Positions 1 to 64,000 of a stretch of 64,000 nt of DNA are shown in pieces. Every line of letters starts with the position of its first letter. Within the stretch, counting starts at the first letter, position 1. Made by a program: the position numbers and the translations under genes. This stretch comes from Luteimonas arsenica. Its GTDB lineage: Bacteria; Pseudomonadota; Gammaproteobacteria; Xanthomonadales; Xanthomonadaceae. A model generated the notes under the pieces. It saw only the letters and a program-made list of their open reading frames with translations, had not been told where the DNA came from and did not search any database. The DNA is taken from contig NZ_SJRW01000001.1 of the NCBI RefSeq assembly GCF_004352825.1, positions 124,001-188,000 on the forward strand, read 5' to 3'.

Positions 1-515
1 GCGCGGGCCTCGTCGTGGAGCACGCGCGCCAGCATCCGCAGCGCCGCCGCGCCGATGGAGTGGTGGCCGTAGCCGGCCCAGGGCTGCTCCGCGCCCGGGC
101 CGCCGACCAAGACGTAGCCGGCGTCTGGCTGCTGTGCCAGCAGCGGCATCAGGTGGCGCGCGGCGAACAGGTGCGGCAGCAGGTCCTCGTCGAGGCGGCG
201 CTGCAGGAAATCGGCGCGGGCATCGAGCAGGCGGCCGCGTTCGGCCTGGCCGCGGATCGCGGCGACCATGCCCGTCGGCGGCGCGCCACGCAGCGATCCG
301 ATGCGCGCCGCCAGCCGCGCGGCGTCGCCGTCGCTGGCGATCGTGGCGGCAAGGGTGGCGATGTCGGCGTCGCGGCCGTGGCTGCGCTTGAGCTGCGCCA
401 GCCTGCGGGCGTCGCGGGCCACCGCGATCACGCCGCGCCCTTCGGCCAGCGCATGGCCGACCACGGCGCGACCGATGGCCCCGGTCGCGCCCAGGACAAT
501 CAGGCGGCCGCTCAT
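1..515 (-). CDS. SDR/NAD(P)-binding protein (partial, C-terminus outside window)
   Basis: About 171 codons are visible and the gene runs off the left edge. The N-terminus has a glycine-rich Rossmann motif, GATGAIG, at residues 9-15, right after the first beta strand, as in short-chain dehydrogenases and NmrA-like proteins. Where an SDR would show its YxxxK catalytic pair, the protein has YGHHS, so it is either an atypical SDR or a non-catalytic NAD(P)-binding protein. The start codon overlaps the stop of the upstream membrane gene in an ATGA arrangement, so the two are probably translated together. The pair is divergent from a LysR regulator, which is the likely controller. Substrate unknown. 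Confidence 0.7.
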   Translation of the reverse strand, partial: MSGRLIVLGATGAIGRAVVGHALAEGRGVIAVARDARRLAQLKRSHGRDADIATLAATIASDGDAARLAARIGSLRGAPPTGMVAAIRGQAERGRLLDARADFLQRRLDEDLLPHLFAARHLMPLLAQQPDAGYVLVGGPGAEQPWAGYGHHSIGAAALRMLARVLHDEAR

Positions 516-769
516 TGTCCCGTCCTCGGGATTTGTTCTCCCGTATTCGGGATGCCGGCGTAACGGTCGGCCATCGCCAGCACCGTCGCCGACACGGGCC
601 TGGCCAGCGCGAACACCGGCAGCGCGAGTGCCGCTGCAATGCCCCAGGCCACCCCCGCACTCACCGCAAGCCACTGATTCGCAACAAGTGCGGCCAGGGC
701 AAGCAGGTCCAGGGCGATCAGCGCGGACAGCGCATTGCGGAGCAGGGAGCGGCGGGTGGTGCGGGACAT
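512..769 (-). CDS. small two-TM membrane protein
   Basis: An 85-residue protein with a basic N-terminus (MSRTTRRSLLRN) and two hydrophobic segments at about residues 13-33 and 36-57, followed by a polar tail. This predicts a small inner-membrane hairpin protein. I do not recognise a named family. The frame stays open further upstream, but the start at 769 puts the basic residues directly before the first membrane segment. Its stop overlaps the start of the SDR-like gene by 4 nt, so they form a two-gene operon facing away from the LysR gene at 894. Confidence 0.6.
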   Translation of the reverse strand: MSRTTRRSLLRNALSALIALDLLALAALVANQWLAVSAGVAWGIAAALALPVFALARPVSATVLAMADRYAGIPNTGEQIPRTGQ

Positions 770-839
770 GGGAGGCGGCCAAGGGCGGGCAGGCCGACAA
801 GATAGGCGCCGGATCGGCACTTGATTAGCCGTCGGATCG

Positions 840-854
840 GGGAATAATTGTCCC
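840..854. promoter_or_regulatory. candidate LysR operator/divergent promoter element
   Basis: An AT-rich dyad, GGGAATAATTGTCCC, with arms GGGA/TCCC sits between the divergent small membrane gene (start 769) and the LysR gene (start 894), in otherwise GC-rich sequence. The location fits a LysR autoregulatory site. The arms are only 4 bp, so this is suggestive. Confidence 0.3.
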
Positions 855-893
855 TTCTCTGGTCCAATCCAGTACTCGCCCCGGAGGCGCCCC

Positions 894-1949
894 GTGAGCC
901 GTGATCTCAACGACACGCTGATCTTCGTCAAGGTGGTCGAGCTCGGCAGCTTCATCGCCGCGGCCAAGGCCCTGCGCCTGCCCAAGACCACCGTCAGCCG
1001 CAAGGTGCAGGAGCTCGAGACGCGCCTGGGCGCGCAGCTGCTCCACCGCACCACGCGCAAGCTCGGCCTGTCCGAGGCCGGCAGCGTCTACTACGAGCAC
1101 TGCCAGCGCATCGCGCGCGAACTGGAAGAAGCCGAGAGCGCCGTCGGCCAGCTGCAGGGCGGCCCACGCGGCTGGCTGCGTTTCAGCGCGCCGTATTCCG
1201 CCGGCATCGCCTGGATCGCGCCGCTGCTGGGTGAGTTCCACGCCCGGCACCCCGAGGTCCGGCTGGAGATGTCGCTCAGCAACGAACAGGTCGATCTGAT
1301 CGATGGCGAGATCGACCTCGCGCTGCGCATCGGCAACCTGCCCGATTCCAACCTGGTCGCGCGCCGGCTGGCGGTGTTCCGCACCCAGGTCTATGCCAGC
1401 CCCTCCTACATCGAGCGACACGGCGAGCCCCTGCATCCCGACGACCTGCAGCACCACCGCACGCTGGCGATGCAGAAATCGCGGCGCAACGGCAGCTATT
1501 ACTGGCAGCTGGGCGATGGCGACGGACGTGCCGAGTACGGCATCGACCCGATCCTGGTCGCCAGCGATCCCGCGGCGCTGAAGGGCGCGCTGCTCTGCGG
1601 CGAGGGCCTGATGCTCGCCAGCGACGTCACCGTCAAGGCCTACGCCGAGAAGGGCATGGTGCAGCGCGTGCTGGCCGGCTGGACCGGCCCGGACCTGGAC
1701 TTCAACGCGGTGTTCCCGCGCGGCCATGTCACCTCGCCCAAGGTGCGCGCCTTCGTCGACTTCCTGGTCGAACGCCTGAACTTCGACGCCGACTACATGC
1801 AGGCGCTGTGCCCGAACATGCGCTGCCCCGACCAGGACAAGGTCGCCGCCGAACTCGACCGGGTGTCGAGGCAGCCGGCCACCGCGGCCGTGCCCGTCGC
1901 CGATGGCAAGCGCAAGGACCGCGATCTCGACGTCGAGGAAGCCGCCTGA
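894..1949 (+). CDS. LysR family transcriptional regulator
   Basis: A 351-residue LysR-type regulator. Residues 1-65 form the winged helix-turn-helix (FVKVVELGSFIAAAKAL, then the recognition helix LPKTTVSRKVQELETRLG). Residues from about 93 to 300 form the periplasmic-binding-like effector domain (GWLRFSAPYS, IDLALRIGNL). The DLALRIG segment and overall look match the CrgA/AaeR-like subgroup that often controls an adjacent divergent oxidoreductase, here the SDR-like gene. The C-terminus carries a charged extension of about 40 residues (GKRKDRDLDVEEAA). The ATG follows GGAGGCGCCCC, a ribosome-binding site with normal spacing. Effector unknown. Confidence 0.9.
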   Translation: MSRDLNDTLIFVKVVELGSFIAAAKALRLPKTTVSRKVQELETRLGAQLLHRTTRKLGLSEAGSVYYEHCQRIARELEEAESAVGQLQGGPRGWLRFSAPYSAGIAWIAPLLGEFHARHPEVRLEMSLSNEQVDLIDGEIDLALRIGNLPDSNLVARRLAVFRTQVYASPSYIERHGEPLHPDDLQHHRTLAMQKSRRNGSYYWQLGDGDGRAEYGIDPILVASDPAALKGALLCGEGLMLASDVTVKAYAEKGMVQRVLAGWTGPDLDFNAVFPRGHVTSPKVRAFVDFLVERLNFDADYMQALCPNMRCPDQDKVAAELDRVSRQPATAAVPVADGKRKDRDLDVEEAA

Positions 1950-1988
1950 ACCACCGGCCGCGCGGGAGGCCCCGCGTGCGGCCTCCGC

Positions 1989-2951
1989 TCAGCGTTCGGA
2001 ATGCCCCGGGTCTTCGTGGCTGCGACGCACGAACAGGTCGGGCCCGATCAGGTCGATGAAGGCGCGCGCCTGCGGCGAAAGCACCTTGCCCTTGCGCACC
2101 ACCACGCCGTAGCTGCGCGCGGGGAACCAGGCGTCCAGGGGGCGGATGGCGAGGCGTTCGTGGTCGGCCTCGTCCAGGCAGATCGAACTGACGATCGAGA
2201 TCCCCAGGCCCATGGCCACGTACTGCTTGATCACTTCCCAGCCGCCGACTTCCAGCGACACCGTGTAGGGCACGCGCGCCTGCTGGAACACCAGGTCGAC
2301 CAGGCGCCAGGTCACTTGGCGCTGCGGCGGCAGGATCAGGCCGTGCTTCGAGATGGCTTCGAGGGTCAGCTGCGGCATGGTCGCCAGCGGGTGGTCGCGC
2401 GGCGTGATCAGCATCGGGGTGAACGAGTACACCGGCACGTAGCTGAGGTCGGCCGGGACGTCGAGCATCGAGCCGACCACCAGCTCCACCGTGTCCGCGC
2501 GCAGCAGGTCGGTGCCGTCGGCGCTGATGGTGTTGTGCAGGCGCAAGCGCACCTCGGGATGCTGTTCGCGGTAGGCGCCGACGATCCGCGGCAGCAGGTA
2601 GAGGATGGTCGAGCTGTTGGCCGCGATTTCCAGCTCGCCGGCGTCCATGCCCGCCAGCTGGCGGCGGAAGGCGGCGGGCAGGGCGTCGATGCCCTCGACC
2701 AAGGGGCGCGCCAGCTCGTACAGGGCCTCGCCCTCCGCGGTCGGCAGCAGGCGGCGGCCGTTGCGCTGGAACAGGGTCGCGCCCAGCTCCCGTTCCAGGG
2801 CCTGGAGCTGCTGGCTGACCGCGGGCTGGCTGACGTACAGCGCCTCGGCCGCGCGCGACACCGAGCCCAGGCGGGCCACCTGGCAGAAGGCCCGGAGGGG
2901 CTTGAGGCGGTCGCCCTTGTAGGCGAAGCGGGGGGTGCGGGAGGGCGCCAA
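1989..2951 (-). CDS. LysR family regulator, probable regulator of aceBA
   Basis: LysR-type regulator of about 320 residues: N-terminal HTH (FCQVARLGSVSRAAEAL, YVSQPAVSQQLQALERELG) and a CysB-like effector domain (ELEIAANSSTILYLLPRIV, GLGISIVSSICL). I place the start at the TTG at 2951 because AGGA lies 7 nt upstream of it. A longer reading from a TTG at 2981 would begin inside the palindromic operator at 2972-2986. The gene is divergent from malate synthase and isocitrate lyase, so control of the glyoxylate shunt is the natural inference. Family membership is certain; the start and target are inferred. Confidence 0.88.
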   Translation of the reverse strand: MAPSRTPRFAYKGDRLKPLRAFCQVARLGSVSRAAEALYVSQPAVSQQLQALERELGATLFQRNGRRLLPTAEGEALYELARPLVEGIDALPAAFRRQLAGMDAGELEIAANSSTILYLLPRIVGAYREQHPEVRLRLHNTISADGTDLLRADTVELVVGSMLDVPADLSYVPVYSFTPMLITPRDHPLATMPQLTLEAISKHGLILPPQRQVTWRLVDLVFQQARVPYTVSLEVGGWEVIKQYVAMGLGISIVSSICLDEADHERLAIRPLDAWFPARSYGVVVRKGKVLSPQARAFIDLIGPDLFVRRSHEDPGHSER

Positions 2952-2971
2952 GGCCGCGTCCTGACTGGAAT

Positions 2972-2986
2972 ATAAGAACAACTTAT
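2972..2986. promoter_or_regulatory. LysR-type operator between regulator and aceB
   Basis: A perfect 15-bp dyad (ATAAG, 5-bp spacer, CTTAT) with T-N11-A character lies in the AT-rich divergent promoter region, where LysR proteins bind. A second, wider inverted repeat (TGGAATAT at 2966-2973 and ATATTCCA at 3016-3023) brackets the promoter region and could supply an activation site. Confidence 0.55.
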
Positions 2987-3065
2987 CAATCGCATTGTTA
3001 TATCTGTTTTGTCAAATATTCCAGCTGCGGGGATGGTGGCTGCCCGACCCGCCTCCGGAGCCGAC

Positions 3066-4682
3066 ATGTCCGCAGCCCCCCATCTCGTCGTCGCCGATGT
3101 CCGCCTCGCCGCCGGCGCGGCCGCCGCGCCCGACCTGCTGGACGAGCGCGCCCTGGCCTTCCTCGCCGGCCTGCACCAGCGCTTCGAGCCGCGCCGCCAG
3201 GCCCTGCTCGCCGCCCGCCGCGAGCGCCAGGCCTTCTTCGACGCCGGCGGCCTGCCCGACTTCCGCGCCGATACCCGCGCCATCCGCGAGGGCGACTGGC
3301 GCGTGGCGCCGCTGCCGGCCGCGCTGCTCGACCGCCGCGTCGAGATCACCGGCCCGGTCGACCCGAAGATGGTCATCAACGCGCTCAACTCCGGCGCCAG
3401 CTGCTACATGGCCGACTTCGAGGATTCGACCGCGCCGACCTGGGACGCCCTGCTCACCGGCCAGCGCGCGCTGCGCGAGGCGATCGCCGGGACGCTGGCC
3501 TTCGACGCCGACAACGGCAAGTCCTACCGGATGAAGCCCGAAGGCGAGCGCGCGGTACTGATCGTGCGCCCGCGCGGCTGGCACCTGGACGAGAAGCACC
3601 TGCTGGTCGACGGCGAGCGCATCAGCGCCAGCCTGTTCGACGCCGGCCTGTTCTGCCTGGGCAACGCCGCCGCGCTGGTCGCCAAGGATCGCGGCCCCTA
3701 CCTCTACCTGCCCAAGCTGCAGTCGATGGAGGAGGCCGCGCTCTGGGACGAGGTGCTGGCGCACATCGAGCAGGTGCTGGGCCTGCCCGGGGGCTGCATC
3801 AAGGTCACCGTGCTGGTGGAAACGCTGCCGGCGGTGTTCGAGATGGACGAGATCCTGCACGCACTGCGCGGCCGCATCGCCGGGCTCAACTGCGGGCGCT
3901 GGGACTACATCTTTTCCTACATCAAGACCTTCCGCGCCCACCGCGACCGGGTGCTGCCCGAGCGCGGACAGGTGACGATGACCCAGCCCTTCCTCAAGGC
4001 GTATTCGGAGCTGCTGGTGCGCACCTGCCACCGCCGCGGCGCGCACGCGATGGGTGGCATGGCGGCGCAGATTCCGATTTCCGGCGACCCGGAGGCGAAC
4101 GAGGCCGCGCTGGCGCGCGTGCGCGCCGACAAGCTGCGCGAGGCCGGTGCCGGCCACGATGGCACCTGGGTCGCGCATCCGGCGCTGGTGCCGATCGCGA
4201 AGGCGATCTTCGACGAGGCGATGCCGGGGCCGAACCAGCACGGCGTGGCGCGCGACGACGTCGCCGCCGACCGCGACACCTTGATCGCGCCCTCGCGCGG
4301 CACCATCACCCGCGCCGGCTTCGAGGGCAACGTCGAAGTCTGCGTGCGCTACCTCGCCGCCTGGCTCGACGGCAACGGCTGCGTGCCGATCCACTGGCTG
4401 ATGGAGGACGCCGCCACCGCCGAGATCGCGCGTTCGCAGCTGTGGCAGTGGCTGCACGCGGCCGACCGCGGCGGCGTGCCGCTGTGCCTGGACGACGGCA
4501 CGGTGATCGACGACTGCCTGTTCGAGCAGGCGCTGCTGAACCTGCCTTCGCGCCTGGCCGCCGAAGGGCCGATCCCGGGCGCCGGCCGCGTTGCCGAGGC
4601 TGTCGGGATGCTGGAAACGCTGACGCGCAGCGCGGAGCTGGAGGAGTTCCTGACGCTGCCGGCGTACGAACGTCTGCCCTGA
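3066..4682 (+). CDS. aceB: malate synthase A
   Basis: Malate synthase A condenses glyoxylate with acetyl-CoA to malate, the second step of the glyoxylate shunt. The 538 residues match the family's usual length of about 530. Visible signatures are SGASCYMADFEDSTAPTW, the PROSITE-type block GLNCGRWDYIFSYIKTF from residue 273, MGGMAAQIPI, and MEDAATAE, whose Asp near residue 448 is the expected catalytic base. The frame opens further upstream at a TTG (3009), but the ATG at 3066 has GGAG 5 nt before it and gives the usual length. It precedes aceA by 135 bp with a REP pair between them, and is divergent from a LysR gene, the probable regulator. Confidence 0.96.
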   Translation: MSAAPHLVVADVRLAAGAAAAPDLLDERALAFLAGLHQRFEPRRQALLAARRERQAFFDAGGLPDFRADTRAIREGDWRVAPLPAALLDRRVEITGPVDPKMVINALNSGASCYMADFEDSTAPTWDALLTGQRALREAIAGTLAFDADNGKSYRMKPEGERAVLIVRPRGWHLDEKHLLVDGERISASLFDAGLFCLGNAAALVAKDRGPYLYLPKLQSMEEAALWDEVLAHIEQVLGLPGGCIKVTVLVETLPAVFEMDEILHALRGRIAGLNCGRWDYIFSYIKTFRAHRDRVLPERGQVTMTQPFLKAYSELLVRTCHRRGAHAMGGMAAQIPISGDPEANEAALARVRADKLREAGAGHDGTWVAHPALVPIAKAIFDEAMPGPNQHGVARDDVAADRDTLIAPSRGTITRAGFEGNVEVCVRYLAAWLDGNGCVPIHWLMEDAATAEIARSQLWQWLHAADRGGVPLCLDDGTVIDDCLFEQALLNLPSRLAAEGPIPGAGRVAEAVGMLETLTRSAELEEFLTLPAYERLP

Positions 4683-4701
4683 AGCCCGCCCCCTGAACAC
4701 C

Positions 4702-4758
4702 GTGGGAGCGGCTACAGCCGCGATCCCGCAAACCCATCGCGGCCATGGCCGCTCCCAC
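4702..4758. repeat. REP-like inverted pair (aceB-aceA gap)
   Basis: Two 23-bp REP-type units face each other. The left arm starts GTGGGAGCGGCTACAGCC at 4702 and the right arm ends GGCCGCTCCCAC at 4758, with an 11-bp spacer. Each arm is itself a small hairpin. Related copies occur at 28078, 57194 and 61995. Between aceB and aceA it could stabilise the upstream mRNA or attenuate aceA. Confidence 0.85.
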
Positions 4759-4817
4759 AGGAGCAGCGAAACCGCTCCGCCCCCACCGACAAGACCGCTG
4801 CACCGGAGACCACCCAG

Positions 4818-6116
<1,299 letters not shown>

Positions 6117-6139
6117 GCAGGGCCCCTCGAGGCCGCTCC

Positions 6140-6310
6140 CTTCCCCCGCAAAGCGGGGGAAGTACCCGCGAAGCGGGGGATGGAAGCAATCCCGTGGCAT
6201 CGCCCCAACAAGGCGCCGCCGCAAGCTTGCAGCGGCGCTTCGTCCCGACACTTCCGCAAGCTTCGCCCCCATCTGCCCTTTGGGCATCTTCCCCCGCTTT
6301 GCGGGGGAAG
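6140..6310. repeat. palindrome cluster (CCCCCGC-n-GCGGGGG family)
   Basis: Two perfect hairpins with 10-bp arms CTTCCCCCGC/GCGGGGGAAG and 3-nt loops lie at 6140-6162 (loop AAA) and 6288-6310 (loop TTT), so one is the inverse of the other. Between them are further short dyads, including CCGCAAGCTTGCAGCGG and TGCCCTTTGGGCA. A related hairpin, with the same flank GAAGATGCCC, is at 41893. The position between convergent genes (aceA and the RES toxin) also suits a bidirectional terminator. Confidence 0.7.
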
Positions 6311-6359
6311 AAGTCCGTGCGCTGGCGGGATGGTTGGGGTTTGCCGGGGGAAGGGTTGG

Positions 6360-7037
6360 TCAGAACGGGACGATTCTGGCTTCTGTGACCTGCGCGATCC
6401 GTTTGCCATCCCAGTGGTACTGGAGATGCGGCCCCTGGTGCACCGGCTTCAGCACGTCGGGATGGAAGGCCGCGATGCAGGTGCCACCCGTCGCGCGCAC
6501 GCTGTCGTAGACGATGCCATTGCCGCCGTCCGCGCGCAGCTCGACTGCGAAGCGCTGGCTGGCGACATAGCTGTCGGGGTCGTGCAGGGCGGGATACCCG
6601 CCGCGAATGTCGTGCAGGCGGCTGTCGATTTCGCCGACGTAGCAGCGCATGTCCAGGACGCAGGCGGGCTCGTCCGTGCTGCGCAGGAAGCGCTCGCGGT
6701 GGAACACCGTTTCCGCCACCGCCGTCTGCTGCTCGCGGGCGCAGTAGTAGACGCCGTACCAGCCCGGGGTGAAGCGCGAGCCTTCCGGGTTGATGTGGGT
6801 GAAGGCCGCCATGATCGGCGTGGTGCCAGGGCCGGCGATGCGCCGCTCCGGCGGCACCAGCCCGATCGCGCCCAGGGCATCGCGCATGCGCGGGTTGGTC
6901 ATCGCCTCCAGTTCGTGCAGGGCCTCGATGTCCGCCGGGTCGGCGATGGTGTCGAAGACGCCCACCGGCGGGAAGCGGCTGGACACGATCCGGTACGTCG
7001 ACCGGAACCGCACGCGGGTGGCCTTCGCGGCCTGCAT
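6360..7037 (-). CDS. RES-domain toxin of a type II toxin-antitoxin system
   Basis: A 225-residue RES-domain protein. Studied members of this family (MbcT, ParT, Rv1989c-like) degrade NAD+ or ADP-ribosylate targets. The conserved RES residues are visible: R88 in GSRFTPGWYGVYYC, E109 in AREQQTAVAE and S189 in GIVYDSVRATGG. The start overlaps the stop of the upstream antitoxin by one base (TGATG), giving the usual antitoxin-first operon. The pair is flanked by repeats and a lipoprotein gene, an accessory-type setting. Family assignment is strong; activity is inferred. Confidence 0.88.
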   Translation of the reverse strand: MQAAKATRVRFRSTYRIVSSRFPPVGVFDTIADPADIEALHELEAMTNPRMRDALGAIGLVPPERRIAGPGTTPIMAAFTHINPEGSRFTPGWYGVYYCAREQQTAVAETVFHRERFLRSTDEPACVLDMRCYVGEIDSRLHDIRGGYPALHDPDSYVASQRFAVELRADGGNGIVYDSVRATGGTCIAAFHPDVLKPVHQGPHLQYHWDGKRIAQVTEARIVPF

Positions 7038-7435
7038 CAGCCCCAGCCCCGCTGGGCGTCGAGGTACTGGCGCACCACGAACAGGTCCGCCACCTGGCCG
7101 CCGAGCATCCGGTCCAGGGCCGAGCGGCCGCCGAACAATGGCGCGTCGTTGGCGCGGCTGATCCAGGCATCGGCCTGCTGTTCGTTGCCGAAGATCAGGT
7201 GCAGGGCCTTGTAGATGCCGAGGATGTAGCTGATGCGCTCGAGCACGTCATGCGGGAGCTGGCCGGAGAGGTCGCGCTTCCAGCGATAGAACGTGGAGCG
7301 GCCGGGGCTGCCCAGGAGCACGCGCTCCTGCTCGTTGCCGAGCCCCCAGCGGTCGGCGATGTTGAAGAAGGCCCGCAGCGCGGGGGCGGCCAGATCGCGG
7401 CGGAGCGGGGCGTCGGCGATTCGGAGCTGGCTCAT
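7037..7435 (-). CDS. Xre/MbcA/ParS-type antitoxin of the RES toxin
   Basis: A 132-residue antitoxin. The N-terminal two thirds form an Xre-like DNA-binding fold (FFNIADRWGLGNEQERVLLGSP, then STFYRWKRDL) and the C-terminus is the MbcA/ParS/Xre toxin-binding domain (LERISYILGIYKALHLIFGN, ISRANDAPLFGGRSALDRML, VVRQYLDAQRG). It should neutralise the RES toxin encoded immediately downstream and repress the operon. A 16-bp perfect palindrome lies 35-50 bp upstream of the start and is the likely operator. Confidence 0.9.
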   Translation of the reverse strand: MSQLRIADAPLRRDLAAPALRAFFNIADRWGLGNEQERVLLGSPGRSTFYRWKRDLSGQLPHDVLERISYILGIYKALHLIFGNEQQADAWISRANDAPLFGGRSALDRMLGGQVADLFVVRQYLDAQRGWG

Positions 7436-7469
7436 GACAGACTCCTTGACAGGACTTCATTGCAATAAT

Positions 7470-7485
7470 AGTCCCAATTGGGACT
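7470..7485. promoter_or_regulatory. 16-bp palindromic operator of the RES/Xre locus
   Basis: Perfect palindrome AGTCCCAATTGGGACT, framed almost symmetrically by TTGCA (7460-7464) and TGCAA (7489-7493), in an AT-rich island upstream of the antitoxin start at 7435. It is the expected site for autorepression by the Xre-family antitoxin. Confidence 0.65.
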
Positions 7486-7510
7486 CAGTGCAAGTGGGCC
7501 GGCACGCAGG

Positions 7511-8080
7511 TCAGGGGGTTGGCCGGCCGGCATGCCGATGCCAGACGAAGAGTTCCTCGAGACAGCCCATGCCGTCGGGGCGCGTCACGGCCGACACCTG
7601 GGCGTCGCTGATCCGTCCCGTGTAGCTGACTCGTGCCACGTCGTGCTCCGTGATGGCATCGGGATGCATCGGTGCGGATGCCACCAGGCCGACCCGGTCT
7701 GCGAACGCGCGTGCATCCACGCAGGCCGATTCCTCACCCGCCATGAGCACGAATCGCACGCTCCCGATCCGATCCGGCGATCCCGGCTTCGGACTGATGA
7801 TCATTTTCTGCACGCCCAGGCCCGGTCGCAGGGATGGAATCGACCAGGTGGTCGACAGGCTGAAGCCGGCGTCTTCGACATCCTGCTTTCCTACGAAATC
7901 GAAATGGCTGGAAAGCTGATCGAGGGTGGCGCCGGGCCGCACCGCGATGCCCAGCAGCTCGTGGATGTACAGATCGGGCCGTGTGGCTGGCGATGTGTGC
8001 CCGGCGGACGCGCAGCCCGGGAGTCCAGCCGAGATCGTCATTGCGGCGAGCAGCCCGGCGGGAAACCTGATGATGACCAT
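7511..8080 (-). CDS. putative lipoprotein of unknown function
   Basis: A 189-residue protein whose N-terminus, MVIIRFPAGLLAAMTISAGLPGCAS, is a signal peptide ending in a lipobox-like LPGC, so it is probably a lipoprotein. I chose the ATG at 8080 (GGAA about 6 nt upstream) over one 27 nt further upstream because it puts the signal peptide at the N-terminus. The mature part has no motif I recognise; it contains CVDARAFADRVGL and a C-terminal DGMGCLEELFVWH. The upstream neighbour is comM on the same strand. Confidence 0.6.
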   Translation of the reverse strand: MVIIRFPAGLLAAMTISAGLPGCASAGHTSPATRPDLYIHELLGIAVRPGATLDQLSSHFDFVGKQDVEDAGFSLSTTWSIPSLRPGLGVQKMIISPKPGSPDRIGSVRFVLMAGEESACVDARAFADRVGLVASAPMHPDAITEHDVARVSYTGRISDAQVSAVTRPDGMGCLEELFVWHRHAGRPTP

Positions 8081-8125
8081 ATGGGTTCCAGATGTTACAG
8101 CCGGCACAGAGCGCGGGCAGGTGGA

Positions 8126-10443
<2,318 letters not shown>

Positions 10444-10554
10444 CACTCATGATCGTTCAGGGACTGCGATCCTCGATTTTGCAAGGATTCTTGGCGCGGC
10501 GTTGATATCGTGGCATGGGTCCGCGCGCAGGAGTTTGACCAAAGGAAGGACGTC

Positions 10555-11154
10555 ATGGAAAGGATAAAGCATTGCGTGCGGTGGGCGCTCGCTGCCTCGC
10601 TCTTCTTCGCCGGGACAGCGTCTGCGCAGCATGGCGGCGAATGTGCTGCTGCTCTTTCGCAGGGAGAGCATCTGGGCGGTGCTCTCCTTTACGGAATCCG
10701 GTCGCCTGAGAACACCGCAGGCTTCAAGTATCTGACTCATGTTGCGCCGGAACTCGCATTGGCTCTGTTTGACCAGGGGATAACATCCGAGGGCGCCCGA
10801 TCTAGCGACATGAAGCGGCTGGAATCCAGAACTCGTCGGATCATTACACCGGAGTTCGTGGGTTTGGTAGCTGCCGGAGCTGCAGTTGGCGAGGGGGATG
10901 TGCAGCGCCTAACGAAAGAAGTGGACGAAGGGTTCGAAGTTCTAGTGGAGTCCACGACAGAGGTTTTGGACAAGGGGCGTGCGACCCTTGTGCTCGGCTC
11001 GAAGCTTGTTCGCACAGGGACGCAGGAAACAACGGCAGTGATGAACCAGTACCTCGTTCATCTCGAGCAGGTGGACAGCGAGACAGTCGGCGTGGAAGGC
11101 TATCCGTCGCTCAGCGCGAATGTCTACGACATCGTCGGGATCGAGAGACTATAG
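10555..11154 (+). CDS. secreted protein of unknown function, atypical base composition
   Basis: A 199-residue protein with a strong ribosome-binding site (AAGGAAGGACGTC before ATG) and a clear Sec signal peptide, MERIKHCVRWALAASLFFAG then TASA-Q. The mature part is mostly helical and polar, with short hydrophobic stretches (FVGLVAAGAAVGEG) and no recognised motif; one cysteine remains after cleavage. Its codon usage is distinctly lower in GC than all neighbours (frequent gtt, tta/ctt, aga codons), which suggests recent acquisition. It sits between the PII gene and speE without an operon partner. Function unknown. Confidence 0.65.
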   Translation: MERIKHCVRWALAASLFFAGTASAQHGGECAAALSQGEHLGGALLYGIRSPENTAGFKYLTHVAPELALALFDQGITSEGARSSDMKRLESRTRRIITPEFVGLVAAGAAVGEGDVQRLTKEVDEGFEVLVESTTEVLDKGRATLVLGSKLVRTGTQETTAVMNQYLVHLEQVDSETVGVEGYPSLSANVYDIVGIERL

Positions 11155-11237
11155 CTGCTCCGGCGATAGTCGCTTCCCAGCAGCAGGCTGCGCTTGCGGT
11201 TTCGCTTAGGGAGGGATCAGCCCGTCGTATCTCGTCC

Positions 11238-12086
11238 TCAGCCCAATGCGTCAGCCACGAACGGCGGCAATACCTGTGCCGCCTTGTGCATGTCGGCGCT
11301 GTAGTACTTCGTCGCGAACGTCTTCGCCGCCGCATCCGCCTCGCGGAAGCCGAAGCCGCGGCCGCCCTTGCGCGCCAGGGTGCAGCTCCACCAGCCGGTG
11401 GGATAGCAGGGCTGCGGGAAGGGCAGGGTCTGGAAGCTGTCGAAGCCGGCCTTGCCCATCTCGGCGCGCATTTCCTGGATCAGATCCAGCAGCACCAGCG
11501 GCGATTCCGACTGCTGCACCAGGATGCCGTCGTCCTTCAGTGCACGGAAGCAGCTTTCGAAGAAGGCCTTGTTGAACAGGCCCTCGGCCGGGCCGACCGG
11601 ATCGGTCGAGTCCACGATCACCACGTCCAGGCTGCCCGGGGCGCAGTTCGCCATGTAGGCGATGCCGTCGTCGAACAGCACCTCGGCGCGCGGGTCATTG
11701 TTGGACTCGCACAGCTCGGGGAAGTACTTCTCCGCCATGCGCGTGACCTGCTCGTCGATGTCGCACTGCACGGCCTTTTCCACGCCCGGGTGGCGCAGCA
11801 CCTCGCGCAGGGTGCCGCAGTCGCCGCCGCCGATGATGACCACGTTCTTCGGGTCGGCGTGGGTGAACAGCGCCGGGTGGGTCATCATCTCGTGGTAGAG
11901 GAAGTTGTCGCGCGTGGTGACCATCATCGCGCCGTCGATCAGCATGACGTTGCCCCAGTCGGTCGACTCGTAGACCTCGATCTTCTGGAACGGCGACTGC
12001 ACCTCGTCGAGCTTGCGCGTGATGCGGTAGCCGATGGCGGAGCCGGCGGGGTCGAAGTTCTCGTAGAGCCAGGTGGGGGCGGTCAT
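11238..12086 (-). CDS. speE: spermidine synthase
   Basis: A 282-residue aminopropyltransferase transferring the propylamine group from decarboxylated SAM to putrescine. Visible are the N-terminal beta domain (WGNVMLIDGAMMVTTRDNFLYHEMM), the nucleotide loop IGGGDCGTLREVLRHP, the acidic DID pair, and the catalytic VDSTDPVGPAEGLF. The CYPTGWWS motif near the C-terminus is also family-typical. It is divergent from speA, and each gene has a TACAAT-type -10 element in the shared intergenic region. Confidence 0.96.
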   Translation of the reverse strand: MTAPTWLYENFDPAGSAIGYRITRKLDEVQSPFQKIEVYESTDWGNVMLIDGAMMVTTRDNFLYHEMMTHPALFTHADPKNVVIIGGGDCGTLREVLRHPGVEKAVQCDIDEQVTRMAEKYFPELCESNNDPRAEVLFDDGIAYMANCAPGSLDVVIVDSTDPVGPAEGLFNKAFFESCFRALKDDGILVQQSESPLVLLDLIQEMRAEMGKAGFDSFQTLPFPQPCYPTGWWSCTLARKGGRGFGFREADAAAKTFATKYYSADMHKAAQVLPPFVADALG

Positions 12087-12121
12087 GCGACAGGTGTCCG
12101 TGGAGCGTGGCGGAAGCGGGA

Positions 12122-12127
12122 ATTGTA
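12122..12127 (-). promoter_or_regulatory. candidate -10 element of speE
   Basis: TACAAT on the minus strand inside CCCTACAATTCCC, 36 bp upstream of the speE start. The same CCCTACAATT sequence occurs in mirror position for speA. Confidence 0.45.
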
Positions 12128-12245
12128 GGGCGGGCGCCGCCCCGCCGTCATGACGCCGCGGTGACGCGGGCGCGCCCAGGTCGGGCGGAGCACGCTCCGA
12201 CAGGCTGCGGACAGGCTCGGGCGTGTGGCCGGCCGTGGGCGGCCC

Positions 12246-12251
12246 TACAAT
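12246..12251 (+). promoter_or_regulatory. candidate -10 element of speA
   Basis: TACAAT inside CCCTACAATTGCCC, 35 bp upstream of the speA start, mirroring the speE element at 12122-12127. No clear -35 match is visible in this GC-rich stretch. Confidence 0.45.
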
Positions 12252-12285
12252 TGCCCATCACCCCACGCCCCACGGATTCCCGCCC

Positions 12286-14175
12286 ATGAGCGCATGGTCC
12301 ATCGACCAGGCCCGCAAGACCTATTCGATCCCGCACTGGTCCTCGGGCTACTTCGACGTCGACGGCGCCGGCCGCGTCGTGGTGCGTCCGCGCGGCGCCG
12401 GCGGGCCGTCGATCCCGCTGCCCGAGGTCGTGGACCGCGCGCTGGCGCAGGGCGGCAACATGCCCCTGCTGCTGCGCTTCCCCGACGTGCTCGGCGACCG
12501 CCTGGCCGCGCTGCAGGCCGCGTTCGCGCAGGCGCAGGCCGACTGGGAGTACGAAGGCGGCTACACCGCGGTCTACCCGATCAAGGTCAACCAGCACCGC
12601 GGCGTGGCCGGCACCCTGGCCTCGCACGCGGGCGAAGGCTTCGGCCTGGAGGCGGGCAGCAAGCCCGAGCTGATGGCGGTGCTGGCGCTGTCGCGCCACG
12701 GCGGCCTGGTGGTCTGCAACGGCTACAAGGACCGCGAGTACATCCGCTTGGCCCTGATCGGCCGCAAGCTGGGCATGAACGTCTTCATCGTGGTCGAGAA
12801 GCCCTCCGAGCTGAAGCTGGTGATGGAGGAGTCCAAGGCGCTGGGCGTGGAGCCGGTGCTCGGCGTGCGCATGCGCCTGGCCTCGCTGGGCGCGGGCAAG
12901 TGGCAGAACTCCGGTGGCGACAAGGCCAAGTTCGGGCTCAGCCCGCGCCAGCTGCTGGACCTGTGGAAGTCGCTGCGCGATGCCGGCATGGGCGATGCGC
13001 TGAAGCTGCTGCACTTCCACATGGGCTCGCAGATCTCCAACGTGCGCGACATCGCGCGCGGCATGCGCGAGGCCACGCGCTACTTCGTCGAACTCTCGCA
13101 GCTCGGCGCATCGATCGACTACGTCGACGTCGGCGGCGGCCTGGGCATCGATTACGAGGGCACGCGCTCGCGCAGCTACAACTCGGTCAACTACCGGATG
13201 GCGCAGTACGCATCCACCATCGTGCAGCCGCTGGCCGACGCCTGCGCCGAGGCCGGCCTGCGCCAGCCGCGCATCGTCACCGAGTGCGGCCGCGCGATGA
13301 CCGCGCACCACGCGGTGCTGGTGGCCAACGTCTCCGAGGTCGAGGCCGCGCCCGAAGGCCGCGTGCCGGACGCGCACGACGACGAGCCGGCGGTGATCCG
13401 CAACCTGCGCGAGATCCATTCCGAGATCGACCAGCGCCCGGCGGTGGAGCTGTTCCACGAGGCCGCGCACCACCATGCCGAAGGCCTGAGCCTGTACGCC
13501 CTGGGCCAGCTCGACCTGGTGCACCGCGCGCGCATCGACGACCTGTTCTACGCCATCGCCCACGCGGTGAAGGCGCGCCTGACGTACGACGAGAAGAGCC
13601 ACCGCCCGCTGCTGGACGAGCTCAACGAGCGCCTGGTCGACAAGTACTTCGTCAACTTCAGCGTGTTTGAGTCGATGCCGGACGTCTGGGCGATCGACCA
13701 GGTGTTCCCGATCGTGCCGATCGAGCGCCTGGACGAACGCCCGGAGCGCCGCGGCATCATCGCCGACCTGACCTGCGACTCCGACGGCAAGATCGACACC
13801 TACGTCGAGAACGAGGACCTGGACACCTCCCTGCCGCTGCACGAACTGCGCGCCGGCGAGAGCTACCGCCTGGGCTTCTTCCTGGTGGGTGCCTACCAGG
13901 AAATCCTGGGCGACATCCACAACCTGTTCGGCGACACCGACGCGATCGAAGTCAAGGTGGAGGGCGACGGGTATTCGATCGTCCAGCAGCGGCGTGGCGA
14001 CACCACCGATGTGATGCTGGATTACGTCGGCTACAGCGTGGACGACCTGCGCGCGAGCTATGACGCCAAGGTGGCCGCGGCGAAGCTGCCGGCGGACGAG
14101 TCCGCGCGCCTGCGCGAGGCGCTGGAGGCGGGGTTGACGGGCTATACCTATCTGGACGATTCGCCGCTGGAGTGA
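12286..14175 (+). CDS. speA: biosynthetic arginine decarboxylase
   Basis: A 629-residue PLP enzyme of the SpeA family, converting arginine to agmatine for putrescine synthesis. The PLP lysine is K100 in VYPIKVNQHRGV; the phosphate-binding loop is GGGLGIDYEGT; the catalytic cysteine is C497 in DLTCDSDGKID. The start at 12286 gives the family N-terminus (MSAWSIDQARKTYSIPHWS); the frame is open further upstream. Divergent from speE, so both polyamine steps can be co-regulated from one region. Confidence 0.96.
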   Translation: MSAWSIDQARKTYSIPHWSSGYFDVDGAGRVVVRPRGAGGPSIPLPEVVDRALAQGGNMPLLLRFPDVLGDRLAALQAAFAQAQADWEYEGGYTAVYPIKVNQHRGVAGTLASHAGEGFGLEAGSKPELMAVLALSRHGGLVVCNGYKDREYIRLALIGRKLGMNVFIVVEKPSELKLVMEESKALGVEPVLGVRMRLASLGAGKWQNSGGDKAKFGLSPRQLLDLWKSLRDAGMGDALKLLHFHMGSQISNVRDIARGMREATRYFVELSQLGASIDYVDVGGGLGIDYEGTRSRSYNSVNYRMAQYASTIVQPLADACAEAGLRQPRIVTECGRAMTAHHAVLVANVSEVEAAPEGRVPDAHDDEPAVIRNLREIHSEIDQRPAVELFHEAAHHHAEGLSLYALGQLDLVHRARIDDLFYAIAHAVKARLTYDEKSHRPLLDELNERLVDKYFVNFSVFESMPDVWAIDQVFPIVPIERLDERPERRGIIADLTCDSDGKIDTYVENEDLDTSLPLHELRAGESYRLGFFLVGAYQEILGDIHNLFGDTDAIEVKVEGDGYSIVQQRRGDTTDVMLDYVGYSVDDLRASYDAKVAAAKLPADESARLREALEAGLTGYTYLDDSPLE

Positions 14176-14242
14176 TTTCGGTGCCGGGGGTGGTGCTCCG
14201 GCCCATGGACGGGGCGGGGATTGTTGCCACTTGGCCCGGAAG

Positions 14243-14875
14243 CTACCGCTGCAGCGTCAACGCCGCTTCCATGATTGGCTTGGCCCAGTCGGGAATGGCC
14301 TTGAATCCGTCGATATCGGTTGGCCAGGAGATGCCTTGCTCTTCCATCTGCAGCAGCAGCCGCGGATCGGGCACTTGGGCTCCGGGCAGTGCATCGACGC
14401 TGTTGTCGTAGACCTGCAGCTGCGACAGGTGCGGCAGCAGCGCGATCAGGTTGGAAAGCGAGGAGACATAGCGCTCGTGGATCTTCGTCGAGGGAATGTC
14501 ATGCCCGCCACCGGCCACGCGCAGGCGCACGCGGGCGATGTGGTGTTCCGGCGAGTCCAGTCCGCAGAACCACATGGCGACATCATGGGTGGCCGTGGCG
14601 GCACGCAGCCTTGCCGCGATCGAGTTGCCGCCCAGGGTGGTTTCGAAGGCGTGGTCGCGGCCCTGCACGATGGCCTTGTCCAGGCGGCGCACGCCTTCCT
14701 GCCAGGCGATCCCGTTGGCTTCGGCCAGCGGGCAGCCGGTCAATGCGCTCCACTCGCGCGCGTACGTGTCCGGGTTGAACCAGGTGAGCCCTGACTGCGC
14801 CAGTGCCCGCCCGCCCAGGGAACTCTTGCCGGCGCCGTTGACGCCGGCGAGGACGTAGACCAGTGGGCGCGACAT
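14243..14875 (-). CDS. zeta-toxin-like P-loop kinase
   Basis: A 210-residue P-loop kinase of the zeta-toxin/COG4185 type. Walker A is GVNGAGKSS at residues 11-19; FNPDTYAREW carries the likely catalytic Asp region; HAFETTLGG and STKIHERYVSSLSNL correspond to substrate and lid segments. Zeta toxins phosphorylate UDP-N-acetylglucosamine; whether this one does is not shown. It lies 2 bp downstream of a Phd-type antitoxin gene on the same strand, so it is probably the toxin of a type II system with an unusual antitoxin partner. Confidence 0.75.
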   Translation of the reverse strand: MSRPLVYVLAGVNGAGKSSLGGRALAQSGLTWFNPDTYAREWSALTGCPLAEANGIAWQEGVRRLDKAIVQGRDHAFETTLGGNSIAARLRAATATHDVAMWFCGLDSPEHHIARVRLRVAGGGHDIPSTKIHERYVSSLSNLIALLPHLSQLQVYDNSVDALPGAQVPDPRLLLQMEEQGISWPTDIDGFKAIPDWAKPIMEAALTLQR

Positions 14876-14877
14876 GC

Positions 14878-15234
14878 CTAGGTGTTCTCGCCGGCGATCA
14901 CCTTGCCATCCAGTGCGAGCGGCCTGCGCAGGATGTCGCGCAGCCTGTCCCCGGCGTCGGGTGCCTCCAGTGACTCCAGTCGCGCGTCGTACCTGGCCCG
15001 AAGTTCGGCCACTGCGGCGCGATCCCGTTCACCCGCAGCCTGCAGCCGTGCCATCAGGCGCTCGTACTCGGCCATCGGCAGGATCACGGCCTCGGGCTCG
15101 TTGTGGTTGGTTACCACGACCCTGCCGTGGCGGTGGACGGTTTTCATCACGCCGCGCCAGCCGAGCTTCTTGACGTCGGAGGCGGGGGTGCGGGGGGCTT
15201 CGTCCAGGGTGTCGGTCGGGTAGGGGGCGGGCAT
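14878..15234 (-). CDS. Phd/YefM-like antitoxin
   Basis: A 118-residue protein with a Phd/YefM-type core: MKTVHRHGRVVVTNHNEPEAV followed by ILPMAEYERLMARL, the strand-helix signature of prevent-host-death antitoxins. The N-terminal 30 residues (MPAPYPTDTLDEAPRTPASD) are an extension, and the C-terminal part (LRDILRRPLALDGKVIAGENT) is a likely toxin-binding region. It is upstream of, and spaced 2 bp from, the zeta-like kinase gene. An AT-rich inverted repeat lies just upstream of its start, consistent with autorepression. Confidence 0.75.
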   Translation of the reverse strand: MPAPYPTDTLDEAPRTPASDVKKLGWRGVMKTVHRHGRVVVTNHNEPEAVILPMAEYERLMARLQAAGERDRAAVAELRARYDARLESLEAPDAGDRLRDILRRPLALDGKVIAGENT

Positions 15235-15259
15235 GGGCTTGCTCCGGTGCGGACTGGAT

Positions 15260-15286
15260 CCAATATACCCTTTTTCACCATATTGG
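15260..15286. promoter_or_regulatory. operator candidate of the Phd/zeta locus
   Basis: Inverted repeat with 7-bp arms, CCAATAT (15260-15266) and ATATTGG (15280-15286), and a 13-bp T-rich spacer, 26-52 bp upstream of the antitoxin start at 15234. It is the most AT-rich spot locally and a plausible autorepression site. Confidence 0.5.
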
Positions 15287-15321
15287 CCTGAATGGGATAT
15301 TCGGGCATGTGCCGGCGGCGG

Positions 15322-15349
15322 GTGGGGATGCGGCTGTAGCCGTTCCCGC
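15322..15349. repeat. degenerate REP-like hairpin
   Basis: GTGGGGATGCGGCT, loop GT, AGCCGTTCCCGC: an imperfect version of the GTGGGAGCGGCT hairpin seen at 28078 and elsewhere. It is a single unit between the Phd locus and the DMT transporter gene. Confidence 0.4.
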
Positions 15350-15374
15350 GGGAGTTCCTGAAAGGAGAGGCCTG

Positions 15375-15839
15375 CTAAAGGGCCGGGGGTGGGGATTTCC
15401 AGGGGGCGGCGACCAGCACCACGCCCAGCAGCACCAGCACGGCGCCTGTGATCCGGGTCCAGTCAGCGGGGCGCTGCGCCTGCAGCACGCCGAAGTGGTC
15501 GAGCAGCATCGAGGCCACGACCTGGCCCAGCACGGCCAGGCAGATCGCCGCCGCGGCGCCCACGCGCGGGATCAGCAGGGTGAACACGGCCACGTAGACC
15601 GCACCCAGCACACCGCCGACCCAGATCCAGGCCGGGAAGCGGGCGTCGGGCGCGGCGCCCCAGGGCGTGCGCGCGACCAGCAGCCAGGCGCCCAACACCA
15701 CGCTGCCGACCAGGAACGACACGAAGGCCGCCATCACCGGGCCATGCAGCGCGGTGGCGAGGCGCGCGTTGACCAGGCCCTGCAGAGGGAGGATCGCGCC
15801 GATGGCCACGATCACCAGCATCGCGAGCCAGGGGTTCAT
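15375..15839 (-). CDS. DMT superfamily transporter, YdcZ/DUF606 type
   Basis: A 154-residue integral membrane protein with about five hydrophobic helices (LAMLVIVAIGAILPLQGLVNARLA; MAAFVSFLVGSVVLGAWLLVA; WIWVGGVLGAVYVAVFTLLIPRVG; AAAICLAVLGQVVASMLLDHFG; TRITGAVLVLLGVVLVAAPW). The PLQGLVNARLA segment and the VYVAVF..L..RVGAA pattern are typical of the small YdcZ (DUF606) drug/metabolite transporters. The start overlaps the stop of ydfG by 4 nt (ATGA), so they are co-translated. Substrate unknown. Confidence 0.82.
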   Translation of the reverse strand: MNPWLAMLVIVAIGAILPLQGLVNARLATALHGPVMAAFVSFLVGSVVLGAWLLVARTPWGAAPDARFPAWIWVGGVLGAVYVAVFTLLIPRVGAAAAICLAVLGQVVASMLLDHFGVLQAQRPADWTRITGAVLVLLGVVLVAAPWKSPPPAL

Positions 15840-16585
15840 GGCGCCCGGTGGATCTGCAGCCCCGCCAGTGACTGGCTTACCGGCATCACTTCCAGGCGGT
15901 TGATGTTGAGGTGTGGCGGCAGGTTCGCGATCCACCAGGTGGACTCGGCGATGTCGGCCGCGGTGATCGGCTGCGCGCCGGCGTACAGGGTGTCGGACGC
16001 CGCCTGGTCCCAGCCGGTGCGCACAAGGGTGAACTCGGTTTCCGCCAGCCCTGGCTCGATCACGCTCACGCGCACGCCGGTGCCGTGCAGGTCGGAGCGC
16101 AGGTTGAGCGAGAACTGTTCGACGAAGGCCTTGGTGGCGCCGTAGACGTTGCCGCCGGCGTAGGGATAGACGCCCGCGATCGAGCCGATGTTGACGATCG
16201 CGCCGCGGCGTTCGATCAGCACCGGCAGCAGGCGGTGGGTGATGGCGACCAGGGCGGTGACGTTGGTGTCGATCATCTGCCGCCACTGCGCGAGGTCGCA
16301 GGCCGGCGCGGGCGCGGTGCCGAGCGCGAGGCCGGCGTTGTTGACCAGCAGGTCGACGTCGCGGAAGGGCGCGGGAATGGCGTCGAGCGCGGCGGCCATG
16401 GCGTCGGCGTCGCGGATGTCGAAGCAGGCGGTGTGGACGCGGTCGCGGCCCAGGCGTTCGGCCAGCGCGTCGAGGCGGTCCTGGCGGCGGCCGGTGGCGA
16501 CGGCGCGCCAGCCGTTGCCGACGAAGCGTTCGACGATCGCGGCGCCGAAGCCGGCGGTGGCGCCGGTGACAAGCAGGGTTTTCAT
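15836..16585 (-). CDS. ydfG: YdfG-like NADP-dependent 3-hydroxy acid dehydrogenase (SDR)
   Basis: A 249-residue classical SDR that closely resembles E. coli YdfG, an NADP+-dependent 3-hydroxypropionate/serine dehydrogenase that also reduces malonic semialdehyde. It shows the cofactor motif GATAGFG, the NADP-selecting GRRQDRL, NNAGLALG, the catalytic YGATK after NIGSIAGVYPYAGGNV, and the YdfG-like C-terminus HLNINRLEVMPVSQS then AGLQIHR. Length matches the 248 of E. coli. Coupled to the downstream DMT transporter gene. Confidence 0.9.
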   Translation of the reverse strand: MKTLLVTGATAGFGAAIVERFVGNGWRAVATGRRQDRLDALAERLGRDRVHTACFDIRDADAMAAALDAIPAPFRDVDLLVNNAGLALGTAPAPACDLAQWRQMIDTNVTALVAITHRLLPVLIERRGAIVNIGSIAGVYPYAGGNVYGATKAFVEQFSLNLRSDLHGTGVRVSVIEPGLAETEFTLVRTGWDQAASDTLYAGAQPITAADIAESTWWIANLPPHLNINRLEVMPVSQSLAGLQIHRAP

Positions 16586-16587
16586 CC

Positions 16588-17394
16588 TCAGCGCGCGCGG
16601 ATCGCCAGGGCTTCGAGGCCGCCGTTGCCGAGCTTCTGCTTGGCTTCGGCCAGTTCGGACGCGGTGCCGTAGGGCCCCATGCGTACGCGGTGCATGGTGC
16701 GGCCGTCGATCTCGGCGGTCTCCACCCGGGCCACCAAGCCGAGCATGGCGATGCGCGCCTTCAGCGTTTCGGCGTCGGAATTGCTGGCGAAGGAGCCGGC
16801 CTGGAGGATGTAGCGGGCACCGTCGGCGGCGGCCGGCGGGGTCGCGGCGGCGGTGCTGGCCGCCGGCGGCTGCGCGCGCGTGGACGGAGGCTGTGCCGGT
16901 GCGGTGGGCTGCGCCGGTGTGGGCGTAGTGGCACCCGCCAGGTCGGCGGCATCGGGATCGCGCTCCTGCTGCTGCGCCGCGCGCTCACGGGCCAGCAGTT
17001 CCTGCTGCCGCTGCTGCTCGGCGCGCGCGCTGGCGGCCAGTTCGGCGTCGCTCATGGCCACTTCCTGCCCCGGGAGCAGGGTGTAGAAGTCGTACTGCGT
17101 TTCCTGCGTCGCCGGCTCCGCGGGGCGCTCGGTGGATGCCGGGCGTGCGGGTGCCGGCGCGTCGTCGGCCACGCTGTCGCCGGCCTCGGGGCTGGCGGCG
17201 GCCGGGGTCGCGTCGGGGTTCGGCGTGGGCCGGAAGAAGCCCTGGTCGTCCCCGGACTTGAGCAGCTTCGGCGCCGCCATGATCACCACGATCGTCAGCA
17301 GCACGCCGATGATCATCCATGCCCAGCCCGGCAGCGGTGCGCTGCTGCCGCCGCCGGTGCGGCGGGCCTGGGACTTGCCACGCTTGACTGCCAC
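16588..17394 (-). CDS. SPOR-domain cell division/envelope protein (FtsN-like)
   Basis: A 268-residue bitopic membrane protein. It has a basic cytoplasmic N-terminus (VKRGKSQARR), one transmembrane helix (about residues 24-42), a long low-complexity Pro/Ala linker, and a C-terminal SPOR domain from about residue 190 (GARYILQAGSFASNSDAETL to MHRVRMGPYGTASELAEAKQKL). SPOR domains bind denuded septal glycan, and this architecture is that of FtsN-like proteins; FtsN identity itself is not proved. The GTG start immediately follows the argS stop (TAAGTG), so it is translated from the argS message. Confidence 0.85.
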   Translation of the reverse strand: MAVKRGKSQARRTGGGSSAPLPGWAWMIIGVLLTIVVIMAAPKLLKSGDDQGFFRPTPNPDATPAAASPEAGDSVADDAPAPARPASTERPAEPATQETQYDFYTLLPGQEVAMSDAELAASARAEQQRQQELLARERAAQQQERDPDAADLAGATTPTPAQPTAPAQPPSTRAQPPAASTAAATPPAAADGARYILQAGSFASNSDAETLKARIAMLGLVARVETAEIDGRTMHRVRMGPYGTASELAEAKQKLGNGGLEALAIRAR

Positions 17395-19083
17395 TTACAT
17401 CGCCTCCGGGGCCTGCACGCCCAGTACTTCAAGTCCGTTTGCCAGCACCTGGCGGGCGGCCAGCGCCAGCGCCAGGCGCGCGTCGCGCACGTCGGCCTCG
17501 TCCACCAGGAACTGGTGATCGTTGTAATACGACTGGAAGGCCTGTGCCAGCTCCAGCAGGTACTGCGCCACCAGGTGCGGCTCCAGCAGCTGCCCGGCCG
17601 TGGCCAGCAGCTCCGGCCAGCGGCTGATCGCAGTCACCAGCTCCAGCGTCGCGGCGCTGTCGAGATCCAGCGGTCGTGCCAGCCCGTTGTCCAGGTCGAA
17701 GCCCAGGCCGCGCTCCTTCAGCTGCCGCAGCAGGCCGCAGATGCGCGCGTGCGAGAGCTGCACGTAGTACACCGGGTTGTCGAGCGACTGGCTGCGCGCC
17801 AGGTCGATGTCGAACACCAGCTGCGAGTCGGGCTTGCGCGCGACCAGGAACCAGCGCGTGGCGTCGCGGCCGGCTTCGTCGATCAGGTCGCGCAGCGTCA
17901 GGTAGCTGCCCGCGCGCTTCGAGAGCTTCACTTCCTCGCCGCCGCGCATCACCGTGACCATCTGGTGCAGCACGTACTCGGGATAGCCCTGCGGGATCCC
18001 GCGGTCGAGCGCCTGCAGGCCGGCCTTCACCCGCGCCAGCGAGCCGTGGTGGTCGGCGCCGAGCTCGGTGATCGCGCGCTCGTAGCCGCGCTCCCACTTC
18101 GACAGGTGGTAGGCGACGTCGGGCACGAAGTAGGTGTAGGTGCCGTCGGACTTGCGCATCACGCGGTCCTTGTCGTCGCCGAAGGCGGTGGTGCGCAGCC
18201 ACAGCGCGCCGCCGTCCTCGTAGGCGTGGCCGCCTTCGACCAGCTGGCGCACGGTCTCCTCGACCTTGCCGTCGGCGTACAGCGAGGACTCCAGGAAATA
18301 CACGTCGAAGGCCACGCCGAAGGCGGCGAGGTCGCCGTTCTGCTCGTTGCGCAGGTACGCGACTGCGAAGCGGCGGATCGAATCGATGTCGTCGGCGTCG
18401 CCGCTGCCGGTGACCACCTGGCCCTCGACCTCGACGCTGCCGCCGTCGAGGAAGGCGCGGGCGACGTCGGCGATGTAGTCGCCGCGGTAGCCGTCCTCGG
18501 GCCAGCCGGCGTCGTCGGGGACCAGGCCCTTGGCGCGCGCCTGCACCGACTTCGCCAGGTTCTCGATCTGCACGCCGGCGTCGTTGTAGTAGAACTCGCG
18601 CTTCACGTCCCAGCCGTTGGCATCGAGCACGCGCGCGATGCAGTCGCCGATCACCGCCGCGCGGCCGTGGCCGACGTGCAGCGGGCCGGTGGGGTTGGCC
18701 GAGACGTATTCGACGCCGGCCACGCGGCCCGCGCCGCTGGCGTTGCGGCCGAAGGCTTCGCCCTGCGCGTGCACTTCGCGCAGCTGGCGCTGCCAGGCTT
18801 CGGGCGCGAGGCGGAAATTGAGGAAGCCGGGGCCGGCGATCTCGACGGATGCGATGTCGCCGCCGGTGGGGATGGCTTCGGCCAGCGCCTGCGCGATCGC
18901 GCGCGGGTTGTTGCGCGCGGGCTTCGCGAGCAGCATCGCGGCGTTGCTGGAGAAGTCGCCGTGCGCGCGCTCCTTGGGCCGCTCGATCACGAAGTCGGGC
19001 GTGGCCAGGTCGGAAGGCAGGATGCCCTGCGTGCGGAGGGCGGCGATGCCCTGTTCGACCAGGGCCTTGAGCGTTGATTTCAC
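17395..19083 (-). CDS. argS: arginyl-tRNA synthetase
   Basis: Class I arginyl-tRNA synthetase of 562 residues. The HIGH-type motif is HVGH in [16 protein letters not shown]; the KMSKS-like loop is KLSKRAG; the N-terminal Add1 domain ([18 protein letters not shown]) and the C-terminal DALR anticodon domain are present. The GTG at 19083 is chosen because the family N-terminus ([10 protein letters not shown]) starts there; the frame is open upstream without family similarity and no strong Shine-Dalgarno is visible. Followed directly by a SPOR-domain gene; radC lies upstream on the same strand. Confidence 0.95.
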
Positions 19084-19171
19084 GGGGGTCGCAGCGGGAA
19101 CGTACGGCCGCTCATTGTACGCGAGGCGCCCCCTGCGCCCGGCCCCGCGACTGAACAGCGGCTGCGCTCCT

Positions 19172-19224
19172 CCCCCCCCCATGCCTGCAGGCGGTGCCGC
19201 TTGCCCGGCCGGCGGCCGCCGGCC
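19172..19224. repeat. C9 tract and 18-bp palindrome in the radC-argS gap
   Basis: A run of nine C residues (19172-19180) is followed by the perfect palindrome GGCCGGCGGCCGCCGGCC (19207-19224), which abuts the radC stop codon. The palindrome could act as a weak terminator or stabiliser for radC; no T-tract follows. Confidence 0.45.
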
Positions 19225-19899
19225 CTACACCCAGCCGCGCGCCGCTAGCGACACCGGCGCGCCGTCGCCGATCACGAAGTGGTCCAGCAGGCGCACGTCG
19301 ACCAGGTGCAGGGCCTGCTTCAGGCGGGCGGTGACCGCGCGGTCGGCGGCGCTGGGTTCGCTGCTGCCGCTGGGGTGGTTGTGGCCGACGATCACCGCGG
19401 CGGCGTTGTGGCCCAGCGCCCGGCGGACGACCTCGCGCGGGTGCACCTCGGCGCCGTCGACGGTGCCGCGGAACAGCTCCTCGAAGGCCAGCGCCCGGTG
19501 CCGGGTGTCCAGGAACAGGGCGGCGAACACCTCGCTGGGCTGCCCGCGCAGGCGCTGGGCGAAGTAGCGCCCGGCGGCATGCGGATCGGTCAGGGCCTCG
19601 CCGCGCTCCAGGCGCGAGGCCAGGTGGCGGCTGGCCAGCTCCAGCGCGGCCCCCAGCTGGCACGCGCTGGCGGGGCCGAGGCCGGGCAGCTTGACCAGGC
19701 CCGGGGGCGGAAGCTCGAGTAGCCGGCGCAGCGGACCATGGTCGGCCAGCAGCCGGCGCGCGGTGGCCACCGCATCCAGCCCGCGCACGCCGGAGCCCAG
19801 GAACAGCGCCAGCAGCTCGGCGTCCGACAGCACCGCCGCGCCGCGCGCCAGGAGCTTCTCGCGCGGGCGCTCGCTGCTGGGCCAGTCGCGGATGTGCAT
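19225..19899 (-). CDS. radC: RadC/YsxL-family JAB-domain protein
   Basis: A 224-residue RadC protein: an N-terminal helix-hairpin-helix region ([19 protein letters not shown]) and a C-terminal JAMM/MPN+ metalloprotease-like domain with [14 protein letters not shown], which supplies the two zinc-binding histidines and the aspartate. The domain's cellular substrate is unknown; the name radC is historical. The start ATG at 19899 gives the family N-terminus ([20 protein letters not shown]). It is divergent from coaC, the usual neighbour in this clade. Confidence 0.93.
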
Positions 19900-20060
19900 G
19901 GGCGGGACTCCGGTGGAGATGGTCGTCGGCCGCCGGCGCGTCACGGCAAGGGATGGGCCGCGTGGCAGATCGATCGGGGGCGCCAGCGCCGGCAGCCGAC
20001 GTGGGGTCATTGCACGCGATCGGCGGGCGCGCCGCCGCCGGTCGGCCACGGACCTTCGGG

Positions 20061-20066
20061 TAAGCT
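20061..20066 (+). promoter_or_regulatory. weak -10 candidate for coaC-coaB-dut-algC
   Basis: TAAGCT in GGGTAAGCTGTC, 38 bp upstream of coaC in the radC/coaC divergent region. No -35 box is evident. Confidence 0.25.
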
Positions 20067-20103
20067 GTCGGACCCTTCCCGGGTCAGGACATTCCCAGCG
20101 CGC

Positions 20104-20664
20104 ATGGCCAGTGCCGACATCCCACTCGCGGGCGAGCGCATCCTGCTGTGCGTCTGCGGCGGCATCGCCGCCTACAAGTCCGCCGACCTGGTGCGCCGCC
20201 TGCGCGATGCCGGCGCCGGGGTGCGGGTGGCGATGACCGAGGGCGCGACGCATTTCGTCGGTACCACCACCTTCCAGGCGCTGTCCGGCGAGGCCGTGCG
20301 CAGCTCGCTGTGGGATCCCGCGGCCGAGGCCGCGATGGGCCACATCGAACTCGCGCGCTGGGCGACGCGGGTGCTGGTCGCCCCGGCCACCGCCAACACG
20401 CTGGCCAAGCTGGCCCACGGCTTCGCCGACAACCTGGTCACCACGCTGTGCCTGGCGACCACTGCGCCGCTGGCGCTGGCCCCGGCGATGAACCACCGCA
20501 TGTGGCTGCACCCGGCCACGCAGGCGAACATGGCCCTGCTGCGCGAACGCGGGGCGCAGGTGATCGATCCGGTCGACGGTCCGCTGGCCGAGGGCGAATC
20601 CGGTCCGGGGCGCATGGCCGAGTCGCTGGACATCGTCGCCGCGCTGGCGGCCGCGAAGGCATGA
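20104..20664 (+). CDS. coaC: phosphopantothenoylcysteine decarboxylase domain protein, separate from CoaB
   Basis: This is the flavoprotein half of the usual CoaBC fusion, 186 residues long, which decarboxylates phosphopantothenoylcysteine in CoA synthesis. The flavin site is [14 protein letters not shown]; the catalytic histidine is H80 in [10 protein letters not shown]; the PxMNxxMW motif is PAMNHRMW with N130. The substrate-clamp motif reads [14 protein letters not shown], with glutamate E163 where the active-site cysteine is usually found. A stop follows at AAAKA, and coaB starts inside it (ATGA overlap). Either a true split gene or a frameshifted fusion. Confidence 0.88.
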
Positions 20665-21320
20665 GCCGCGACGCACTGGCAGGCCTGCGCGTGCTGGTCA
20701 GCGCGGGCCCGACCTTCGAGGACATCGATCCGGTGCGCTTCATCGGCAACCGCAGCAGCGGCAAGATGGGTTTCGCGATCGCCGCCGCTGCCGCGCGCCG
20801 CGGTGCCGGGACGGTGCTGGTCGCCGGGCCGGTGACGCTGGATACGCCGGCCGGCGTGGACCGGCGCGACGTGCGCTCGGCCGCGCAGATGCATGCCGCC
20901 GTGCTCGGGGCGCTGCCGGCCGATGTCTACATCGGTGCCGCTGCGGTCGCCGACTTCACTCCGGCCGAGGTCGCCGAAGGCAAGATCAAGAAGCAGCCCG
21001 GAAGCGGCGGCCTTACGCTCGAACTGGTGCGCACCGCCGACATCCTCGCCGACGTCGCATCGCACGCACTGCGGCCGCGCCTGGTGCTCGGCTTCGCCGC
21101 CGAGACCGCTGACCTCGAGGCCAATGCGCAGGACAAGCTGCGCCGCAAGCGCGTGGACATGATCGCCGGCAACTGCGTTGGCGTCGCCGGCAGCGGCTTC
21201 GAAGCCGACGACAACACCCTCCATGTCTTCGATGCCACGGGTAGCCACGTGCTCGGCCCGGGACCGAAGACCGGACTCGCCGAGGCGCTGCTCGACCTGG
21301 TCGCGGCGCGCCTGCAATGA
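20661..21320 (+). CDS. coaB: phosphopantothenate-cysteine ligase, separate from CoaC
   Basis: A 219-residue CoaB domain that couples CTP hydrolysis to joining 4'-phosphopantothenate and cysteine. It shows [19 protein letters not shown] then [29 protein letters not shown], the phosphopantothenate-binding motifs, and [17 protein letters not shown]. It starts at an ATG overlapping the coaC stop by 4 nt (GAAGG is very close to the start, so translational coupling is more likely than independent initiation). In most bacteria the two domains are one chain of about 400 residues. Followed by dut and algC in one apparent operon. Confidence 0.9.
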
Positions 21321-21342
21321 CACGAAACCCACCGGGACGCCC

Positions 21343-21801
21343 ATGCAGCACACGCTGGACCTGAAGATCCTCGACCCGCGCATCGGCGGCGAATGGCCGA
21401 TGCCGGCCTATGCCACCGAGGGCAGCGCGGGCCTCGACCTGCGCGCGGCGATCGACGCGCCGCTGGAACTGGCCGGCGGCGACACTGCGCTCGTGCCCAG
21501 CGGCATCGCCATCCACATCGCCGATCCCGGCCTGTGCGCGATGGTGCTGCCGCGCTCGGGGCTCGGGCACAGGCACGGCCTGGTGCTGGGCAACGGCACC
21601 GGCCTGATCGACGCCGACTACCAGGGCCCGCTGATGGTCAGCCTGTGGAACCGTTCGCGCGAGGCCTACGTGGTCCAGCCCGGCGACCGCATCGCGCAGC
21701 TGGTGCTGGCGCCGGTGGTGCGCGCGGGACTGCGCGTGGTGGATACTTTCGAACACAGTGCGCGGGGCGCGGGTGGCTTCGGCCACACCGGCACGCGCTG
21801 A
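21343..21801 (+). CDS. dut: dUTP diphosphatase
   Basis: A 152-residue trimeric dUTPase that hydrolyses dUTP to dUMP and pyrophosphate. All five family motifs are recognisable: [64 protein letters not shown], and the flexible C-terminal [11 protein letters not shown]. It starts at the ATG at 21343 downstream of coaB and is followed 17 bp later by algC, the order common in Pseudomonas and Xanthomonas. Confidence 0.96.
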
Positions 21802-21818
21802 CGGGGGGAGACATCGGC

Positions 21819-24143
21819 ATGGACGAGACCGCTTCGAACAAGACCCGGCAGGCCCTGGCCCAGGCCGGCCCGCTGCTGAAGGTGCTGGCCGGGCTGCTGG
21901 TGCTGCTGGCGCTGTGGCTGGCCTGGACCGGCTGGCAGCAGATGCAGGACGGCAGCCGGCGCGACCAGCTGGCCGCCAGCCGTGACGCGGTGGCGCAGGC
22001 GACATCGCGTTCGCTGCGCGCCGAGCTCGAGCGCCTGCAGGAACGCATGGCCTCCGCGCCGGTGCGCGAGGCGCTGGCCGCCGGCGACCTGGACGCCGCG
22101 TCCGCGGCCCTGGGCGCGGATTGGCCGGGGCTCGAGCACGCCTCGATCCATGACACCGCGCTGGCCGATGCGTACAGCGCGGTCGGCGAGGCCGGCTACG
22201 GCCGCATCGCCGTGGCCGAGGCCGCGTTGACCGAGGATGGCCCGGTGCTCTGGATCGTGCGCGACGGCGGCGCGCCGCGGCTGGCGCTGGCGATGCCTGC
22301 GCGCGCCGCGGACGGCGCCGACGTGGCGGGCGTGGCCTATGTGCGCCTGCCCTTGGCGCGTGCGACCTCGGGCGTGGACGCGGCGGACATGCCGGGTTCG
22401 ACCTACCTCGCGCTGCGCCAGGGCGGCTTCACCGTGGCCGAAGCGGGCGATGCCGGATTCGCCGAGTCCGCCGAGCGCATGGCCGTGCCGGTGGCCGGCA
22501 CCGGCCTGCGCGTGGCGGCTGGCCTGCCGCCGCGACCGACCGCGCTGTTCGGCCTGGGCGCGATCCCGTCCTTCGTGGTGGCGGGGATCCTGCTGCTGCT
22601 GGCCTACCTGCTGACGCGCCTGCCGGCGCTGGCCGGCAGGCCGGAGGCCGCCGCCACGGAAGACACCCCCACCCTGGAACAGGCACTCGAAATGGAACCC
22701 GCAACGAGCAACGAAGAAGCCACAGCGTCCGCGCCGGCGCGCGGAACAGACGCCCAGCCGGTGGCCATCGATCCCGGCATCTTCCGCGCCTACGACATCC
22801 GCGGCATCGTCGGCCAGTCGCTGGACATCGGCGTGGCCGAGCTGATCGGCCACGCCATCGGCTCACTGATGCACGAACAGGGGCTGAAGGACATCGTGGT
22901 CGGTCGCGACGGCCGCCTGTCTGGCCCGGAGATGGTCGCCGGGCTCACCGCCGGCCTGCGCAAGGCCGGCCGCGAGGTCATCGACATCGGCATGGTGCCG
23001 ACGCCGGTGGTGTACTTCGGCGCCTACCACCTGCGCACCGGCTGCTGCGTCTCGGTGACCGGCAGCCACAACCCGCCCGACTACAACGGCTTCAAGATCG
23101 TGGTCGGCGGCGAGACCCTGTCTGGCGACGCGATCACCGATCTCTACGCGCGCGTGGCCGAGGACCGGCTGTACACCGCGCCTTCGCCGGGCGGCGTGAC
23201 CGAGCGCGACATCGGCGGCGACTACGTCGAGCGCATCGCCTCCGACGTCCAGGTCGACCGTCCGCTGAAGGTGGTGGTGGATGCCGGCAACGGCGTGGCC
23301 GGCGAGATCGGCCCACGCGTGCTGGAGGCCATCGGCGCCCACGTCGAGCCGCTGTTCTGCGAGATCGACGGCACCTTCCCCAACCACCACCCGGATCCGA
23401 GCGAGCCGCACAACCTCGAAGACCTGGTGAACATGGTCAAGCGCTTCGACGCCGACCTGGGCATCGCCTTCGACGGCGACGGCGACCGCCTGGGCGTGGT
23501 CACGAAGTCGGGCGAGAACATCTTCCCCGACCGCCTGCTGATGCTGTTCGCCGCCGACGTGCTGGAGCGCAATCCCGGCGCGGTGATCGTCTACGACGTG
23601 AAGTGCACCGGCCGCCTGCAGGGCCACATCCTGCGTCACGGCGGCAGCCCGCTGATGTGGAAGACCGGGCATTCGCTGATCAAGGCCAAGATGCGCGAGA
23701 CCGAGGCCGAGCTGGCCGGCGAGATGAGCGGCCACTTCTTCTTCGGCGAGCGCTGGTACGGTTTCGACGACGGCATCTACGCCGCCGCGCGCCTGCTCGA
23801 GATCCTGGCCGCGAATCCCGAGGAGCCCAGCGAGGTGCTGGCGTCCCTGCCGACCGGCATCGCCACCCCGGAAATCAAGGTCGACGCCCCCGGCGGCAAT
23901 CCGCACGCCTTCGTCGAGCGTTTCGTGGCGCAGGCGAAGTTCGAGAGCGGTGCGCGTCCGTCGACCATCGACGGCCTGCGCGTGGACTTTCCCGACGGCT
24001 GGGGCCTGGTGCGCGCGTCGAACACGACGCCGGTGCTGGTGCTGCGCTTTGACGCCGACAGCGAAGAGGCGCTGGAGCGCATCCGCGGCGAGTTCCGCCA
24101 GCAGTTGCTGGCCCTCGACCCGGATCTGCCGCTGCCGTTCTAG
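21819..24143 (+). CDS. algC: membrane-anchored phosphomannomutase/phosphoglucomutase
   Basis: A 774-residue protein. Residues about 300-774 are a complete PMM/PGM: phosphoserine loop TGSHNPPDYNGFK (S416), metal loop DGDGDR from D552, sugar loop GEMSGHFFFG, and the phosphate-binding RASNTTPVLVLRF. It interconverts mannose- and glucose-6-phosphate with the 1-phosphates for exopolysaccharide and LPS sugars. The N-terminal 300 residues form an extracytoplasmic module between two membrane helices (about residues 20-40 and 245-268), as in long AlgC forms. Start ATG follows GGGGGAG. Same strand as dut. Confidence 0.93.
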   Translation: MDETASNKTRQALAQAGPLLKVLAGLLVLLALWLAWTGWQQMQDGSRRDQLAASRDAVAQATSRSLRAELERLQERMASAPVREALAAGDLDAASAALGADWPGLEHASIHDTALADAYSAVGEAGYGRIAVAEAALTEDGPVLWIVRDGGAPRLALAMPARAADGADVAGVAYVRLPLARATSGVDAADMPGSTYLALRQGGFTVAEAGDAGFAESAERMAVPVAGTGLRVAAGLPPRPTALFGLGAIPSFVVAGILLLLAYLLTRLPALAGRPEAAATEDTPTLEQALEMEPATSNEEATASAPARGTDAQPVAIDPGIFRAYDIRGIVGQSLDIGVAELIGHAIGSLMHEQGLKDIVVGRDGRLSGPEMVAGLTAGLRKAGREVIDIGMVPTPVVYFGAYHLRTGCCVSVTGSHNPPDYNGFKIVVGGETLSGDAITDLYARVAEDRLYTAPSPGGVTERDIGGDYVERIASDVQVDRPLKVVVDAGNGVAGEIGPRVLEAIGAHVEPLFCEIDGTFPNHHPDPSEPHNLEDLVNMVKRFDADLGIAFDGDGDRLGVVTKSGENIFPDRLLMLFAADVLERNPGAVIVYDVKCTGRLQGHILRHGGSPLMWKTGHSLIKAKMRETEAELAGEMSGHFFFGERWYGFDDGIYAAARLLEILAANPEEPSEVLASLPTGIATPEIKVDAPGGNPHAFVERFVAQAKFESGARPSTIDGLRVDFPDGWGLVRASNTTPVLVLRFDADSEEALERIRGEFRQQLLALDPDLPLPF

Positions 24144-24170
24144 GCCCCGCGTTGCGGGAAGGGGGTTGCC

Positions 24171-24821
24171 TCAACCGCCCTTCATGCTCCGGTAGCGCTC
24201 GAGCGCGCCGTCGAGGTCGCTGCCCAGCGAGGCGCGGTCGGCCAGCTGGCGCTCCATGATCGCCTGCTGGCGCAGCAGGTCGGCATGCTGCGACTGGATG
24301 CCGCCGGCCAGCACCTTGCCCACCGGCTGGCCGAGCAGCTCGCGCTCGGCCGCCTGGCGCAGCAGCGACAGCAGGCTCTGGCGCAGGTTGGCGATGCTGA
24401 GTTCCGAAGTCCTGAGCGACTCGTCGACCAGGGTGATGCGCTCGCCGTAGGCGCGGTGGAGGTCGGCTTCGGTGGCATAGGACTCGACCATCGCCAGGTC
24501 GCGGCGCTTGCGTTCGGCTTCGGCCATTTCGGCCTCGGCCGCGGCGCGGGCGGCGGCGTCGGCCTCGACGCGCTCTTCGGCGGTCAGGGCGCGCCCCACT
24601 TCGCCGGTGCGGGTGCCGTGCCGCGCGCTGATCTCGGTGCGCGCGCGGTCCACGGCGCTGGCCGGCAGCGTGTCGCCGCAGACCTGGATGCCGTTTTCTT
24701 CCCAGCAGTAGAGCTTCTTGTCCACGGCCGTGGACGGGGCTTTCGCGGGCTTGCGCTGGGCCGTGGCCGCCAGCGGCAGCGTGGCCAGCACAAGGCCGGC
24801 GATGCAGGTCATGGTCTTCAT
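24171..24821 (-). CDS. periplasmic protein with DUF4124-like start and coiled coil
   Basis: A 216-residue exported protein. A signal peptide (MKTMTCIAGLVLATLPLAAT, then AQ) precedes a short DUF4124-like segment, KKLYCWEENGIQVCGDTLP, with two cysteines likely to be disulphide bonded. The rest is a charged, Ala-rich helical region (about residues 75-110 and 140-205) predicted to be coiled coil. It lies between algC and pyrE on the pyrE strand. Function unknown; conserved position in related genomes is my recollection only. Confidence 0.7.
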   Translation of the reverse strand: MKTMTCIAGLVLATLPLAATAQRKPAKAPSTAVDKKLYCWEENGIQVCGDTLPASAVDRARTEISARHGTRTGEVGRALTAEERVEADAAARAAAEAEMAEAERKRRDLAMVESYATEADLHRAYGERITLVDESLRTSELSIANLRQSLLSLLRQAAERELLGQPVGKVLAGGIQSQHADLLRQQAIMERQLADRASLGSDLDGALERYRSMKGG

Positions 24822-24847
24822 CGTGTCCGTCCCCCCGGTCGGGCGAA

Positions 24848-25510
24848 TCAGTCGGCGGCGCTGCCGTAGCGCGTGCGGTAGGCAAGCAGGCGATCGCGTT
24901 CGTCCGACAGTGTCGCGCTTTCGCCGGCGAACGCAAGCAGGTCGCCGAGGCTGGCGATGGCGACCACGGGCAGGCCCTCGCTGGCCGCGACCAGTGCCGC
25001 GGCCGAGCGGCGGTCGCCGGAGGCCTCGTCGAGCACCTCCTGGCGGTCGAGCGCGATCGCCACACCCACCGGGAGGCCGCCGCCGGCGCGGATCAGGCCC
25101 AGGGCCTCGCGCACGGCGGTGCCGGCGGTGAGCACATCATCGACCACCAGCACGCGCCGGCCGTCCAGCGGCGCGCCGACCAGGGTGCCGCCCTCGCCGT
25201 GGTCCTTGGCTTCCTTGCGGTTGTAGGCCAGCGGCAGGTCGCGGTCGCGGCGGGCGTATTCGCAGGCAAGTGCGCTGGCGAGCGGAATGCCCTTGTAGGC
25301 GGGCCCGAACAGCAGGTCGAAGGCCAGGCCGGCGGCATCGATGGCGTCGGCGTAGCAGGCCGCCAGCGTCGCCAGCGCGGCGCCGGAATCGAAGCGGCCG
25401 GCGTTGAAGAAATAGGGGCTGCTGCGGCCGGACTTGAGCGTGAATTCGCCGAAGCGCAGGGCCTCGACCTCGAGCGCCAGGCGCAGGAACCGGGAGCGGT
25501 GGTCGGTCAT
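24848..25510 (-). CDS. pyrE: orotate phosphoribosyltransferase
   Basis: A 220-residue OPRTase that makes orotidine-5'-phosphate from orotate and PRPP in pyrimidine synthesis. The signatures are the N-terminal FTLKSGRSSPYFFNAGRFD, FGPAYKGIPLA, the catalytic loop YNRKEAKDHGEGG, and the PRPP motif VLVVDDVLTAGTA. The start at 25510 (MTDHRSRFL) matches the usual family N-terminus; an in-frame start 33 nt further upstream exists. Divergent from xth, again the common order in the clade. Confidence 0.95.
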   Translation of the reverse strand: MTDHRSRFLRLALEVEALRFGEFTLKSGRSSPYFFNAGRFDSGAALATLAACYADAIDAAGLAFDLLFGPAYKGIPLASALACEYARRDRDLPLAYNRKEAKDHGEGGTLVGAPLDGRRVLVVDDVLTAGTAVREALGLIRAGGGLPVGVAIALDRQEVLDEASGDRRSAAALVAASEGLPVVAIASLGDLLAFAGESATLSDERDRLLAYRTRYGSAAD

Positions 25511-25590
25511 GGGGTGCAGGAGCGTCCGCGGCGGGACGGACATGGTAGCAACCCGCGGCAGCCGGGCCGGCGGTGCGTTAACCTTGATGC

Positions 25591-26415
25591 ATGCGCATTG
25601 TCAGCTTCAACGCCAACGGCATCCGTTCGGCGGCCAGCAAGGGTTTCTTCGACTGGTTCCGGGCCCAGGATGCCGACATCCTCTGCGTCCAGGAAACCAA
25701 GGCCCAGGAACACCAGCTCATCGCCGCCGACGGCAACGGCCTGCACGCCGACTTCCTGCCCGCGGGCTACAAGGCCTGGTTCAAGGACGCGACCACGAAG
25801 AAGGGCTACAGCGGGGTGGCGATCTACAGCCGCCGCGAGCCCGAGGAGGTGCGTACCTCGCTGGGCTGGGCGCCCTTCGACGACGAGGGCCGCTACATCG
25901 AGGCCCGCTTCGGCAACCTGAGCGTGGTGTCGTTCTACATCCCGTCCGGTTCGTCGGGCGAGCTGCGGCAGGGCTTCAAGTTCGAGGTGATGGACTGGCT
26001 GAAGCCGCACCTGGACCAGTGGCTGGCCAGCGGCCGCGACTACGTGCTGTGCGGCGACTGGAACATCGTGCGTTCGCGCAACGACATCCGGAACTGGAGC
26101 AGCAACCAGAAGAACTCCGGCTGCCTGCCGCCCGAGCGCGCCTGGCTGAACGCGATGATCGCCGACGCCTGCGGCGACGGACTGTGCGAGGCGCCGGCGA
26201 ACGGCTGGCGCGACGCCCTGCGCGTGCTGCGCGCCGAGGCGCCGGAATACACCTGGTGGAGCAACCGCGGCGCCGCGCGTGCGAACAACGTCGGGTGGCG
26301 CATCGACTACCAGTTCGTGACCCCGGGCCTGGCCGAGCGCGTCGAGGCCTGCGCGGTGCACGGCGAGCCGCGCTTCTCCGACCATGCGCCGCTGGTCGTG
26401 GACTACCGCGAGTGA
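25591..26415 (+). CDS. xth: exodeoxyribonuclease III family AP endonuclease
   Basis: A 274-residue EEP-fold AP endonuclease/3'-exonuclease for base excision repair. It has the family blocks RIVSFNANGIRSA, the metal-binding E of CVQETKAQ, GYSGVAIYSR, YVLCGDWNIVRS, WWSNRG, WRIDYQFVTPGL, and the catalytic SDHAPLVVDY. The length fits the ExoA/XthA group. It overlaps the downstream ampG-like gene by 4 nt (GTGA), implying a two-gene unit. Confidence 0.94.
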   Translation: MRIVSFNANGIRSAASKGFFDWFRAQDADILCVQETKAQEHQLIAADGNGLHADFLPAGYKAWFKDATTKKGYSGVAIYSRREPEEVRTSLGWAPFDDEGRYIEARFGNLSVVSFYIPSGSSGELRQGFKFEVMDWLKPHLDQWLASGRDYVLCGDWNIVRSRNDIRNWSSNQKNSGCLPPERAWLNAMIADACGDGLCEAPANGWRDALRVLRAEAPEYTWWSNRGAARANNVGWRIDYQFVTPGLAERVEACAVHGEPRFSDHAPLVVDYRE

Positions 26416-27713
26416 GCGCGAAACCCTCCGCCTGGCGCGCGTTCGCGCAGCCTTCGGCGTGGACGATGTTCTTCTTCGGCTTCGCCTCGGGCCTGCCCTT
26501 CCTGCTGGTGGCCGGCACGCTCGCCTACTGGCTGCGCGAGGGCGGCATCGAGCTGAAGGAGATCACCATGATCGCGAGCGCGGGCATGGCGTACTCCTTC
26601 AAGTTCGTGTGGGCGCCGCTGGTCGACCGCTGGCGGCTGCCGCTGCTGGGTCGCTTCGGCCAGCGCCGCGGCTGGTTGCTGCTGGCGATGGGCTGCGTGA
26701 TGGCCGGCCTGCTGGCGATGGCGGCGCTGACCCCGGAACGGCTGGCGGTGTTCGTGGCGCTCACGCTGTTCGTGGCCTTCGCCGGCGCGACGCTGGACAT
26801 CGCGGTCGATGCCTACCGCGTCGAGATCGCGCCGGCCTCGGCGCAGGGCGCGCTGGTGGCGACCTATTCGCTGGGCTACCGCATCGCCCTGATCGCCTCG
26901 GGCGCGCTGGCCCTGGTGCTGGCCGACCACGCCGCCTGGCCGAACGTGTACCGGGTGATGGCGGTGCTGATGCTGGTGCCCATGGTCGCCTGCCTGCTGG
27001 CGGCCGAGCCCGACACCGTGCGCGTGCGCACCCAGGGCTGGGCGGCCGGCCTGCGCGAGGGCGTGGTCGAGCCCTTCGCCGATTTCTTCCGCCGCTTCGG
27101 TGGCGGCATCGGCCTGGTGGTGCTGCTGTTCATCCTCTCGATCAAGATCTCCGACCAGGCCCTGGTCGGCGGCATCATCGGGCCGTTCTACCTCGACCAG
27201 GGCTTCAGCAAGACCGAGATCGCCGCGGTGACCAAGGTCTATGGCATCTGGGTCGGCATCGCAGGCGTGTTCCTCGGCGGCGTGGCGGTGGCGCGCTGGG
27301 GCATCCACTGGCCGCTGCTGGCGGCGATCATCCTCGGCGCGGCCAGCAACCTGCTGTACCTGATCCTGATCGGGGCCAATGGCGACATCGGCCTGCTGAC
27401 CCTGGTGATCTCGGGCGAGAACCTGGCCCAGGGCTTCCTCGGCACGGCTGCGGTGGCCTACCTGTCGGCACTGGTGAACCAGCGCTACACCGCCACCCAG
27501 TACGCGCTGTTCTCGTCGCTGATCATGCTGCCGGGCAAGGTGCTGGGCTTCTTCTCCGGGGCGATCGTGGAGACCAGCAGCGGCGGCTACGCCACCTACT
27601 TCCTGATCACCGCGGTGGTCGCGGTGCCGGCGGTGGCGCTGTTCTTCTGGCTCAAGCCGCGGGTGCGGCTGGGCGACGACACCGGCGTGGCGGCGATGGA
27701 GGAGGCGCGGTGA
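26412..27713 (+). CDS. ampG: AmpG-like muropeptide MFS transporter
   Basis: A 433-residue major facilitator with about 12-14 hydrophobic helices. The N-terminus FFFGFASGLPFLLVAGTLAYWLRE is the recognisable AmpG motif, and FKFVWAPLVDRW, DIAVDAYRVE and YRIALIASGALALVLAD match AmpG, the permease importing GlcNAc-anhydroMurNAc peptides for recycling. Start is a GTG overlapping the xth stop. anmK, another murein recycling gene, lies 400 bp downstream on the opposite strand, supporting the role. Confidence 0.9.
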   Translation: MSAKPSAWRAFAQPSAWTMFFFGFASGLPFLLVAGTLAYWLREGGIELKEITMIASAGMAYSFKFVWAPLVDRWRLPLLGRFGQRRGWLLLAMGCVMAGLLAMAALTPERLAVFVALTLFVAFAGATLDIAVDAYRVEIAPASAQGALVATYSLGYRIALIASGALALVLADHAAWPNVYRVMAVLMLVPMVACLLAAEPDTVRVRTQGWAAGLREGVVEPFADFFRRFGGGIGLVVLLFILSIKISDQALVGGIIGPFYLDQGFSKTEIAAVTKVYGIWVGIAGVFLGGVAVARWGIHWPLLAAIILGAASNLLYLILIGANGDIGLLTLVISGENLAQGFLGTAAVAYLSALVNQRYTATQYALFSSLIMLPGKVLGFFSGAIVETSSGGYATYFLITAVVAVPAVALFFWLKPRVRLGDDTGVAAMEEAR

Positions 27714-27795
27714 ATGCGCGCAACCCCTTGCCGGCAACGGCGGGCCGTCGTATCAATGGCGCGCCGCCGTGAATGGAAGTGACTGGACTTCGGCC

Positions 27796-28062
27796 ATGAC
27801 CGACATCGTGCTCAAGGACATCGACGACGTGCTGCTGGAGCGCATCAGGCGCGTGGCCGAGCGCCGCGGCTGGGCGTTGTCGTACGCGCTGCAGCACCTG
27901 CTGGAGCAGGGGCTGTATGCGGTGGAGGGCGATGGCCGCCTCAGCTTCGACAACTCCGAGGCCGACGTGCTGCAGGCTGCGATCGCCGCGCTGGAGGGCG
28001 TGCCCGACGGCGTGTTCTCGCTGATCGGCCAGGTCCCCGACGCCGAAAAGCCCGCCGGCTGA
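27796..28062 (+). CDS. small ribbon-helix-helix-like protein
   Basis: An 88-residue protein. The first 45 residues (MTDIVLKDIDDVLLERIRRV, then RRGWALSYALQHLLEQGLYA) have the strand-helix-helix spacing of CopG/FitA-type ribbon-helix-helix DNA-binding proteins. The rest is acidic with no known motif. No toxin-like partner lies next to it. The ATG at 27796 is preferred because it starts directly at the predicted strand; a GTG at 27769 is an alternative. Ends 15 bp before a REP hairpin. Confidence 0.6.
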   Translation: MTDIVLKDIDDVLLERIRRVAERRGWALSYALQHLLEQGLYAVEGDGRLSFDNSEADVLQAAIAALEGVPDGVFSLIGQVPDAEKPAG

Positions 28063-28077
28063 CCGGTCCCCACTTCT

Positions 28078-28103
28078 GTGGGAGCGGCTACAGCCGCTCC
28101 CAC
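28078..28103. repeat. single REP hairpin (also probable terminator)
   Basis: Perfect hairpin with 12-bp arms GTGGGAGCGGCT and AGCCGCTCCCAC and a 2-nt loop, between convergent genes (the RHH-like protein and anmK). It belongs to the same REP family as 4702, 57194 and 61995, and may end transcription from both sides. Confidence 0.8.
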
Positions 28104-28117
28104 GAAGACCGTGGCGC

Positions 28118-29236
28118 TCAGGCCGGGTGGATCGCGCCCAGGATGCGCGGGCCACCGGCGCCGGTGACGCTGGCCAGGTTGCCCGGCCGCCCGGCCAGGG
28201 TCTCGCGGGCCAGCCAGGCGAAGGCCATGGCTTCGATGGCATCCGGGTCCAGCCCGTGCGCCGCGCTTGATTCGACGGTCATCTGCGGCAGCCCTGCCGC
28301 CAGCGCCGCCATCAGCGCCGCGTTGTGCACGCCGCCGCCGCAGGCGATCACGCGCGCGGTGTCGGGCTGGGTGGCGCGCAGGGCATCGGCCACGCTGCGC
28401 GCGGTGAGTGCGAGCAGGGTGGCCTGGACGTCGGCGGGTGATTCGCCGCCGGCCAGCCGGGCCTCGACCCAGCCGAGGTGGAACTGGTCGCGGCCGGTGG
28501 ACTTCGGCGGCGGCAGCGCGAACCAGGCTTCGTCCAGCAGTCGCGCCAGCAGGGCTTCGTCCACCTGGCCCGAAGCGGCGAACGCGCCGCCGCGGTCGTA
28601 GGCCTCGCCGCGATGGCGCAGGCACCAGGCATCCATCAGCCCGTTGGCCGGGCCGGTGTCGAAGCCGCGCACAGGGCCGGAGGCCGGCAGCAGGGTGAAG
28701 TTGGCGATGCCGCCGAGGTTGAGCACCGCCCGTGATTCGCCGCGTTCGTGCAGCAGCGCGGCGTGCAGCGCCGGCACCAGCGGCGCGCCGTGGCCGCCGG
28801 CGGCGACGTCTCGCGCGCGGAAGCCGGCGACAGTGGTGATGCCGGTGCGTTCGGCGATCGTCGCCGCGCAGCCGAGCTGCAGGCTGAAGGGCAGGGCGCC
28901 GTGCGGCCGGTGGCGCAGGGTCTGGCCGTGGGAGCCGATGGCGGCGACGCCCGCGGCCTCCATGCTGGCATCGGCCAGCGCAGACAGCGCCGCGTCGGCG
29001 AAGGCCTGCCCTATGGCGACGTCGAGTTCGCCGACCTCATCCAGCGTCAGGTGCGCGTCCTGCTGGCCGAGCGCGACCAGGCGTTCGCGCAGCGCTGGAT
29101 CCCAGGCGTAGGTGCGGGCGAAGCGCAGGGCCGGCCTGGCGCCGGCCCCGTCGCCGTCGAAGTCCACCAGCGCGGCGTCGATGCCGTCGGCGCTGGTGCC
29201 GGAGATCAGGCCGAGGAAGCTGCGCGGCCGGGCCAT
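28118..29236 (-). CDS. anmK: anhydro-N-acetylmuramic acid kinase
   Basis: A 372-residue AnmK kinase that opens and phosphorylates anhydroMurNAc to MurNAc-6-P in peptidoglycan recycling. It shows the ATPase-fold phosphate 1 motif [42 protein letters not shown], the phosphate 2 motif [24 protein letters not shown], and the adenosine motif [14 protein letters not shown]. Start ATG 29236 matches the family N-terminus. It precedes an M23 endopeptidase by 40 bp on the same strand, and ampG is nearby: a murein turnover neighbourhood. Confidence 0.95.
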
Positions 29237-29276
29237 GTGGCGGAGCCCCTTGGTGGCAGGGCGCGGTGCCCGGTGG

Positions 29277-30776
29277 TCAGCCGCGGCTGTTGCCCGCGGC
29301 GGAGGGGCGGCCGGCGGCGGCAACGCGCGTGTCGTCGCCGCCTTCGTCGGTCGCCTGCGCGTAGATGAGGTCCTCGACCGTGCGGATGCGCGCCAGCGCC
29401 GGACCGGTCTGGGCCTTGAACGCCGCCAGCGCGGTGCCCTTCAGCGGCTCGGGCTCGGGCATGGTGTGCTGCAGCGGGTTGCGATGCACGCCGTTGATGC
29501 GGAACTCGTAGTGCAGGTGCGGGCCGGTGGACAGGCCGGTGGTGCCGACGTGGCCGATGACCGTGCCCTGGCTGATGCGCTGGCCCTGGCGGATGTTGCC
29601 GAAGCGGGACATGTGCGCGTACAGGGTGGTGTAGCCGCGGCCGTGGTCGAGGATGACGGTGTTGCCGTAGCCGCCGCGCCAGCCCTTGAACTGCACGCGG
29701 GCGTCGCCGGCAGCCATGATCGGGGTGCCGGTGCGGGCGGCGTAGTCCACGCCCTTGTGCATGCGCATCGTGCCGCGCACCGGGTGCCGGCGCGAGCCGA
29801 ACTTCGAGCTCAGGCGCGCGTACTGGATCGGCATGCGGATGAAGCTCTTCTTCAGCGGGCGGCCTTCGGCGTTGTAGTACTCGGCCTTGCCGTCCTGTTC
29901 GAAGCGGAAGGCGGTGAAGGGTTTGCCCTTGGCGGTGAACACCGCGGCCAGCACGTCGCCGGTGCGCAGCAGTTCGCCTTCCCGGTACACCTGCTCGACG
30001 ACCACGCTGAAGCGGTCGTTCTGGGTGACGTCGGTGTTGAAGTCGATGTCGTACTTGAAGATCTCGTCGGTCAGCTTGTTGATGCTCGCCCCCGACAGGC
30101 CGTGCCTGCGCGCGGTGTGGAACAGCGAGCGGCCGACCTGGCCGCTGACCACGGTGGTGCGGATCTCGACCGGGCGCTCGACCACGGTCTCGACGACCTT
30201 GTCGCCTTCGAGCGCGAGCTCGACGCGCTGGGTCTCGCCGCGGTCGTAGCGCAGCGCCTGCAGGGCACCGGGCTTGCCGTCGGCACCCGGCGCGCCGAAG
30301 GCGAAGCCGAGCTGGGCGCCTGGCTTCAGGCGGGTCAGGGCCTCGCGCGCGCCCGGCTGCTTGAGCAGCGTGTGCATGGTGGCGGCGGGGATGCCCATCT
30401 CGTCGAAGATCGCGCCCAGGGTCTGGCCCTGTTCGACGCCGACCAGCATCCAGTCGGTGCCCTGGGCCTCGGCCCGGACGGGCTCGGACGGGGCCGGCAG
30501 CGCCAGCGAGAGCGTGGTCAGGCGCGCGGTGTGCGGCACGTCGACGGCGGTATTGAACCCGGGCACGATGGCCAGCAGCAGGGCGCCCGCGGTGGCGAAG
30601 AGGCTGGCGTGTGCCCACTGCCTGCGCGACCATCGGCGGCCGCCGATGGTTTCGGTGGCGGTTCCGGCGTGTTGTGCGTCGGACGCGGCCTGGCGCGCGA
30701 GTTCGTGGAGATTGTGGAGACGGGCGCGCTCGCTGCGCTGCGCGTCGTGGGACTGGGGCGATTCGGCCATGGTCAT
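29277..30776 (-). CDS. M23 family murein DD-endopeptidase (MepM-like)
   Basis: A 499-residue envelope protein. A cytoplasmic tail, one transmembrane segment (about residues 55-75, [19 protein letters not shown]), a LysM/OapA-like region ([19 protein letters not shown]), a Csd3-like middle domain and a C-terminal LytM domain. The zinc ligands are in [14 protein letters not shown] and GPHLHYEF, with [11 protein letters not shown] between, so it should be catalytically active and cleave peptidoglycan cross-links. Divergent from tyrS; downstream of it is anmK. Start is ATG 30776, or the ATG two codons later. Confidence 0.92.
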
Positions 30777-30891
30777 GTGCGGAACGGACCCCCGGGCCCA
30801 TGCGTGACGGGCGCGTCACCGGGCCACCATAATCACGCGAAGATGTTGCGTCAAACACTTGAACCGGCTGGAATTTCCCCCGGCCAACAAT

Positions 30892-30906
30892 TTAACGTCT
30901 CGTTAA
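30892..30906. promoter_or_regulatory. dyad in the tyrS promoter region
   Basis: TTAACG, 3-nt spacer, CGTTAA: a 15-bp perfect inverted repeat in an AT-rich island 55-69 bp upstream of tyrS. No regulator is known to me for it. A second dyad (GTGAC, 6-nt spacer, GTCAC) lies at 30804-30819 nearer the M23 gene. Confidence 0.3.
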
Positions 30907-30960
30907 CATAGCGAACAAACCCCGTCACATTTCCTTGAGGCTGTGACGCACAGCAGGATC

Positions 30961-32184
30961 ATGAACGTGTCCCAGATTCCCCCCGCACAGGCCCTCGAAC
31001 TCATCGCCCGCGGCGCCGATGAGATCCTCAAGCGCGAGGACCTCGAGGTCCGCCTCGCCACCGGCCGCCCGCTGCGGGTCAAGGCCGGCTTCGACCCGAC
31101 CGCCCCCGACCTGCACCTGGGCCACACGGTGCTGCTGAACAAGCTGCGCCAGTTCCAGGACCTCGGGCACACCGTGATCTTCCTGATCGGCGACTTCACC
31201 GGGATGATCGGCGACCCCTCGGGCAAGAGCGCCACCCGCAAGCCGCTCTCACGCGAGGACGTGCTGGCCAACGCCCAGACCTACCGCGACCAGGTGTTCA
31301 AGGTGCTCGACGAGGCGAAGACCGAGGTCCGCTTCAACAGCGAGTGGTTCGGCGGGATGTCGGCGGCCGACATGATCCGCCTGGCCGGCCAGTTGACCGT
31401 GGCGCGCATGCTCGAGCGCGACGACTTCGCCAAGCGCTACGCGGCGCAGCAGTCGATCGCGATCCACGAATTCCTCTACCCGCTGGTGCAGGGCTACGAC
31501 TCGGTGGCGCTGGAGGCCGATGTCGAGCTCGGCGGCACCGACCAGAAGTTCAACCTGCTGATGGGCCGCGGCCTGCAGGAAACCCACGGCCAGAAGCCGC
31601 AGGTGGTGCTGACCATGCCGCTGCTGGTCGGGCTGGACGGCGTCAACAAGATGTCCAAGTCGCTGGGCAACTACATCGGCGTCACGGATCCGGCGATCGA
31701 CTTCGTCAACAAGACCATGAAGATCGGCGACGAGCTGATGTGGGAGTGGATCGAGCTGCTGAGCTTCGACATCGGCATCGACGAGGCCGCGAGGCTGAAG
31801 GCCGAAGTGGCCGCGGGCACGCTCAATCCGCGCGAGGTGAAGCTGCGCCTGGCGCGCGAGCTGGCCACGCGCTTCCACGACGCGGCGGCCGCGGAAACCG
31901 CGATCGCCGGCTGGCACGCGGCGGTGACCGGGCAGGGCGACACCTCGCTGCTGCCGCTGCAGGAGGTGGCGGTGCCGGCCGAGGGCCTGCGCATCGCCGC
32001 GCTGCTGACCGCGGCCGGGATCACGCCGTCGAACTCGGAGGCCAACCGCAAGCTCAAGGAGCGCGCGGTGAAGGTGGACGGCGCGGTGGTCGAGGACGCC
32101 GGTGCGACCTTCGCGCCGGGCTTCGAGGGCGTGCTGCAGGTGGGCAAGCGCAACTTCGCGCGGGTGCGACTGGTCGCGGGCTGA
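30961..32184 (+). CDS. tyrS: tyrosyl-tRNA synthetase
   Basis: A 407-residue class I tyrosyl-tRNA synthetase. HIGH-type motif HLGH in [25 protein letters not shown] intact in [17 protein letters not shown], and a C-terminal S4 RNA-binding domain ([18 protein letters not shown]). The HLGH motif and C-terminal S4 fit the TyrZ-like type. Start choice is uncertain: ATG 30961 with AGGA very close, or an in-frame GTG at 30943. Divergent from the M23 peptidase; a MAPEG gene follows convergently 1 bp after the stop. Confidence 0.95.
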
Positions 32185-32185
32185 C

Positions 32186-32584
32186 TCAGGCGATGGCGGT
32201 CGCCGCCATCACCATCAGCGCCACCACGCAGGCGAAGCCGCCCAGCCAGGCCAGGCTGCGCGCGAGCTGCACGTCGGCGACGTAGAAGATGCCGTGTGCC
32301 AGCCGCATCGCCACGAAGACGACGGCGAGCAGCGCGATGCGCCCGTGATCCACGCCGGCAAACTGCGCCATCAGCACGCCCGCGGCGAACGGCGCGAAGG
32401 CTTCGAAGGCGTTGAGGTGGGCGGCGTTGGCGCGCTGGACCCTGTAGTTGCCGTCCTGCTTGGCCAGCCAGGCGCGCGGGTTGCGGTTGTTGTAGCCGGG
32501 GCCGGAGGTCTTGGCGACCAGCGCCAGGACGTAGGGCAGCAGCGCGGTGATCAGGATGCACCAGTAGGCGGTGGCGAGGGTCAT
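32186..32584 (-). CDS. MAPEG family membrane protein
   Basis: A 132-residue protein with four hydrophobic segments (YWCILITALLPYVLALVAK; ..AFAPFAAGVLMAQFAG; RIALLAVVFVAMRLAHGIFYV; LAWLGGFACVVALMVMAATAIA). The middle block RVQRANAAHLNAFEAFAPFAAGVL carries the MAPEG motif (RAxxAHxNxxE), typical of bacterial microsomal-glutathione-transferase-like proteins. The exact function of these bacterial forms is not established. Stop lies convergent to, and almost touching, tyrS. Confidence 0.88.
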   Translation of the reverse strand: MTLATAYWCILITALLPYVLALVAKTSGPGYNNRNPRAWLAKQDGNYRVQRANAAHLNAFEAFAPFAAGVLMAQFAGVDHGRIALLAVVFVAMRLAHGIFYVADVQLARSLAWLGGFACVVALMVMAATAIA

Positions 32585-32665
32585 GGCGGCGATTCCGTGC
32601 GTGGACCGGCGGAGTAGAGCAGGTTTCGCCCCGCGCGCCCATCGGCGGTGGCGCAGGACACGGAA

Positions 32666-32685
32666 ACGGCGCCCGCAGGCGCCGT
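32666..32685. terminator. hairpin downstream of the M28 peptidase gene
   Basis: ACGGCGCC, loop CGCA, GGCGCCGT: a strong 8-bp stem 40 bp after the stop of the minus-strand peptidase gene. No long T-tract follows on that strand, so it may be a Rho-aided or weak terminator. Confidence 0.45.
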
Positions 32686-32724
32686 CCCGTATGGCCGTTC
32701 CCGGTCGCTGATCGCGCGGGGGGC

Positions 32725-34419
32725 TTACTCCGCGCCGGTCCGCATCTCGTCGCGCGCGGCCTTGAAGGCGTTGCCCTCGTACCAGTTCGGCCAGCCGCCT
32801 TCGTCGGCCAGGGCGCGGCCGACGCCGTACAGCGCCTCCAGGTCCTGGATCACGCCGTCCAGGTTCCAGGACGGATCGAACTCGTCGGCGGGCTTGTGGT
32901 ACGCGACTTCGGTGTAGCGCTTCGCGTACTCCGCGCCGGCTTCCTTGCCGCCGTCGACCAGGTCGTCGCCGCCCTTGGCGTACAGCGCCGGCACGCCGGC
33001 CTTGGCGTAGTTGAAGTGGTCGGAGCGGAAGTAGAAGCCGCCGGCCGGGTTGCCTTCCTGCACCAGGGTGCGGCCCTGGGCATCGGCCCGGGTCTTGAGC
33101 AGGTCTTCGAGCTCGGAGTTGCCCAGCCCGGTCACGACCATGTCGCGCGACGGCCCGGCCACGCTCATGGCGTCGAGGTTGACCACGCCCACGGTCTTCT
33201 CCAGCGGGAAGGCCGGGTGCGCGACCTGGTACTTCGAGCCCAGCAGGCCGGATTCCTCCAGGGTCACGGCGATGAAGGCCACCGAGCGCTTCGGCTGGCC
33301 GTCGGCCTTGAACTTCTCCGCGATCTCGATGATGCCGGCGATGCCGGTGGCGTTGTCGATGGCGCCGTTGTAGATCGTGTCGCCCTCGCCCTCGTGCTTG
33401 CCGAGGTGGTCCCAGTGGCCCATGTAGACCACCGCCTCGTCCGGCGCCTCGCTGCCGCGCAGGATGCCGATCACGTTGCGCGAGGAGCTCTCGCGGGTGG
33501 TGCTGGCCAGGTCGAAGGACACGCGTGCGTCCAGCGGCACGGCCTTGAAGCCGCGCTGGTTGGCGGCGGTGTACAGGGCATCGAGGTCCTGGCCGGCATC
33601 GGCGAACAGCTGCTTCGCGGTCTCGGCGGACAGCCAGCCCTGGGCCGGCAGGCGCGGCTCCGGATCGTCCGAGGCGCGCAGGTCGAACTGCGGGCCCGAC
33701 CAGGAGTTCTTGACCACGTCCCAGCCGTAGGAGGCACCGGCGGTGTCGTGGATGATCAGGGCGGCGGCGGCGCCCTTGCGCGCGGCCTCCTCGAACTTGT
33801 AGGTCCAGCGCCCGTAGTAGGTCATGCGCTCGCCTTCGAACAGCGTCTCGTCGTTGGCGTGGAAGCCGGGGTCGTTGACCAGGATGACCACGGTCTTGCC
33901 CTTGACGTCGATGCCCTCGTAGTCGTTCCAGCCCAGCTCCGGCGCGTCCACGCCGTAGCCGACGAAGACCAGGTCGCTGTCGGCGACCTTGACCTCGGCC
34001 TCGCCGGTGCGGGTGCCGATCACCATGTCGCTGCCGAAGGCCAGCTCGCGCTGCTCGCCGGCCACGTCCAGGCGCAGCACGGTGGATTCGTCCGCGGTGG
34101 TCTCGACCATGGGCACGGTCTGGAAGAATGTGCCGTTGTCGCCGCCGGGTTCCAGGCCGATGCGCTCGTACTGGGCCTTGATGTATTCGACGGTCATCTC
34201 GCCACCGGGAGAACCGGGGGCGCGGCCCTCGAATTCGTCGGAGGCCAGGGTCTTCACCATCTCGGCGAAGTCGTCCTTGCTCAGTTCCGGGCTGAAGGTG
34301 TGGCCGGAGGTCGCCGCGGCCGGGGTGTCGCCGGTGGCGGGGGCGGAAGCGGGCTCGCCGCTGCACGCGGCCAGCGCCGTGGCCACGGCGAGGCTGAGCA
34401 CGAGGTGGGTCGGTCGCAT
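32725..34419 (-). CDS. M28 family zinc aminopeptidase, lipoprotein
   Basis: A 564-residue M28 peptidase. Lipobox at LAAC (residues 16-19, MRPTHLVLSLAVATALAACS) marks a lipoprotein. The catalytic di-zinc site is visible: H and D in YMGHWDHLGKHEGEGD, the D of GAIDNATGIAGIIEIAE, E in TLEESGLLGSKY, D in VVNLDAMS, and H in EVAYHKPADEFD. A PA domain is inserted in the N-terminal half (about residues 120-260: DLVFVGYGVDAPELGWNDY). It likely degrades peptides in the periplasm or outside. Promoter candidate at 34450. Confidence 0.92.
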   Translation of the reverse strand: MRPTHLVLSLAVATALAACSGEPASAPATGDTPAAATSGHTFSPELSKDDFAEMVKTLASDEFEGRAPGSPGGEMTVEYIKAQYERIGLEPGGDNGTFFQTVPMVETTADESTVLRLDVAGEQRELAFGSDMVIGTRTGEAEVKVADSDLVFVGYGVDAPELGWNDYEGIDVKGKTVVILVNDPGFHANDETLFEGERMTYYGRWTYKFEEAARKGAAAALIIHDTAGASYGWDVVKNSWSGPQFDLRASDDPEPRLPAQGWLSAETAKQLFADAGQDLDALYTAANQRGFKAVPLDARVSFDLASTTRESSSRNVIGILRGSEAPDEAVVYMGHWDHLGKHEGEGDTIYNGAIDNATGIAGIIEIAEKFKADGQPKRSVAFIAVTLEESGLLGSKYQVAHPAFPLEKTVGVVNLDAMSVAGPSRDMVVTGLGNSELEDLLKTRADAQGRTLVQEGNPAGGFYFRSDHFNYAKAGVPALYAKGGDDLVDGGKEAGAEYAKRYTEVAYHKPADEFDPSWNLDGVIQDLEALYGVGRALADEGGWPNWYEGNAFKAARDEMRTGAE

Positions 34420-34449
34420 TCTTCGGGTCCTGCGTTGAAGGAATCCCCG

Positions 34450-34455
34450 ATTCTA
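34450..34455 (-). promoter_or_regulatory. candidate -10 element of the M28 peptidase gene
   Basis: TAGAAT on the minus strand, 31 bp upstream of the start at 34419, in a short AT-rich patch. No -35 box is obvious. Confidence 0.35.
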
Positions 34456-34487
34456 TGCGTTCGCCGCCGGCGCCGGGGCCGGCGCGC

Positions 34488-35177
34488 TCATTCGCCGCCG
34501 CGCGGCGGTGCCGTGGGCGTGGCGTAGGGCACCGGCTGCGCGCCGGTGACCGCGCCGATGCGAGCGGTTTCGTGCACGTACAGCACGACCTCGCGTTCGA
34601 ACACCAGCGGGCCGTCGACCACCGCGCCGGGGCCGATGATCACGCGCTGCCGCCGCGTGCTCACGCGCACCGGCATCCAGTTGGCGCCGGGCTTGTGCAC
34701 GTGCACGCCGCCGCGCACGTGCGAGCCGACGCCGATGGTGAGGTCGCCGTTGGAGATATCGATGTCGCCGCCGACCTCGGTCGCGACCAGGCCGATGGCG
34801 CCGTTGACGGTGTGGACATCACCGCCGACGCGGCCGCCGCGGCCGACCAGGATGCTGCCGTTGACGGTCTGCACGTCGCCGGCGATGCGCGCGCGCTCGC
34901 CGACGCGGATGCTGCCGTTGACCGTGGCCAGGCGCTCGCCGGTGACGTCGTTGCCCGCGTTGATGCTGCCGTTGGTGGTCGCCGCCGGCCCGGCTGTGAT
35001 CCCGTCGGCAAGCCGGATGCCGCCGTTGGTCGTGGTCAGGCGGCCGTATTCGGCGCCGGCCGTGGTGTTGATCGCACCGTTGGTGCGCCGGATGTCCTCC
35101 GCGGCGCGGGCCTGCGCAGGGAACAGCGCGGCGAGCAGCAGCAGGACGGCGAAGAGGGTGGCGTGGATGGCGGCCAT
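34488..35177 (-). CDS. secreted protein with repeated TNGSI/TVNGSI beta-structure motif
   Basis: A 229-residue exported protein: signal peptide [20 protein letters not shown] then AQARA, followed by about 140 residues of repeats with phrases such as [53 protein letters not shown] and TVNGAIGLV, about every 18-20 residues. This is the pattern of DUF4097- or bactofilin-like right-handed beta-helix proteins. The C-terminal part is not repetitive. Start at 35177 is chosen because the signal peptide begins there; the frame extends to 35207. Divergent from gpmI. Function unknown. Confidence 0.7.
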
Positions 35178-35202
35178 GGGGCGAGTCTGCGCCCGCCGGC
35201 GG

Positions 35203-35208
35203 TACAAT
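35203..35208 (+). promoter_or_regulatory. candidate -10 element of gpmI
   Basis: TACAAT in GGTACAATGC, 32 bp before the GTG start of gpmI. It overlaps an in-frame ATG at 35207, which argues that this ATG is not the translation start. Confidence 0.5.
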
Positions 35209-35239
35209 GCATCTGTCCAAGGTCACAAGGTCGAACGTC

Positions 35240-36784
35240 GTGCCTGAACCCGCTTCCGTCCGCCGCCCGAAGCCGGTGGTGCTGCTGATCCTCGACGGCT
35301 GGGGCCATCGCGACGACCCGCGCGACAACGCGCTGGCGCTGGCCGACATCCCGAACTGGCGCCGCCTGTTCGCCGCCCACCCGACCACCCTGGTGCACAC
35401 CGAGGGCACCCACGTCGGCCTGCCCGACGGCCAGATGGGCAACTCCGAGGTCGGGCACATGAACATCGGCGCGGGGCGCGTGGTCTACCAGGACCTGACC
35501 CGGGTCGACGCGGCCATTGCCGACGGCAGCTTCTTCGCCAACGCGGGGCTGCTCGCGGCCTGCCAGGCGGCGAAGGCTGGCGGCGGCACCCTGCACCTGA
35601 TGGGCCTGCTGTCGCCCGGCGGCGTGCACAGCCACGAGACGCACCTGTTCGCGATGCTGGAACTGGCGAAGCGCGAGGGCGTGGCGCGGGTCGCCGTGCA
35701 CGCTTTCACCGACGGCCGTGACATGCCGCCGCGCTCGGCCGCGCCCAGCCTGCGCGCGCTGGAGGACGCCTGCGCCGCGGCCGGCAATGCCCACGTCGCC
35801 AGCGTCAGCGGCCGCTACTACGCCATGGACCGCGACAAGCGCTGGGAGCGCGTGCGCCGGGCCTGGGACGCGATCGTCGAAGCGCAGTCGGAGCACCGCG
35901 CGCCCGACGCCCTCGCCGCGCTCAAGGCCGCCTACGCCCGCGACGAGAACGACGAGTTCGTCGCCCCCACCGTCATCGACGGCGCCGCGCCGATGCGCGA
36001 CGGCGACGCCGTGGTGTTCATGAACTTCCGCGCCGACCGCGCCCGCCAGCTCACCGCGGCCTTCGTGGCCCCTGGTTTCGACGGTTTCGAGGCCCGGCGC
36101 CCGGCGCTGGCGGACTTCACCTGCCTGACCGAGTACGACGCCACCCTGCCGGCGCCGCTGGCCTTCGCGCCCGACGACCTGCGCAACACCCTGGGCGAGG
36201 TGTTGGGCGCGAACGGCCTGGCCCAACTGCGCATCGCCGAGACCGAGAAATACGCCCACGTCACCTTCTTCTTCAACGGCGGCCGCGAGACGCCGTTCGC
36301 CGGCGAGGAGCGGATCCTGGTGCCCAGCCCCAAGGTCGCCACCTACGACCTGCAGCCGGAAATGAGCTGCCCCGAAGTTACGGAGAAGCTGGTGGCCGCG
36401 ATCGACTCCGGCCGCTTCGACGCCGTGGTCTGCAACTTCGCCAACCCGGACATGGTCGGCCACACCGGCGACCTGCAGGCCGCGATCAAGGCCGTGGAAA
36501 CGGTCGACCAGGCCCTGGGCGAAGTCGCCGCCGCGGTCGCCGCGCAGGGCGGCGAGCTGCTGGTCACCGCCGACCACGGCAACGTCGAGATGATGCGCGA
36601 CCCGGAGACCGGCCAGCCGCACACCTCGCACACGGTCGGCCCGGTGGACCTGATCTACGTCGGCAACCGTACCGGCGCGACGCTGCGCACCGGCGGTGCC
36701 CTGCGCGACCTGGCGCCGACGATGCTCGACCTGCTGGGCGTGCCGAAGCCGGCGGAGATGACCGGCCGCAGCCTGCTGGCGTGA
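35240..36784 (+). CDS. gpmI: 2,3-bisphosphoglycerate-independent phosphoglycerate mutase
   Basis: A 514-residue Mn-dependent iPGM interconverting 3- and 2-phosphoglycerate in glycolysis and gluconeogenesis. The alkaline-phosphatase-superfamily N-terminal [11 protein letters not shown], the phosphoserine S69 in [29 protein letters not shown], and the C-terminal metal site ..[12 protein letters not shown] and [10 protein letters not shown] are all present. GTG 35240 is chosen as start because it gives the usual length and because the upstream ATG lies in a -10 element. It overlaps envC by 4 nt (GTGA). Confidence 0.95.
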
Positions 36785-38112
36785 GCGACGCCTCGGCCAG
36801 GCCGGGCCGCGGCACCCGCGCGCAGCGCTGGCCGCGGCCCGCCGCGTCGCGGCCGTGGCCGGTGCTGGCCTGGCTGCTGCTGTTCCCGCTGCTGCTGGTC
36901 CTGGCCCCCGGCCCGGCCGTGGCGCAGGACAGCCGCGAGGCCCAGCGCCGGCTGGACAGGGTCAAGCGCGAGCTCAACGAGGTCGGGCGTGAGCGCCGCC
37001 GCATCGAGGGCGAGCGCGGCACCGCCAGCCGCGACCTGCGGGAGGCCGACGAGCGCGTCGCCCGCAACGCGCGCGAGCTGGCCGGGACCGAGGCCGCGCT
37101 GGCGCGCCAGCAGCAGGAGCTGGCCGAACTCGAGACCCGCCGCGACGCGGCCGCCGAAGGCCTGTCCGCGCAGCGCGCAGAACTCGCCGCCCTGCTGCGC
37201 GCGGCCTACACCGTCGGCGGCCATGCGCCGCTGAAGCTGCTGCTGGCCCAGGACGATGTCGCCGGTGCCAACCGCAGCCTGGCCTACCACGGCTACCTGC
37301 AGCGCGGCCGCAGCGCGCGCATCGCCGAACTGTCGGCCGAGCTCGCCGGGCTGGATGAGATGGAGCGGCGGATCGCGTCCGAGCGCGAGGCGCTGGCCGC
37401 GACCCACGAGCGCCAGCGCGCGCAGGCCTCGGCACTGGAGCGCGAGCAGGCCGAGCGCGCCCGGGCGGTAGCCGAGCTCGACGCCCGCTACAAGGACCGC
37501 AGCGCGCGAGAGAAGGCGCTGGGCGCCGACGCGAAGTCGCTGGAAAGCCTGCTCGCGCGCCTGCGCGAGGCGGCGCGCAAGGCCGAGGCCGAACGCAAGG
37601 CCGAAGCCGCCCGCCGCGCGGCTGCCGCCCGCCGTGACTCCGGCACGGCCAGCCCCGGAGCCAGCACCGCCGGTCGCAGCCCGGTCCCCAATGCGCCGGG
37701 CGTCGCGGTCGCGCGCACGGCGCCGGTGCAGGTGGGCGGTCTGTCCTGGCCGCTCGCCGGCAGCCTGCTCGCCGGCTTCGGCGCGCGCATGCCCGACGGC
37801 CGCACCAGTTCGGGTGTACTCGTCGCCGCCGCCGCGGGCACGCCGGTCACCGCCGTGGCCGAAGGCACCGTGGTCTTCGCCGAATGGATGACCGGCTACG
37901 GCCTGATCCTGATCATCGACCACGGCAACGGCTATATGAGCCTGTACGCCCACAACGACAGCCTGCTCAAGGGCCCCGGCGACCGCGTGCGCCGCGGCGA
38001 CGCGGTGTCCACCGTCGGCACCTCCGGCGGGCAGGGCCGGGCCGCGCTGTACTTCGAGCTGCGCCGCGACGGCAAGCCGGTGGATCCCAACACCTGGCTG
38101 CAGAAACGCTGA
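36781..38112 (+). CDS. envC: murein hydrolase activator EnvC
   Basis: A 443-residue EnvC-type activator of division amidases AmiA/AmiB. Signal/anchor segment at about residues 28-48 ([16 protein letters not shown]), then a long coiled coil (about 50-285) with heptads of E/R/A/L, then a C-terminal degenerate LytM domain (about 320-443): [17 protein letters not shown] keeps one histidine but the HxH motif is replaced by ALYFELRR, as in E. coli EnvC, so it is not an active peptidase. GTG start overlaps the gpmI stop. Followed by ctpA, the usual gpmI-envC-ctpA order. Confidence 0.92.
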
Positions 38113-38141
38113 ACCGCGGCGGACGCCGGACGCGCGGGCGG

Positions 38142-38147
38142 CATAAT
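38142..38147 (+). promoter_or_regulatory. candidate -10 element of ctpA
   Basis: CATAAT in GGCATAATCGG, 58 bp upstream of ctpA, after the envC stop. It suggests ctpA can be transcribed separately from gpmI-envC. Confidence 0.35.
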
Positions 38148-38204
38148 CGGCTGAACCCGCGCGTCGCCGCGCGGTCCCAATCCTGTTCCCCACGGAGTCC
38201 CTGC

Positions 38205-39647
38205 ATGCGCGCCAGCCTGTTGACGCTTGCCCTCGCCAGCCTGCTGGCCCTGCCGCCTGCCGCCGCCCAGGAGCCGCCGCCGGCGGAGCCGGAGGCGGTC
38301 GAAGCCGAAGGCGCGGTCGAGGCCGACACCGCGGCGGACGACGCGCAGGACGCCGGGAGCGACAACGGGCCCAAAGCGGATGCCGGCGTCGAGGCCGCGG
38401 CTGCGGCAGAAGCCGAAGCCGAAGCGGCCAGCGCCGTGCCGCTGGACGAGATCAGCCGCTTCGTCCTGGTCTTCAACGCCGTTCGCGCCGGCCACGTCGA
38501 CGAGGTCGGCGATCGCGAGCTGATGCAGTCGGCGATCCGCGGCCTGCTGCTCGACCTCGACCCGCACAGCGCCTACCTGCAGCGCAGCGACGCCGAGGCC
38601 TTCGAGGAGGGCACCACGGGTGCCTACGAAGGTATCGGCGTGGAAGTGATGCCGCTGCCCGACGGCAGCATGCGCGTGATCGCGCCGATGGACGGCGGCC
38701 CCGCGCAGCGCGCCGGCATCCGCGCCGGCGACGTGATCGTCGCCGTCGATGGCCAGGCGCTCACGCCGGAAAGCCATGAGGGCCGCGGCCCCCTGCGCGG
38801 CCCCCCGGGCACCGAGGTCGGGGTGACCGTGATGCGCGAAGGCAGCGCGGAGCCGCTGGAGCTGCGCATGGCGCGCGAGATCATCCGCACGCCCAGCGTG
38901 CGCGCCAGCATCCGCGAGCCGGGCCTGGGCTACCTGCGCCTGGCCGTGTTCCAGGCCGACACCGCGGCCGACTTCGCCAACGAACTGGACCGGCTGCACC
39001 GCGAGGCCGGTGGCGAGGGCCTGCGCGGCCTGCTGATCGACCTGCGCAGCAACCCCGGCGGCCTGCTGACCTCGGCGGTGCAGATCGCCGACGACCTGCT
39101 CGAGGGCGGCGGCATCGTCAGCACCCGCGGCCGGATCCAGGCCGGCGACACCGCGTTCAACGCCACCCCGGGCGACCGCATGCGCGGGCGGCCGGTGGTG
39201 GTCCTGGTCGATGCCGGCTCGGCCAGCGCCTCGGAGGTGCTGGCCGGAGCCCTGCGCGACAACGACCGCGCCTGCATCGTCGGCAGCCGCACCTTCGGCA
39301 AGGGCTCGGTGCAGACCGTGCTGCCGCTGGACAACGGCGACGCGGTCAAGCTGACCACGGCGCGCTACTACACGCCCGACGGCACCTCGATCCAGGCGCG
39401 CGGCATCGAGCCCGACCTGGTGCTCGACGGCAAGGACGGGACGCCCCGCGGCTACGTCGAGGCCGCGCTCCCGGGCCACCTGGCCGCCGACGGCGAGGAG
39501 GGCAGCGGCCCCGGGCACGTGCTCGACGGCGACGAGCCGGTCCGCCAGGCGATGGCGGCGCTGCGCCGCCTGGTGGCGGGCGGGAGCTGTGCGCCGCCGC
39601 CGGACGCGGCGTCGGCCCCGGCGAAGAAGGAAGACGCCGCTCAGTAG
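38205..39647 (+). CDS. ctpA: S41 family carboxy-terminal processing protease
   Basis: A 480-residue CtpA/Prc-type protease. Signal peptide (MRASLLTLALASLLALPPAAA), an acidic low-complexity stretch of about 50 residues rich in A and E, a PDZ domain (YEGIGVEVMPLPDGSMRVI to AGDVIVAVDGQAL), then the S41 catalytic domain. The catalytic serine is in DAGSASASEVLAG (probably S341) and the lysine is K366 in RTFGKGSVQT. Such proteases process tails of envelope proteins and murein hydrolases, fitting the neighbouring envC. The end overlaps a convergent rhomboid gene by 7 nt. Confidence 0.92.
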   Translation: MRASLLTLALASLLALPPAAAQEPPPAEPEAVEAEGAVEADTAADDAQDAGSDNGPKADAGVEAAAAAEAEAEAASAVPLDEISRFVLVFNAVRAGHVDEVGDRELMQSAIRGLLLDLDPHSAYLQRSDAEAFEEGTTGAYEGIGVEVMPLPDGSMRVIAPMDGGPAQRAGIRAGDVIVAVDGQALTPESHEGRGPLRGPPGTEVGVTVMREGSAEPLELRMAREIIRTPSVRASIREPGLGYLRLAVFQADTAADFANELDRLHREAGGEGLRGLLIDLRSNPGGLLTSAVQIADDLLEGGGIVSTRGRIQAGDTAFNATPGDRMRGRPVVVLVDAGSASASEVLAGALRDNDRACIVGSRTFGKGSVQTVLPLDNGDAVKLTTARYYTPDGTSIQARGIEPDLVLDGKDGTPRGYVEAALPGHLAADGEEGSGPGHVLDGDEPVRQAMAALRRLVAGGSCAPPPDAASAPAKKEDAAQ

Positions 39648-40330
39648 CCCTTCTGGCGGCGCAGCCGGCGCGCGATCGCGCGCCGAGAGAGCAGGGCGAA
39701 GACCACTCCGACTGCGAAGCCGACGATGTGCGCCGACCACGCCACCGCGCCGAAGGCCGGGCCGATGTAGGCGAACACCACCTGCAGCAGGGCCCAGATG
39801 CCGATCAGCAGTGACGCCGGCGCGCGCACGAATTCGAGGAACAGGCCCAGCGGCAGGACCACGCCGAGGTGGGCCCGCGGGAACAGCGCCAGGTAGGTGC
39901 CGATCAGCGCCGAGACCGCGCCACTGGCGCCGATCACCAGCCGGTCGGGGGTGTCGATCACCAGCACCGTGGCCAGGTTGGCGAGCGCCCCGCCGATCAT
40001 GAACAGGGCCAGCAGGCGCCAGGAGCCCAGCACGCGCTCCGCCGGCAGGCCGAAGATCAGCAGGAACACCAGGTTGCCCAGCAGGTGCGCCCAGTCGGCA
40101 TGGACGAACAGTGCCGTGAGCAGGCGCAGGCCGCGTTCGCCGTCGGCCCAGGCCAGCAGGTCCCCGGGGGCAAGCCCGCCGGTGAGCGCGCCCCAGCGCG
40201 CCATCAGCGCCTGTTCGACGGCCTCGGGCCGGGTGCTGGCCCACAGGTAGACGCACCACAGCGCCGCGCAGAGCAGCGGCGTGGCCCAGCGGAAGGCGGG
40301 ACGTGAATGCGTCGGGATCGAGACGAACAT
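39641..40330 (-). CDS. rhomboid family intramembrane serine protease
   Basis: A 229-residue rhomboid with about seven membrane segments. The catalytic serine is in GASGAVSALIGTYLALFP and the catalytic histidine is likely in AHIVGFAVGVVFALL, matching the GxSG..H dyad. The loop with FVHADWAHLLGNLVFLLIFG gives the HxxxN rhomboid motif. The start at 40330 (MFVSIPTHSRPAFRW) gives the usual N-terminus. Divergent from fadL. It presumably cleaves membrane protein substrates; targets unknown. Confidence 0.92.
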   Translation of the reverse strand: MFVSIPTHSRPAFRWATPLLCAALWCVYLWASTRPEAVEQALMARWGALTGGLAPGDLLAWADGERGLRLLTALFVHADWAHLLGNLVFLLIFGLPAERVLGSWRLLALFMIGGALANLATVLVIDTPDRLVIGASGAVSALIGTYLALFPRAHLGVVLPLGLFLEFVRAPASLLIGIWALLQVVFAYIGPAFGAVAWSAHIVGFAVGVVFALLSRRAIARRLRRQKGY

Positions 40331-40422
40331 GGCTGCAGACGGTGGCCGGCCCGGGAAGGTGGGGCAAAGATACCCGTCCGGAGACGTGACGCGGGGCACC
40401 TGTGCAACACCATCCGCCACGG

Positions 40423-40428
40423 TATAGT
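40423..40428 (+). promoter_or_regulatory. candidate -10 element of the fadL-like gene
   Basis: TATAGT in GGTATAGTGC, 47 bp upstream of the fadL-like start, with TGTGCA 16 bp further upstream as a poor -35. Confidence 0.45.
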
Positions 40429-40474
40429 GCCGCCCACAACAACACCACAAGACACCGTCAGGAGCTTTCCAGCA

Positions 40475-41815
40475 ATGCGCATCTCCCCCATTCTCCCGGC
40501 TTCGGCCCTCGCGCTCGGCATCCTGGGCGCGCTGGCCCTGGTCCCCGCCCATGCCTCGGGCTTCCAGCTCAAGGAAAACAGCGTCAAGGGCCTCGGCGCC
40601 GCGTTCGCCGGTTCCGGCGTCAACGAAGGCGACGCCTCGGTCGTGGTCAACAACCCGGCCTCGATGACCCGTTTCGAAGGCACCACCGTCCAGGCCGACC
40701 TGTCGGTCATCGACCTGAGCTACGAGTTCAAAGGCAGCGGCACCGACGCCTTCGGCCGCCCGCTCACCGGCGGCGACGGCGGCAACGCCGGCGACGTGAC
40801 CCCGGTCCCGGCGTTCTCGGTGATCCACAAGCTCGACAACGGCCTGGCCCTGGGCGCCATGGTCAGCGCGCCGTTCGGCCTGAAGACCGAGTACGAGCCC
40901 GACTGGCAGGGCCGTTACTTCGCCGACACGTCGGACGTGAAGATCGTCAACCTGACCTTCTCCGCGGCCCTGGACATCACCGAGCGCGTTTCGGTCGGCG
41001 TCGGTGCCGTGTACTCCAAGGCCGACGTGACCCTGTCCAAGGCGATCGACTTCGGCACCCTGCTGTACTCCAATCCGGCCACCCGCCCGCTGCCCTTCGC
41101 GATTCCGCAGGCCCGCGACGGCCATGCCAGCGTCGAGGGCGACGACACCGGCTTCGGCTGGATCGCCGGCATCACCTTCCGTCCCACCGACCGCTTCTCG
41201 CTGGGCATCAGCCACCAGTCGGAGATCGACTACGACCTGCGCGGCAACGTCGAGTGGCAGGTTCCGGGCGACGTGCGCGCGGTGTTCAACAGCAGCCCGA
41301 TGACCGCCCAGCTGTTCCAGAACGGCGGTGCCGGCGCCAGGCTGACCACGCCGTCGACCACGGCCATCGTGGCCCGCTACGACATCACCGACCGCTTCGC
41401 GATGATGGCCAACTGGACCAAGACCGGCTGGTCGTCGCTGGAAGAGGTGCGGATCGAGTTCGATGGCCCCGACGCGGATTCGGTCGAGCCCTTCGAGTGG
41501 CAGGACACCGACTTCGTCTCGCTCGGCGGCGAGTTCAAGCTCAACGAGGCCTGGACCCTGCGAGGCGGCCTGGCCATCGACGAGACCCCGACCAGCCTGG
41601 CGCACCGCACCCCGCGCCTGCCCGACGACGACCGTCGCTGGTACACGCTCGGCGCGACCTGGCAGGTCAGCGATGCGCTGTCGATGGACTTCGCCTTCGC
41701 CCGCCTCGAGCCGAAGGATCCCAAGGTCGACTATTCGAGCGGCGGCAGCACCATCACCGGTCCCTTCGACGGCCACGCCAACCTGTTCGGCGTGTCGGCG
41801 CAGTACCGTTTCTGA
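40475..41815 (+). CDS. fadL: FadL family outer membrane long-chain fatty acid transporter
   Basis: A 446-residue outer membrane beta-barrel of the FadL/OMPP1/TodX family. Signal peptide to about residue 27 (ILPASALALGILGALALVPAHA-S), then the family plug GFQLKENSVKGLGAAFAGSG with NPA in VVVNNPASMTRFE, many amphipathic strands, and a C-terminal phenylalanine (SAQYRF) for the BAM machine. RBS AGGAGC precedes the ATG. FadL imports long-chain fatty acids; with aceA/aceB in the window, C2-based growth is likely. A strong terminator follows. Confidence 0.9.
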   Translation: MRISPILPASALALGILGALALVPAHASGFQLKENSVKGLGAAFAGSGVNEGDASVVVNNPASMTRFEGTTVQADLSVIDLSYEFKGSGTDAFGRPLTGGDGGNAGDVTPVPAFSVIHKLDNGLALGAMVSAPFGLKTEYEPDWQGRYFADTSDVKIVNLTFSAALDITERVSVGVGAVYSKADVTLSKAIDFGTLLYSNPATRPLPFAIPQARDGHASVEGDDTGFGWIAGITFRPTDRFSLGISHQSEIDYDLRGNVEWQVPGDVRAVFNSSPMTAQLFQNGGAGARLTTPSTTAIVARYDITDRFAMMANWTKTGWSSLEEVRIEFDGPDADSVEPFEWQDTDFVSLGGEFKLNEAWTLRGGLAIDETPTSLAHRTPRLPDDDRRWYTLGATWQVSDALSMDFAFARLEPKDPKVDYSSGGSTITGPFDGHANLFGVSAQYRF

Positions 41816-41856
41816 CCTGGCCGACGCCCCGGTTCCGGGGCTGTGTGCTGAAACGG

Positions 41857-41886
41857 AAAGGCCCCGCACCTGCGGGGCCTTTTCTT
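41857..41886 (+). terminator. rho-independent terminator after fadL
   Basis: AAAGGCCCCGCA, loop CC, TGCGGGGCCTTT, then TTTC: a 12-bp GC-rich stem with T-rich tail 42 bp after the fadL stop. Confidence 0.9.
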
Positions 41887-41892
41887 TCGTAC

Positions 41893-41914
41893 CTCCCCCC
41901 GCAAGCGGGGGAAG
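41893..41914. repeat. third copy of the CCCCCGC palindrome family
   Basis: CCTCCCCCCGC, AA, GCGGGGGAAG, followed by ATGCCC. The same core and GAAGATGCCC flank, inverted, is at 6282-6310, so these are members of one dispersed repeat. Between the fadL terminator and the putA stop (convergent genes). Confidence 0.65.
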
Positions 41915-41929
41915 ATGCCCGGAAGCTCT

Positions 41930-44900
41930 TCAGTCCCCCAGCGTCAGCAGCGAGGCATTGCCGCCGGCGGCGGTGGTGTTGATCGTCACCGTCTTCTCGG
42001 TCGCGAAGCGCGGCAGGTAGTGCGGGCCGCCGGCCTTGGGGCCGGTGCCGGACAGGCCCTGGCCGCCGAAGGGCTGCACGCCGACCACGGCACCGACCTG
42101 GTTGCGATTGACGTAGACATTGCCCACCTTCGCCCGGGCCGCGATCTGCTCGACGGTGTCGTCGATGCGCGAGTGGATGCCCAGGGTCAGGCCGTAGCCG
42201 GTGGTGTTGACGGCGTCGATCACCTGGTCGAGCTCGCCGGCCTTCCAGCGGATCACGTGCAGCGCGGGCCCGAAGTTCTCGCGGTCCAGCTGCGACAGCG
42301 ACTTCAGTTCCCAGGCGCGCGGCGCGAAGAAGGTGCCGTGCGCGGTGTCCTCGCCCATGTCGGCGATCGCGATCAGCCGGGCCTCGCGCTGCATGCGTTC
42401 GGCGTGACGGTCGAGCATGCCGAGGGCGTCGGCATCGATGACCGGGCCGACGTCGGTGGACAACTGGCCGGGATCGCCGACCTTGAGCTCGGCCATGGCG
42501 CCGGCAAGCATCTCGATCACCCGGTCGGCGATGTCGTCCTGCACGAACAGCACGCGCGCGGCCGAGCATCGCTGGCCGGCCGAGGTGAAAGCCGAGGACA
42601 TCACGTCCTTGACCAGCTGTTCGGGCAGCGCCGACGAGTCGGCGATCAGCGCGTTCTGGCCACCGGTCTCGGCGATCAGGGTGCCGATGGCGCCGTCGCG
42701 CGCGGCCAGTGCGCGGTTGATCGCCAGCGCAGTGCCGTTGGAACCGGTGAACACCACGCCGGCGATGCGCGGATCGCCGGTCAGCGCGGCGCCCACGCTG
42801 GCGCCGTCACCGGGCACCAGCTGAAGCACGTCCTCCGGCACGCCGGCCTCGTGCAGCAGCTTCACCGCCTCGTGGCCGACCAGGGTGGTCTGTTCGGCGG
42901 GTTTGGCGAGCACGGCGTTGCCGGTGACCAGGGCCGCGGCGACCTGGCCGATGAAGATCGCCAGCGGGAAGTTCCACGGCGAGATGCAGGCGAAGACGCC
43001 GCGACCGGCCAGCTGCAGGGTATTGGTCTCGCCGGTCGGTCCGGGCAGGGGATCCGGGCCGGTGATGGCGCGCGCCTGCTCGGCGTAGTAGCGCAGGAAG
43101 TCGACCGCCTCGCGGACTTCGGCCACGCCGTCGGGGATGGTCTTGCCGGCTTCCAGCGTGCACAGGGCCATGAAGCGCGGCATCCGCTGTTCCAGCAGGT
43201 CGGCGGCGTGTTCGAGCAGCGCGGCGCGGCCGGCGACCGGGGTCGCGTCCCAGGCCGGCTGCGCGGCCACCGCGTTCGCCATCGCGCGGTCAACGGTGGC
43301 GGCATCGGCGGCCTGCCAGCGGCCCACCCGGCGGCGGCGGTCGGCGGGGCTGGTGACCTCGGTCCATTCCGCGGTGCTGCTGGCGCCCGGCACCAGCGGC
43401 GCGGCCTGCCAGTCGGCGGGCTCGGCGGACATGGCTGCGGCCAGCCGGTTCAGGTCGTCGTCGTTGGCGAGGTTGATGCCCATGGAATTGGTCCTGTCGG
43501 AGCCCGGGATGCGAAGGATGTCGACCGGGAGCGGAATGCGGGGGTGCGGGATGGGGTCGAACGCGGCCACGACCTCGACCGGATCGCGGACCAGGTCCTC
43601 GATCGCCACGTCTTCGTCGGTGATGCGGTTGACGAAGCTCGAGTTGGCGCCGTTCTCGAGCAGGCGGCGCACGAGGTAGGGCAGCAGGTCCTCGTGGCTG
43701 CCCACCGGCGCGTAGACGCGGCAGGGCACGTCCAGGCGATCGGCCGGGATCACCTCGTCGTAGAGGTCGTCGCCCATGCCGTGCAGCTTCTGGAATTCGA
43801 ACGGGCGGCCCGCGGCCAGGCGCTGCACCGCGGCGATGGTCTGTGCGTTGTGGGTGGCGAACATCGGATACACCGCGTCTCCTGCGTCGAGCAGGCGGCG
43901 GGCATTGGCGAGGTAGCTGACGTCGGTGTTGGGCTTGCGGGTGAACACCGGATAGCCCGGGTAGCCCTCGACCTGGGCGCGCTTCACTTCCGCGTCCCAG
44001 TAGGCGCCCTTGACCAGGCGCACCGGGATCCGGCGGCCGCCGCGGCGGGCGAGGCCGGCGATCCAGTCGATCACGAAGGGCGCACGCTTCTGGTAGGCCT
44101 GGACCACGATGCCGAAGCCGCTCCAGCCGGCCAGCGAGGGGTCCGACCAGGCCGCCTCGATCACGTCCAGCGACAGCTCCAGGCGGTCGGCCTCCTCGGC
44201 GTCGACGGTCAGGCCGATGCCGTGGCCTTTCGCGCGCTGTGCGAGGTCGAGCAGGCGCGGCGCGAGCTCGGCCAGCACGCGCTCGCGCTTGGCGTGCTCG
44301 TAGCGCGGGTGCAGTGCGGAGAGCTTGACCGAGATCGACGGCGCCACGATCTCGTCGGCCGGCGGGCCGGCGGCGCGGCCGATGGCGTCGATGGCGCTGC
44401 GGTAGGCCTCGAGGTAGCGGTCGGCGTCGCGCTGCGTGAGCGCGGCTTCGCCGAGCATGTCGTAGGAGTAGCGGTAGTTGGCGTTGCGGCCCTTGCGCGC
44501 GCGCGCCAGCGCCTCGGCGATGGTCCGGCCCATCACGAACTGGTGGCCCATGATCTTCATCGCCTGGCGCACCGCCAGCCGGATCACGGGCTCGCCGACG
44601 CGGCCGGCCAGGCGCTTGAAGGCGCCGTGGACGTCACGCTTCGTATCGTCGGCCAGGTCGACCAGATGGCCGGTGAGCATCAGGCCCCAGGTCGAGGCGT
44701 TGACCAGCACCGATTCCGACTGGCCCATGTGCCGCTTCCAGTCGGCCTCGCCGAGCTTGTCGCGGATCAGGCGGTCGGCGGTGCCCTGGTCGGGTATGCG
44801 CAGCAGGGCCTCGGCCACGCACATCAGCAGCACGCCTTCGTCGCTGCCGAGGTCGTACTGGCGCATGAAGGACTCGACCACGCCCTGGTCGCGCGCGCGC

Positions 44901-45085
44901 AGGCGAACCCGGCGCACCAGGTCGGCGGCTGTGGCGGCGATGGCCGCCGTGTCCTCCGGAGGCAGGCGTGCCTCGTCGAGCAGGGCGCGGACGCGGACGG
45001 CCTCGTCGGCGAGCCAGTGCCGGGTGATGGCCGCGCGCAGGGGATCTGGCGGCGCGGGGAGGTCGCCGAAGGGAGCTTGGGTCAC
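41930..45085 (-). CDS. putA: bifunctional proline dehydrogenase / P5C dehydrogenase
   Basis: A 1051-residue PutA converting proline to glutamate with FAD then NAD+. The proline dehydrogenase half (about residues 1-490) includes RYSYDMLGEAAL, PVRLVKGAYWDAEVKRAQ, FATHNAQTIA and NGANSSFVNRI. The aldehyde dehydrogenase half (about 530-1045) includes ISPWNFPLAIFIGQVAAALV, VVFTGSNGTA, the catalytic cysteine in SAGQRCSAARV, DRENFGPALHV, and GVQPFGGQGLSGTGPKAGG. It lacks the N-terminal ribbon-helix-helix repressor of E. coli PutA, so it is a short form without autoregulation. Divergent from ctaC. Confidence 0.96.
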   Translation of the reverse strand: MTQAPFGDLPAPPDPLRAAITRHWLADEAVRVRALLDEARLPPEDTAAIAATAADLVRRVRLRARDQGVVESFMRQYDLGSDEGVLLMCVAEALLRIPDQGTADRLIRDKLGEADWKRHMGQSESVLVNASTWGLMLTGHLVDLADDTKRDVHGAFKRLAGRVGEPVIRLAVRQAMKIMGHQFVMGRTIAEALARARKGRNANYRYSYDMLGEAALTQRDADRYLEAYRSAIDAIGRAAGPPADEIVAPSISVKLSALHPRYEHAKRERVLAELAPRLLDLAQRAKGHGIGLTVDAEEADRLELSLDVIEAAWSDPSLAGWSGFGIVVQAYQKRAPFVIDWIAGLARRGGRRIPVRLVKGAYWDAEVKRAQVEGYPGYPVFTRKPNTDVSYLANARRLLDAGDAVYPMFATHNAQTIAAVQRLAAGRPFEFQKLHGMGDDLYDEVIPADRLDVPCRVYAPVGSHEDLLPYLVRRLLENGANSSFVNRITDEDVAIEDLVRDPVEVVAAFDPIPHPRIPLPVDILRIPGSDRTNSMGINLANDDDLNRLAAAMSAEPADWQAAPLVPGASSTAEWTEVTSPADRRRRVGRWQAADAATVDRAMANAVAAQPAWDATPVAGRAALLEHAADLLEQRMPRFMALCTLEAGKTIPDGVAEVREAVDFLRYYAEQARAITGPDPLPGPTGETNTLQLAGRGVFACISPWNFPLAIFIGQVAAALVTGNAVLAKPAEQTTLVGHEAVKLLHEAGVPEDVLQLVPGDGASVGAALTGDPRIAGVVFTGSNGTALAINRALAARDGAIGTLIAETGGQNALIADSSALPEQLVKDVMSSAFTSAGQRCSAARVLFVQDDIADRVIEMLAGAMAELKVGDPGQLSTDVGPVIDADALGMLDRHAERMQREARLIAIADMGEDTAHGTFFAPRAWELKSLSQLDRENFGPALHVIRWKAGELDQVIDAVNTTGYGLTLGIHSRIDDTVEQIAARAKVGNVYVNRNQVGAVVGVQPFGGQGLSGTGPKAGGPHYLPRFATEKTVTINTTAAGGNASLLTLGD

Positions 45086-45342
45086 GGTGTTCGGGCGCAG
45101 GGGTGGACAGGGCGCGATTCTAGCCCCCGCGGGGGTCGGAATGGCGCCCCGCGAAGGGGCTCCGCAGCGGCCTCGCTTGCCGGTCCCGTGGCGCGACGGC
45201 TACCATCCTCGTGATCGAACGCCCCTCGCGGGGCGTGGCCGGTCCATTCGCGCGGGCCCCTGCCGGCGCGGGCGGATCGTCCAACCAACCGTCAAGGCAG
45301 GCGGCCGCCCGGGCCGCGATCGGAAATTTTGGGGTTGCACGC

Positions 45343-46317
45343 ATGATGCAGGCGCGATTCTCGCGATGGATTCTGGCGCTCGTCGCCTCGGCGCCGATGG
45401 TGGCCCTGGCCCAGCAGGCCGACCCGGTCCGTTGGCAGCTGAACATGGGACGCGGCGTGACCGCCTCCTCCCAGAACGCCTACGAGGCCCACATGCTGGC
45501 GCTGTGGATCTGCGTGGCCATCGGCGTGGTGGTGTTCGCGGCCATGGGCTACGCGATGTTCGCCTTCCGCAAGTCCAAGGGCGCCGTGGCCGCCAAGTGG
45601 AGCCACCACACCGGGCTCGAGGTGCTGTGGACGGTGATCCCGGTGATCCTGCTGGTGATCATGGCCTGGCCGGCGACCGCCAAGCTGATCGCGATGTACG
45701 ACACCCGCGAGTCGGCGATGACCGTGAAGGTCACCGGCTACCAGTGGATGTGGAAGTACGACTACCTGGGCGAAGACGTTTCCATCACCAGCCGCATGGA
45801 CCGCGAGAGCGACCGCATCCGCCAGAGCGGCGAGCGCCCCGACATGGCGGCCAACCCGCACTACCTGCTTGACGTCGACAACGAGCTGGTGCTCCCGGTC
45901 GACACCAAGATCCGCTTCGTGATCACGGCCGACGACGTCATCCACTCCTGGTGGGTGCCGGCCCTGGGCTGGAAGCAGGACGCGGTGCCGGGCATCGTCA
46001 ACGAGGCCTGGACCGAGATCCGCGAGCCGGGCGTCTACCGCGGCCAGTGCGCCGAGCTCTGCGGCAAGGACCACGGCTTCATGCCGATCGTGGTGCGCGC
46101 GGTGCCGAAGGACGAGTACGCCAGCTGGCTGGCTTCGGCCAAGGCCTCGGGCGCGACGCCCGCCGAGCCGTCGCAGGTGCCCGAGGGCGGCGACGGCAAC
46201 GCGCCGCGGTCGCTGGACCCCGACATGATCGAAGACGTGCAGCAGGGCGAGGAGCCCGCCGCCCCGCAGGCGCCCGAAGCCGCCCCCGCAGACGCCGACG
46301 CGACCAGCGCCGCCTGA
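45343..46317 (+). CDS. ctaC: cytochrome c oxidase subunit II
   Basis: A 324-residue aa3-type oxidase subunit II. Signal peptide MMQARFSRWILALVASAPMVALA, two transmembrane helices (about 45-68 and 85-110), then the cupredoxin domain. CuA ligands are in DVIHSWWVPALGWKQDAV and the C-x3-C-x3-H-x2-M of GQCAELCGKDHGFMPI. A C-terminal acidic Ala/Pro tail of about 60 residues has no cytochrome c domain. Start at 45343 or one codon later (double ATG). Upstream 257 bp (45086-45342) has a short ACGCCCC..GGGGCGT dyad and no obvious promoter. First gene of the cox cluster. Confidence 0.95.
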   Translation: MMQARFSRWILALVASAPMVALAQQADPVRWQLNMGRGVTASSQNAYEAHMLALWICVAIGVVVFAAMGYAMFAFRKSKGAVAAKWSHHTGLEVLWTVIPVILLVIMAWPATAKLIAMYDTRESAMTVKVTGYQWMWKYDYLGEDVSITSRMDRESDRIRQSGERPDMAANPHYLLDVDNELVLPVDTKIRFVITADDVIHSWWVPALGWKQDAVPGIVNEAWTEIREPGVYRGQCAELCGKDHGFMPIVVRAVPKDEYASWLASAKASGATPAEPSQVPEGGDGNAPRSLDPDMIEDVQQGEEPAAPQAPEAAPADADATSAA

Positions 46318-46340
46318 CCGAACACGAAGGCCGATAGCCC

Positions 46341-48002
46341 ATGTCCACCCATACCGCAACCGCCGACCACCACGACGACCACCATGGCCACAAGCAGGGC
46401 TTCGTCGAGCGCTGGTTCTTCTCCACGAACCACAAGGACATCGGCACGCTGTACCTGCTCTTCAGCTTCATGATGTTCATCGTCGGCGCGGCGATGAGCG
46501 TGGTGATCCGCTTCGAGCTGGCGGTGCCGGGCCTGCAGCACGTCAGCCCGCACTTCTTCAACCAGATGACGTCGATGCACGCGCTGGTGATGATCTTCGG
46601 CGGCGTGATGCCGGCCTTCGTCGGCCTGGCCAACTGGATGCTGCCGCTGCAGATCGGCGCGCCGGACATGGCCCTGCCGCGCATGAACAACTGGTCCTTC
46701 TGGATCCTGCCGTTCGCGTTCGCGATGCTGCTGATGACGCTGTTCCTGCCCGGCGGCGGCCCCGCCGGCGGCTGGACCCTGTACCCGCCGCTGTCGCTGC
46801 AGGGTGGTTCGTCCATCGCCTTCGCCATCTTCGCCATCCACATGATGGGCATCAGCTCGATCATGGGCGCGATCAACGTCATCGCCACCGTGCTCAACAT
46901 GCGCGCGCCGGGCGTCGACCTGCTGAAGATGCCGATCTTCCCCTGGACCTGGCTGATCACCGCCTTCCTGCTGATCGCGGTGATGCCGGTGCTGGCGGGC
47001 GCGGTGACGATGCTGCTGACCGACAAGTTCTTCGGCACCAGCTTCTTCAACGCCGCCGGCGGCGGCGACCCGGTGATGTACCAGCACATCTTCTGGTTCT
47101 TCGGGCACCCCGAGGTCTACATCATGATCCTGCCGGCCTTCGGCGTGGTCTCGGAGATCATCCCGACCTTCAGCCGCAAGCCGCTGTTCGGCTACCAGGC
47201 CATGGTGTACGCGACCGCCGCGATCGCCTTCCTGTCGTTCATCGTGTGGGCGCACCACATGTTCACGGCGGGCATGCCGCTGGGCGGCGAGATCTACTTC
47301 ATGTTCGCGACCATGCTGATCTCGGTGCCCACGGGCGTGAAGATCTTCAACTGGGTCAGCACCATGTGGGGAGGCTCGATGACGTTCGAGACCCCGATGC
47401 TGTTCTCGATCGCCTTCGTGATCCTGTTCACCATCGGCGGCTTCTCCGGCCTGATGCTGGCCATCGTCCCGGCCGACTTCCAGTACCACGACACCTACTT
47501 CGTGGTCGCGCACTTCCACTACGTGCTGGTCACCGGCTCGGTGCTGGCGCTGATCGCCGCGGTCTACTACTGGTGGCCGAAGTGGACCGGCCGCATGTAC
47601 AACGAGACCTGGGGCAAGATCCACTTCTGGTGGACGATGGTCTTCGTCAACGTGCTGTTCTTCCCGCAGCACTTCCTGGGCCTGGCCGGCATGCCGCGCC
47701 GTATCCCGGACTACAACGTGGTGTTCGCCGACTGGAACATGATCAGCTCGATCGGTGCCTTCGGCATGTTCGTCACGCCGTTCATGATGTTCGCGATCCT
47801 GTACCACTCGCTGAAGAAGGGCGCCGTGGCACCGCAGCGTCCGTGGGAAGGCGCGCGTGGCCTGGAGTGGACCGTGCCTTCGCCGGCGCCGCACCACACC
47901 TTCGGCACGCCGCCGGTGATCCGCCCGGGCGACCTCGCGCATGACGACGTCGACGAGCACGGTCGCGAAGCCGGTCCTGAGCCCGATGTCGGCCGTGCCT
48001 GA
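46341..48002 (+). CDS. ctaD: cytochrome c oxidase subunit I
   Basis: A 553-residue heme-copper oxidase subunit I with 12 membrane helices. Ligands are visible: low-spin heme H in MTSMHALVMIF, CuB and cross-linked Tyr in WFFGHPEVYIMILP, the CuB pair in VWAHHMFTAG, heme a3 and heme a histidines in VVAHFHYVLVTGS, and the K-channel lysine in VPTGVKIFNW. The HPEVYI glutamate marks the A-type family. The N-terminus is His-rich (ADHHDDHHGHK). Terminal reduction of O2 coupled to proton pumping. The tail overlaps the small assembly ORF next. Confidence 0.97.
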   Translation: MSTHTATADHHDDHHGHKQGFVERWFFSTNHKDIGTLYLLFSFMMFIVGAAMSVVIRFELAVPGLQHVSPHFFNQMTSMHALVMIFGGVMPAFVGLANWMLPLQIGAPDMALPRMNNWSFWILPFAFAMLLMTLFLPGGGPAGGWTLYPPLSLQGGSSIAFAIFAIHMMGISSIMGAINVIATVLNMRAPGVDLLKMPIFPWTWLITAFLLIAVMPVLAGAVTMLLTDKFFGTSFFNAAGGGDPVMYQHIFWFFGHPEVYIMILPAFGVVSEIIPTFSRKPLFGYQAMVYATAAIAFLSFIVWAHHMFTAGMPLGGEIYFMFATMLISVPTGVKIFNWVSTMWGGSMTFETPMLFSIAFVILFTIGGFSGLMLAIVPADFQYHDTYFVVAHFHYVLVTGSVLALIAAVYYWWPKWTGRMYNETWGKIHFWWTMVFVNVLFFPQHFLGLAGMPRRIPDYNVVFADWNMISSIGAFGMFVTPFMMFAILYHSLKKGAVAPQRPWEGARGLEWTVPSPAPHHTFGTPPVIRPGDLAHDDVDEHGREAGPEPDVGRA

Positions 48003-48126
48003 GTCCCGCGATCCCGAGGCGATCGCCGCACAGCGGCGCCGTGCCGTGCGCATGGCGCTGTGGCTGGCCGGCGTGGCGCTGGCGATCTACATCGCCTTCA
48101 TCCTCTCCGGGGTGCTCGCGTCGTGA
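47986..48126 (+). CDS. small single-TM protein of the cox cluster
   Basis: A 46-residue protein (61 residues if an in-frame ATG at 47941 is used) with basic N-terminus (IAAQRRRAVRMA) and one transmembrane helix (LWLAGVALAIYIAFILSGVL). Tiny proteins of this shape sit between ctaD and ctaG in many proteobacterial cox clusters and are called oxidase small assembly proteins. It overlaps ctaD at its 5' end and ends in a GTGA overlap with ctaG, so it is translated in the operon. Function inferred from position. Confidence 0.65.
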   Translation: MSAVPESRDPEAIAAQRRRAVRMALWLAGVALAIYIAFILSGVLAS

Positions 48127-48713
48127 GCGGCAAGGCCGCCAGGACCGCCGGCATCGGCAAGATGGTGCTCGCCGCGCTGGCCGCGTTCGCGTTCACCTTT
48201 TCGCTGGTGCCGCTGTACCGCATCGCCTGCGAGAAGGTCTTCGGCATCCGCCTGGACAACACCGCGGCCGACGCCGGCACGGTGGGCGCGGCGGCGGCCG
48301 AGGCGCGCATGGTCACGGTCGAGTTCGACGGCGGCGTGAACTCCTCGCTGCCGTGGTCGTTCCGTCCCAACCAGACGCGCATGCAGGTGCGGGTGGGCGA
48401 GCAGTACGAGACCACCTACTACGCCCACAACGACGGCGACCGCACCATCGTCGGCAGCGCCACGCCTTCGGTGGCGCCGGCGCGTGCCTCGGGCTACTTC
48501 GCCAAGACCGAGTGCTTCTGCTTCACCGCGCAGACCCTGGTCGCCGGCGAGACGCGCGACATGCCGGTGCGCTTCATCATCGACCCGTCGCTGCCGGCCG
48601 ACGTCAAGACGATCACGCTGTCCTACACTTTCTTCAAGAACGACGTCCTTACCGAGCGCGAGCACACCGCCGCGGTCGCGGCGGCGTCCACCGTGCCGCA
48701 CGCGGCACCCTGA
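48123..48713 (+). CDS. ctaG: cytochrome c oxidase assembly protein CtaG (Cox11)
   Basis: A 196-residue Cox11-type copper chaperone for CuB insertion into subunit I. N-terminal membrane helix (about residues 11-35, MVLAALAAFAFTFSLVPLYR) with a conserved CEKVFG afterwards, and a periplasmic immunoglobulin-like domain with the copper-binding CFCF in FAKTECFCFTAQTL. The C-terminal SYTFFKND is also conserved. Start GTG overlaps the small TM gene. Between ctaD and ctaE, the standard place. Confidence 0.94.
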   Translation: MSGKAARTAGIGKMVLAALAAFAFTFSLVPLYRIACEKVFGIRLDNTAADAGTVGAAAAEARMVTVEFDGGVNSSLPWSFRPNQTRMQVRVGEQYETTYYAHNDGDRTIVGSATPSVAPARASGYFAKTECFCFTAQTLVAGETRDMPVRFIIDPSLPADVKTITLSYTFFKNDVLTEREHTAAVAAASTVPHAAP

Positions 48714-48736
48714 CACAGCAGAAACGGAAGACCGAC

Positions 48737-49621
48737 ATGGCACAGGCCCACGCCGACCACCAAGACCCGAACGTCTACTTCGTGCCGCACGACAGCAAGT
48801 GGCCGCTGTTCGCCTCGGTCGCGCTGTTCATCACCATGTTCGGCCTCGCCAGCTGGTTCAACGAGGTCAGCTGGGGTCGCACGGTGTTCTTCGTCGGTGC
48901 CGCGGGCCTCGCCGCGATCCTGTTCAAGTGGTTCGCCGACGTCATCCTCGAGTCGATTTCGGGCTACTACAACAAGCAGGTCGACACCTCGTTCCGCATG
49001 GGCATGGTGTGGTTCATCTTCTCGGAGGTGATGTTCTTCGCCGCCTTCTTCGGCGCGCTGTTCTATGCCCGCCAGCTGTCGCTGCCGTGGCTGGGTGGCG
49101 CCGGCGACGGCGCGATGACGAACTCGCTGCTCTGGGAGGGCTACAGCGCCGCCTGGCCGTCCGCCGGCCCGGCCGCGGTCGGCGGTGCCTTCCAGACTAT
49201 CCCGGCCTGGGGCCTGCCGCTGCTCAACACCCTGATCCTGCTGACCTCGGGCGTGACCCTGACCATCGCCCACCACGCGCTGAAGGCCGACAACCGCCGC
49301 CAGCTGCTGGTGTGGCTGGGCGCGACGGTGCTGCTGGGCTGCATCTTCCTGTTCTTCCAGGTCGAGGAATACATCCACGCCTACCGCGACCTCAACCTGA
49401 CCCTGGGTTCGGGCATCTACGGTTCGACCTTCTTCATGCTCACCGGCTTCCACGGTGCCCACGTGACCCTGGGCACGATCATGCTGGCGATCATCTGGTT
49501 CCGCTGCGCCAAGGGCCATTTCACGAAGGACAACCACTTCGCCTTCGAGGCCGTGGCCTGGTACTGGCACTTCGTCGACGTGGTCTGGCTGGCGCTGTTC
49601 CTGTTTGTCTACGTGCTCTGA
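48737..49621 (+). CDS. ctaE: cytochrome c oxidase subunit III
   Basis: A 294-residue subunit III with seven membrane helices. Conserved blocks include MGMVWFIFSEVMFFAAFFGALFY (with the functional SEVMFF glutamate), SGVTLTIAHHAL, FFQVEEYIHAYRDL and FHGAHVTLGTIML, and the end AWYWHFVDVVWLALFLFVYV. It starts 23 bp after ctaG with a weak AACGGAAG site. A terminator-like hairpin follows. Confidence 0.96.
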   Translation: MAQAHADHQDPNVYFVPHDSKWPLFASVALFITMFGLASWFNEVSWGRTVFFVGAAGLAAILFKWFADVILESISGYYNKQVDTSFRMGMVWFIFSEVMFFAAFFGALFYARQLSLPWLGGAGDGAMTNSLLWEGYSAAWPSAGPAAVGGAFQTIPAWGLPLLNTLILLTSGVTLTIAHHALKADNRRQLLVWLGATVLLGCIFLFFQVEEYIHAYRDLNLTLGSGIYGSTFFMLTGFHGAHVTLGTIMLAIIWFRCAKGHFTKDNHFAFEAVAWYWHFVDVVWLALFLFVYVL

Positions 49622-49644
49622 CGCGGGGCCGACCCGGAAACGAC

Positions 49645-49668
49645 GAAGGCCGGCGAATGCCGGCCTTC
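49645..49668. terminator. hairpin between ctaE and the convergent DUF2909 gene
   Basis: GAAGGCCGGC, loop GAAT, GCCGGCCTTC: a 10-bp stem shortly after ctaE, between genes that face each other, hence a likely bidirectional terminator. Confidence 0.7.
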
Positions 49669-49702
49669 TCGTCTGCGCCGCGGGGGCGCGGGGCCTTCGG
49701 CC

Positions 49703-49921
49703 TCAGCCCTGGATCCCGTGCGGCGTGATCCATCCCATCCAGATCGAAAGGAGCACGATCAGGATCAGCGCCACCGACAGCGCGATGCGCCGGGTGAGCG
49801 CGTTCACGGTGCGCTTGGTGGTGCCCTTGTCGACCAGCATGTAGTACAGGCCGGCGCCGAGATTCCAGACGATCAGGATCAGGAAGGCGATGATGAGCAG
49901 GGTTTTGAGCGAATCACTCAT
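49703..49921 (-). CDS. twin transmembrane protein (DUF2909 type)
   Basis: A 72-residue protein with two membrane helices (LKTLLIIAFLILIVWNLGAGLYYMLVD and RIALSVALILIVLLSIWMGWI) separated by a short basic loop, KGTTKRTVNALTRR. This is the DUF2909 pattern. It lies between ctaE and the SURF1 gene on the opposite strand, as in other Xanthomonadaceae and Pseudomonas. Role in oxidase biogenesis is likely but unproven. Confidence 0.82.
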   Translation of the reverse strand: MSDSLKTLLIIAFLILIVWNLGAGLYYMLVDKGTTKRTVNALTRRIALSVALILIVLLSIWMGWITPHGIQG

Positions 49922-49983
49922 GCGGTGGGCCTCCAGTGGGCCGCGGCGATCCGTGCAGTATCGCACCTGCGCGGCGGGCTGAG

Positions 49984-50715
49984 ATGGGCAGGCCTGCGAC
50001 GGGAGACACCACCCTGGTGGTCGGCTGGCTGGCCGCGCTGCTGGCCATCGCCGGCTTTTCCGCGCTGGGCCACTGGCAGCTTGGGCGCCAGCAGGAGAAG
50101 CAGCTGATGCTCGACCAGGTGGCGGCGACCGTGGCCGCGAAGTCGCCTCGGCCGCTGGCCATCGCCGCCGATGGCGCGCGCGCGGGCGTCTACGACTGGG
50201 CGGCCGGCGGCGGCCGCTTCGCCGAGGCGCCGGCGGTGCTGCTCGACAACCAGCAGCGCGAAGGCCGCGCGGGCGTGCGCGTCTACCGCGCCTTCGTGCC
50301 CGACGGCGGCGCCGCGCCGCTGCTGGTCGAACTGGGCTGGCTGCCGCTGCCCGGCGACCGCCGCTTGCCGGAGGTGCCGCGCCCGGTCGGGCAGCACGAC
50401 ATCGCCGGCCTGCTGGCGCCGCCGCCCGCGCACGGCATCGGCCCGGCCGGTTTCGCCGTGCAGGGCGACGGCAGCCTGCTGGCCGTGGGCCTGGATCCCG
50501 CCGCGCTCGCGCCGGCGCTGCGCCTGCCCGGCCTCGCCCCGCGCGTGCTGAAGCTCGACCCCGACGCCGCCATCGGCTACGCGCGTGACCTCGACATCCT
50601 TCCCAACACCCTGCCGCCCGAACGCCACCTCGGCTACGCCGTGCAGTGGTTCGCGCTGGCACTGGCGGTGCTGGCCACTGCCATCGTCCTCACTTCCCGC
50701 AGGCAACGCCCATGA
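49984..50715 (+). CDS. SURF1 family protein
   Basis: A 243-residue SURF1 homologue, an accessory for heme a insertion into subunit I. Two terminal membrane helices (WLAALLAIAGFSALGHWQLGR and YAVQWFALALAVLATAIVL) flank a periplasmic domain. Signatures are LGHWQLGRQQEKQ, ELGWLPLPGDR, and the C-terminal HLGYAVQWFALA. Overlaps the next gene by 4 nt (ATGA). Confidence 0.9.
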   Translation: MGRPATGDTTLVVGWLAALLAIAGFSALGHWQLGRQQEKQLMLDQVAATVAAKSPRPLAIAADGARAGVYDWAAGGGRFAEAPAVLLDNQQREGRAGVRVYRAFVPDGGAAPLLVELGWLPLPGDRRLPEVPRPVGQHDIAGLLAPPPAHGIGPAGFAVQGDGSLLAVGLDPAALAPALRLPGLAPRVLKLDPDAAIGYARDLDILPNTLPPERHLGYAVQWFALALAVLATAIVLTSRRQRP

Positions 50716-51302
50716 CCGATCCCGCCCCCACCCCGACCGTTCCCGTGCGCGAACGCAACCGCAACCGCGCGCTGTTGGTGCTGATCGTGGTCGTGTTCTT
50801 CGGCAGCGCGCTGGTGGCCGGGGCGCTGCGCTTCTCCGGCTGGCGGCCGGAAGGCCTGAAGAACCACGGCGAGCTGCTGCAGCCGCCGGCCGACCTGCGC
50901 CAGATCGCGCCGCGCTTGGCCGACGGCGGCGAATATCCCTGGAACCCGATCGAGCGCACCTGGCGCATCCTCGTTGCGCCGCCGGCCGACTGCACCGACG
51001 CCTGCGTCGGCCTCAGCCACGACATCGACAAGGTCTGGCGCCTGTTCGGCCACAACGCCGACCATGTCCACATCCTCTGGGTCGGCGAGCCGCCCGAGGG
51101 CGCGCTGCGCAACCGCGTCTGGCACGTGGTCGAGCCGATGCCGGAGCTCACCGCGCAGCTGCCGGGCGTGGAAGCGGGCGGCCCGCAGGGCGCGCCGGTG
51201 TATGTTGTCGATCCCAACGGCTTCGTGATCCTGCACTATGCGCCGGGCTTCGACCCCGGCCACCTGCGCACGGACATGGCCCGCCTGCTCAAGCTCAAGT
51301 GA
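50712..51302 (+). CDS. membrane-anchored SCO/thioredoxin-like protein in the cox cluster
   Basis: A 196-residue protein with one N-terminal helix (ALLVLIVVVFFGSALVAGAL) and a periplasmic part. ILVAPPADCTDACVGLSHDI has a C-x3-C pair (C94, C98), the spacing used for copper by Sco1-type chaperones, and the end VYVVDPNGFVILHYAPGFDP then HLRTDMARLLKLK resembles the C-terminal strand and helix of thioredoxin-fold SCO proteins. The rest is divergent and the family's conserved downstream histidine is not obvious, so the assignment is tentative. It sits between SURF1 and ctaA with overlaps at both ends. Confidence 0.65.
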   Translation: MTDPAPTPTVPVRERNRNRALLVLIVVVFFGSALVAGALRFSGWRPEGLKNHGELLQPPADLRQIAPRLADGGEYPWNPIERTWRILVAPPADCTDACVGLSHDIDKVWRLFGHNADHVHILWVGEPPEGALRNRVWHVVEPMPELTAQLPGVEAGGPQGAPVYVVDPNGFVILHYAPGFDPGHLRTDMARLLKLK

Positions 51303-52480
51303 TGAACGACCAGACCGCCCTGCAGCACGGGGTCCGCCACATCCACCGCCATTTCCACCGCATCGCCTGGTTTGCCGTGGCGCTGGCGCTGGGCGTGATC
51401 GTTTTCGGCGCCTTCGTGCGCCTGTCGCACGCCGGCCTCAGCTGCCCGGACTGGCCGACCTGCTACGGCCGCGCCACCTGGCCACAGGCCGCGCACCACG
51501 TCGCCGACCACGCCGCCAGCGCGATCCGCGCCTTCGAGGACCACAAGGCCTGGCGCGAGCAGGTGCACCGCCACATCGCTGCGCTGCTGGGCCTGCTGGT
51601 GCTGGCCCTGGCCCTGCTGGCCGCCCGTCGGCGCCGCTACGGTATCGCCCAGGTGCTGGCCGCCGCCGGCCTGGTGGCGATCGCGATCCCGGCCTACATG
51701 GCCGGCGCCCACGTCGCCGCTTCGCTGCTGGCGGTGGCCGGCGAGGCGATCCTGCTGGCGGCGGCGCTGCGCTGGCGCGGCCAGGACCTGGGGCGCGAAT
51801 CGGCGCTGACGCTGGCGGTGATCATCTTCCAGGCCCTGCTGGGCATGTGGACGGTGACCTGGCTGCTGAAGCCGGTGGTGGTGATGGGCCACCTGATGGG
51901 TGGCCTGCTGACCTTCTCGCTGCTGGTGTGGATGGCCTGGCGCGCCACCGACCGCCCGATCGTGCTGGCCGACGCCGCGCGCCTGCGCCGGCTGCTGTGG
52001 GCGGCGCTGGCGGCGCTGGGCCTGCAGATCGCCCTGGGCGGCTGGGTCAGCGCCAACTATGCCGCGCTGTCCTGCGGCGCCGGCGGCTGGGGGATCGAGA
52101 ACTTCCCGCAGTGCGCCGGCCTGTGGCTGCCGCCGACCGACTTCCGCGAGGGCTTCGTGCTCTGGCGCGGGATCGGCGTGGACTACGAGGGCGGCGTGCT
52201 CGACGGCGCCGCGCGCATCGCCATCCACGTCGCGCACCGCCTGGGCGCGGTGGTCGCGGCGGCGATGCTGCTGTGGGCGGCGGTGCGCATGCTGCGCACG
52301 CCCGGCCTGCGCGGCTGGGGCGGCGCCCTGGCCCTGCTCACCGTGGCCCAGGTCACGCTCGGCATCCTCAACGTCAAGCTGTCGCTGCCGCTGCCGGTGG
52401 CGGTGATGCACAACGGCGGCGCCGCGCTGCTGGTGTTCGTGATGGTGTCGCTGCTGGCGCGCCTGCGCGGGGTCGACTGA
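51302..52480 (+). CDS. ctaA: heme A synthase (Cox15/CtaA)
   Basis: A 392-residue eight-helix membrane enzyme that oxidises heme O to heme A. The N-terminal heme-binding and substrate segments show [18 protein letters not shown] and HRHIAALLG; the second half shows [17 protein letters not shown] and [12 protein letters not shown], plus [13 protein letters not shown]. The proteobacterial type without the CtaB fusion. It overlaps the upstream gene by one base (TGATG) and is followed 1 bp later by ctaB. Confidence 0.93.
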
Positions 52481-52481
52481 G

Positions 52482-53402
52482 GTGCGCGCGAAGTTCGACC
52501 AGTACTGGGCGCTGACCAAGCCGCGCGTGGTGGCGCTGATCGTGTTCACCGCCTTCGTGGGCATGTTCATGGCCGTGCCCGGGCTGCCGCCGCTGCGGCA
52601 GTCGGTGTTCGGCTTCATCGGCATCTGGCTGGCCGCGGCCTCGGCGGCGGCGGTCAACCACCTGATCGACCAGCGCATCGACAAGGTGATGGTGCGCACC
52701 GCCGACCGCCCGCTGGCGACCGGCAGCCTGAAGCCGGCGCAGGTGCTGGCGTTCGCGGTGTTCCTGGGCGCGGCTTCGATGGCGATCCTGATCGCGCTGG
52801 TGAACCCGCTAACCGCGGCGCTGACCTTCGCCTCGCTGATCGGCTACGCCATCGTCTACACCGGCTTCCTGAAGCGCGCGACGCCGCAGAACATCGTCAT
52901 CGGCGGCATCGCCGGCGCCGCGCCGCCGCTGCTGGGCTGGTCGGCGGTGACCGGCATGCAGAACGAGTGGGACTGGGCGCACGCGCTGCTGCTGGTGCTG
53001 ATCATCTTCGTGTGGACGCCGCCGCACTTCTGGGCGCTGGCGATCTTCCGCCGCGAGGACTACGCCCGCGCGCTGGTGCCGATGCTGCCGGTGACCCACG
53101 GCGTGCAGTACACGCGCTGGCAGATCCTGCTCTACACCGTGCTGCTGGTGGCGGTGACCATCCTGCCGTGGGCGGTGGGCATGAGCGGCCTGTTTTATCT
53201 CGGCGGCGCGCTGGTGCTGGGCCTGGTGTTCCTGTGGTACGCGTGGAAGCTGATGGACCCGCCTGACGAATTCTTCGCCATGCGCGTCTTCAACTACTCC
53301 GTCGTCTACCTGATGGCGCTGTTCGCCTTCCTGCTGCTCGACCACTGGCTGCTGCCGTTCCTGCAGCCGGCACCGCTGTTCGAGCTGCAGCGGGTGGGGT
53401 GA
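52482..53402 (+). CDS. ctaB: protoheme IX farnesyltransferase (heme O synthase)
   Basis: A 306-residue UbiA-family prenyltransferase that farnesylates protoheme IX. Start is GTG ([21 protein letters not shown]). The two Asp-rich motifs are [19 protein letters not shown] and (in the second half) [16 protein letters not shown]; both fit CyoE/CtaB. About nine membrane segments. Last gene of the cox operon; a repeat element begins immediately after the stop. Confidence 0.95.
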
Positions 53403-53651
53403 AAAGCTTTGCCACGGATGACGCGGATAAACGCGGATTTACACGGATAAAGCAAAGGCAGGAGAAAAAGCCTTTGGCCACGGATTTACGCGGATTACGC
53501 GGATCTGGCCGAGGCAAGATTATTGGTCAGGGCGCGTCCGGAACAATCCGCCGAAAGCCATCTGACAAAAGAAGCCTGTGCAGGGCGCGGTGTCGACACT
53601 GGCCTCGGCCAGATCCGCGTAATCCGCGTAAATCCGTGGCAAAAAGCTTTT
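53403..53651. repeat. element of tandem CGCGGATWWA units with a 39-bp perfect inverted repeat
   Basis: Three copies of a module that starts near AAAAGCTTT and GCCACGGAT. The first (about 53403-53450) is a run of 10-bp units of type CGCGGATAAA/CGCGGATTTA/CACGGATAAA. The second (53477-53515) and third (53602-53640) are exact reverse complements over 39 bp, with an 86-bp spacer that encodes nothing recognisable. The third copy is followed by AAAAAGCTTTT. It lies between ctaB and the convergent immunity gene and could form a long cruciform or terminator-like hairpin. Confidence 0.85.
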
Positions 53652-53654
53652 CCG

Positions 53655-54056
53655 TTACTCCCCAGGCCGCGCCCGCACCGCGACGTCGGCCAGGTTGGCG
53701 GGGGTGATGTCCCACTGTTCGGGGGCGTCGTATTCGAACTCGACGGCGAGGCGGCCGGTGGCGCGCCAGAGGCGGAGGATGCAGGCGCCCCAGGGTTCCT
53801 TGTTCGGGACGCGGGTGGCTTCGCGCAGGTCGTCGAAGGCGGGGCCGAGGCTGGCGTCGTCGGGGGTGGCGGCGTGCGGGGTGCCGTCGGGGTCGTAGCG
53901 GAAGCCGCTCAGGCGGCGGGCGATGGCGCCGTCGGCGTAGCGGACGATCAGCGCGTAGCCGTGCCACTGGCCGTCGGACACGGCGGGGTCCGCCACCAGC
54001 AGCTTGCCGATGCGGGCGATCAGTTCATTGCGGTCCAGCGCGGGGCCTGCGTGCAT
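53655..54056 (-). CDS. candidate YezG-like (DUF600) immunity protein
   Basis: A 133-residue protein. The segment NKEPWGACILRLWRATGRLA then VEFEYDAPEQWDI matches the DUF600/YezG pattern (polar-PW...L.....G+..v.F.Yd). YezG is the antitoxin of the B. subtilis LXG toxin YeeF, whose C-terminal nuclease resembles the gene directly upstream here. The start at 54056 leaves 16 bp to the toxin stop; an in-frame ATG at 54086 would overlap it. Function is inferred from pairing. Confidence 0.65.
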   Translation of the reverse strand: MHAGPALDRNELIARIGKLLVADPAVSDGQWHGYALIVRYADGAIARRLSGFRYDPDGTPHAATPDDASLGPAFDDLREATRVPNKEPWGACILRLWRATGRLAVEFEYDAPEQWDITPANLADVAVRARPGE

Positions 54057-54072
54057 GCGGGGCAGTGTGCCG

Positions 54073-55323
54073 TCAGGCCGCGGCACTGTCGATCATGTCG
54101 GGCATCTGCCGGGCGGCGATCGCGTCGAAGCCCTGGTCCGCGCCGTTGGTGAAGGCGATCAGCGAGGGGTCGTAGACCACGTTGCCGGTGACCGGGTCGA
54201 TGACTTCGTAGTCGACGTGCACTTCATCGGGGCGATGCGAGTCGTTGCGCAGCAGGTCGATGTCGATCCGTACCTCCATGCCCGCGCCGATCCAGTCGCT
54301 CCACTCCTGCTCCATCTTCGCGTAGGCACCCTGGTTGAAGCTCGAGAACTGCGGGAACATGTTCACTTCGCCATGCCCCTGCGCGAAGCGGTAGGCCACC
54401 AGGTGGCCGACGTCGTCGCCGCTGCCCTTCATGTCGTTGTCGACGCGGAACTTCGACTGCGCGTTGCCTTCGATGCGGTCGGAGTCACGGCCGCGGCTCG
54501 AGGGCTCCCAGGTCAGCACGGCCTCGGCGCCGGTGGGGCGGCCGTCGGCGTCGAGCGTCCAGGTGATGTCGTTGACCTCGCCCGAACCGGCTTCGGTGAC
54601 GGTGCCGCGCACTTCGCCCGGCTCCACGTCCTCGCTCACCGCCACGGTGCCGTCGGGCACCTGGCCGGTGAGCAGCATGCGGTTGTACTGGGCGAGGTCG
54701 GCGCCGGCCGGGTCGGACAGCATCGTGGTGTGGCGGGTGAAGTCCTCGCGCGCCAGCGCCGGGGAGCCGGGTCCGCCGTCGCGTGGGGCGTCGAACAGCT
54801 GCTCGGAGCCCGTCATCACGCGCAGGCCCTTCTTCTCGGTCATCTCCAGCGACAGGCGCAGGTCCTCGATCGAATCGAGGTCGTTGGCCGCGGCCAGTTC
54901 ACGGAAGGCGGGCTCCAGCGCGGTGCCCACGTAGTCGGCGCCGTGCACCTCGATGCGGGTGCGCGGCGGGATCGTCGAGGGGTCGAAGGGATTCACCGCG
55001 GCCATCGCCGCCGGCGTCGCCTCCTCGTTGCGCAGGGTGACCTCGTAGCGCACCGGGACCTCGGTGCCGGCGCCGTCGGGGCCGCGCACGGTCATCTCGC
55101 CGCTGGCTTCGTAGTGGGTGTTCCACTGGTCGGAGCGCTCGCCGCTGGTCACCACGCTGCGCGGGTCAAGCTCGAAGGCGACCTCGTCGGGCTTGGCATC
55201 CAGCAGCGACGGATCCAGTCCGTCGGGGCGGGCGGCCTCCGGGCCCCGCAGGCAGCCGCCGAGGTCGCGCCAGGGCTGTGGCGGGGGCAGGGGGGCAAGC
55301 AGGCTCTGGGCTTCGAACGACAT
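54073..55323 (-). CDS. DNA/RNA non-specific endonuclease-domain toxin
   Basis: A 416-residue protein with no signal peptide or membrane segment. Residues about 255-380 match the Endonuclease_NS_2 (YeeF C-terminal nuclease) family: SKFRVDNDMKGSGDDVGHLV with H307 as the probable catalytic base, NMFPQFSSFNQGAYAKMEQE (N321, Q325, N330, E338), then RPDEVHVDYEVID. The N-terminal 250 residues are unfamiliar, Pro-rich at the start (APLPPPQPW). No LXG, Rhs, PAAR or C-terminal XVIPCD signature was seen, so the delivery route is unclear. Immediately upstream of the candidate immunity gene. Confidence 0.78.
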   Translation of the reverse strand: MSFEAQSLLAPLPPPQPWRDLGGCLRGPEAARPDGLDPSLLDAKPDEVAFELDPRSVVTSGERSDQWNTHYEASGEMTVRGPDGAGTEVPVRYEVTLRNEEATPAAMAAVNPFDPSTIPPRTRIEVHGADYVGTALEPAFRELAAANDLDSIEDLRLSLEMTEKKGLRVMTGSEQLFDAPRDGGPGSPALAREDFTRHTTMLSDPAGADLAQYNRMLLTGQVPDGTVAVSEDVEPGEVRGTVTEAGSGEVNDITWTLDADGRPTGAEAVLTWEPSSRGRDSDRIEGNAQSKFRVDNDMKGSGDDVGHLVAYRFAQGHGEVNMFPQFSSFNQGAYAKMEQEWSDWIGAGMEVRIDIDLLRNDSHRPDEVHVDYEVIDPVTGNVVYDPSLIAFTNGADQGFDAIAARQMPDMIDSAAA

Positions 55324-55422
55324 GCGTCAGGCACCGGGCTTCGGGAGCTTCCCGGACAATACGGTGCCGTACCCGGCGTCACCATTGGGGAAAACCCCTG
55401 TCTTCCGGATGAAACGTGGCGT

Positions 55423-57165
55423 CTACCCGCCGGCCCGGGCGCCGCGGGCCTGCAGCAGCTCGCGCAGCTCGGCCTTGTCGGTGGCGTCCAGGCCTTCCTC
55501 GCGCTGCTTGGCCAGCAGTTCGTCGACGCGCTGCTGCAGGGTCTGGCGGTCGAGCTGGGCGATGGCGTCACTGAACTCGCGCGCCCAGCCGGCCTCGTCG
55601 CCGGGCAGGTCGATCGCGGCCAGCTTGTGCAGCGCGTCCGCTTCCTGCCGACCCTCGAAGTGGGCAAGCACGGCGCCGGTGCCGATGTCCGGTCGCGCGC
55701 TGACGATGGCCACCAGTTCGGTCAGCAGGTCGATGCCCGGCTGGCGCAGGGCCACGAAGCGGTAGGGCGGCTGCAGCTCCAGCGCCAGCTGCGGCTTCTG
55801 CAGCAGCAGGGTGATGGCGCTGCGCACCAGGCTGCGCTTCGGTGCATTGCCCGCGGGCGCGCGTCGGGCACGGGCCGCCGGAACGTGGACTTCGGGCGGA
55901 GCGCTGCGCGCGCCGACGCCGGTGAGCTCGGTCAGCCGCTGCTGCATCAGGTCGGCGAAGGCACCGTCGGGCAGCTGCGCCAGCATCGGCTTCGCGCGCT
56001 CGGCCAGCCGCGCCTTGCCGTCGAGCGTGGCCAGGTTGATGCCGTCCTCGGCCAGGTGGTCGAACAGGAACTGCGACAGCGGCGTGGCCTGCGCCAGCCG
56101 CGCCTCGAAGCCGGGTGCGCCCTCGTTGCGGACGATGGTGTCGGGATCCTCGCCGTCGGGCAGGAACAGGAAGAAGGCCTGGCGGCCGTCCTTCATCCGC
56201 GGCAGCACCGACTCCATCGCGCGCGCGGCGGCGCGGCGGCCGGCGGCGTCGCCGTCGAAGCAGAAGTACACGTCGGGCGCGTTGCGGAACAGCAGTTCGG
56301 CGTGGTCGGGGGTGGTCGCGGTGCCGAGCGTGGCCACGGCCTGGCTGATGCCGTGCTGGAACAGCGCCACCACGTCCATGTAACCCTCGACCACGACCAG
56401 GCGCGCGATCTTCTGGTTGGCCTGGCGTACCTGCCACAGGCCGTAGAGCTCGCGGCCCTTGTGGAACAGCGGGGTCTCGGGCGAGTTGAGGTACTTGGGC
56501 GAGTCCTCTGGCTTCAGCACCCGGCCGCCAAAGGCGATCACGCGGCCGCGGCGGTCGTGGATCGGGAACATCACCCGGTCGCGGAACTTGTCGTAGACAT
56601 GGCCGCGGTCGTTCTTCGACAGCATGCCGGTGCGTTCGAGCAGGGACACCCGGCGCGGGTCGCTGCCGAGTGCGTCCTTCAGCGCGGAGAAGCCGCCGGG
56701 CGCGTAGCCGATGCCGAACTGCTCGCGGATGGCGCCATCCAGGCCGCGGCGCGACAGGTAGTCGTCGGCCTCGGTGCCGGGCACCAGGGCGGCGCGGTAG
56801 AAGCGCGCGGCCTCGTCGAGCACCCCGAACATGTCGCGGGTGTCGGGATTCTCGTTGTGCTGGCGGGTCTCGCGCGGCACCTCGATGCCGGCGCGCCTGG
56901 CCAGTTCATCGACCGCATCGAGGAATTCGAGCCGGTCGAAGTTCATCAGGAACGAGATCGCGGTGCCGTGCGCGCCGCAGCCGAAGCAGTGGTAGAACTG
57001 CTTGGTCGGCGACACCGTGAACGAGGGCGAGCGCTCGTCGTGGAAGGGGCAGCGCGCCGAATACTCGCGGCCCTGGCGCTTCAGCGGCACGCGCGCGCCG
57101 ATCACCTCGACGATGTCCGTCCGGGCGAGCAGGTCGTCGATGAAGGCGTCGGAGAGGCGGGCCAT
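55423..57165 (-). CDS. dnaG: DNA primase
   Basis: A 580-residue DnaG. The N-terminal zinc ribbon has C39, H42, C60 and C63 in RCPFHDERSPSF and FYHCFGCGAHG. The RNA polymerase core includes EQFGIGYAPGGF and the TOPRIM motifs VVVEGYMDVVAL and YFCFDGDAAGRRAA. The C-terminal helicase-binding domain is present but divergent. ATG 57165 is the likely start. It is the last of the rpsU-yqeY-yihY-dnaG run; rpoD, usual in this operon elsewhere, does not follow, and the nuclease/immunity pair does. Confidence 0.95.
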   Translation of the reverse strand: MARLSDAFIDDLLARTDIVEVIGARVPLKRQGREYSARCPFHDERSPSFTVSPTKQFYHCFGCGAHGTAISFLMNFDRLEFLDAVDELARRAGIEVPRETRQHNENPDTRDMFGVLDEAARFYRAALVPGTEADDYLSRRGLDGAIREQFGIGYAPGGFSALKDALGSDPRRVSLLERTGMLSKNDRGHVYDKFRDRVMFPIHDRRGRVIAFGGRVLKPEDSPKYLNSPETPLFHKGRELYGLWQVRQANQKIARLVVVEGYMDVVALFQHGISQAVATLGTATTPDHAELLFRNAPDVYFCFDGDAAGRRAAARAMESVLPRMKDGRQAFFLFLPDGEDPDTIVRNEGAPGFEARLAQATPLSQFLFDHLAEDGINLATLDGKARLAERAKPMLAQLPDGAFADLMQQRLTELTGVGARSAPPEVHVPAARARRAPAGNAPKRSLVRSAITLLLQKPQLALELQPPYRFVALRQPGIDLLTELVAIVSARPDIGTGAVLAHFEGRQEADALHKLAAIDLPGDEAGWAREFSDAIAQLDRQTLQQRVDELLAKQREEGLDATDKAELRELLQARGARAGG

Positions 57166-57193
57166 GGCTCCCGCCATGATCGCATGCGCCAGT

Positions 57194-57251
57194 GTGGGAG
57201 CGGCTACAGCCGCGATCCCGGCCATCCGATCGCGGCTGTAGCCGCTCCCAC
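57194..57251. repeat. REP-like inverted pair (dnaG-yihY gap)
   Basis: Two 23-bp REP units in inverted orientation: left arm GTGGGAGCGGCTACAGCC.. from 57194, right arm ..GGCTGTAGCCGCTCCCAC to 57251, with a 12-bp spacer. It starts about 29 bp upstream of the dnaG start and 36 bp downstream of the yihY stop. Confidence 0.88.
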
Positions 57252-57286
57252 AAGAGCAGGGGCAGCCACCCCGGGGCGGAACCGGC

Positions 57287-58189
57287 CTACGCCGCCGCCC
57301 GTCGCCGCGCCGCCCGCGCCTCGAGCCGCCGCTGCACGTCCCCCAGCCGCCAGCGCTCGTCGATCACCGCGGTGATCATCGCGCCGACGAAGAACACCAC
57401 CGCGGCGTAGTACAGCCAGACCAGCAGCACCACCAGGGTGCCCATCGAGCCGTAGGCGCTGCCCGGCGCGGCCTCGCCGATGTACAGGCCGATGCCCCAG
57501 CGCCCGATCACGAACAGTACGGCGGTCAGCAGGCCGCCCAGGAAGGCCTGGCGCCAGCGCACGCGGCGGTCGGGCAGGTAGTGGTACATCAGCGCGAAGG
57601 CCAGCGCGTACAGCCCCAGCGAAGCCACGTTGCCCAGCACCGGCAGGGTGGGGGAGCCGGCGAAGAAGATCTCCAGCGCCGTGGTCAGCGCCGCCGACAC
57701 CAGCAGCAGGAAGCCCAGCGCCAGCACCACGCCGAAGGAGAACACGCGCTTGCGCAGCCAGGCGCTCAGCCCGCCGCGGACCTTGTCGCCGGAGGTATGG
57801 AAGACCAGGTTCAGCGTGCCCTGCAGGCGCGCGAACACCGCGGTGGCGCCGAAGAACAGCAGGCCCGTGCTCCACAGCCCGGCCAGCGAGCCGACGTCGG
57901 GCTCCGCGTTGGCGTTCTGCAGCACCGTGCTGGCCACCTCGCCCGCACCGCTGCCGGCGATCGCCTGCACCTGCGCCAGCAGTGCGTCCTGTGCCTCGGG
58001 GTAGAGCGAGGCCGTCAGCCACAGCAGCAGCACCAGCAATGGCGCCAGCGACAGCAGGGCGAAAAAGGTCAGCGAGGCCGCGTGGGTGAGGATGTCGACT
58101 TCGACGAAGCGCTGCGCGATCGCGTACGGCAGCGACTGCTGCAGGCGTTCGAAGCCGGACTTCAGGCGGTCGCTGGCGAGGGGGGACAT
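57287..58189 (-). CDS. yihY: YihY family inner membrane protein
   Basis: A 300-residue membrane protein with about six helices. The family features are HAASLTFFALLSLAPLLVLLL, ATAVFARLQGTLNLVFHT, and YHYLPDRRVRWRQAFLGGLL, as in YihY/BrkB (once thought to be RNase BN, which is not supported for this family). Basic C-terminal tail (RRLEARAARRRAAA). It separates dnaG and yqeY in this operon. Function unknown. Confidence 0.9.
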   Translation of the reverse strand: MSPLASDRLKSGFERLQQSLPYAIAQRFVEVDILTHAASLTFFALLSLAPLLVLLLWLTASLYPEAQDALLAQVQAIAGSGAGEVASTVLQNANAEPDVGSLAGLWSTGLLFFGATAVFARLQGTLNLVFHTSGDKVRGGLSAWLRKRVFSFGVVLALGFLLLVSAALTTALEIFFAGSPTLPVLGNVASLGLYALAFALMYHYLPDRRVRWRQAFLGGLLTAVLFVIGRWGIGLYIGEAAPGSAYGSMGTLVVLLVWLYYAAVVFFVGAMITAVIDERWRLGDVQRRLEARAARRRAAA

Positions 58190-58256
58190 GGAGGCAGTGT
58201 GCGCAGCTTCCCGTGCACGCGACGTGGCCGCGCGCGCAGGGCCGGAAGGGCGCGGC

Positions 58257-58703
58257 TCAGCCCGCCAGCGCCTTCTTCACCAGCGCCGAGACCTGGCCCA
58301 TGTCGGCCTGGCCGGCGAGCTTCGGCTTGAGCACGCCCATCAGCTTGCCCATGTCGGCCGGGCCGCTGGCGCCGGTCTCGGCGATGGCGGCGTCGATCGC
58401 GGCCTGGACCTCGGCCTCGCCCAGCTTCTCGGGCAGGTAGCGCTGGATGACCTCGATCTCGGCGCGCTCGATCGCGGCCAGGTCCTCGCGCGCGGCGGCC
58501 TCGTACTGGCTGACCGAGTCCTTGCGCTGCTTGACCATCTTCTCCAGCACCGCCAGCACCTGGGCGTCGTCGAGCTCGATGCGTTCGTCGACCTCGCGCT
58601 GCTTGATCGCGGCGTTGACCAGGCGGATCACGCCCAGGCTGGCCTTGTCGCCGCCCTTCATGGCGGCCTTCATGTCTTCGGTGAGGCGCTGCTTGAGGCT
58701 CAT
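58257..58703 (-). CDS. yqeY: GatB/YqeY domain protein
   Basis: A 148-residue protein with the YqeY domain (MSLKQRLTEDMKAAMKGGDK, RLVNAAIKQREVDERIELDD, IQRYLPEKLGEAEVQAAIDA, MGKLMGVLKPKLAGQADM), related to the C-terminal tRNA-binding domain of GatB. Commonly found between rpsU and dnaG. Precise role unknown. A hairpin separates it from rpsU. Confidence 0.93.
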   Translation of the reverse strand: MSLKQRLTEDMKAAMKGGDKASLGVIRLVNAAIKQREVDERIELDDAQVLAVLEKMVKQRKDSVSQYEAAAREDLAAIERAEIEVIQRYLPEKLGEAEVQAAIDAAIAETGASGPADMGKLMGVLKPKLAGQADMGQVSALVKKALAG

Positions 58704-58732
58704 CGGGATGCTCCGGGTTGCGTGAAACACAA

Positions 58733-58763
58733 GAAGCCGGCGACGCTCGCGCGTGCCGGCTTC
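58733..58763. terminator. hairpin between rpsU and yqeY
   Basis: GAAGCCGGC (58733-58741) and GCCGGCTTC (58755-58763) form a 9-bp stem with a 13-nt loop, 45 bp after the rpsU stop. No U-tract on the minus strand; may act as an attenuator or RNase site as in the E. coli rpsU-dnaG-rpoD operon. Confidence 0.5.
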
Positions 58764-58808
58764 AAGGGATGATCCGTGACCGCGGCGCGTGGGCGCCGGC
58801 AGGCCGGA

Positions 58809-59024
58809 TCAGTACATGCGCTGGCGCTTGGTGACGTCGCGCGAGGTGCGACGGGCCTGGCGCTTCACCGCCGCGGCGGCCTTGCGCTTGCGCTCCTGCG
58901 TCGGCTTCTCGTAGTACTCGCGCTTGCGGGTCTCGGCCAGGACGCCGGCCTTTTCGCAGGTGCGCTTGAAGCGGCGGAGGGCAAACTCGAAGGGCTCGTT
59001 TTCGCGGACTTTGACGCTGGGCAT
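58809..59024 (-). CDS. rpsU: 30S ribosomal protein S21
   Basis: A 71-residue S21 with the expected [39 protein letters not shown], and a basic tail ending KRQRMY. Needed for translation initiation on natural mRNAs. First gene of the rpsU-yqeY-yihY-dnaG run; divergent from tsaD across a 114-bp gap. Confidence 0.98.
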
Positions 59025-59073
59025 TGGGAATCTCTGGGTTCAGGGTGCGCCGGTTTCCCCCCGGCGAGCCGCG

Positions 59074-59079
59074 TATGAT
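59074..59079 (+). promoter_or_regulatory. candidate -10 element of tsaD (rpsU/tsaD divergent region)
   Basis: TATGAT in GTATGATAGCC, 60 bp upstream of tsaD. The opposite strand reads CTATCATAC at the same place, so a divergent rpsU promoter may overlap. Confidence 0.35.
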
Positions 59080-59138
59080 AGCCCCAGTCATCCGACCGCG
59101 CAAATGGACAAGGCCCCTGGCCCCAGCCCGCCCCCGTA

Positions 59139-60182
59139 ATGAAAGTCCTCGGCATCGAAACCAGCTGCGACGAGACCGGCGTCGCCGTCTACGACACCGC
59201 CCTGCCGGGGGCGGCGGGCCTGCGCGCGCACGCCGTCTACAGCCAGATTGCCCTGCACGCCGAGTACGGCGGGGTGGTGCCGGAGCTGGCCAGCCGCGAC
59301 CACGTGCGCAAGCTGCTGCCGCTGATCCGCCAGACCCTGGCCGAGGCCGGTCTCAGGGTTGATGAGATCGACGGCGTCGCCTACACCGCCGGCCCCGGTC
59401 TGGTCGGGGCGCTGCTGGTCGGCGCCGGGGTGGCGCGTTCGCTGGCCTGGGCGCTGGACCTGCCCGCGGTCGGCGTCCACCACATGGAGGGCCATCTGCT
59501 GGCGCCGCTGATGGAGGACGACCCGCCGGAACCGCCCTTCGTGGCCCTGCTGGTGTCCGGCGGCCACACCCAGCTGGTCGCCGTGGACGCCATCGGCCGC
59601 TACCGCCTGCTCGGCGAGACCCTGGACGACGCCGCCGGCGAGGCCTTCGACAAGACCGCCAAGCTCATGGGCCTGCCGTACCCCGGCGGTCCGCAGCTCG
59701 CCGCGCTGGCCGAGGCCGGTACCCCCGGCTGCTACACCTTCCCGCGGCCGATGACCCAGCGCCCGGGCCTGGACTTCAGCTTCAGCGGCCTGAAGACCCA
59801 GGTGATGCTGGCCTGGCGCGACAGCGACCAGTCCGATGCCACCCGCGCCGACATCGCCCGCGCCTTCGAGGATGCCGTGGTCGACACCCTGGCGATCAAA
59901 TGCGAACGCGCGCTGGACGAGGCCGGCTGCGACGTGATCGTGGTCGCCGGCGGCGTCGGCGCGAACAGGCGCCTGCGCGCGCGCCTGCAGGACATGGCTG
60001 CGAAGCGCGGCGGCCGTGCCTGCTTCCCGCGTCCGGCGCTGTGCACCGACAACGGCGCGATGATCGCCTTCGCAGGCGCGCTGCGGCTGGAAGCCGGCGA
60101 ACGCGCACCCGACGCCGTGCACGTGACCCCGCGCTGGGACATGGCGACGCTGCCGGAAGTCCTGGCGCCCGCGGCGACCTGA
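59139..60182 (+). CDS. tsaD: tRNA threonylcarbamoyladenosine transferase subunit TsaD
   Basis: A 347-residue TsaD/Kae1/Gcp ASKHA protein that adds threonylcarbamoyl to A37 of ANN-decoding tRNAs. Family motifs: [19 protein letters not shown], the metal-binding [39 protein letters not shown], and the adenosine motif [13 protein letters not shown]. Start ATG at 59139. The order rpsU / tsaD divergent is a widely conserved one in gammaproteobacteria. Confidence 0.97.
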
Positions 60183-60279
60183 GGCCCTGGATCGCGGCCA
60201 GGGCCGCTCGCATCGCAGGCGGTTGGGAATTGCGGTGAGCTTCCCTAAGCTGGCATGCCCCCGCCCGGACAGTTCAGCC

Positions 60280-60636
60280 ATGGACAAAGTATTCATCGAA
60301 GGGCTCGAGATCGAGGCCCTGATCGGCATCTACGACTGGGAGCGGCGGATCCGCCAGACGCTGGTGTTCGACCTCGAGATGGGCTTCGACAACCGTGTTC
60401 CCGCCGCCAGCGACGACATCGTCGACACGCTCAATTACAAGGCGGTCAGCCAGCGCCTGGTCGAGTACGTCACGCAGTCGGATTTCGGCCTGGTGGAGAC
60501 CCTGGCCGAGCGCTGCGCGGAGATCGTGATCGCGGAATTCAGTGTCGATTGGCTACGATTGAAGCTCAGCAAGCCCGGTGCCGTGCGCGGTGCGCGCGCC
60601 GTGGGAGTCGTGATCGAACGCACCCGGGCGGGCTGA
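60280..60636 (+). CDS. folB: dihydroneopterin aldolase
   Basis: A 118-residue FolB that splits dihydroneopterin to hydroxymethyldihydropterin in folate synthesis. MDKVFIEGLEIEALIGIYDW then ERRIRQTL and VDTLNYKAVSQRLVEYV are typical, with the conserved E and K of LVETLAERCA and LSKPGAVRGA. Downstream are an MscS channel, folK and a pteridine reductase, forming a folate cluster. Confidence 0.94.
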   Translation: MDKVFIEGLEIEALIGIYDWERRIRQTLVFDLEMGFDNRVPAASDDIVDTLNYKAVSQRLVEYVTQSDFGLVETLAERCAEIVIAEFSVDWLRLKLSKPGAVRGARAVGVVIERTRAG

Positions 60637-60660
60637 TTCCAGCCGTACAACGGAGTTCCG

Positions 60661-61944
60661 ATGCAAGCTCGACTCGAGGCGCTGCAGGAAGCGCTCGCGC
60701 CCTATCCCTGGGCCTACACCGCCGTCGTCATCACCGCGCTGCTGCTGGCGGCGTGGCTGGCCAACATCCTGACCAAGCGCGTGCTGCTGCGCGGCATCAA
60801 GCGCGCGTTGCGGGCGACGCCGATGGGCGGCCAGGCGCACGACCACGAGGTCAACCTGCGGGTGATCCCGCGGCTGGCCAACGTGGTGCCGGCGCTGGTG
60901 ATCGCCGCTGGCGTGGCGGTGGTGCCGGGGCTGCCGGAAGAGGTGGTCACCGTGGTGCGCGCACTGTGCCAGGCCTTCATCGTGCTGACCGTGGCGCTGT
61001 CGGTGTCGCGCGCGCTGGACCTGGTCAACACCGTCTACGAACGTCGCCCCAACGCCGCCGACAAGCCGATCAAGGGCTTCCTGCAGGTGGCCAAGATCAT
61101 CATGTTCGTGCTGGTCGCGGTCTCGATCGTGGCCACCCTGATCGGCGCCAAGTTCCTGCACCTGCTCACCGGCCTGGGCGCGATGACCGCGGTGACGATG
61201 CTGATCTTCCAGGACACGATCCTGTCGCTGGTGGCCAGCGTGCAGATCAGCAGCGACGGCCGCGTGCGCATCGGCGACTGGATCGAGATGCCCGGCCAGA
61301 ACGCCGACGGCGACGTGATCGACATCGCCCTGCACACCATCACCGTCAGGAACTGGGACAAGACCGTCACCCGGGTGCCGACCAAGTACCTGATCAGCGA
61401 GTCGTTCAAGAACTGGCGCGGCATGACCGAGACCGGCGCGCGCCGGATCAAGCGCTCGCTGTACATCGACCAGCGCAGCGTGCGCTTCCTGGAGCCCGAC
61501 GAGGTGGCGCGCTTCCAGCGCTTCATGCTGCTCGACGACTACCTCGACGCGAAGGAGAAGGAGCTGCAGGAGTGGAACGCGAAGCTGGCCGGGCGCGGCG
61601 CCGAGCCGGTCAACCAGCGCCGCGTCACCAACCTCGGCACCTTCCGCGCCTACGTGAATCATTACCTGGCCAATCATCCCGGCATCCACCACGGCATGAC
61701 CACCCTGGTGCGGCAGATGGACCCGACGCCGCAGGGCCTGCCGCTGCAGCTGTGGTGCTTCACCCACGACGTGCGCTGGAAGCCCTACGAGGACGTGCAG
61801 TCCGACATCTTCGACCACCTGCTGGCGATCATGCCGGAGTTCGGTTTGCGGGTATTCCAGGACGCGAGCGACGGGCCGCAGGAAGTGCTGCTCAGCGACG
61901 CCCGCGCGGGCAGGGAACCAACCACCGCCTCCGGCCTTTCCTAG
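60661..61944 (+). CDS. MscS family mechanosensitive channel
   Basis: A 427-residue MscS-family protein. Several N-terminal helices (VITALLLAAWLANILTK; VVPALVIAAGVAVVPGL; VLVAVSIVATLIGAKFLHLL) lead into the pore-lining TM3 and the beta domain (MTAVTMLIFQDTILSLVASV, then DGRVRIGDWIEMP and ADGDVIDIALHTITVRNWDK). Length and C-terminal region (TEMEI-like domain) match the YbdG/large MscS group. Likely a hypo-osmotic release valve. Starts 24 bp after folB. Confidence 0.9.
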   Translation: MQARLEALQEALAPYPWAYTAVVITALLLAAWLANILTKRVLLRGIKRALRATPMGGQAHDHEVNLRVIPRLANVVPALVIAAGVAVVPGLPEEVVTVVRALCQAFIVLTVALSVSRALDLVNTVYERRPNAADKPIKGFLQVAKIIMFVLVAVSIVATLIGAKFLHLLTGLGAMTAVTMLIFQDTILSLVASVQISSDGRVRIGDWIEMPGQNADGDVIDIALHTITVRNWDKTVTRVPTKYLISESFKNWRGMTETGARRIKRSLYIDQRSVRFLEPDEVARFQRFMLLDDYLDAKEKELQEWNAKLAGRGAEPVNQRRVTNLGTFRAYVNHYLANHPGIHHGMTTLVRQMDPTPQGLPLQLWCFTHDVRWKPYEDVQSDIFDHLLAIMPEFGLRVFQDASDGPQEVLLSDARAGREPTTASGLS

Positions 61945-61994
61945 TCGCCTTACCCAGCCCCTTCCCTTGGTTGCCTTCCCGGCCACCTCCCCTG

Positions 61995-62067
61995 GTGGGA
62001 GCGGCTGTAGCCGCGATCGGATTTGCGGCCACGTCGCGATAGCAATCGCGGCTGTAGCCGCTCCCAC
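61995..62067. repeat. REP-like inverted pair (MscS-folK gap)
   Basis: Left unit GTGGGAGCGGCTGTAGCC.. from 61995 and right unit ..GGCTGTAGCCGCTCCCAC to 62067 are inverted, separated by 27 bp with an extra GCGGCC segment. The core has TGTA in place of TACA (in the loop) versus the 4702 copy. Confidence 0.88.
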
Positions 62068-62145
62068 GGGGGTGCGGGGGCAGGGGTTCCGGTGGCGGCC
62101 GTGGCGGCGCGTGCGCGATCATGGGCGCCCCCGCGGAGCGCGTAC

Positions 62146-62658
62146 ATGCCCATCGCCTACCTGAGCCTCGGCAGCAACCTCGAGCCCGTACGCCACCTGC
62201 GCGAGGCGATCGCGGCGCTGCGCGAACGCTTCGGCAACGTCGAGGTGTCGATCGTCTACCGCTTTCCGGCCGTCGGCTACCAGGGTCCGGATTTCCTGAA
62301 CGCTGCCGCGGCGCTGCGCACGGACCTGTCGCCGGCGGCGCTCAACGACTGGCTGCATGCGCTTGAAGATGCGCACGGGCGCGACCGCAGCGGCCCGCGC
62401 TACAGCGACCGCACGCTCGACGTCGACATCGTGCTTTACGACGAGCTGGTGGCCGAAGGCGCCGGCAACCTGCGCATCCCGCGCGACGAACTGCGCCACG
62501 CCTTCGTGCTCAAGCCGCTGGCGGAGATCGCGCCGGACGCGCTGCATCCGCTCGAGCGACGTCGCATCGCCGACCTGTGGCGGGCGCACCCGGACCACGA
62601 CACCGCTTTCGACGCCGTGGACCTCGGGACGGAACAGTGGGAGCAGGCCACGGAATAG
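62146..62658 (+). CDS. folK: 2-amino-4-hydroxy-6-hydroxymethyldihydropteridine diphosphokinase
   Basis: A 170-residue HPPK, the pyrophosphokinase step of folate synthesis. MPIAYLSLGSNLEPVRHLRE, GPDFLNAAAALRTDLSPAAL, and the active-site block GPRYSDRTLDVDIVLYDE then IPRDELRHAFVLKPLAEIAP are all present. It follows a REP pair and lies in a cluster with folB and a pteridine reductase. Confidence 0.95.
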   Translation: MPIAYLSLGSNLEPVRHLREAIAALRERFGNVEVSIVYRFPAVGYQGPDFLNAAAALRTDLSPAALNDWLHALEDAHGRDRSGPRYSDRTLDVDIVLYDELVAEGAGNLRIPRDELRHAFVLKPLAEIAPDALHPLERRRIADLWRAHPDHDTAFDAVDLGTEQWEQATE

Positions 62659-62779
62659 TGTGCGGGTGCGGCCGGTGGTCACATTCCGGCCGCAGCCTGC
62701 GTCGTGGGAACATGGACCTGATGCGGTGGCGGACCTGCCGCCGCGGGGGAACACGGAATCCAGAAGGGAGGATGGAGCG

Positions 62780-63613
62780 ATGTTCGAGAAGTTTTCGCGC
62801 AGCTGGGACATGGTGAAGGCGAGCGCCGAGGTGCTGCGCTCCGACCGCGAACTGATGCTGTTCCCGGTGCTGTCGGGGTTGGCCACGCTGCTGGTGATGG
62901 CGAGCTTCGCGCTGCCGACGCTGGCCCTGGGCGTGTTCGCCAATGGCTGGAGCGTGGGCGGGGTCCTGCTCGCCTTCGCCTTCTACTTCTGCACCTACAG
63001 CGTGATGATCTTCTTCAACTGCGCGCTGGTGGGCGCGGCGATGATCCGCCTGGAGGGCGGTGATCCCACGCTGTCCGACGGACTGGCGGCGGCGCGCGCG
63101 CGCATGGGCTCGATCTTCGGCTACGCGGCAATCGCCGCCACCGTGGGCGTGCTGCTGCAGGCGCTCAAGGGCAAGGACAACAACTTCCTGGTGCGCCTGG
63201 TCGGCAGCGGCCTGGGCATGGCCTGGACGCTGGCCACCTTCCTGGTGGTGCCGGTGCTGGTCAGCCGCGACATCGGCCCGGTCGATGCGCTGAAGCAGAG
63301 CGTGACCCTGCTCAAGCGCACCTGGGGCGAGAACGCCGTGGGCCAGGTCGGCATCGGCGCCGCCTTCGGCCTGCTGAGCTTCTGCGCGGTGCTGGTGTCG
63401 GTCGGGCTGGTGGTGCTGGCCGCGCAGGCTTCGGTGGCGCTGGCGATCGTGGTCGGCGTGGCGTGCCTGCTGGGCGTGCTGCTGCTGGGCGTGTACCAGG
63501 CGGCGCTGACGGGGATCTATTCGGCGGTGCTGTACCGTTATGCGGTGGCGCACGAGGTGCCGGAGGCCTTTCGGGGCACCGACATCGCGCACGCCTTCGC
63601 GCCGAAGCGCTGA
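62780..63613 (+). CDS. multi-pass membrane protein, DUF6159-like
   Basis: A 277-residue protein with about six membrane segments (LMLFPVLSGLATLLVMASFALP; GVLLAFAFYFCTYSVMIFFNCALVGAAM; SIFGYAAIAATVGVLLQAL; LGMAWTLATFLVVPVLVSRDIG; LLSFCAVLVSVGLVVLAAQ; GVACLLGVLLLGVYQAALTGIYS). The N-terminus FSRSWDMVKASAEVLRSDRE and LVSRDIGPVDALKQSVTLLKRTWGEN pattern are those of DUF6159 proteins. GGGAGGATGGAGCG precedes the ATG. Function unknown. Confidence 0.8.
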   Translation: MFEKFSRSWDMVKASAEVLRSDRELMLFPVLSGLATLLVMASFALPTLALGVFANGWSVGGVLLAFAFYFCTYSVMIFFNCALVGAAMIRLEGGDPTLSDGLAAARARMGSIFGYAAIAATVGVLLQALKGKDNNFLVRLVGSGLGMAWTLATFLVVPVLVSRDIGPVDALKQSVTLLKRTWGENAVGQVGIGAAFGLLSFCAVLVSVGLVVLAAQASVALAIVVGVACLLGVLLLGVYQAALTGIYSAVLYRYAVAHEVPEAFRGTDIAHAFAPKR

Positions 63614-63614
63614 C

Positions 63615-64000
63615 TCAGCGCAGCCCGCGGCCGCCGTCGACGGCGAGCACCATCCCTGTGGTGTACTCCGCGTCGCGCAGCAGCCAGAGCACGGCGCCGG
63701 CGATCTCTTCGGGGGTGCCGGTGCGGCCCAGCGGGGTCATCGCCAGCAACCGCTCCTGCAGCGCCGGGTCGATGCCTTCGTCCGGCCACAGGATGGCGCC
63801 CGGGGCCACTGCGTTCACCCGCACCTCCGGGGCCAGGGCCACGGCCAGGGCGCGGGTCGCGGCCTCCAGCGCGCCCTTGCTGCTGGCATAGGCGGCGAGG
63901 TCGGCGCGCGGGGCGCGGGCATAGACATCGGACAGGTTGACGATGGCGCCGCGCGCCGCGCGCAGGTGCGGCGCGGCGGCCTGGGCGAGGAAGAACGGCG
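63615..64000 (-). CDS. pteridine reductase-like SDR (partial, N-terminus outside window)
   Basis: The C-terminal 128 codons of an SDR. The catalytic pair is in AAYASSKGALEAATRALAV, and VNAVAPGAILWPDEGI is typical of pteridine reductases (PTR1/FolM-like), which reduce dihydrobiopterin or dihydrofolate. The C-terminus YTTGMVLAVDGGRGLR fits. With folB and folK just downstream it likely serves pterin or folate reduction, perhaps as a back-up dihydrofolate reductase. Runs off the right edge. Confidence 0.85.
   Translation of the reverse strand, partial: PFFLAQAAAPHLRAARGAIVNLSDVYARAPRADLAAYASSKGALEAATRALAVALAPEVRVNAVAPGAILWPDEGIDPALQERLLAMTPLGRTGTPEEIAGAVLWLLRDAEYTTGMVLAVDGGRGLR

Follow-up and report, generated by a model that had tools for sequence, protein, structure and literature searches.

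The closest described systems to the locus reported here are EsaD/EsaG of Staphylococcus aureus (PDB entries 8guo, 8gun and 8gup) and YeeF/YezG of Bacillus subtilis. According to excerpts of PMC9616950, the nuclease domain of YeeF is inhibited by a DUF600-type partner, and H528 and N551 of EsaD act as the catalytic histidine and the metal asparagine, respectively. Excerpts of PMC10765036 describe YeeF as an LXG protein and place the gene for the EsaD partner just downstream of the toxin gene, which is the order also found here. DUF600 is equivalent to Imm36 of Zhang et al. (2012; PMC3482391), the excerpted parts of which record it in alpha-, beta-, gamma- and delta-proteobacteria and mark a link of Tox-NucA to Imm36 for alpha-, beta- and gamma-proteobacteria. 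The original prediction for the Luteimonas locus had presented a nuclease–partner pair as unusual in a proteobacterium; the same pairing was already on record in these excerpts.

The locus was analysed in a stretch of 64 000 nucleotides (the window) on contig C1 of a 2.97 Mb genome (G000). The coordinates of its features are given in Table 1. Both open reading frames are as predicted: the toxin contains the motifs GDDVGHLV, NMFPQF and MEQEW, and the partner ORF contains PWGACILRLW and FEYD. In its longest form the partner ORF encodes 143 residues from a GTG start at 54086. The closest orthologues start at an ATG equivalent to that at 54056, so the shorter gene of Table 1 is likelier, with 16 nt between the toxin stop and the partner start. 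The GC contents at the three codon positions (0.71/0.48/0.93 for the toxin and 0.75/0.52/0.93 for the partner ORF) resemble those of dnaG (0.74/0.46/0.94) and, together with full-length orthologues in the genus, argue that the ORF pair is more than chance; those of a 1123-residue ORF on the opposite strand do not look coding. Among named organisms, the toxin is closest to proteins of Luteimonas padinae, L. colneyensis and L. terricola (94, 89 and 83% identity, respectively). The partner gene is closely followed by a 53 nt inverted repeat (53466–53518 and 53599–53651) whose arms are 80 nt apart and 94% complementary. The repeat resembles a mobile or REP-like element of small size and is accompanied by smaller CGGATTTACGCGGATT repeats. 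A 13 nt piece of its arms has no other copy in the window with up to one mismatch allowed.

Table 1. Features of the toxin–partner locus and loci of the type D nuclease.
Feature	Position or loci	Strand	Basis or remark
Toxin gene, 416 aa	54073..55323	-	ORF call, Pfam, codon-position GC, orthologues
N-terminal module, residues ~32-228, with VNPFDPSTIP motif	54640..55230	-	Common to LysM proteins and XVIPCD effectors
Endonuclea_NS_2 (PF13930) His-Me finger nuclease, residues 250-374	54202..54576	-	Pfam, alignment to EsaD
Partner (putative immunity) gene, 133 aa from the conserved ATG	53655..54056	-	Orthologue starts
dnaG, locus flank	55423..57225	-	ORF list
cyoE, opposite locus flank	52482..53402	+	ORF list
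Type D nuclease loci	L066, L068, L071-L075, L077-L082, L084, L085

We propose, with a probability of roughly 0.6, that the two genes encode an effector–immunity pair consisting of a nuclease, a partner that neutralizes it and a carrier module. The predicted identity of the C-terminal nuclease was borne out. Endonuclea_NS_2 (PF13930) scored 57.2 bits against a cut-off of 27 bits and was matched by Pfam in 11/11 toxin orthologues. Residues H307 and N330 align without gaps with H528 and N551 of EsaD and are invariant in 72 sequences; both the catalytic histidine and the metal asparagine of a His-Me finger nuclease are present. Foldseek returned no PDB match to the whole toxin at E ≤ 0.001, and the 50 VIA matches listed span residues 147–416 only. 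Three matches at E ≤ 0.001 were obtained from a viral library, the best being an EssD-like entomopoxvirus protein. Residues 1–30 of the predicted structure have a pLDDT below 50. The C-terminal domain would act as a non-specific metal-dependent nuclease, lethal in the cytoplasm.

The assignment of the partner to DUF600/YezG stood in its fold and not in its Pfam score. The predicted structure has the BH3703/EsaG fold (18% identity to EsaG in the structural alignment), whereas the score against YezG-like/DUF600 (PF04634) is 15.4 bits, below the curated cut-off of 21.7 bits. Weak matches to PF04634 were found for nine of 11 partner orthologues (best E 0.013). The partner also falls below the NCBIfam cut-offs, and a search of the PDB with its profile reached EsaG only at chance level (E 0.37); these scores count against an effector–immunity pair. 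The identity of the two proteins as a nuclease and an EsaG-like partner is strongly supported. The partner, made from the next gene, would bind the nuclease domain and disarm the toxin in the producing cell and in related cells. Its mode of action would most likely be that of EsaG on EsaD, in which insertion into the sheet of the nuclease pulls the active site apart.

A gene with Endonuclea_NS_2 is present in 44 of 52 genomes of the genus, and full-length orthologues of the window type (type A; over 550 bits) in 22 of the 52. The expected linkage of the two genes in homologues was found throughout type A: the partner follows the toxin in 11/11 loci of a first set (12 loci were given and L012, which is of type B and has no full toxin, was left out) and in 19/19 orthologous loci from named organisms. 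Four N-terminal types were distinguished in 26 further loci with an Endonuclea_NS_2 gene, namely A (that of the window; five loci), B (polyproline and a short helical part; three), C (three) and D (15). The next ORF matched the partner profile strongly in eight loci (five of type A and three of type B), and weakly in the three type C loci (7e-9 to 8e-8); in two of type D the match was very weak (2e-4), and the other 13 of type D gave none. Linkage with this partner thus holds for types A and B. The type D nuclease (~365 residues, with an N-terminus of MGILDGLG... or close to it) replaces the window type in 15 sister genomes.

The toxin gene adjoins dnaG as described, 99 nt away on the same strand. 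The further suggestion that the pair sits in the place of rpoD had to be dropped: rpoD is at ~319.8–321.0 kb on contig C2, and a six-frame RpoD motif scan found nothing in the window or in any of the 19 orthologous loci (19/19), while the same motif recovered the rpoD of this genome. Displacement of rpoD was rejected on these grounds. At two loci where dnaG lies apart from the toxin (L039 and L042), the next ORF after dnaG is cytochrome b561-like by our own reading. Within the 6 kb fetched for each of the 19 named loci, cyoE was found in 12, dnaG in nine and either gene in 15.

Pairwise identities were compared with those of CyoE in 13 loci (the 12 cyoE-bearing named loci and the window), a set that was chosen for cyoE and leans towards conserved loci. 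The correlation coefficients were 0.71 for the module, 0.81 for the nuclease half and 0.71 for the partner, and 0/999 permutations reached them; mean identities were 54, 68, 58 and 85% for the module, nuclease half, partner and CyoE, respectively. As read from these sequences, the pattern fits long residence of the pair at one locus and common descent. Divergence that tracks CyoE, with the nuclease half more conserved, is unlike that of polymorphic toxins with often-swapped C-termini. This reverse of a fast-swapping toxin counts against the effector–immunity interpretation; should that interpretation hold, the locus offers a case of a likely effector–immunity pair that stays in one place and follows its lineage. 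Conservation of the locus and a descent that parallels that of CyoE would suit an intracellular toxin–antitoxin or abortive-infection module, in which the N-terminus is a sensor or oligomerization domain and the nuclease is freed on loss of the partner or on firing of the sensor. We regard this as an unlikely explanation that deserves weight. It is kept alive by Le1637, a phospholipase-type protein of Lysobacter enzymogenes that is related to an X-T4SS effector, has no XVIPCD and, in excerpts of PMC10989847, is toxic, is neutralized by its neighbour and serves the defence of its own cell.

Related cassettes on plasmids point away from an intracellular module. A related nuclease ends an RHS protein in Pseudoalteromonas (38.9% identity, tblastn) and a DUF4781 protein in Bosea (34.3% identity), and the genes that follow score 62 and 89 bits, respectively, with the partner profile. 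Judged from sequence, this is the layout of a putative toxin–immunity cassette. Pfam found YezG under the cut-off (0.0013) in one of these two partner genes and no YezG match in the other, both being points against the effector–immunity interpretation. An origin of the whole toxin from a phage or plasmid was rejected: there was no phage match at 1e-5, and 0/4 plasmid records cover 80% of the toxin, the match in all four being confined, wholly or for the most part, to the nuclease half. An anti-phage system was likewise rejected, with no PADLOC match at E ≤ 0.1. The missing phage and PADLOC matches weigh against the intracellular alternative. In PHROGs the toxin and two further proteins (P0166 and P0218) had no match, and the matches of the LysM paralogue described below lay around its LysM part only. 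By analogy with the described systems, and also in view of the RHS and DUF4781 cassettes, effector–immunity function is likely.

The N-terminus had been called unfamiliar, which is right in that it has no Pfam name; it is nevertheless a recognizable module common to LysM proteins and XVIPCD effectors. Used as a query in genomes, the toxin found, besides its orthologues, mostly proteins of ~600 residues that share part of residues ~35–320 (per-genome E values between about 1e-5 and 3e-13). The genome of the window holds one such protein, and LysM was present in 4/4 of those scanned by Pfam. Database searches scored 8000 candidates each; the one with the member from this genome found relatives in Luteimonas/Lysobacter kin, Archangium, Hyalangium, Myxococcaceae and Cellulosimicrobium, among others, and two of the database relatives carry XVIPCD, as Pfam confirmed. 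A survey of 198 genomes of the family, with up to 14 candidates scored per genome, placed the module in at least 38 genomes and at least 13 of 54 genera (at least 49 matches). Pfam found LysM in seven and XVIPCD in five of 12 hand-picked proteins from the 49, and both in none. A 120/120 result on module relatives came from a set gathered with a LysM member as the query and is not an independent rate. As far as domain matches indicate, the module is one that recurs with LysM in front, XVIPCD behind or a nuclease behind. Membership of a family that carries LysM or XVIPCD speaks against an intracellular module. As support for an effector it is limited in two ways: XVIPCD implies export of other members only, and by its tag only, and three members scanned by Pfam (P0166, P0226 and P0240) have neither LysM nor XVIPCD. 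No paper linking the nuclease-toxin module, LysM and XVIPCD was found in the open-licence PMC literature, and among the papers listed by one search there, none that contains ‘X-Tfe’ also contains ‘LysM’. The neighbours of the LysM paralogue (L147:8598-10406 in G000:C1; also L022) look unrelated, with no immunity-like gene seen among them. The protein itself shows no hydrophobic stretch resembling a signal, which is surprising if it binds peptidoglycan.

In the effector–immunity interpretation, the N-terminal module of ~190 residues would be the carrier or targeting part and would probably deliver the nuclease to the outside or to the envelope of the target; the pair could serve an antibacterial role. 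Only two nuclease families were found in the toxin by Pfam at E ≤ 1, so the markers said to be missing (LXG, RHS, PAAR and XVIPCD) are indeed absent at that threshold, and no known export tag, including a C-terminal XVIPCD (PF20410), was seen. Neither is there a hydrophobic signal-like stretch (maximum KD19 0.07 over windows in the first ~60 residues). The lack of an export tag and of a signal-like stretch counts against an effector and favours the intracellular alternative. The missing signal-like stretch, together with a partner that matches EsaG/DUF600, also makes it highly improbable that the pair is of the NucA/NuiA kind, in which the nuclease is secreted for scavenging and the inhibitor stays inside the cell. 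A look for trafficking domains in homologues had been suggested; one of the 11 orthologues has an RHS_repeat match at chance level (E 0.19), and it is on other members of the module family that LysM and XVIPCD are found. With no PAAR, RHS or VgrG part in the toxin and no VipB in its genome, the toxin does not resemble a T6SS effector; VipB is present in 15/52 genomes of the genus.

The genome of the window has a full VirB4 (150 bits or more in Pfam, which does not separate an X-T4SS from a conjugation system) and two XVIPCD proteins, which are not among its two module matches. One of these (L149:4156-5691) is hydrolase-like by eye, with a possible lipoprotein ORF beside it, and the other (L150:2167-3498) looks by eye like a peptidase with a peptidoglycan-binding part. 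Atypical T4SS effectors without XVIPCD, Le1637 among them, are on record in L. enzymogenes and Xanthomonas citri, according to excerpts of PMC10989847. The toxin might belong to the X-T4SS as an atypical effector, with its N-terminal module taking the place of XVIPCD in reaching VirD4. Besides the machinery of its own genome, this would agree with the module being the body of some XVIPCD proteins and with the occurrence of XVIPCD proteins in 13/22 type-A genomes and 0/16 type-D genomes (15 typed by sequence and one by elimination). We consider it quite unlikely: the toxin itself has no XVIPCD, and full VirB4 occurs in 12/22 type-A genomes versus 17/30 other genomes of the genus, which indicates no association with the toxin. 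The corresponding counts for VipB are 8/22 and 7/30.

Four of the 22 type-A genomes have neither a full VirB4 nor VipB, which weighs against the effector–immunity interpretation and is in keeping with the intracellular one. In one of them (G005) a weaker, partial match to the VirB4 family, at 51 bits, exceeds the Pfam cut-off, and the other three (G066, G063 and G053; completeness 100, 94 and 89, respectively) have no VirB4-family match and no VipB. Neither system therefore looks to be required for keeping the pair. G066 and G053 hold XVIPCD proteins without a VirB4-family match; these are perhaps orphan effectors or the trace of a missed machine, so that a missed machine is possible. An X-T4SS or a T6SS as the sole route was not supported by the cross-table of VirB4, VipB and XVIPCD in genomes of the genus. 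A more speculative extension, which we hold to be doubtful, is that Lysobacteraceae and predatory myxobacteria have a new route for export or targeting, independent of the X-T4SS and T6SS, of which the module is the mark. In this view the one module goes with LysM, XVIPCD or a nuclease–immunity pair, and the small set of other short N-termini in sister genomes (the polyproline type B and types C and D) would be used with nucleases of the same kind.

What is new here is the carrier module with its family ties, the pairing itself being known. The locus resembles EsaD/EsaG in the fold of the nuclease, its catalytic residues and the predicted fold of the partner. EsaD differs in its N-terminus and is a T7SSb substrate, unlike what is seen for the Luteimonas toxin. 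YeeF/YezG likewise combines a nuclease domain with a DUF600-type partner, and YeeF has the LXG part that is lacking here. The carriers of the Tox-NucA/Imm36 pairs surveyed in 2012 are reportedly classical trafficking domains, whereas the Luteimonas carrier is a module of the LysM/XVIPCD family. Through this module, a nuclease toxin that has no signal is related both to LysM proteins and to the body of XVIPCD effectors, and these ties make it testable how untagged toxins leave Lysobacteraceae, if they do. Among the effectors of the bacteria-killing X-T4SS (X-Tfe), which carry XVIPCD where the Luteimonas toxin does not, some share its N-terminal module.
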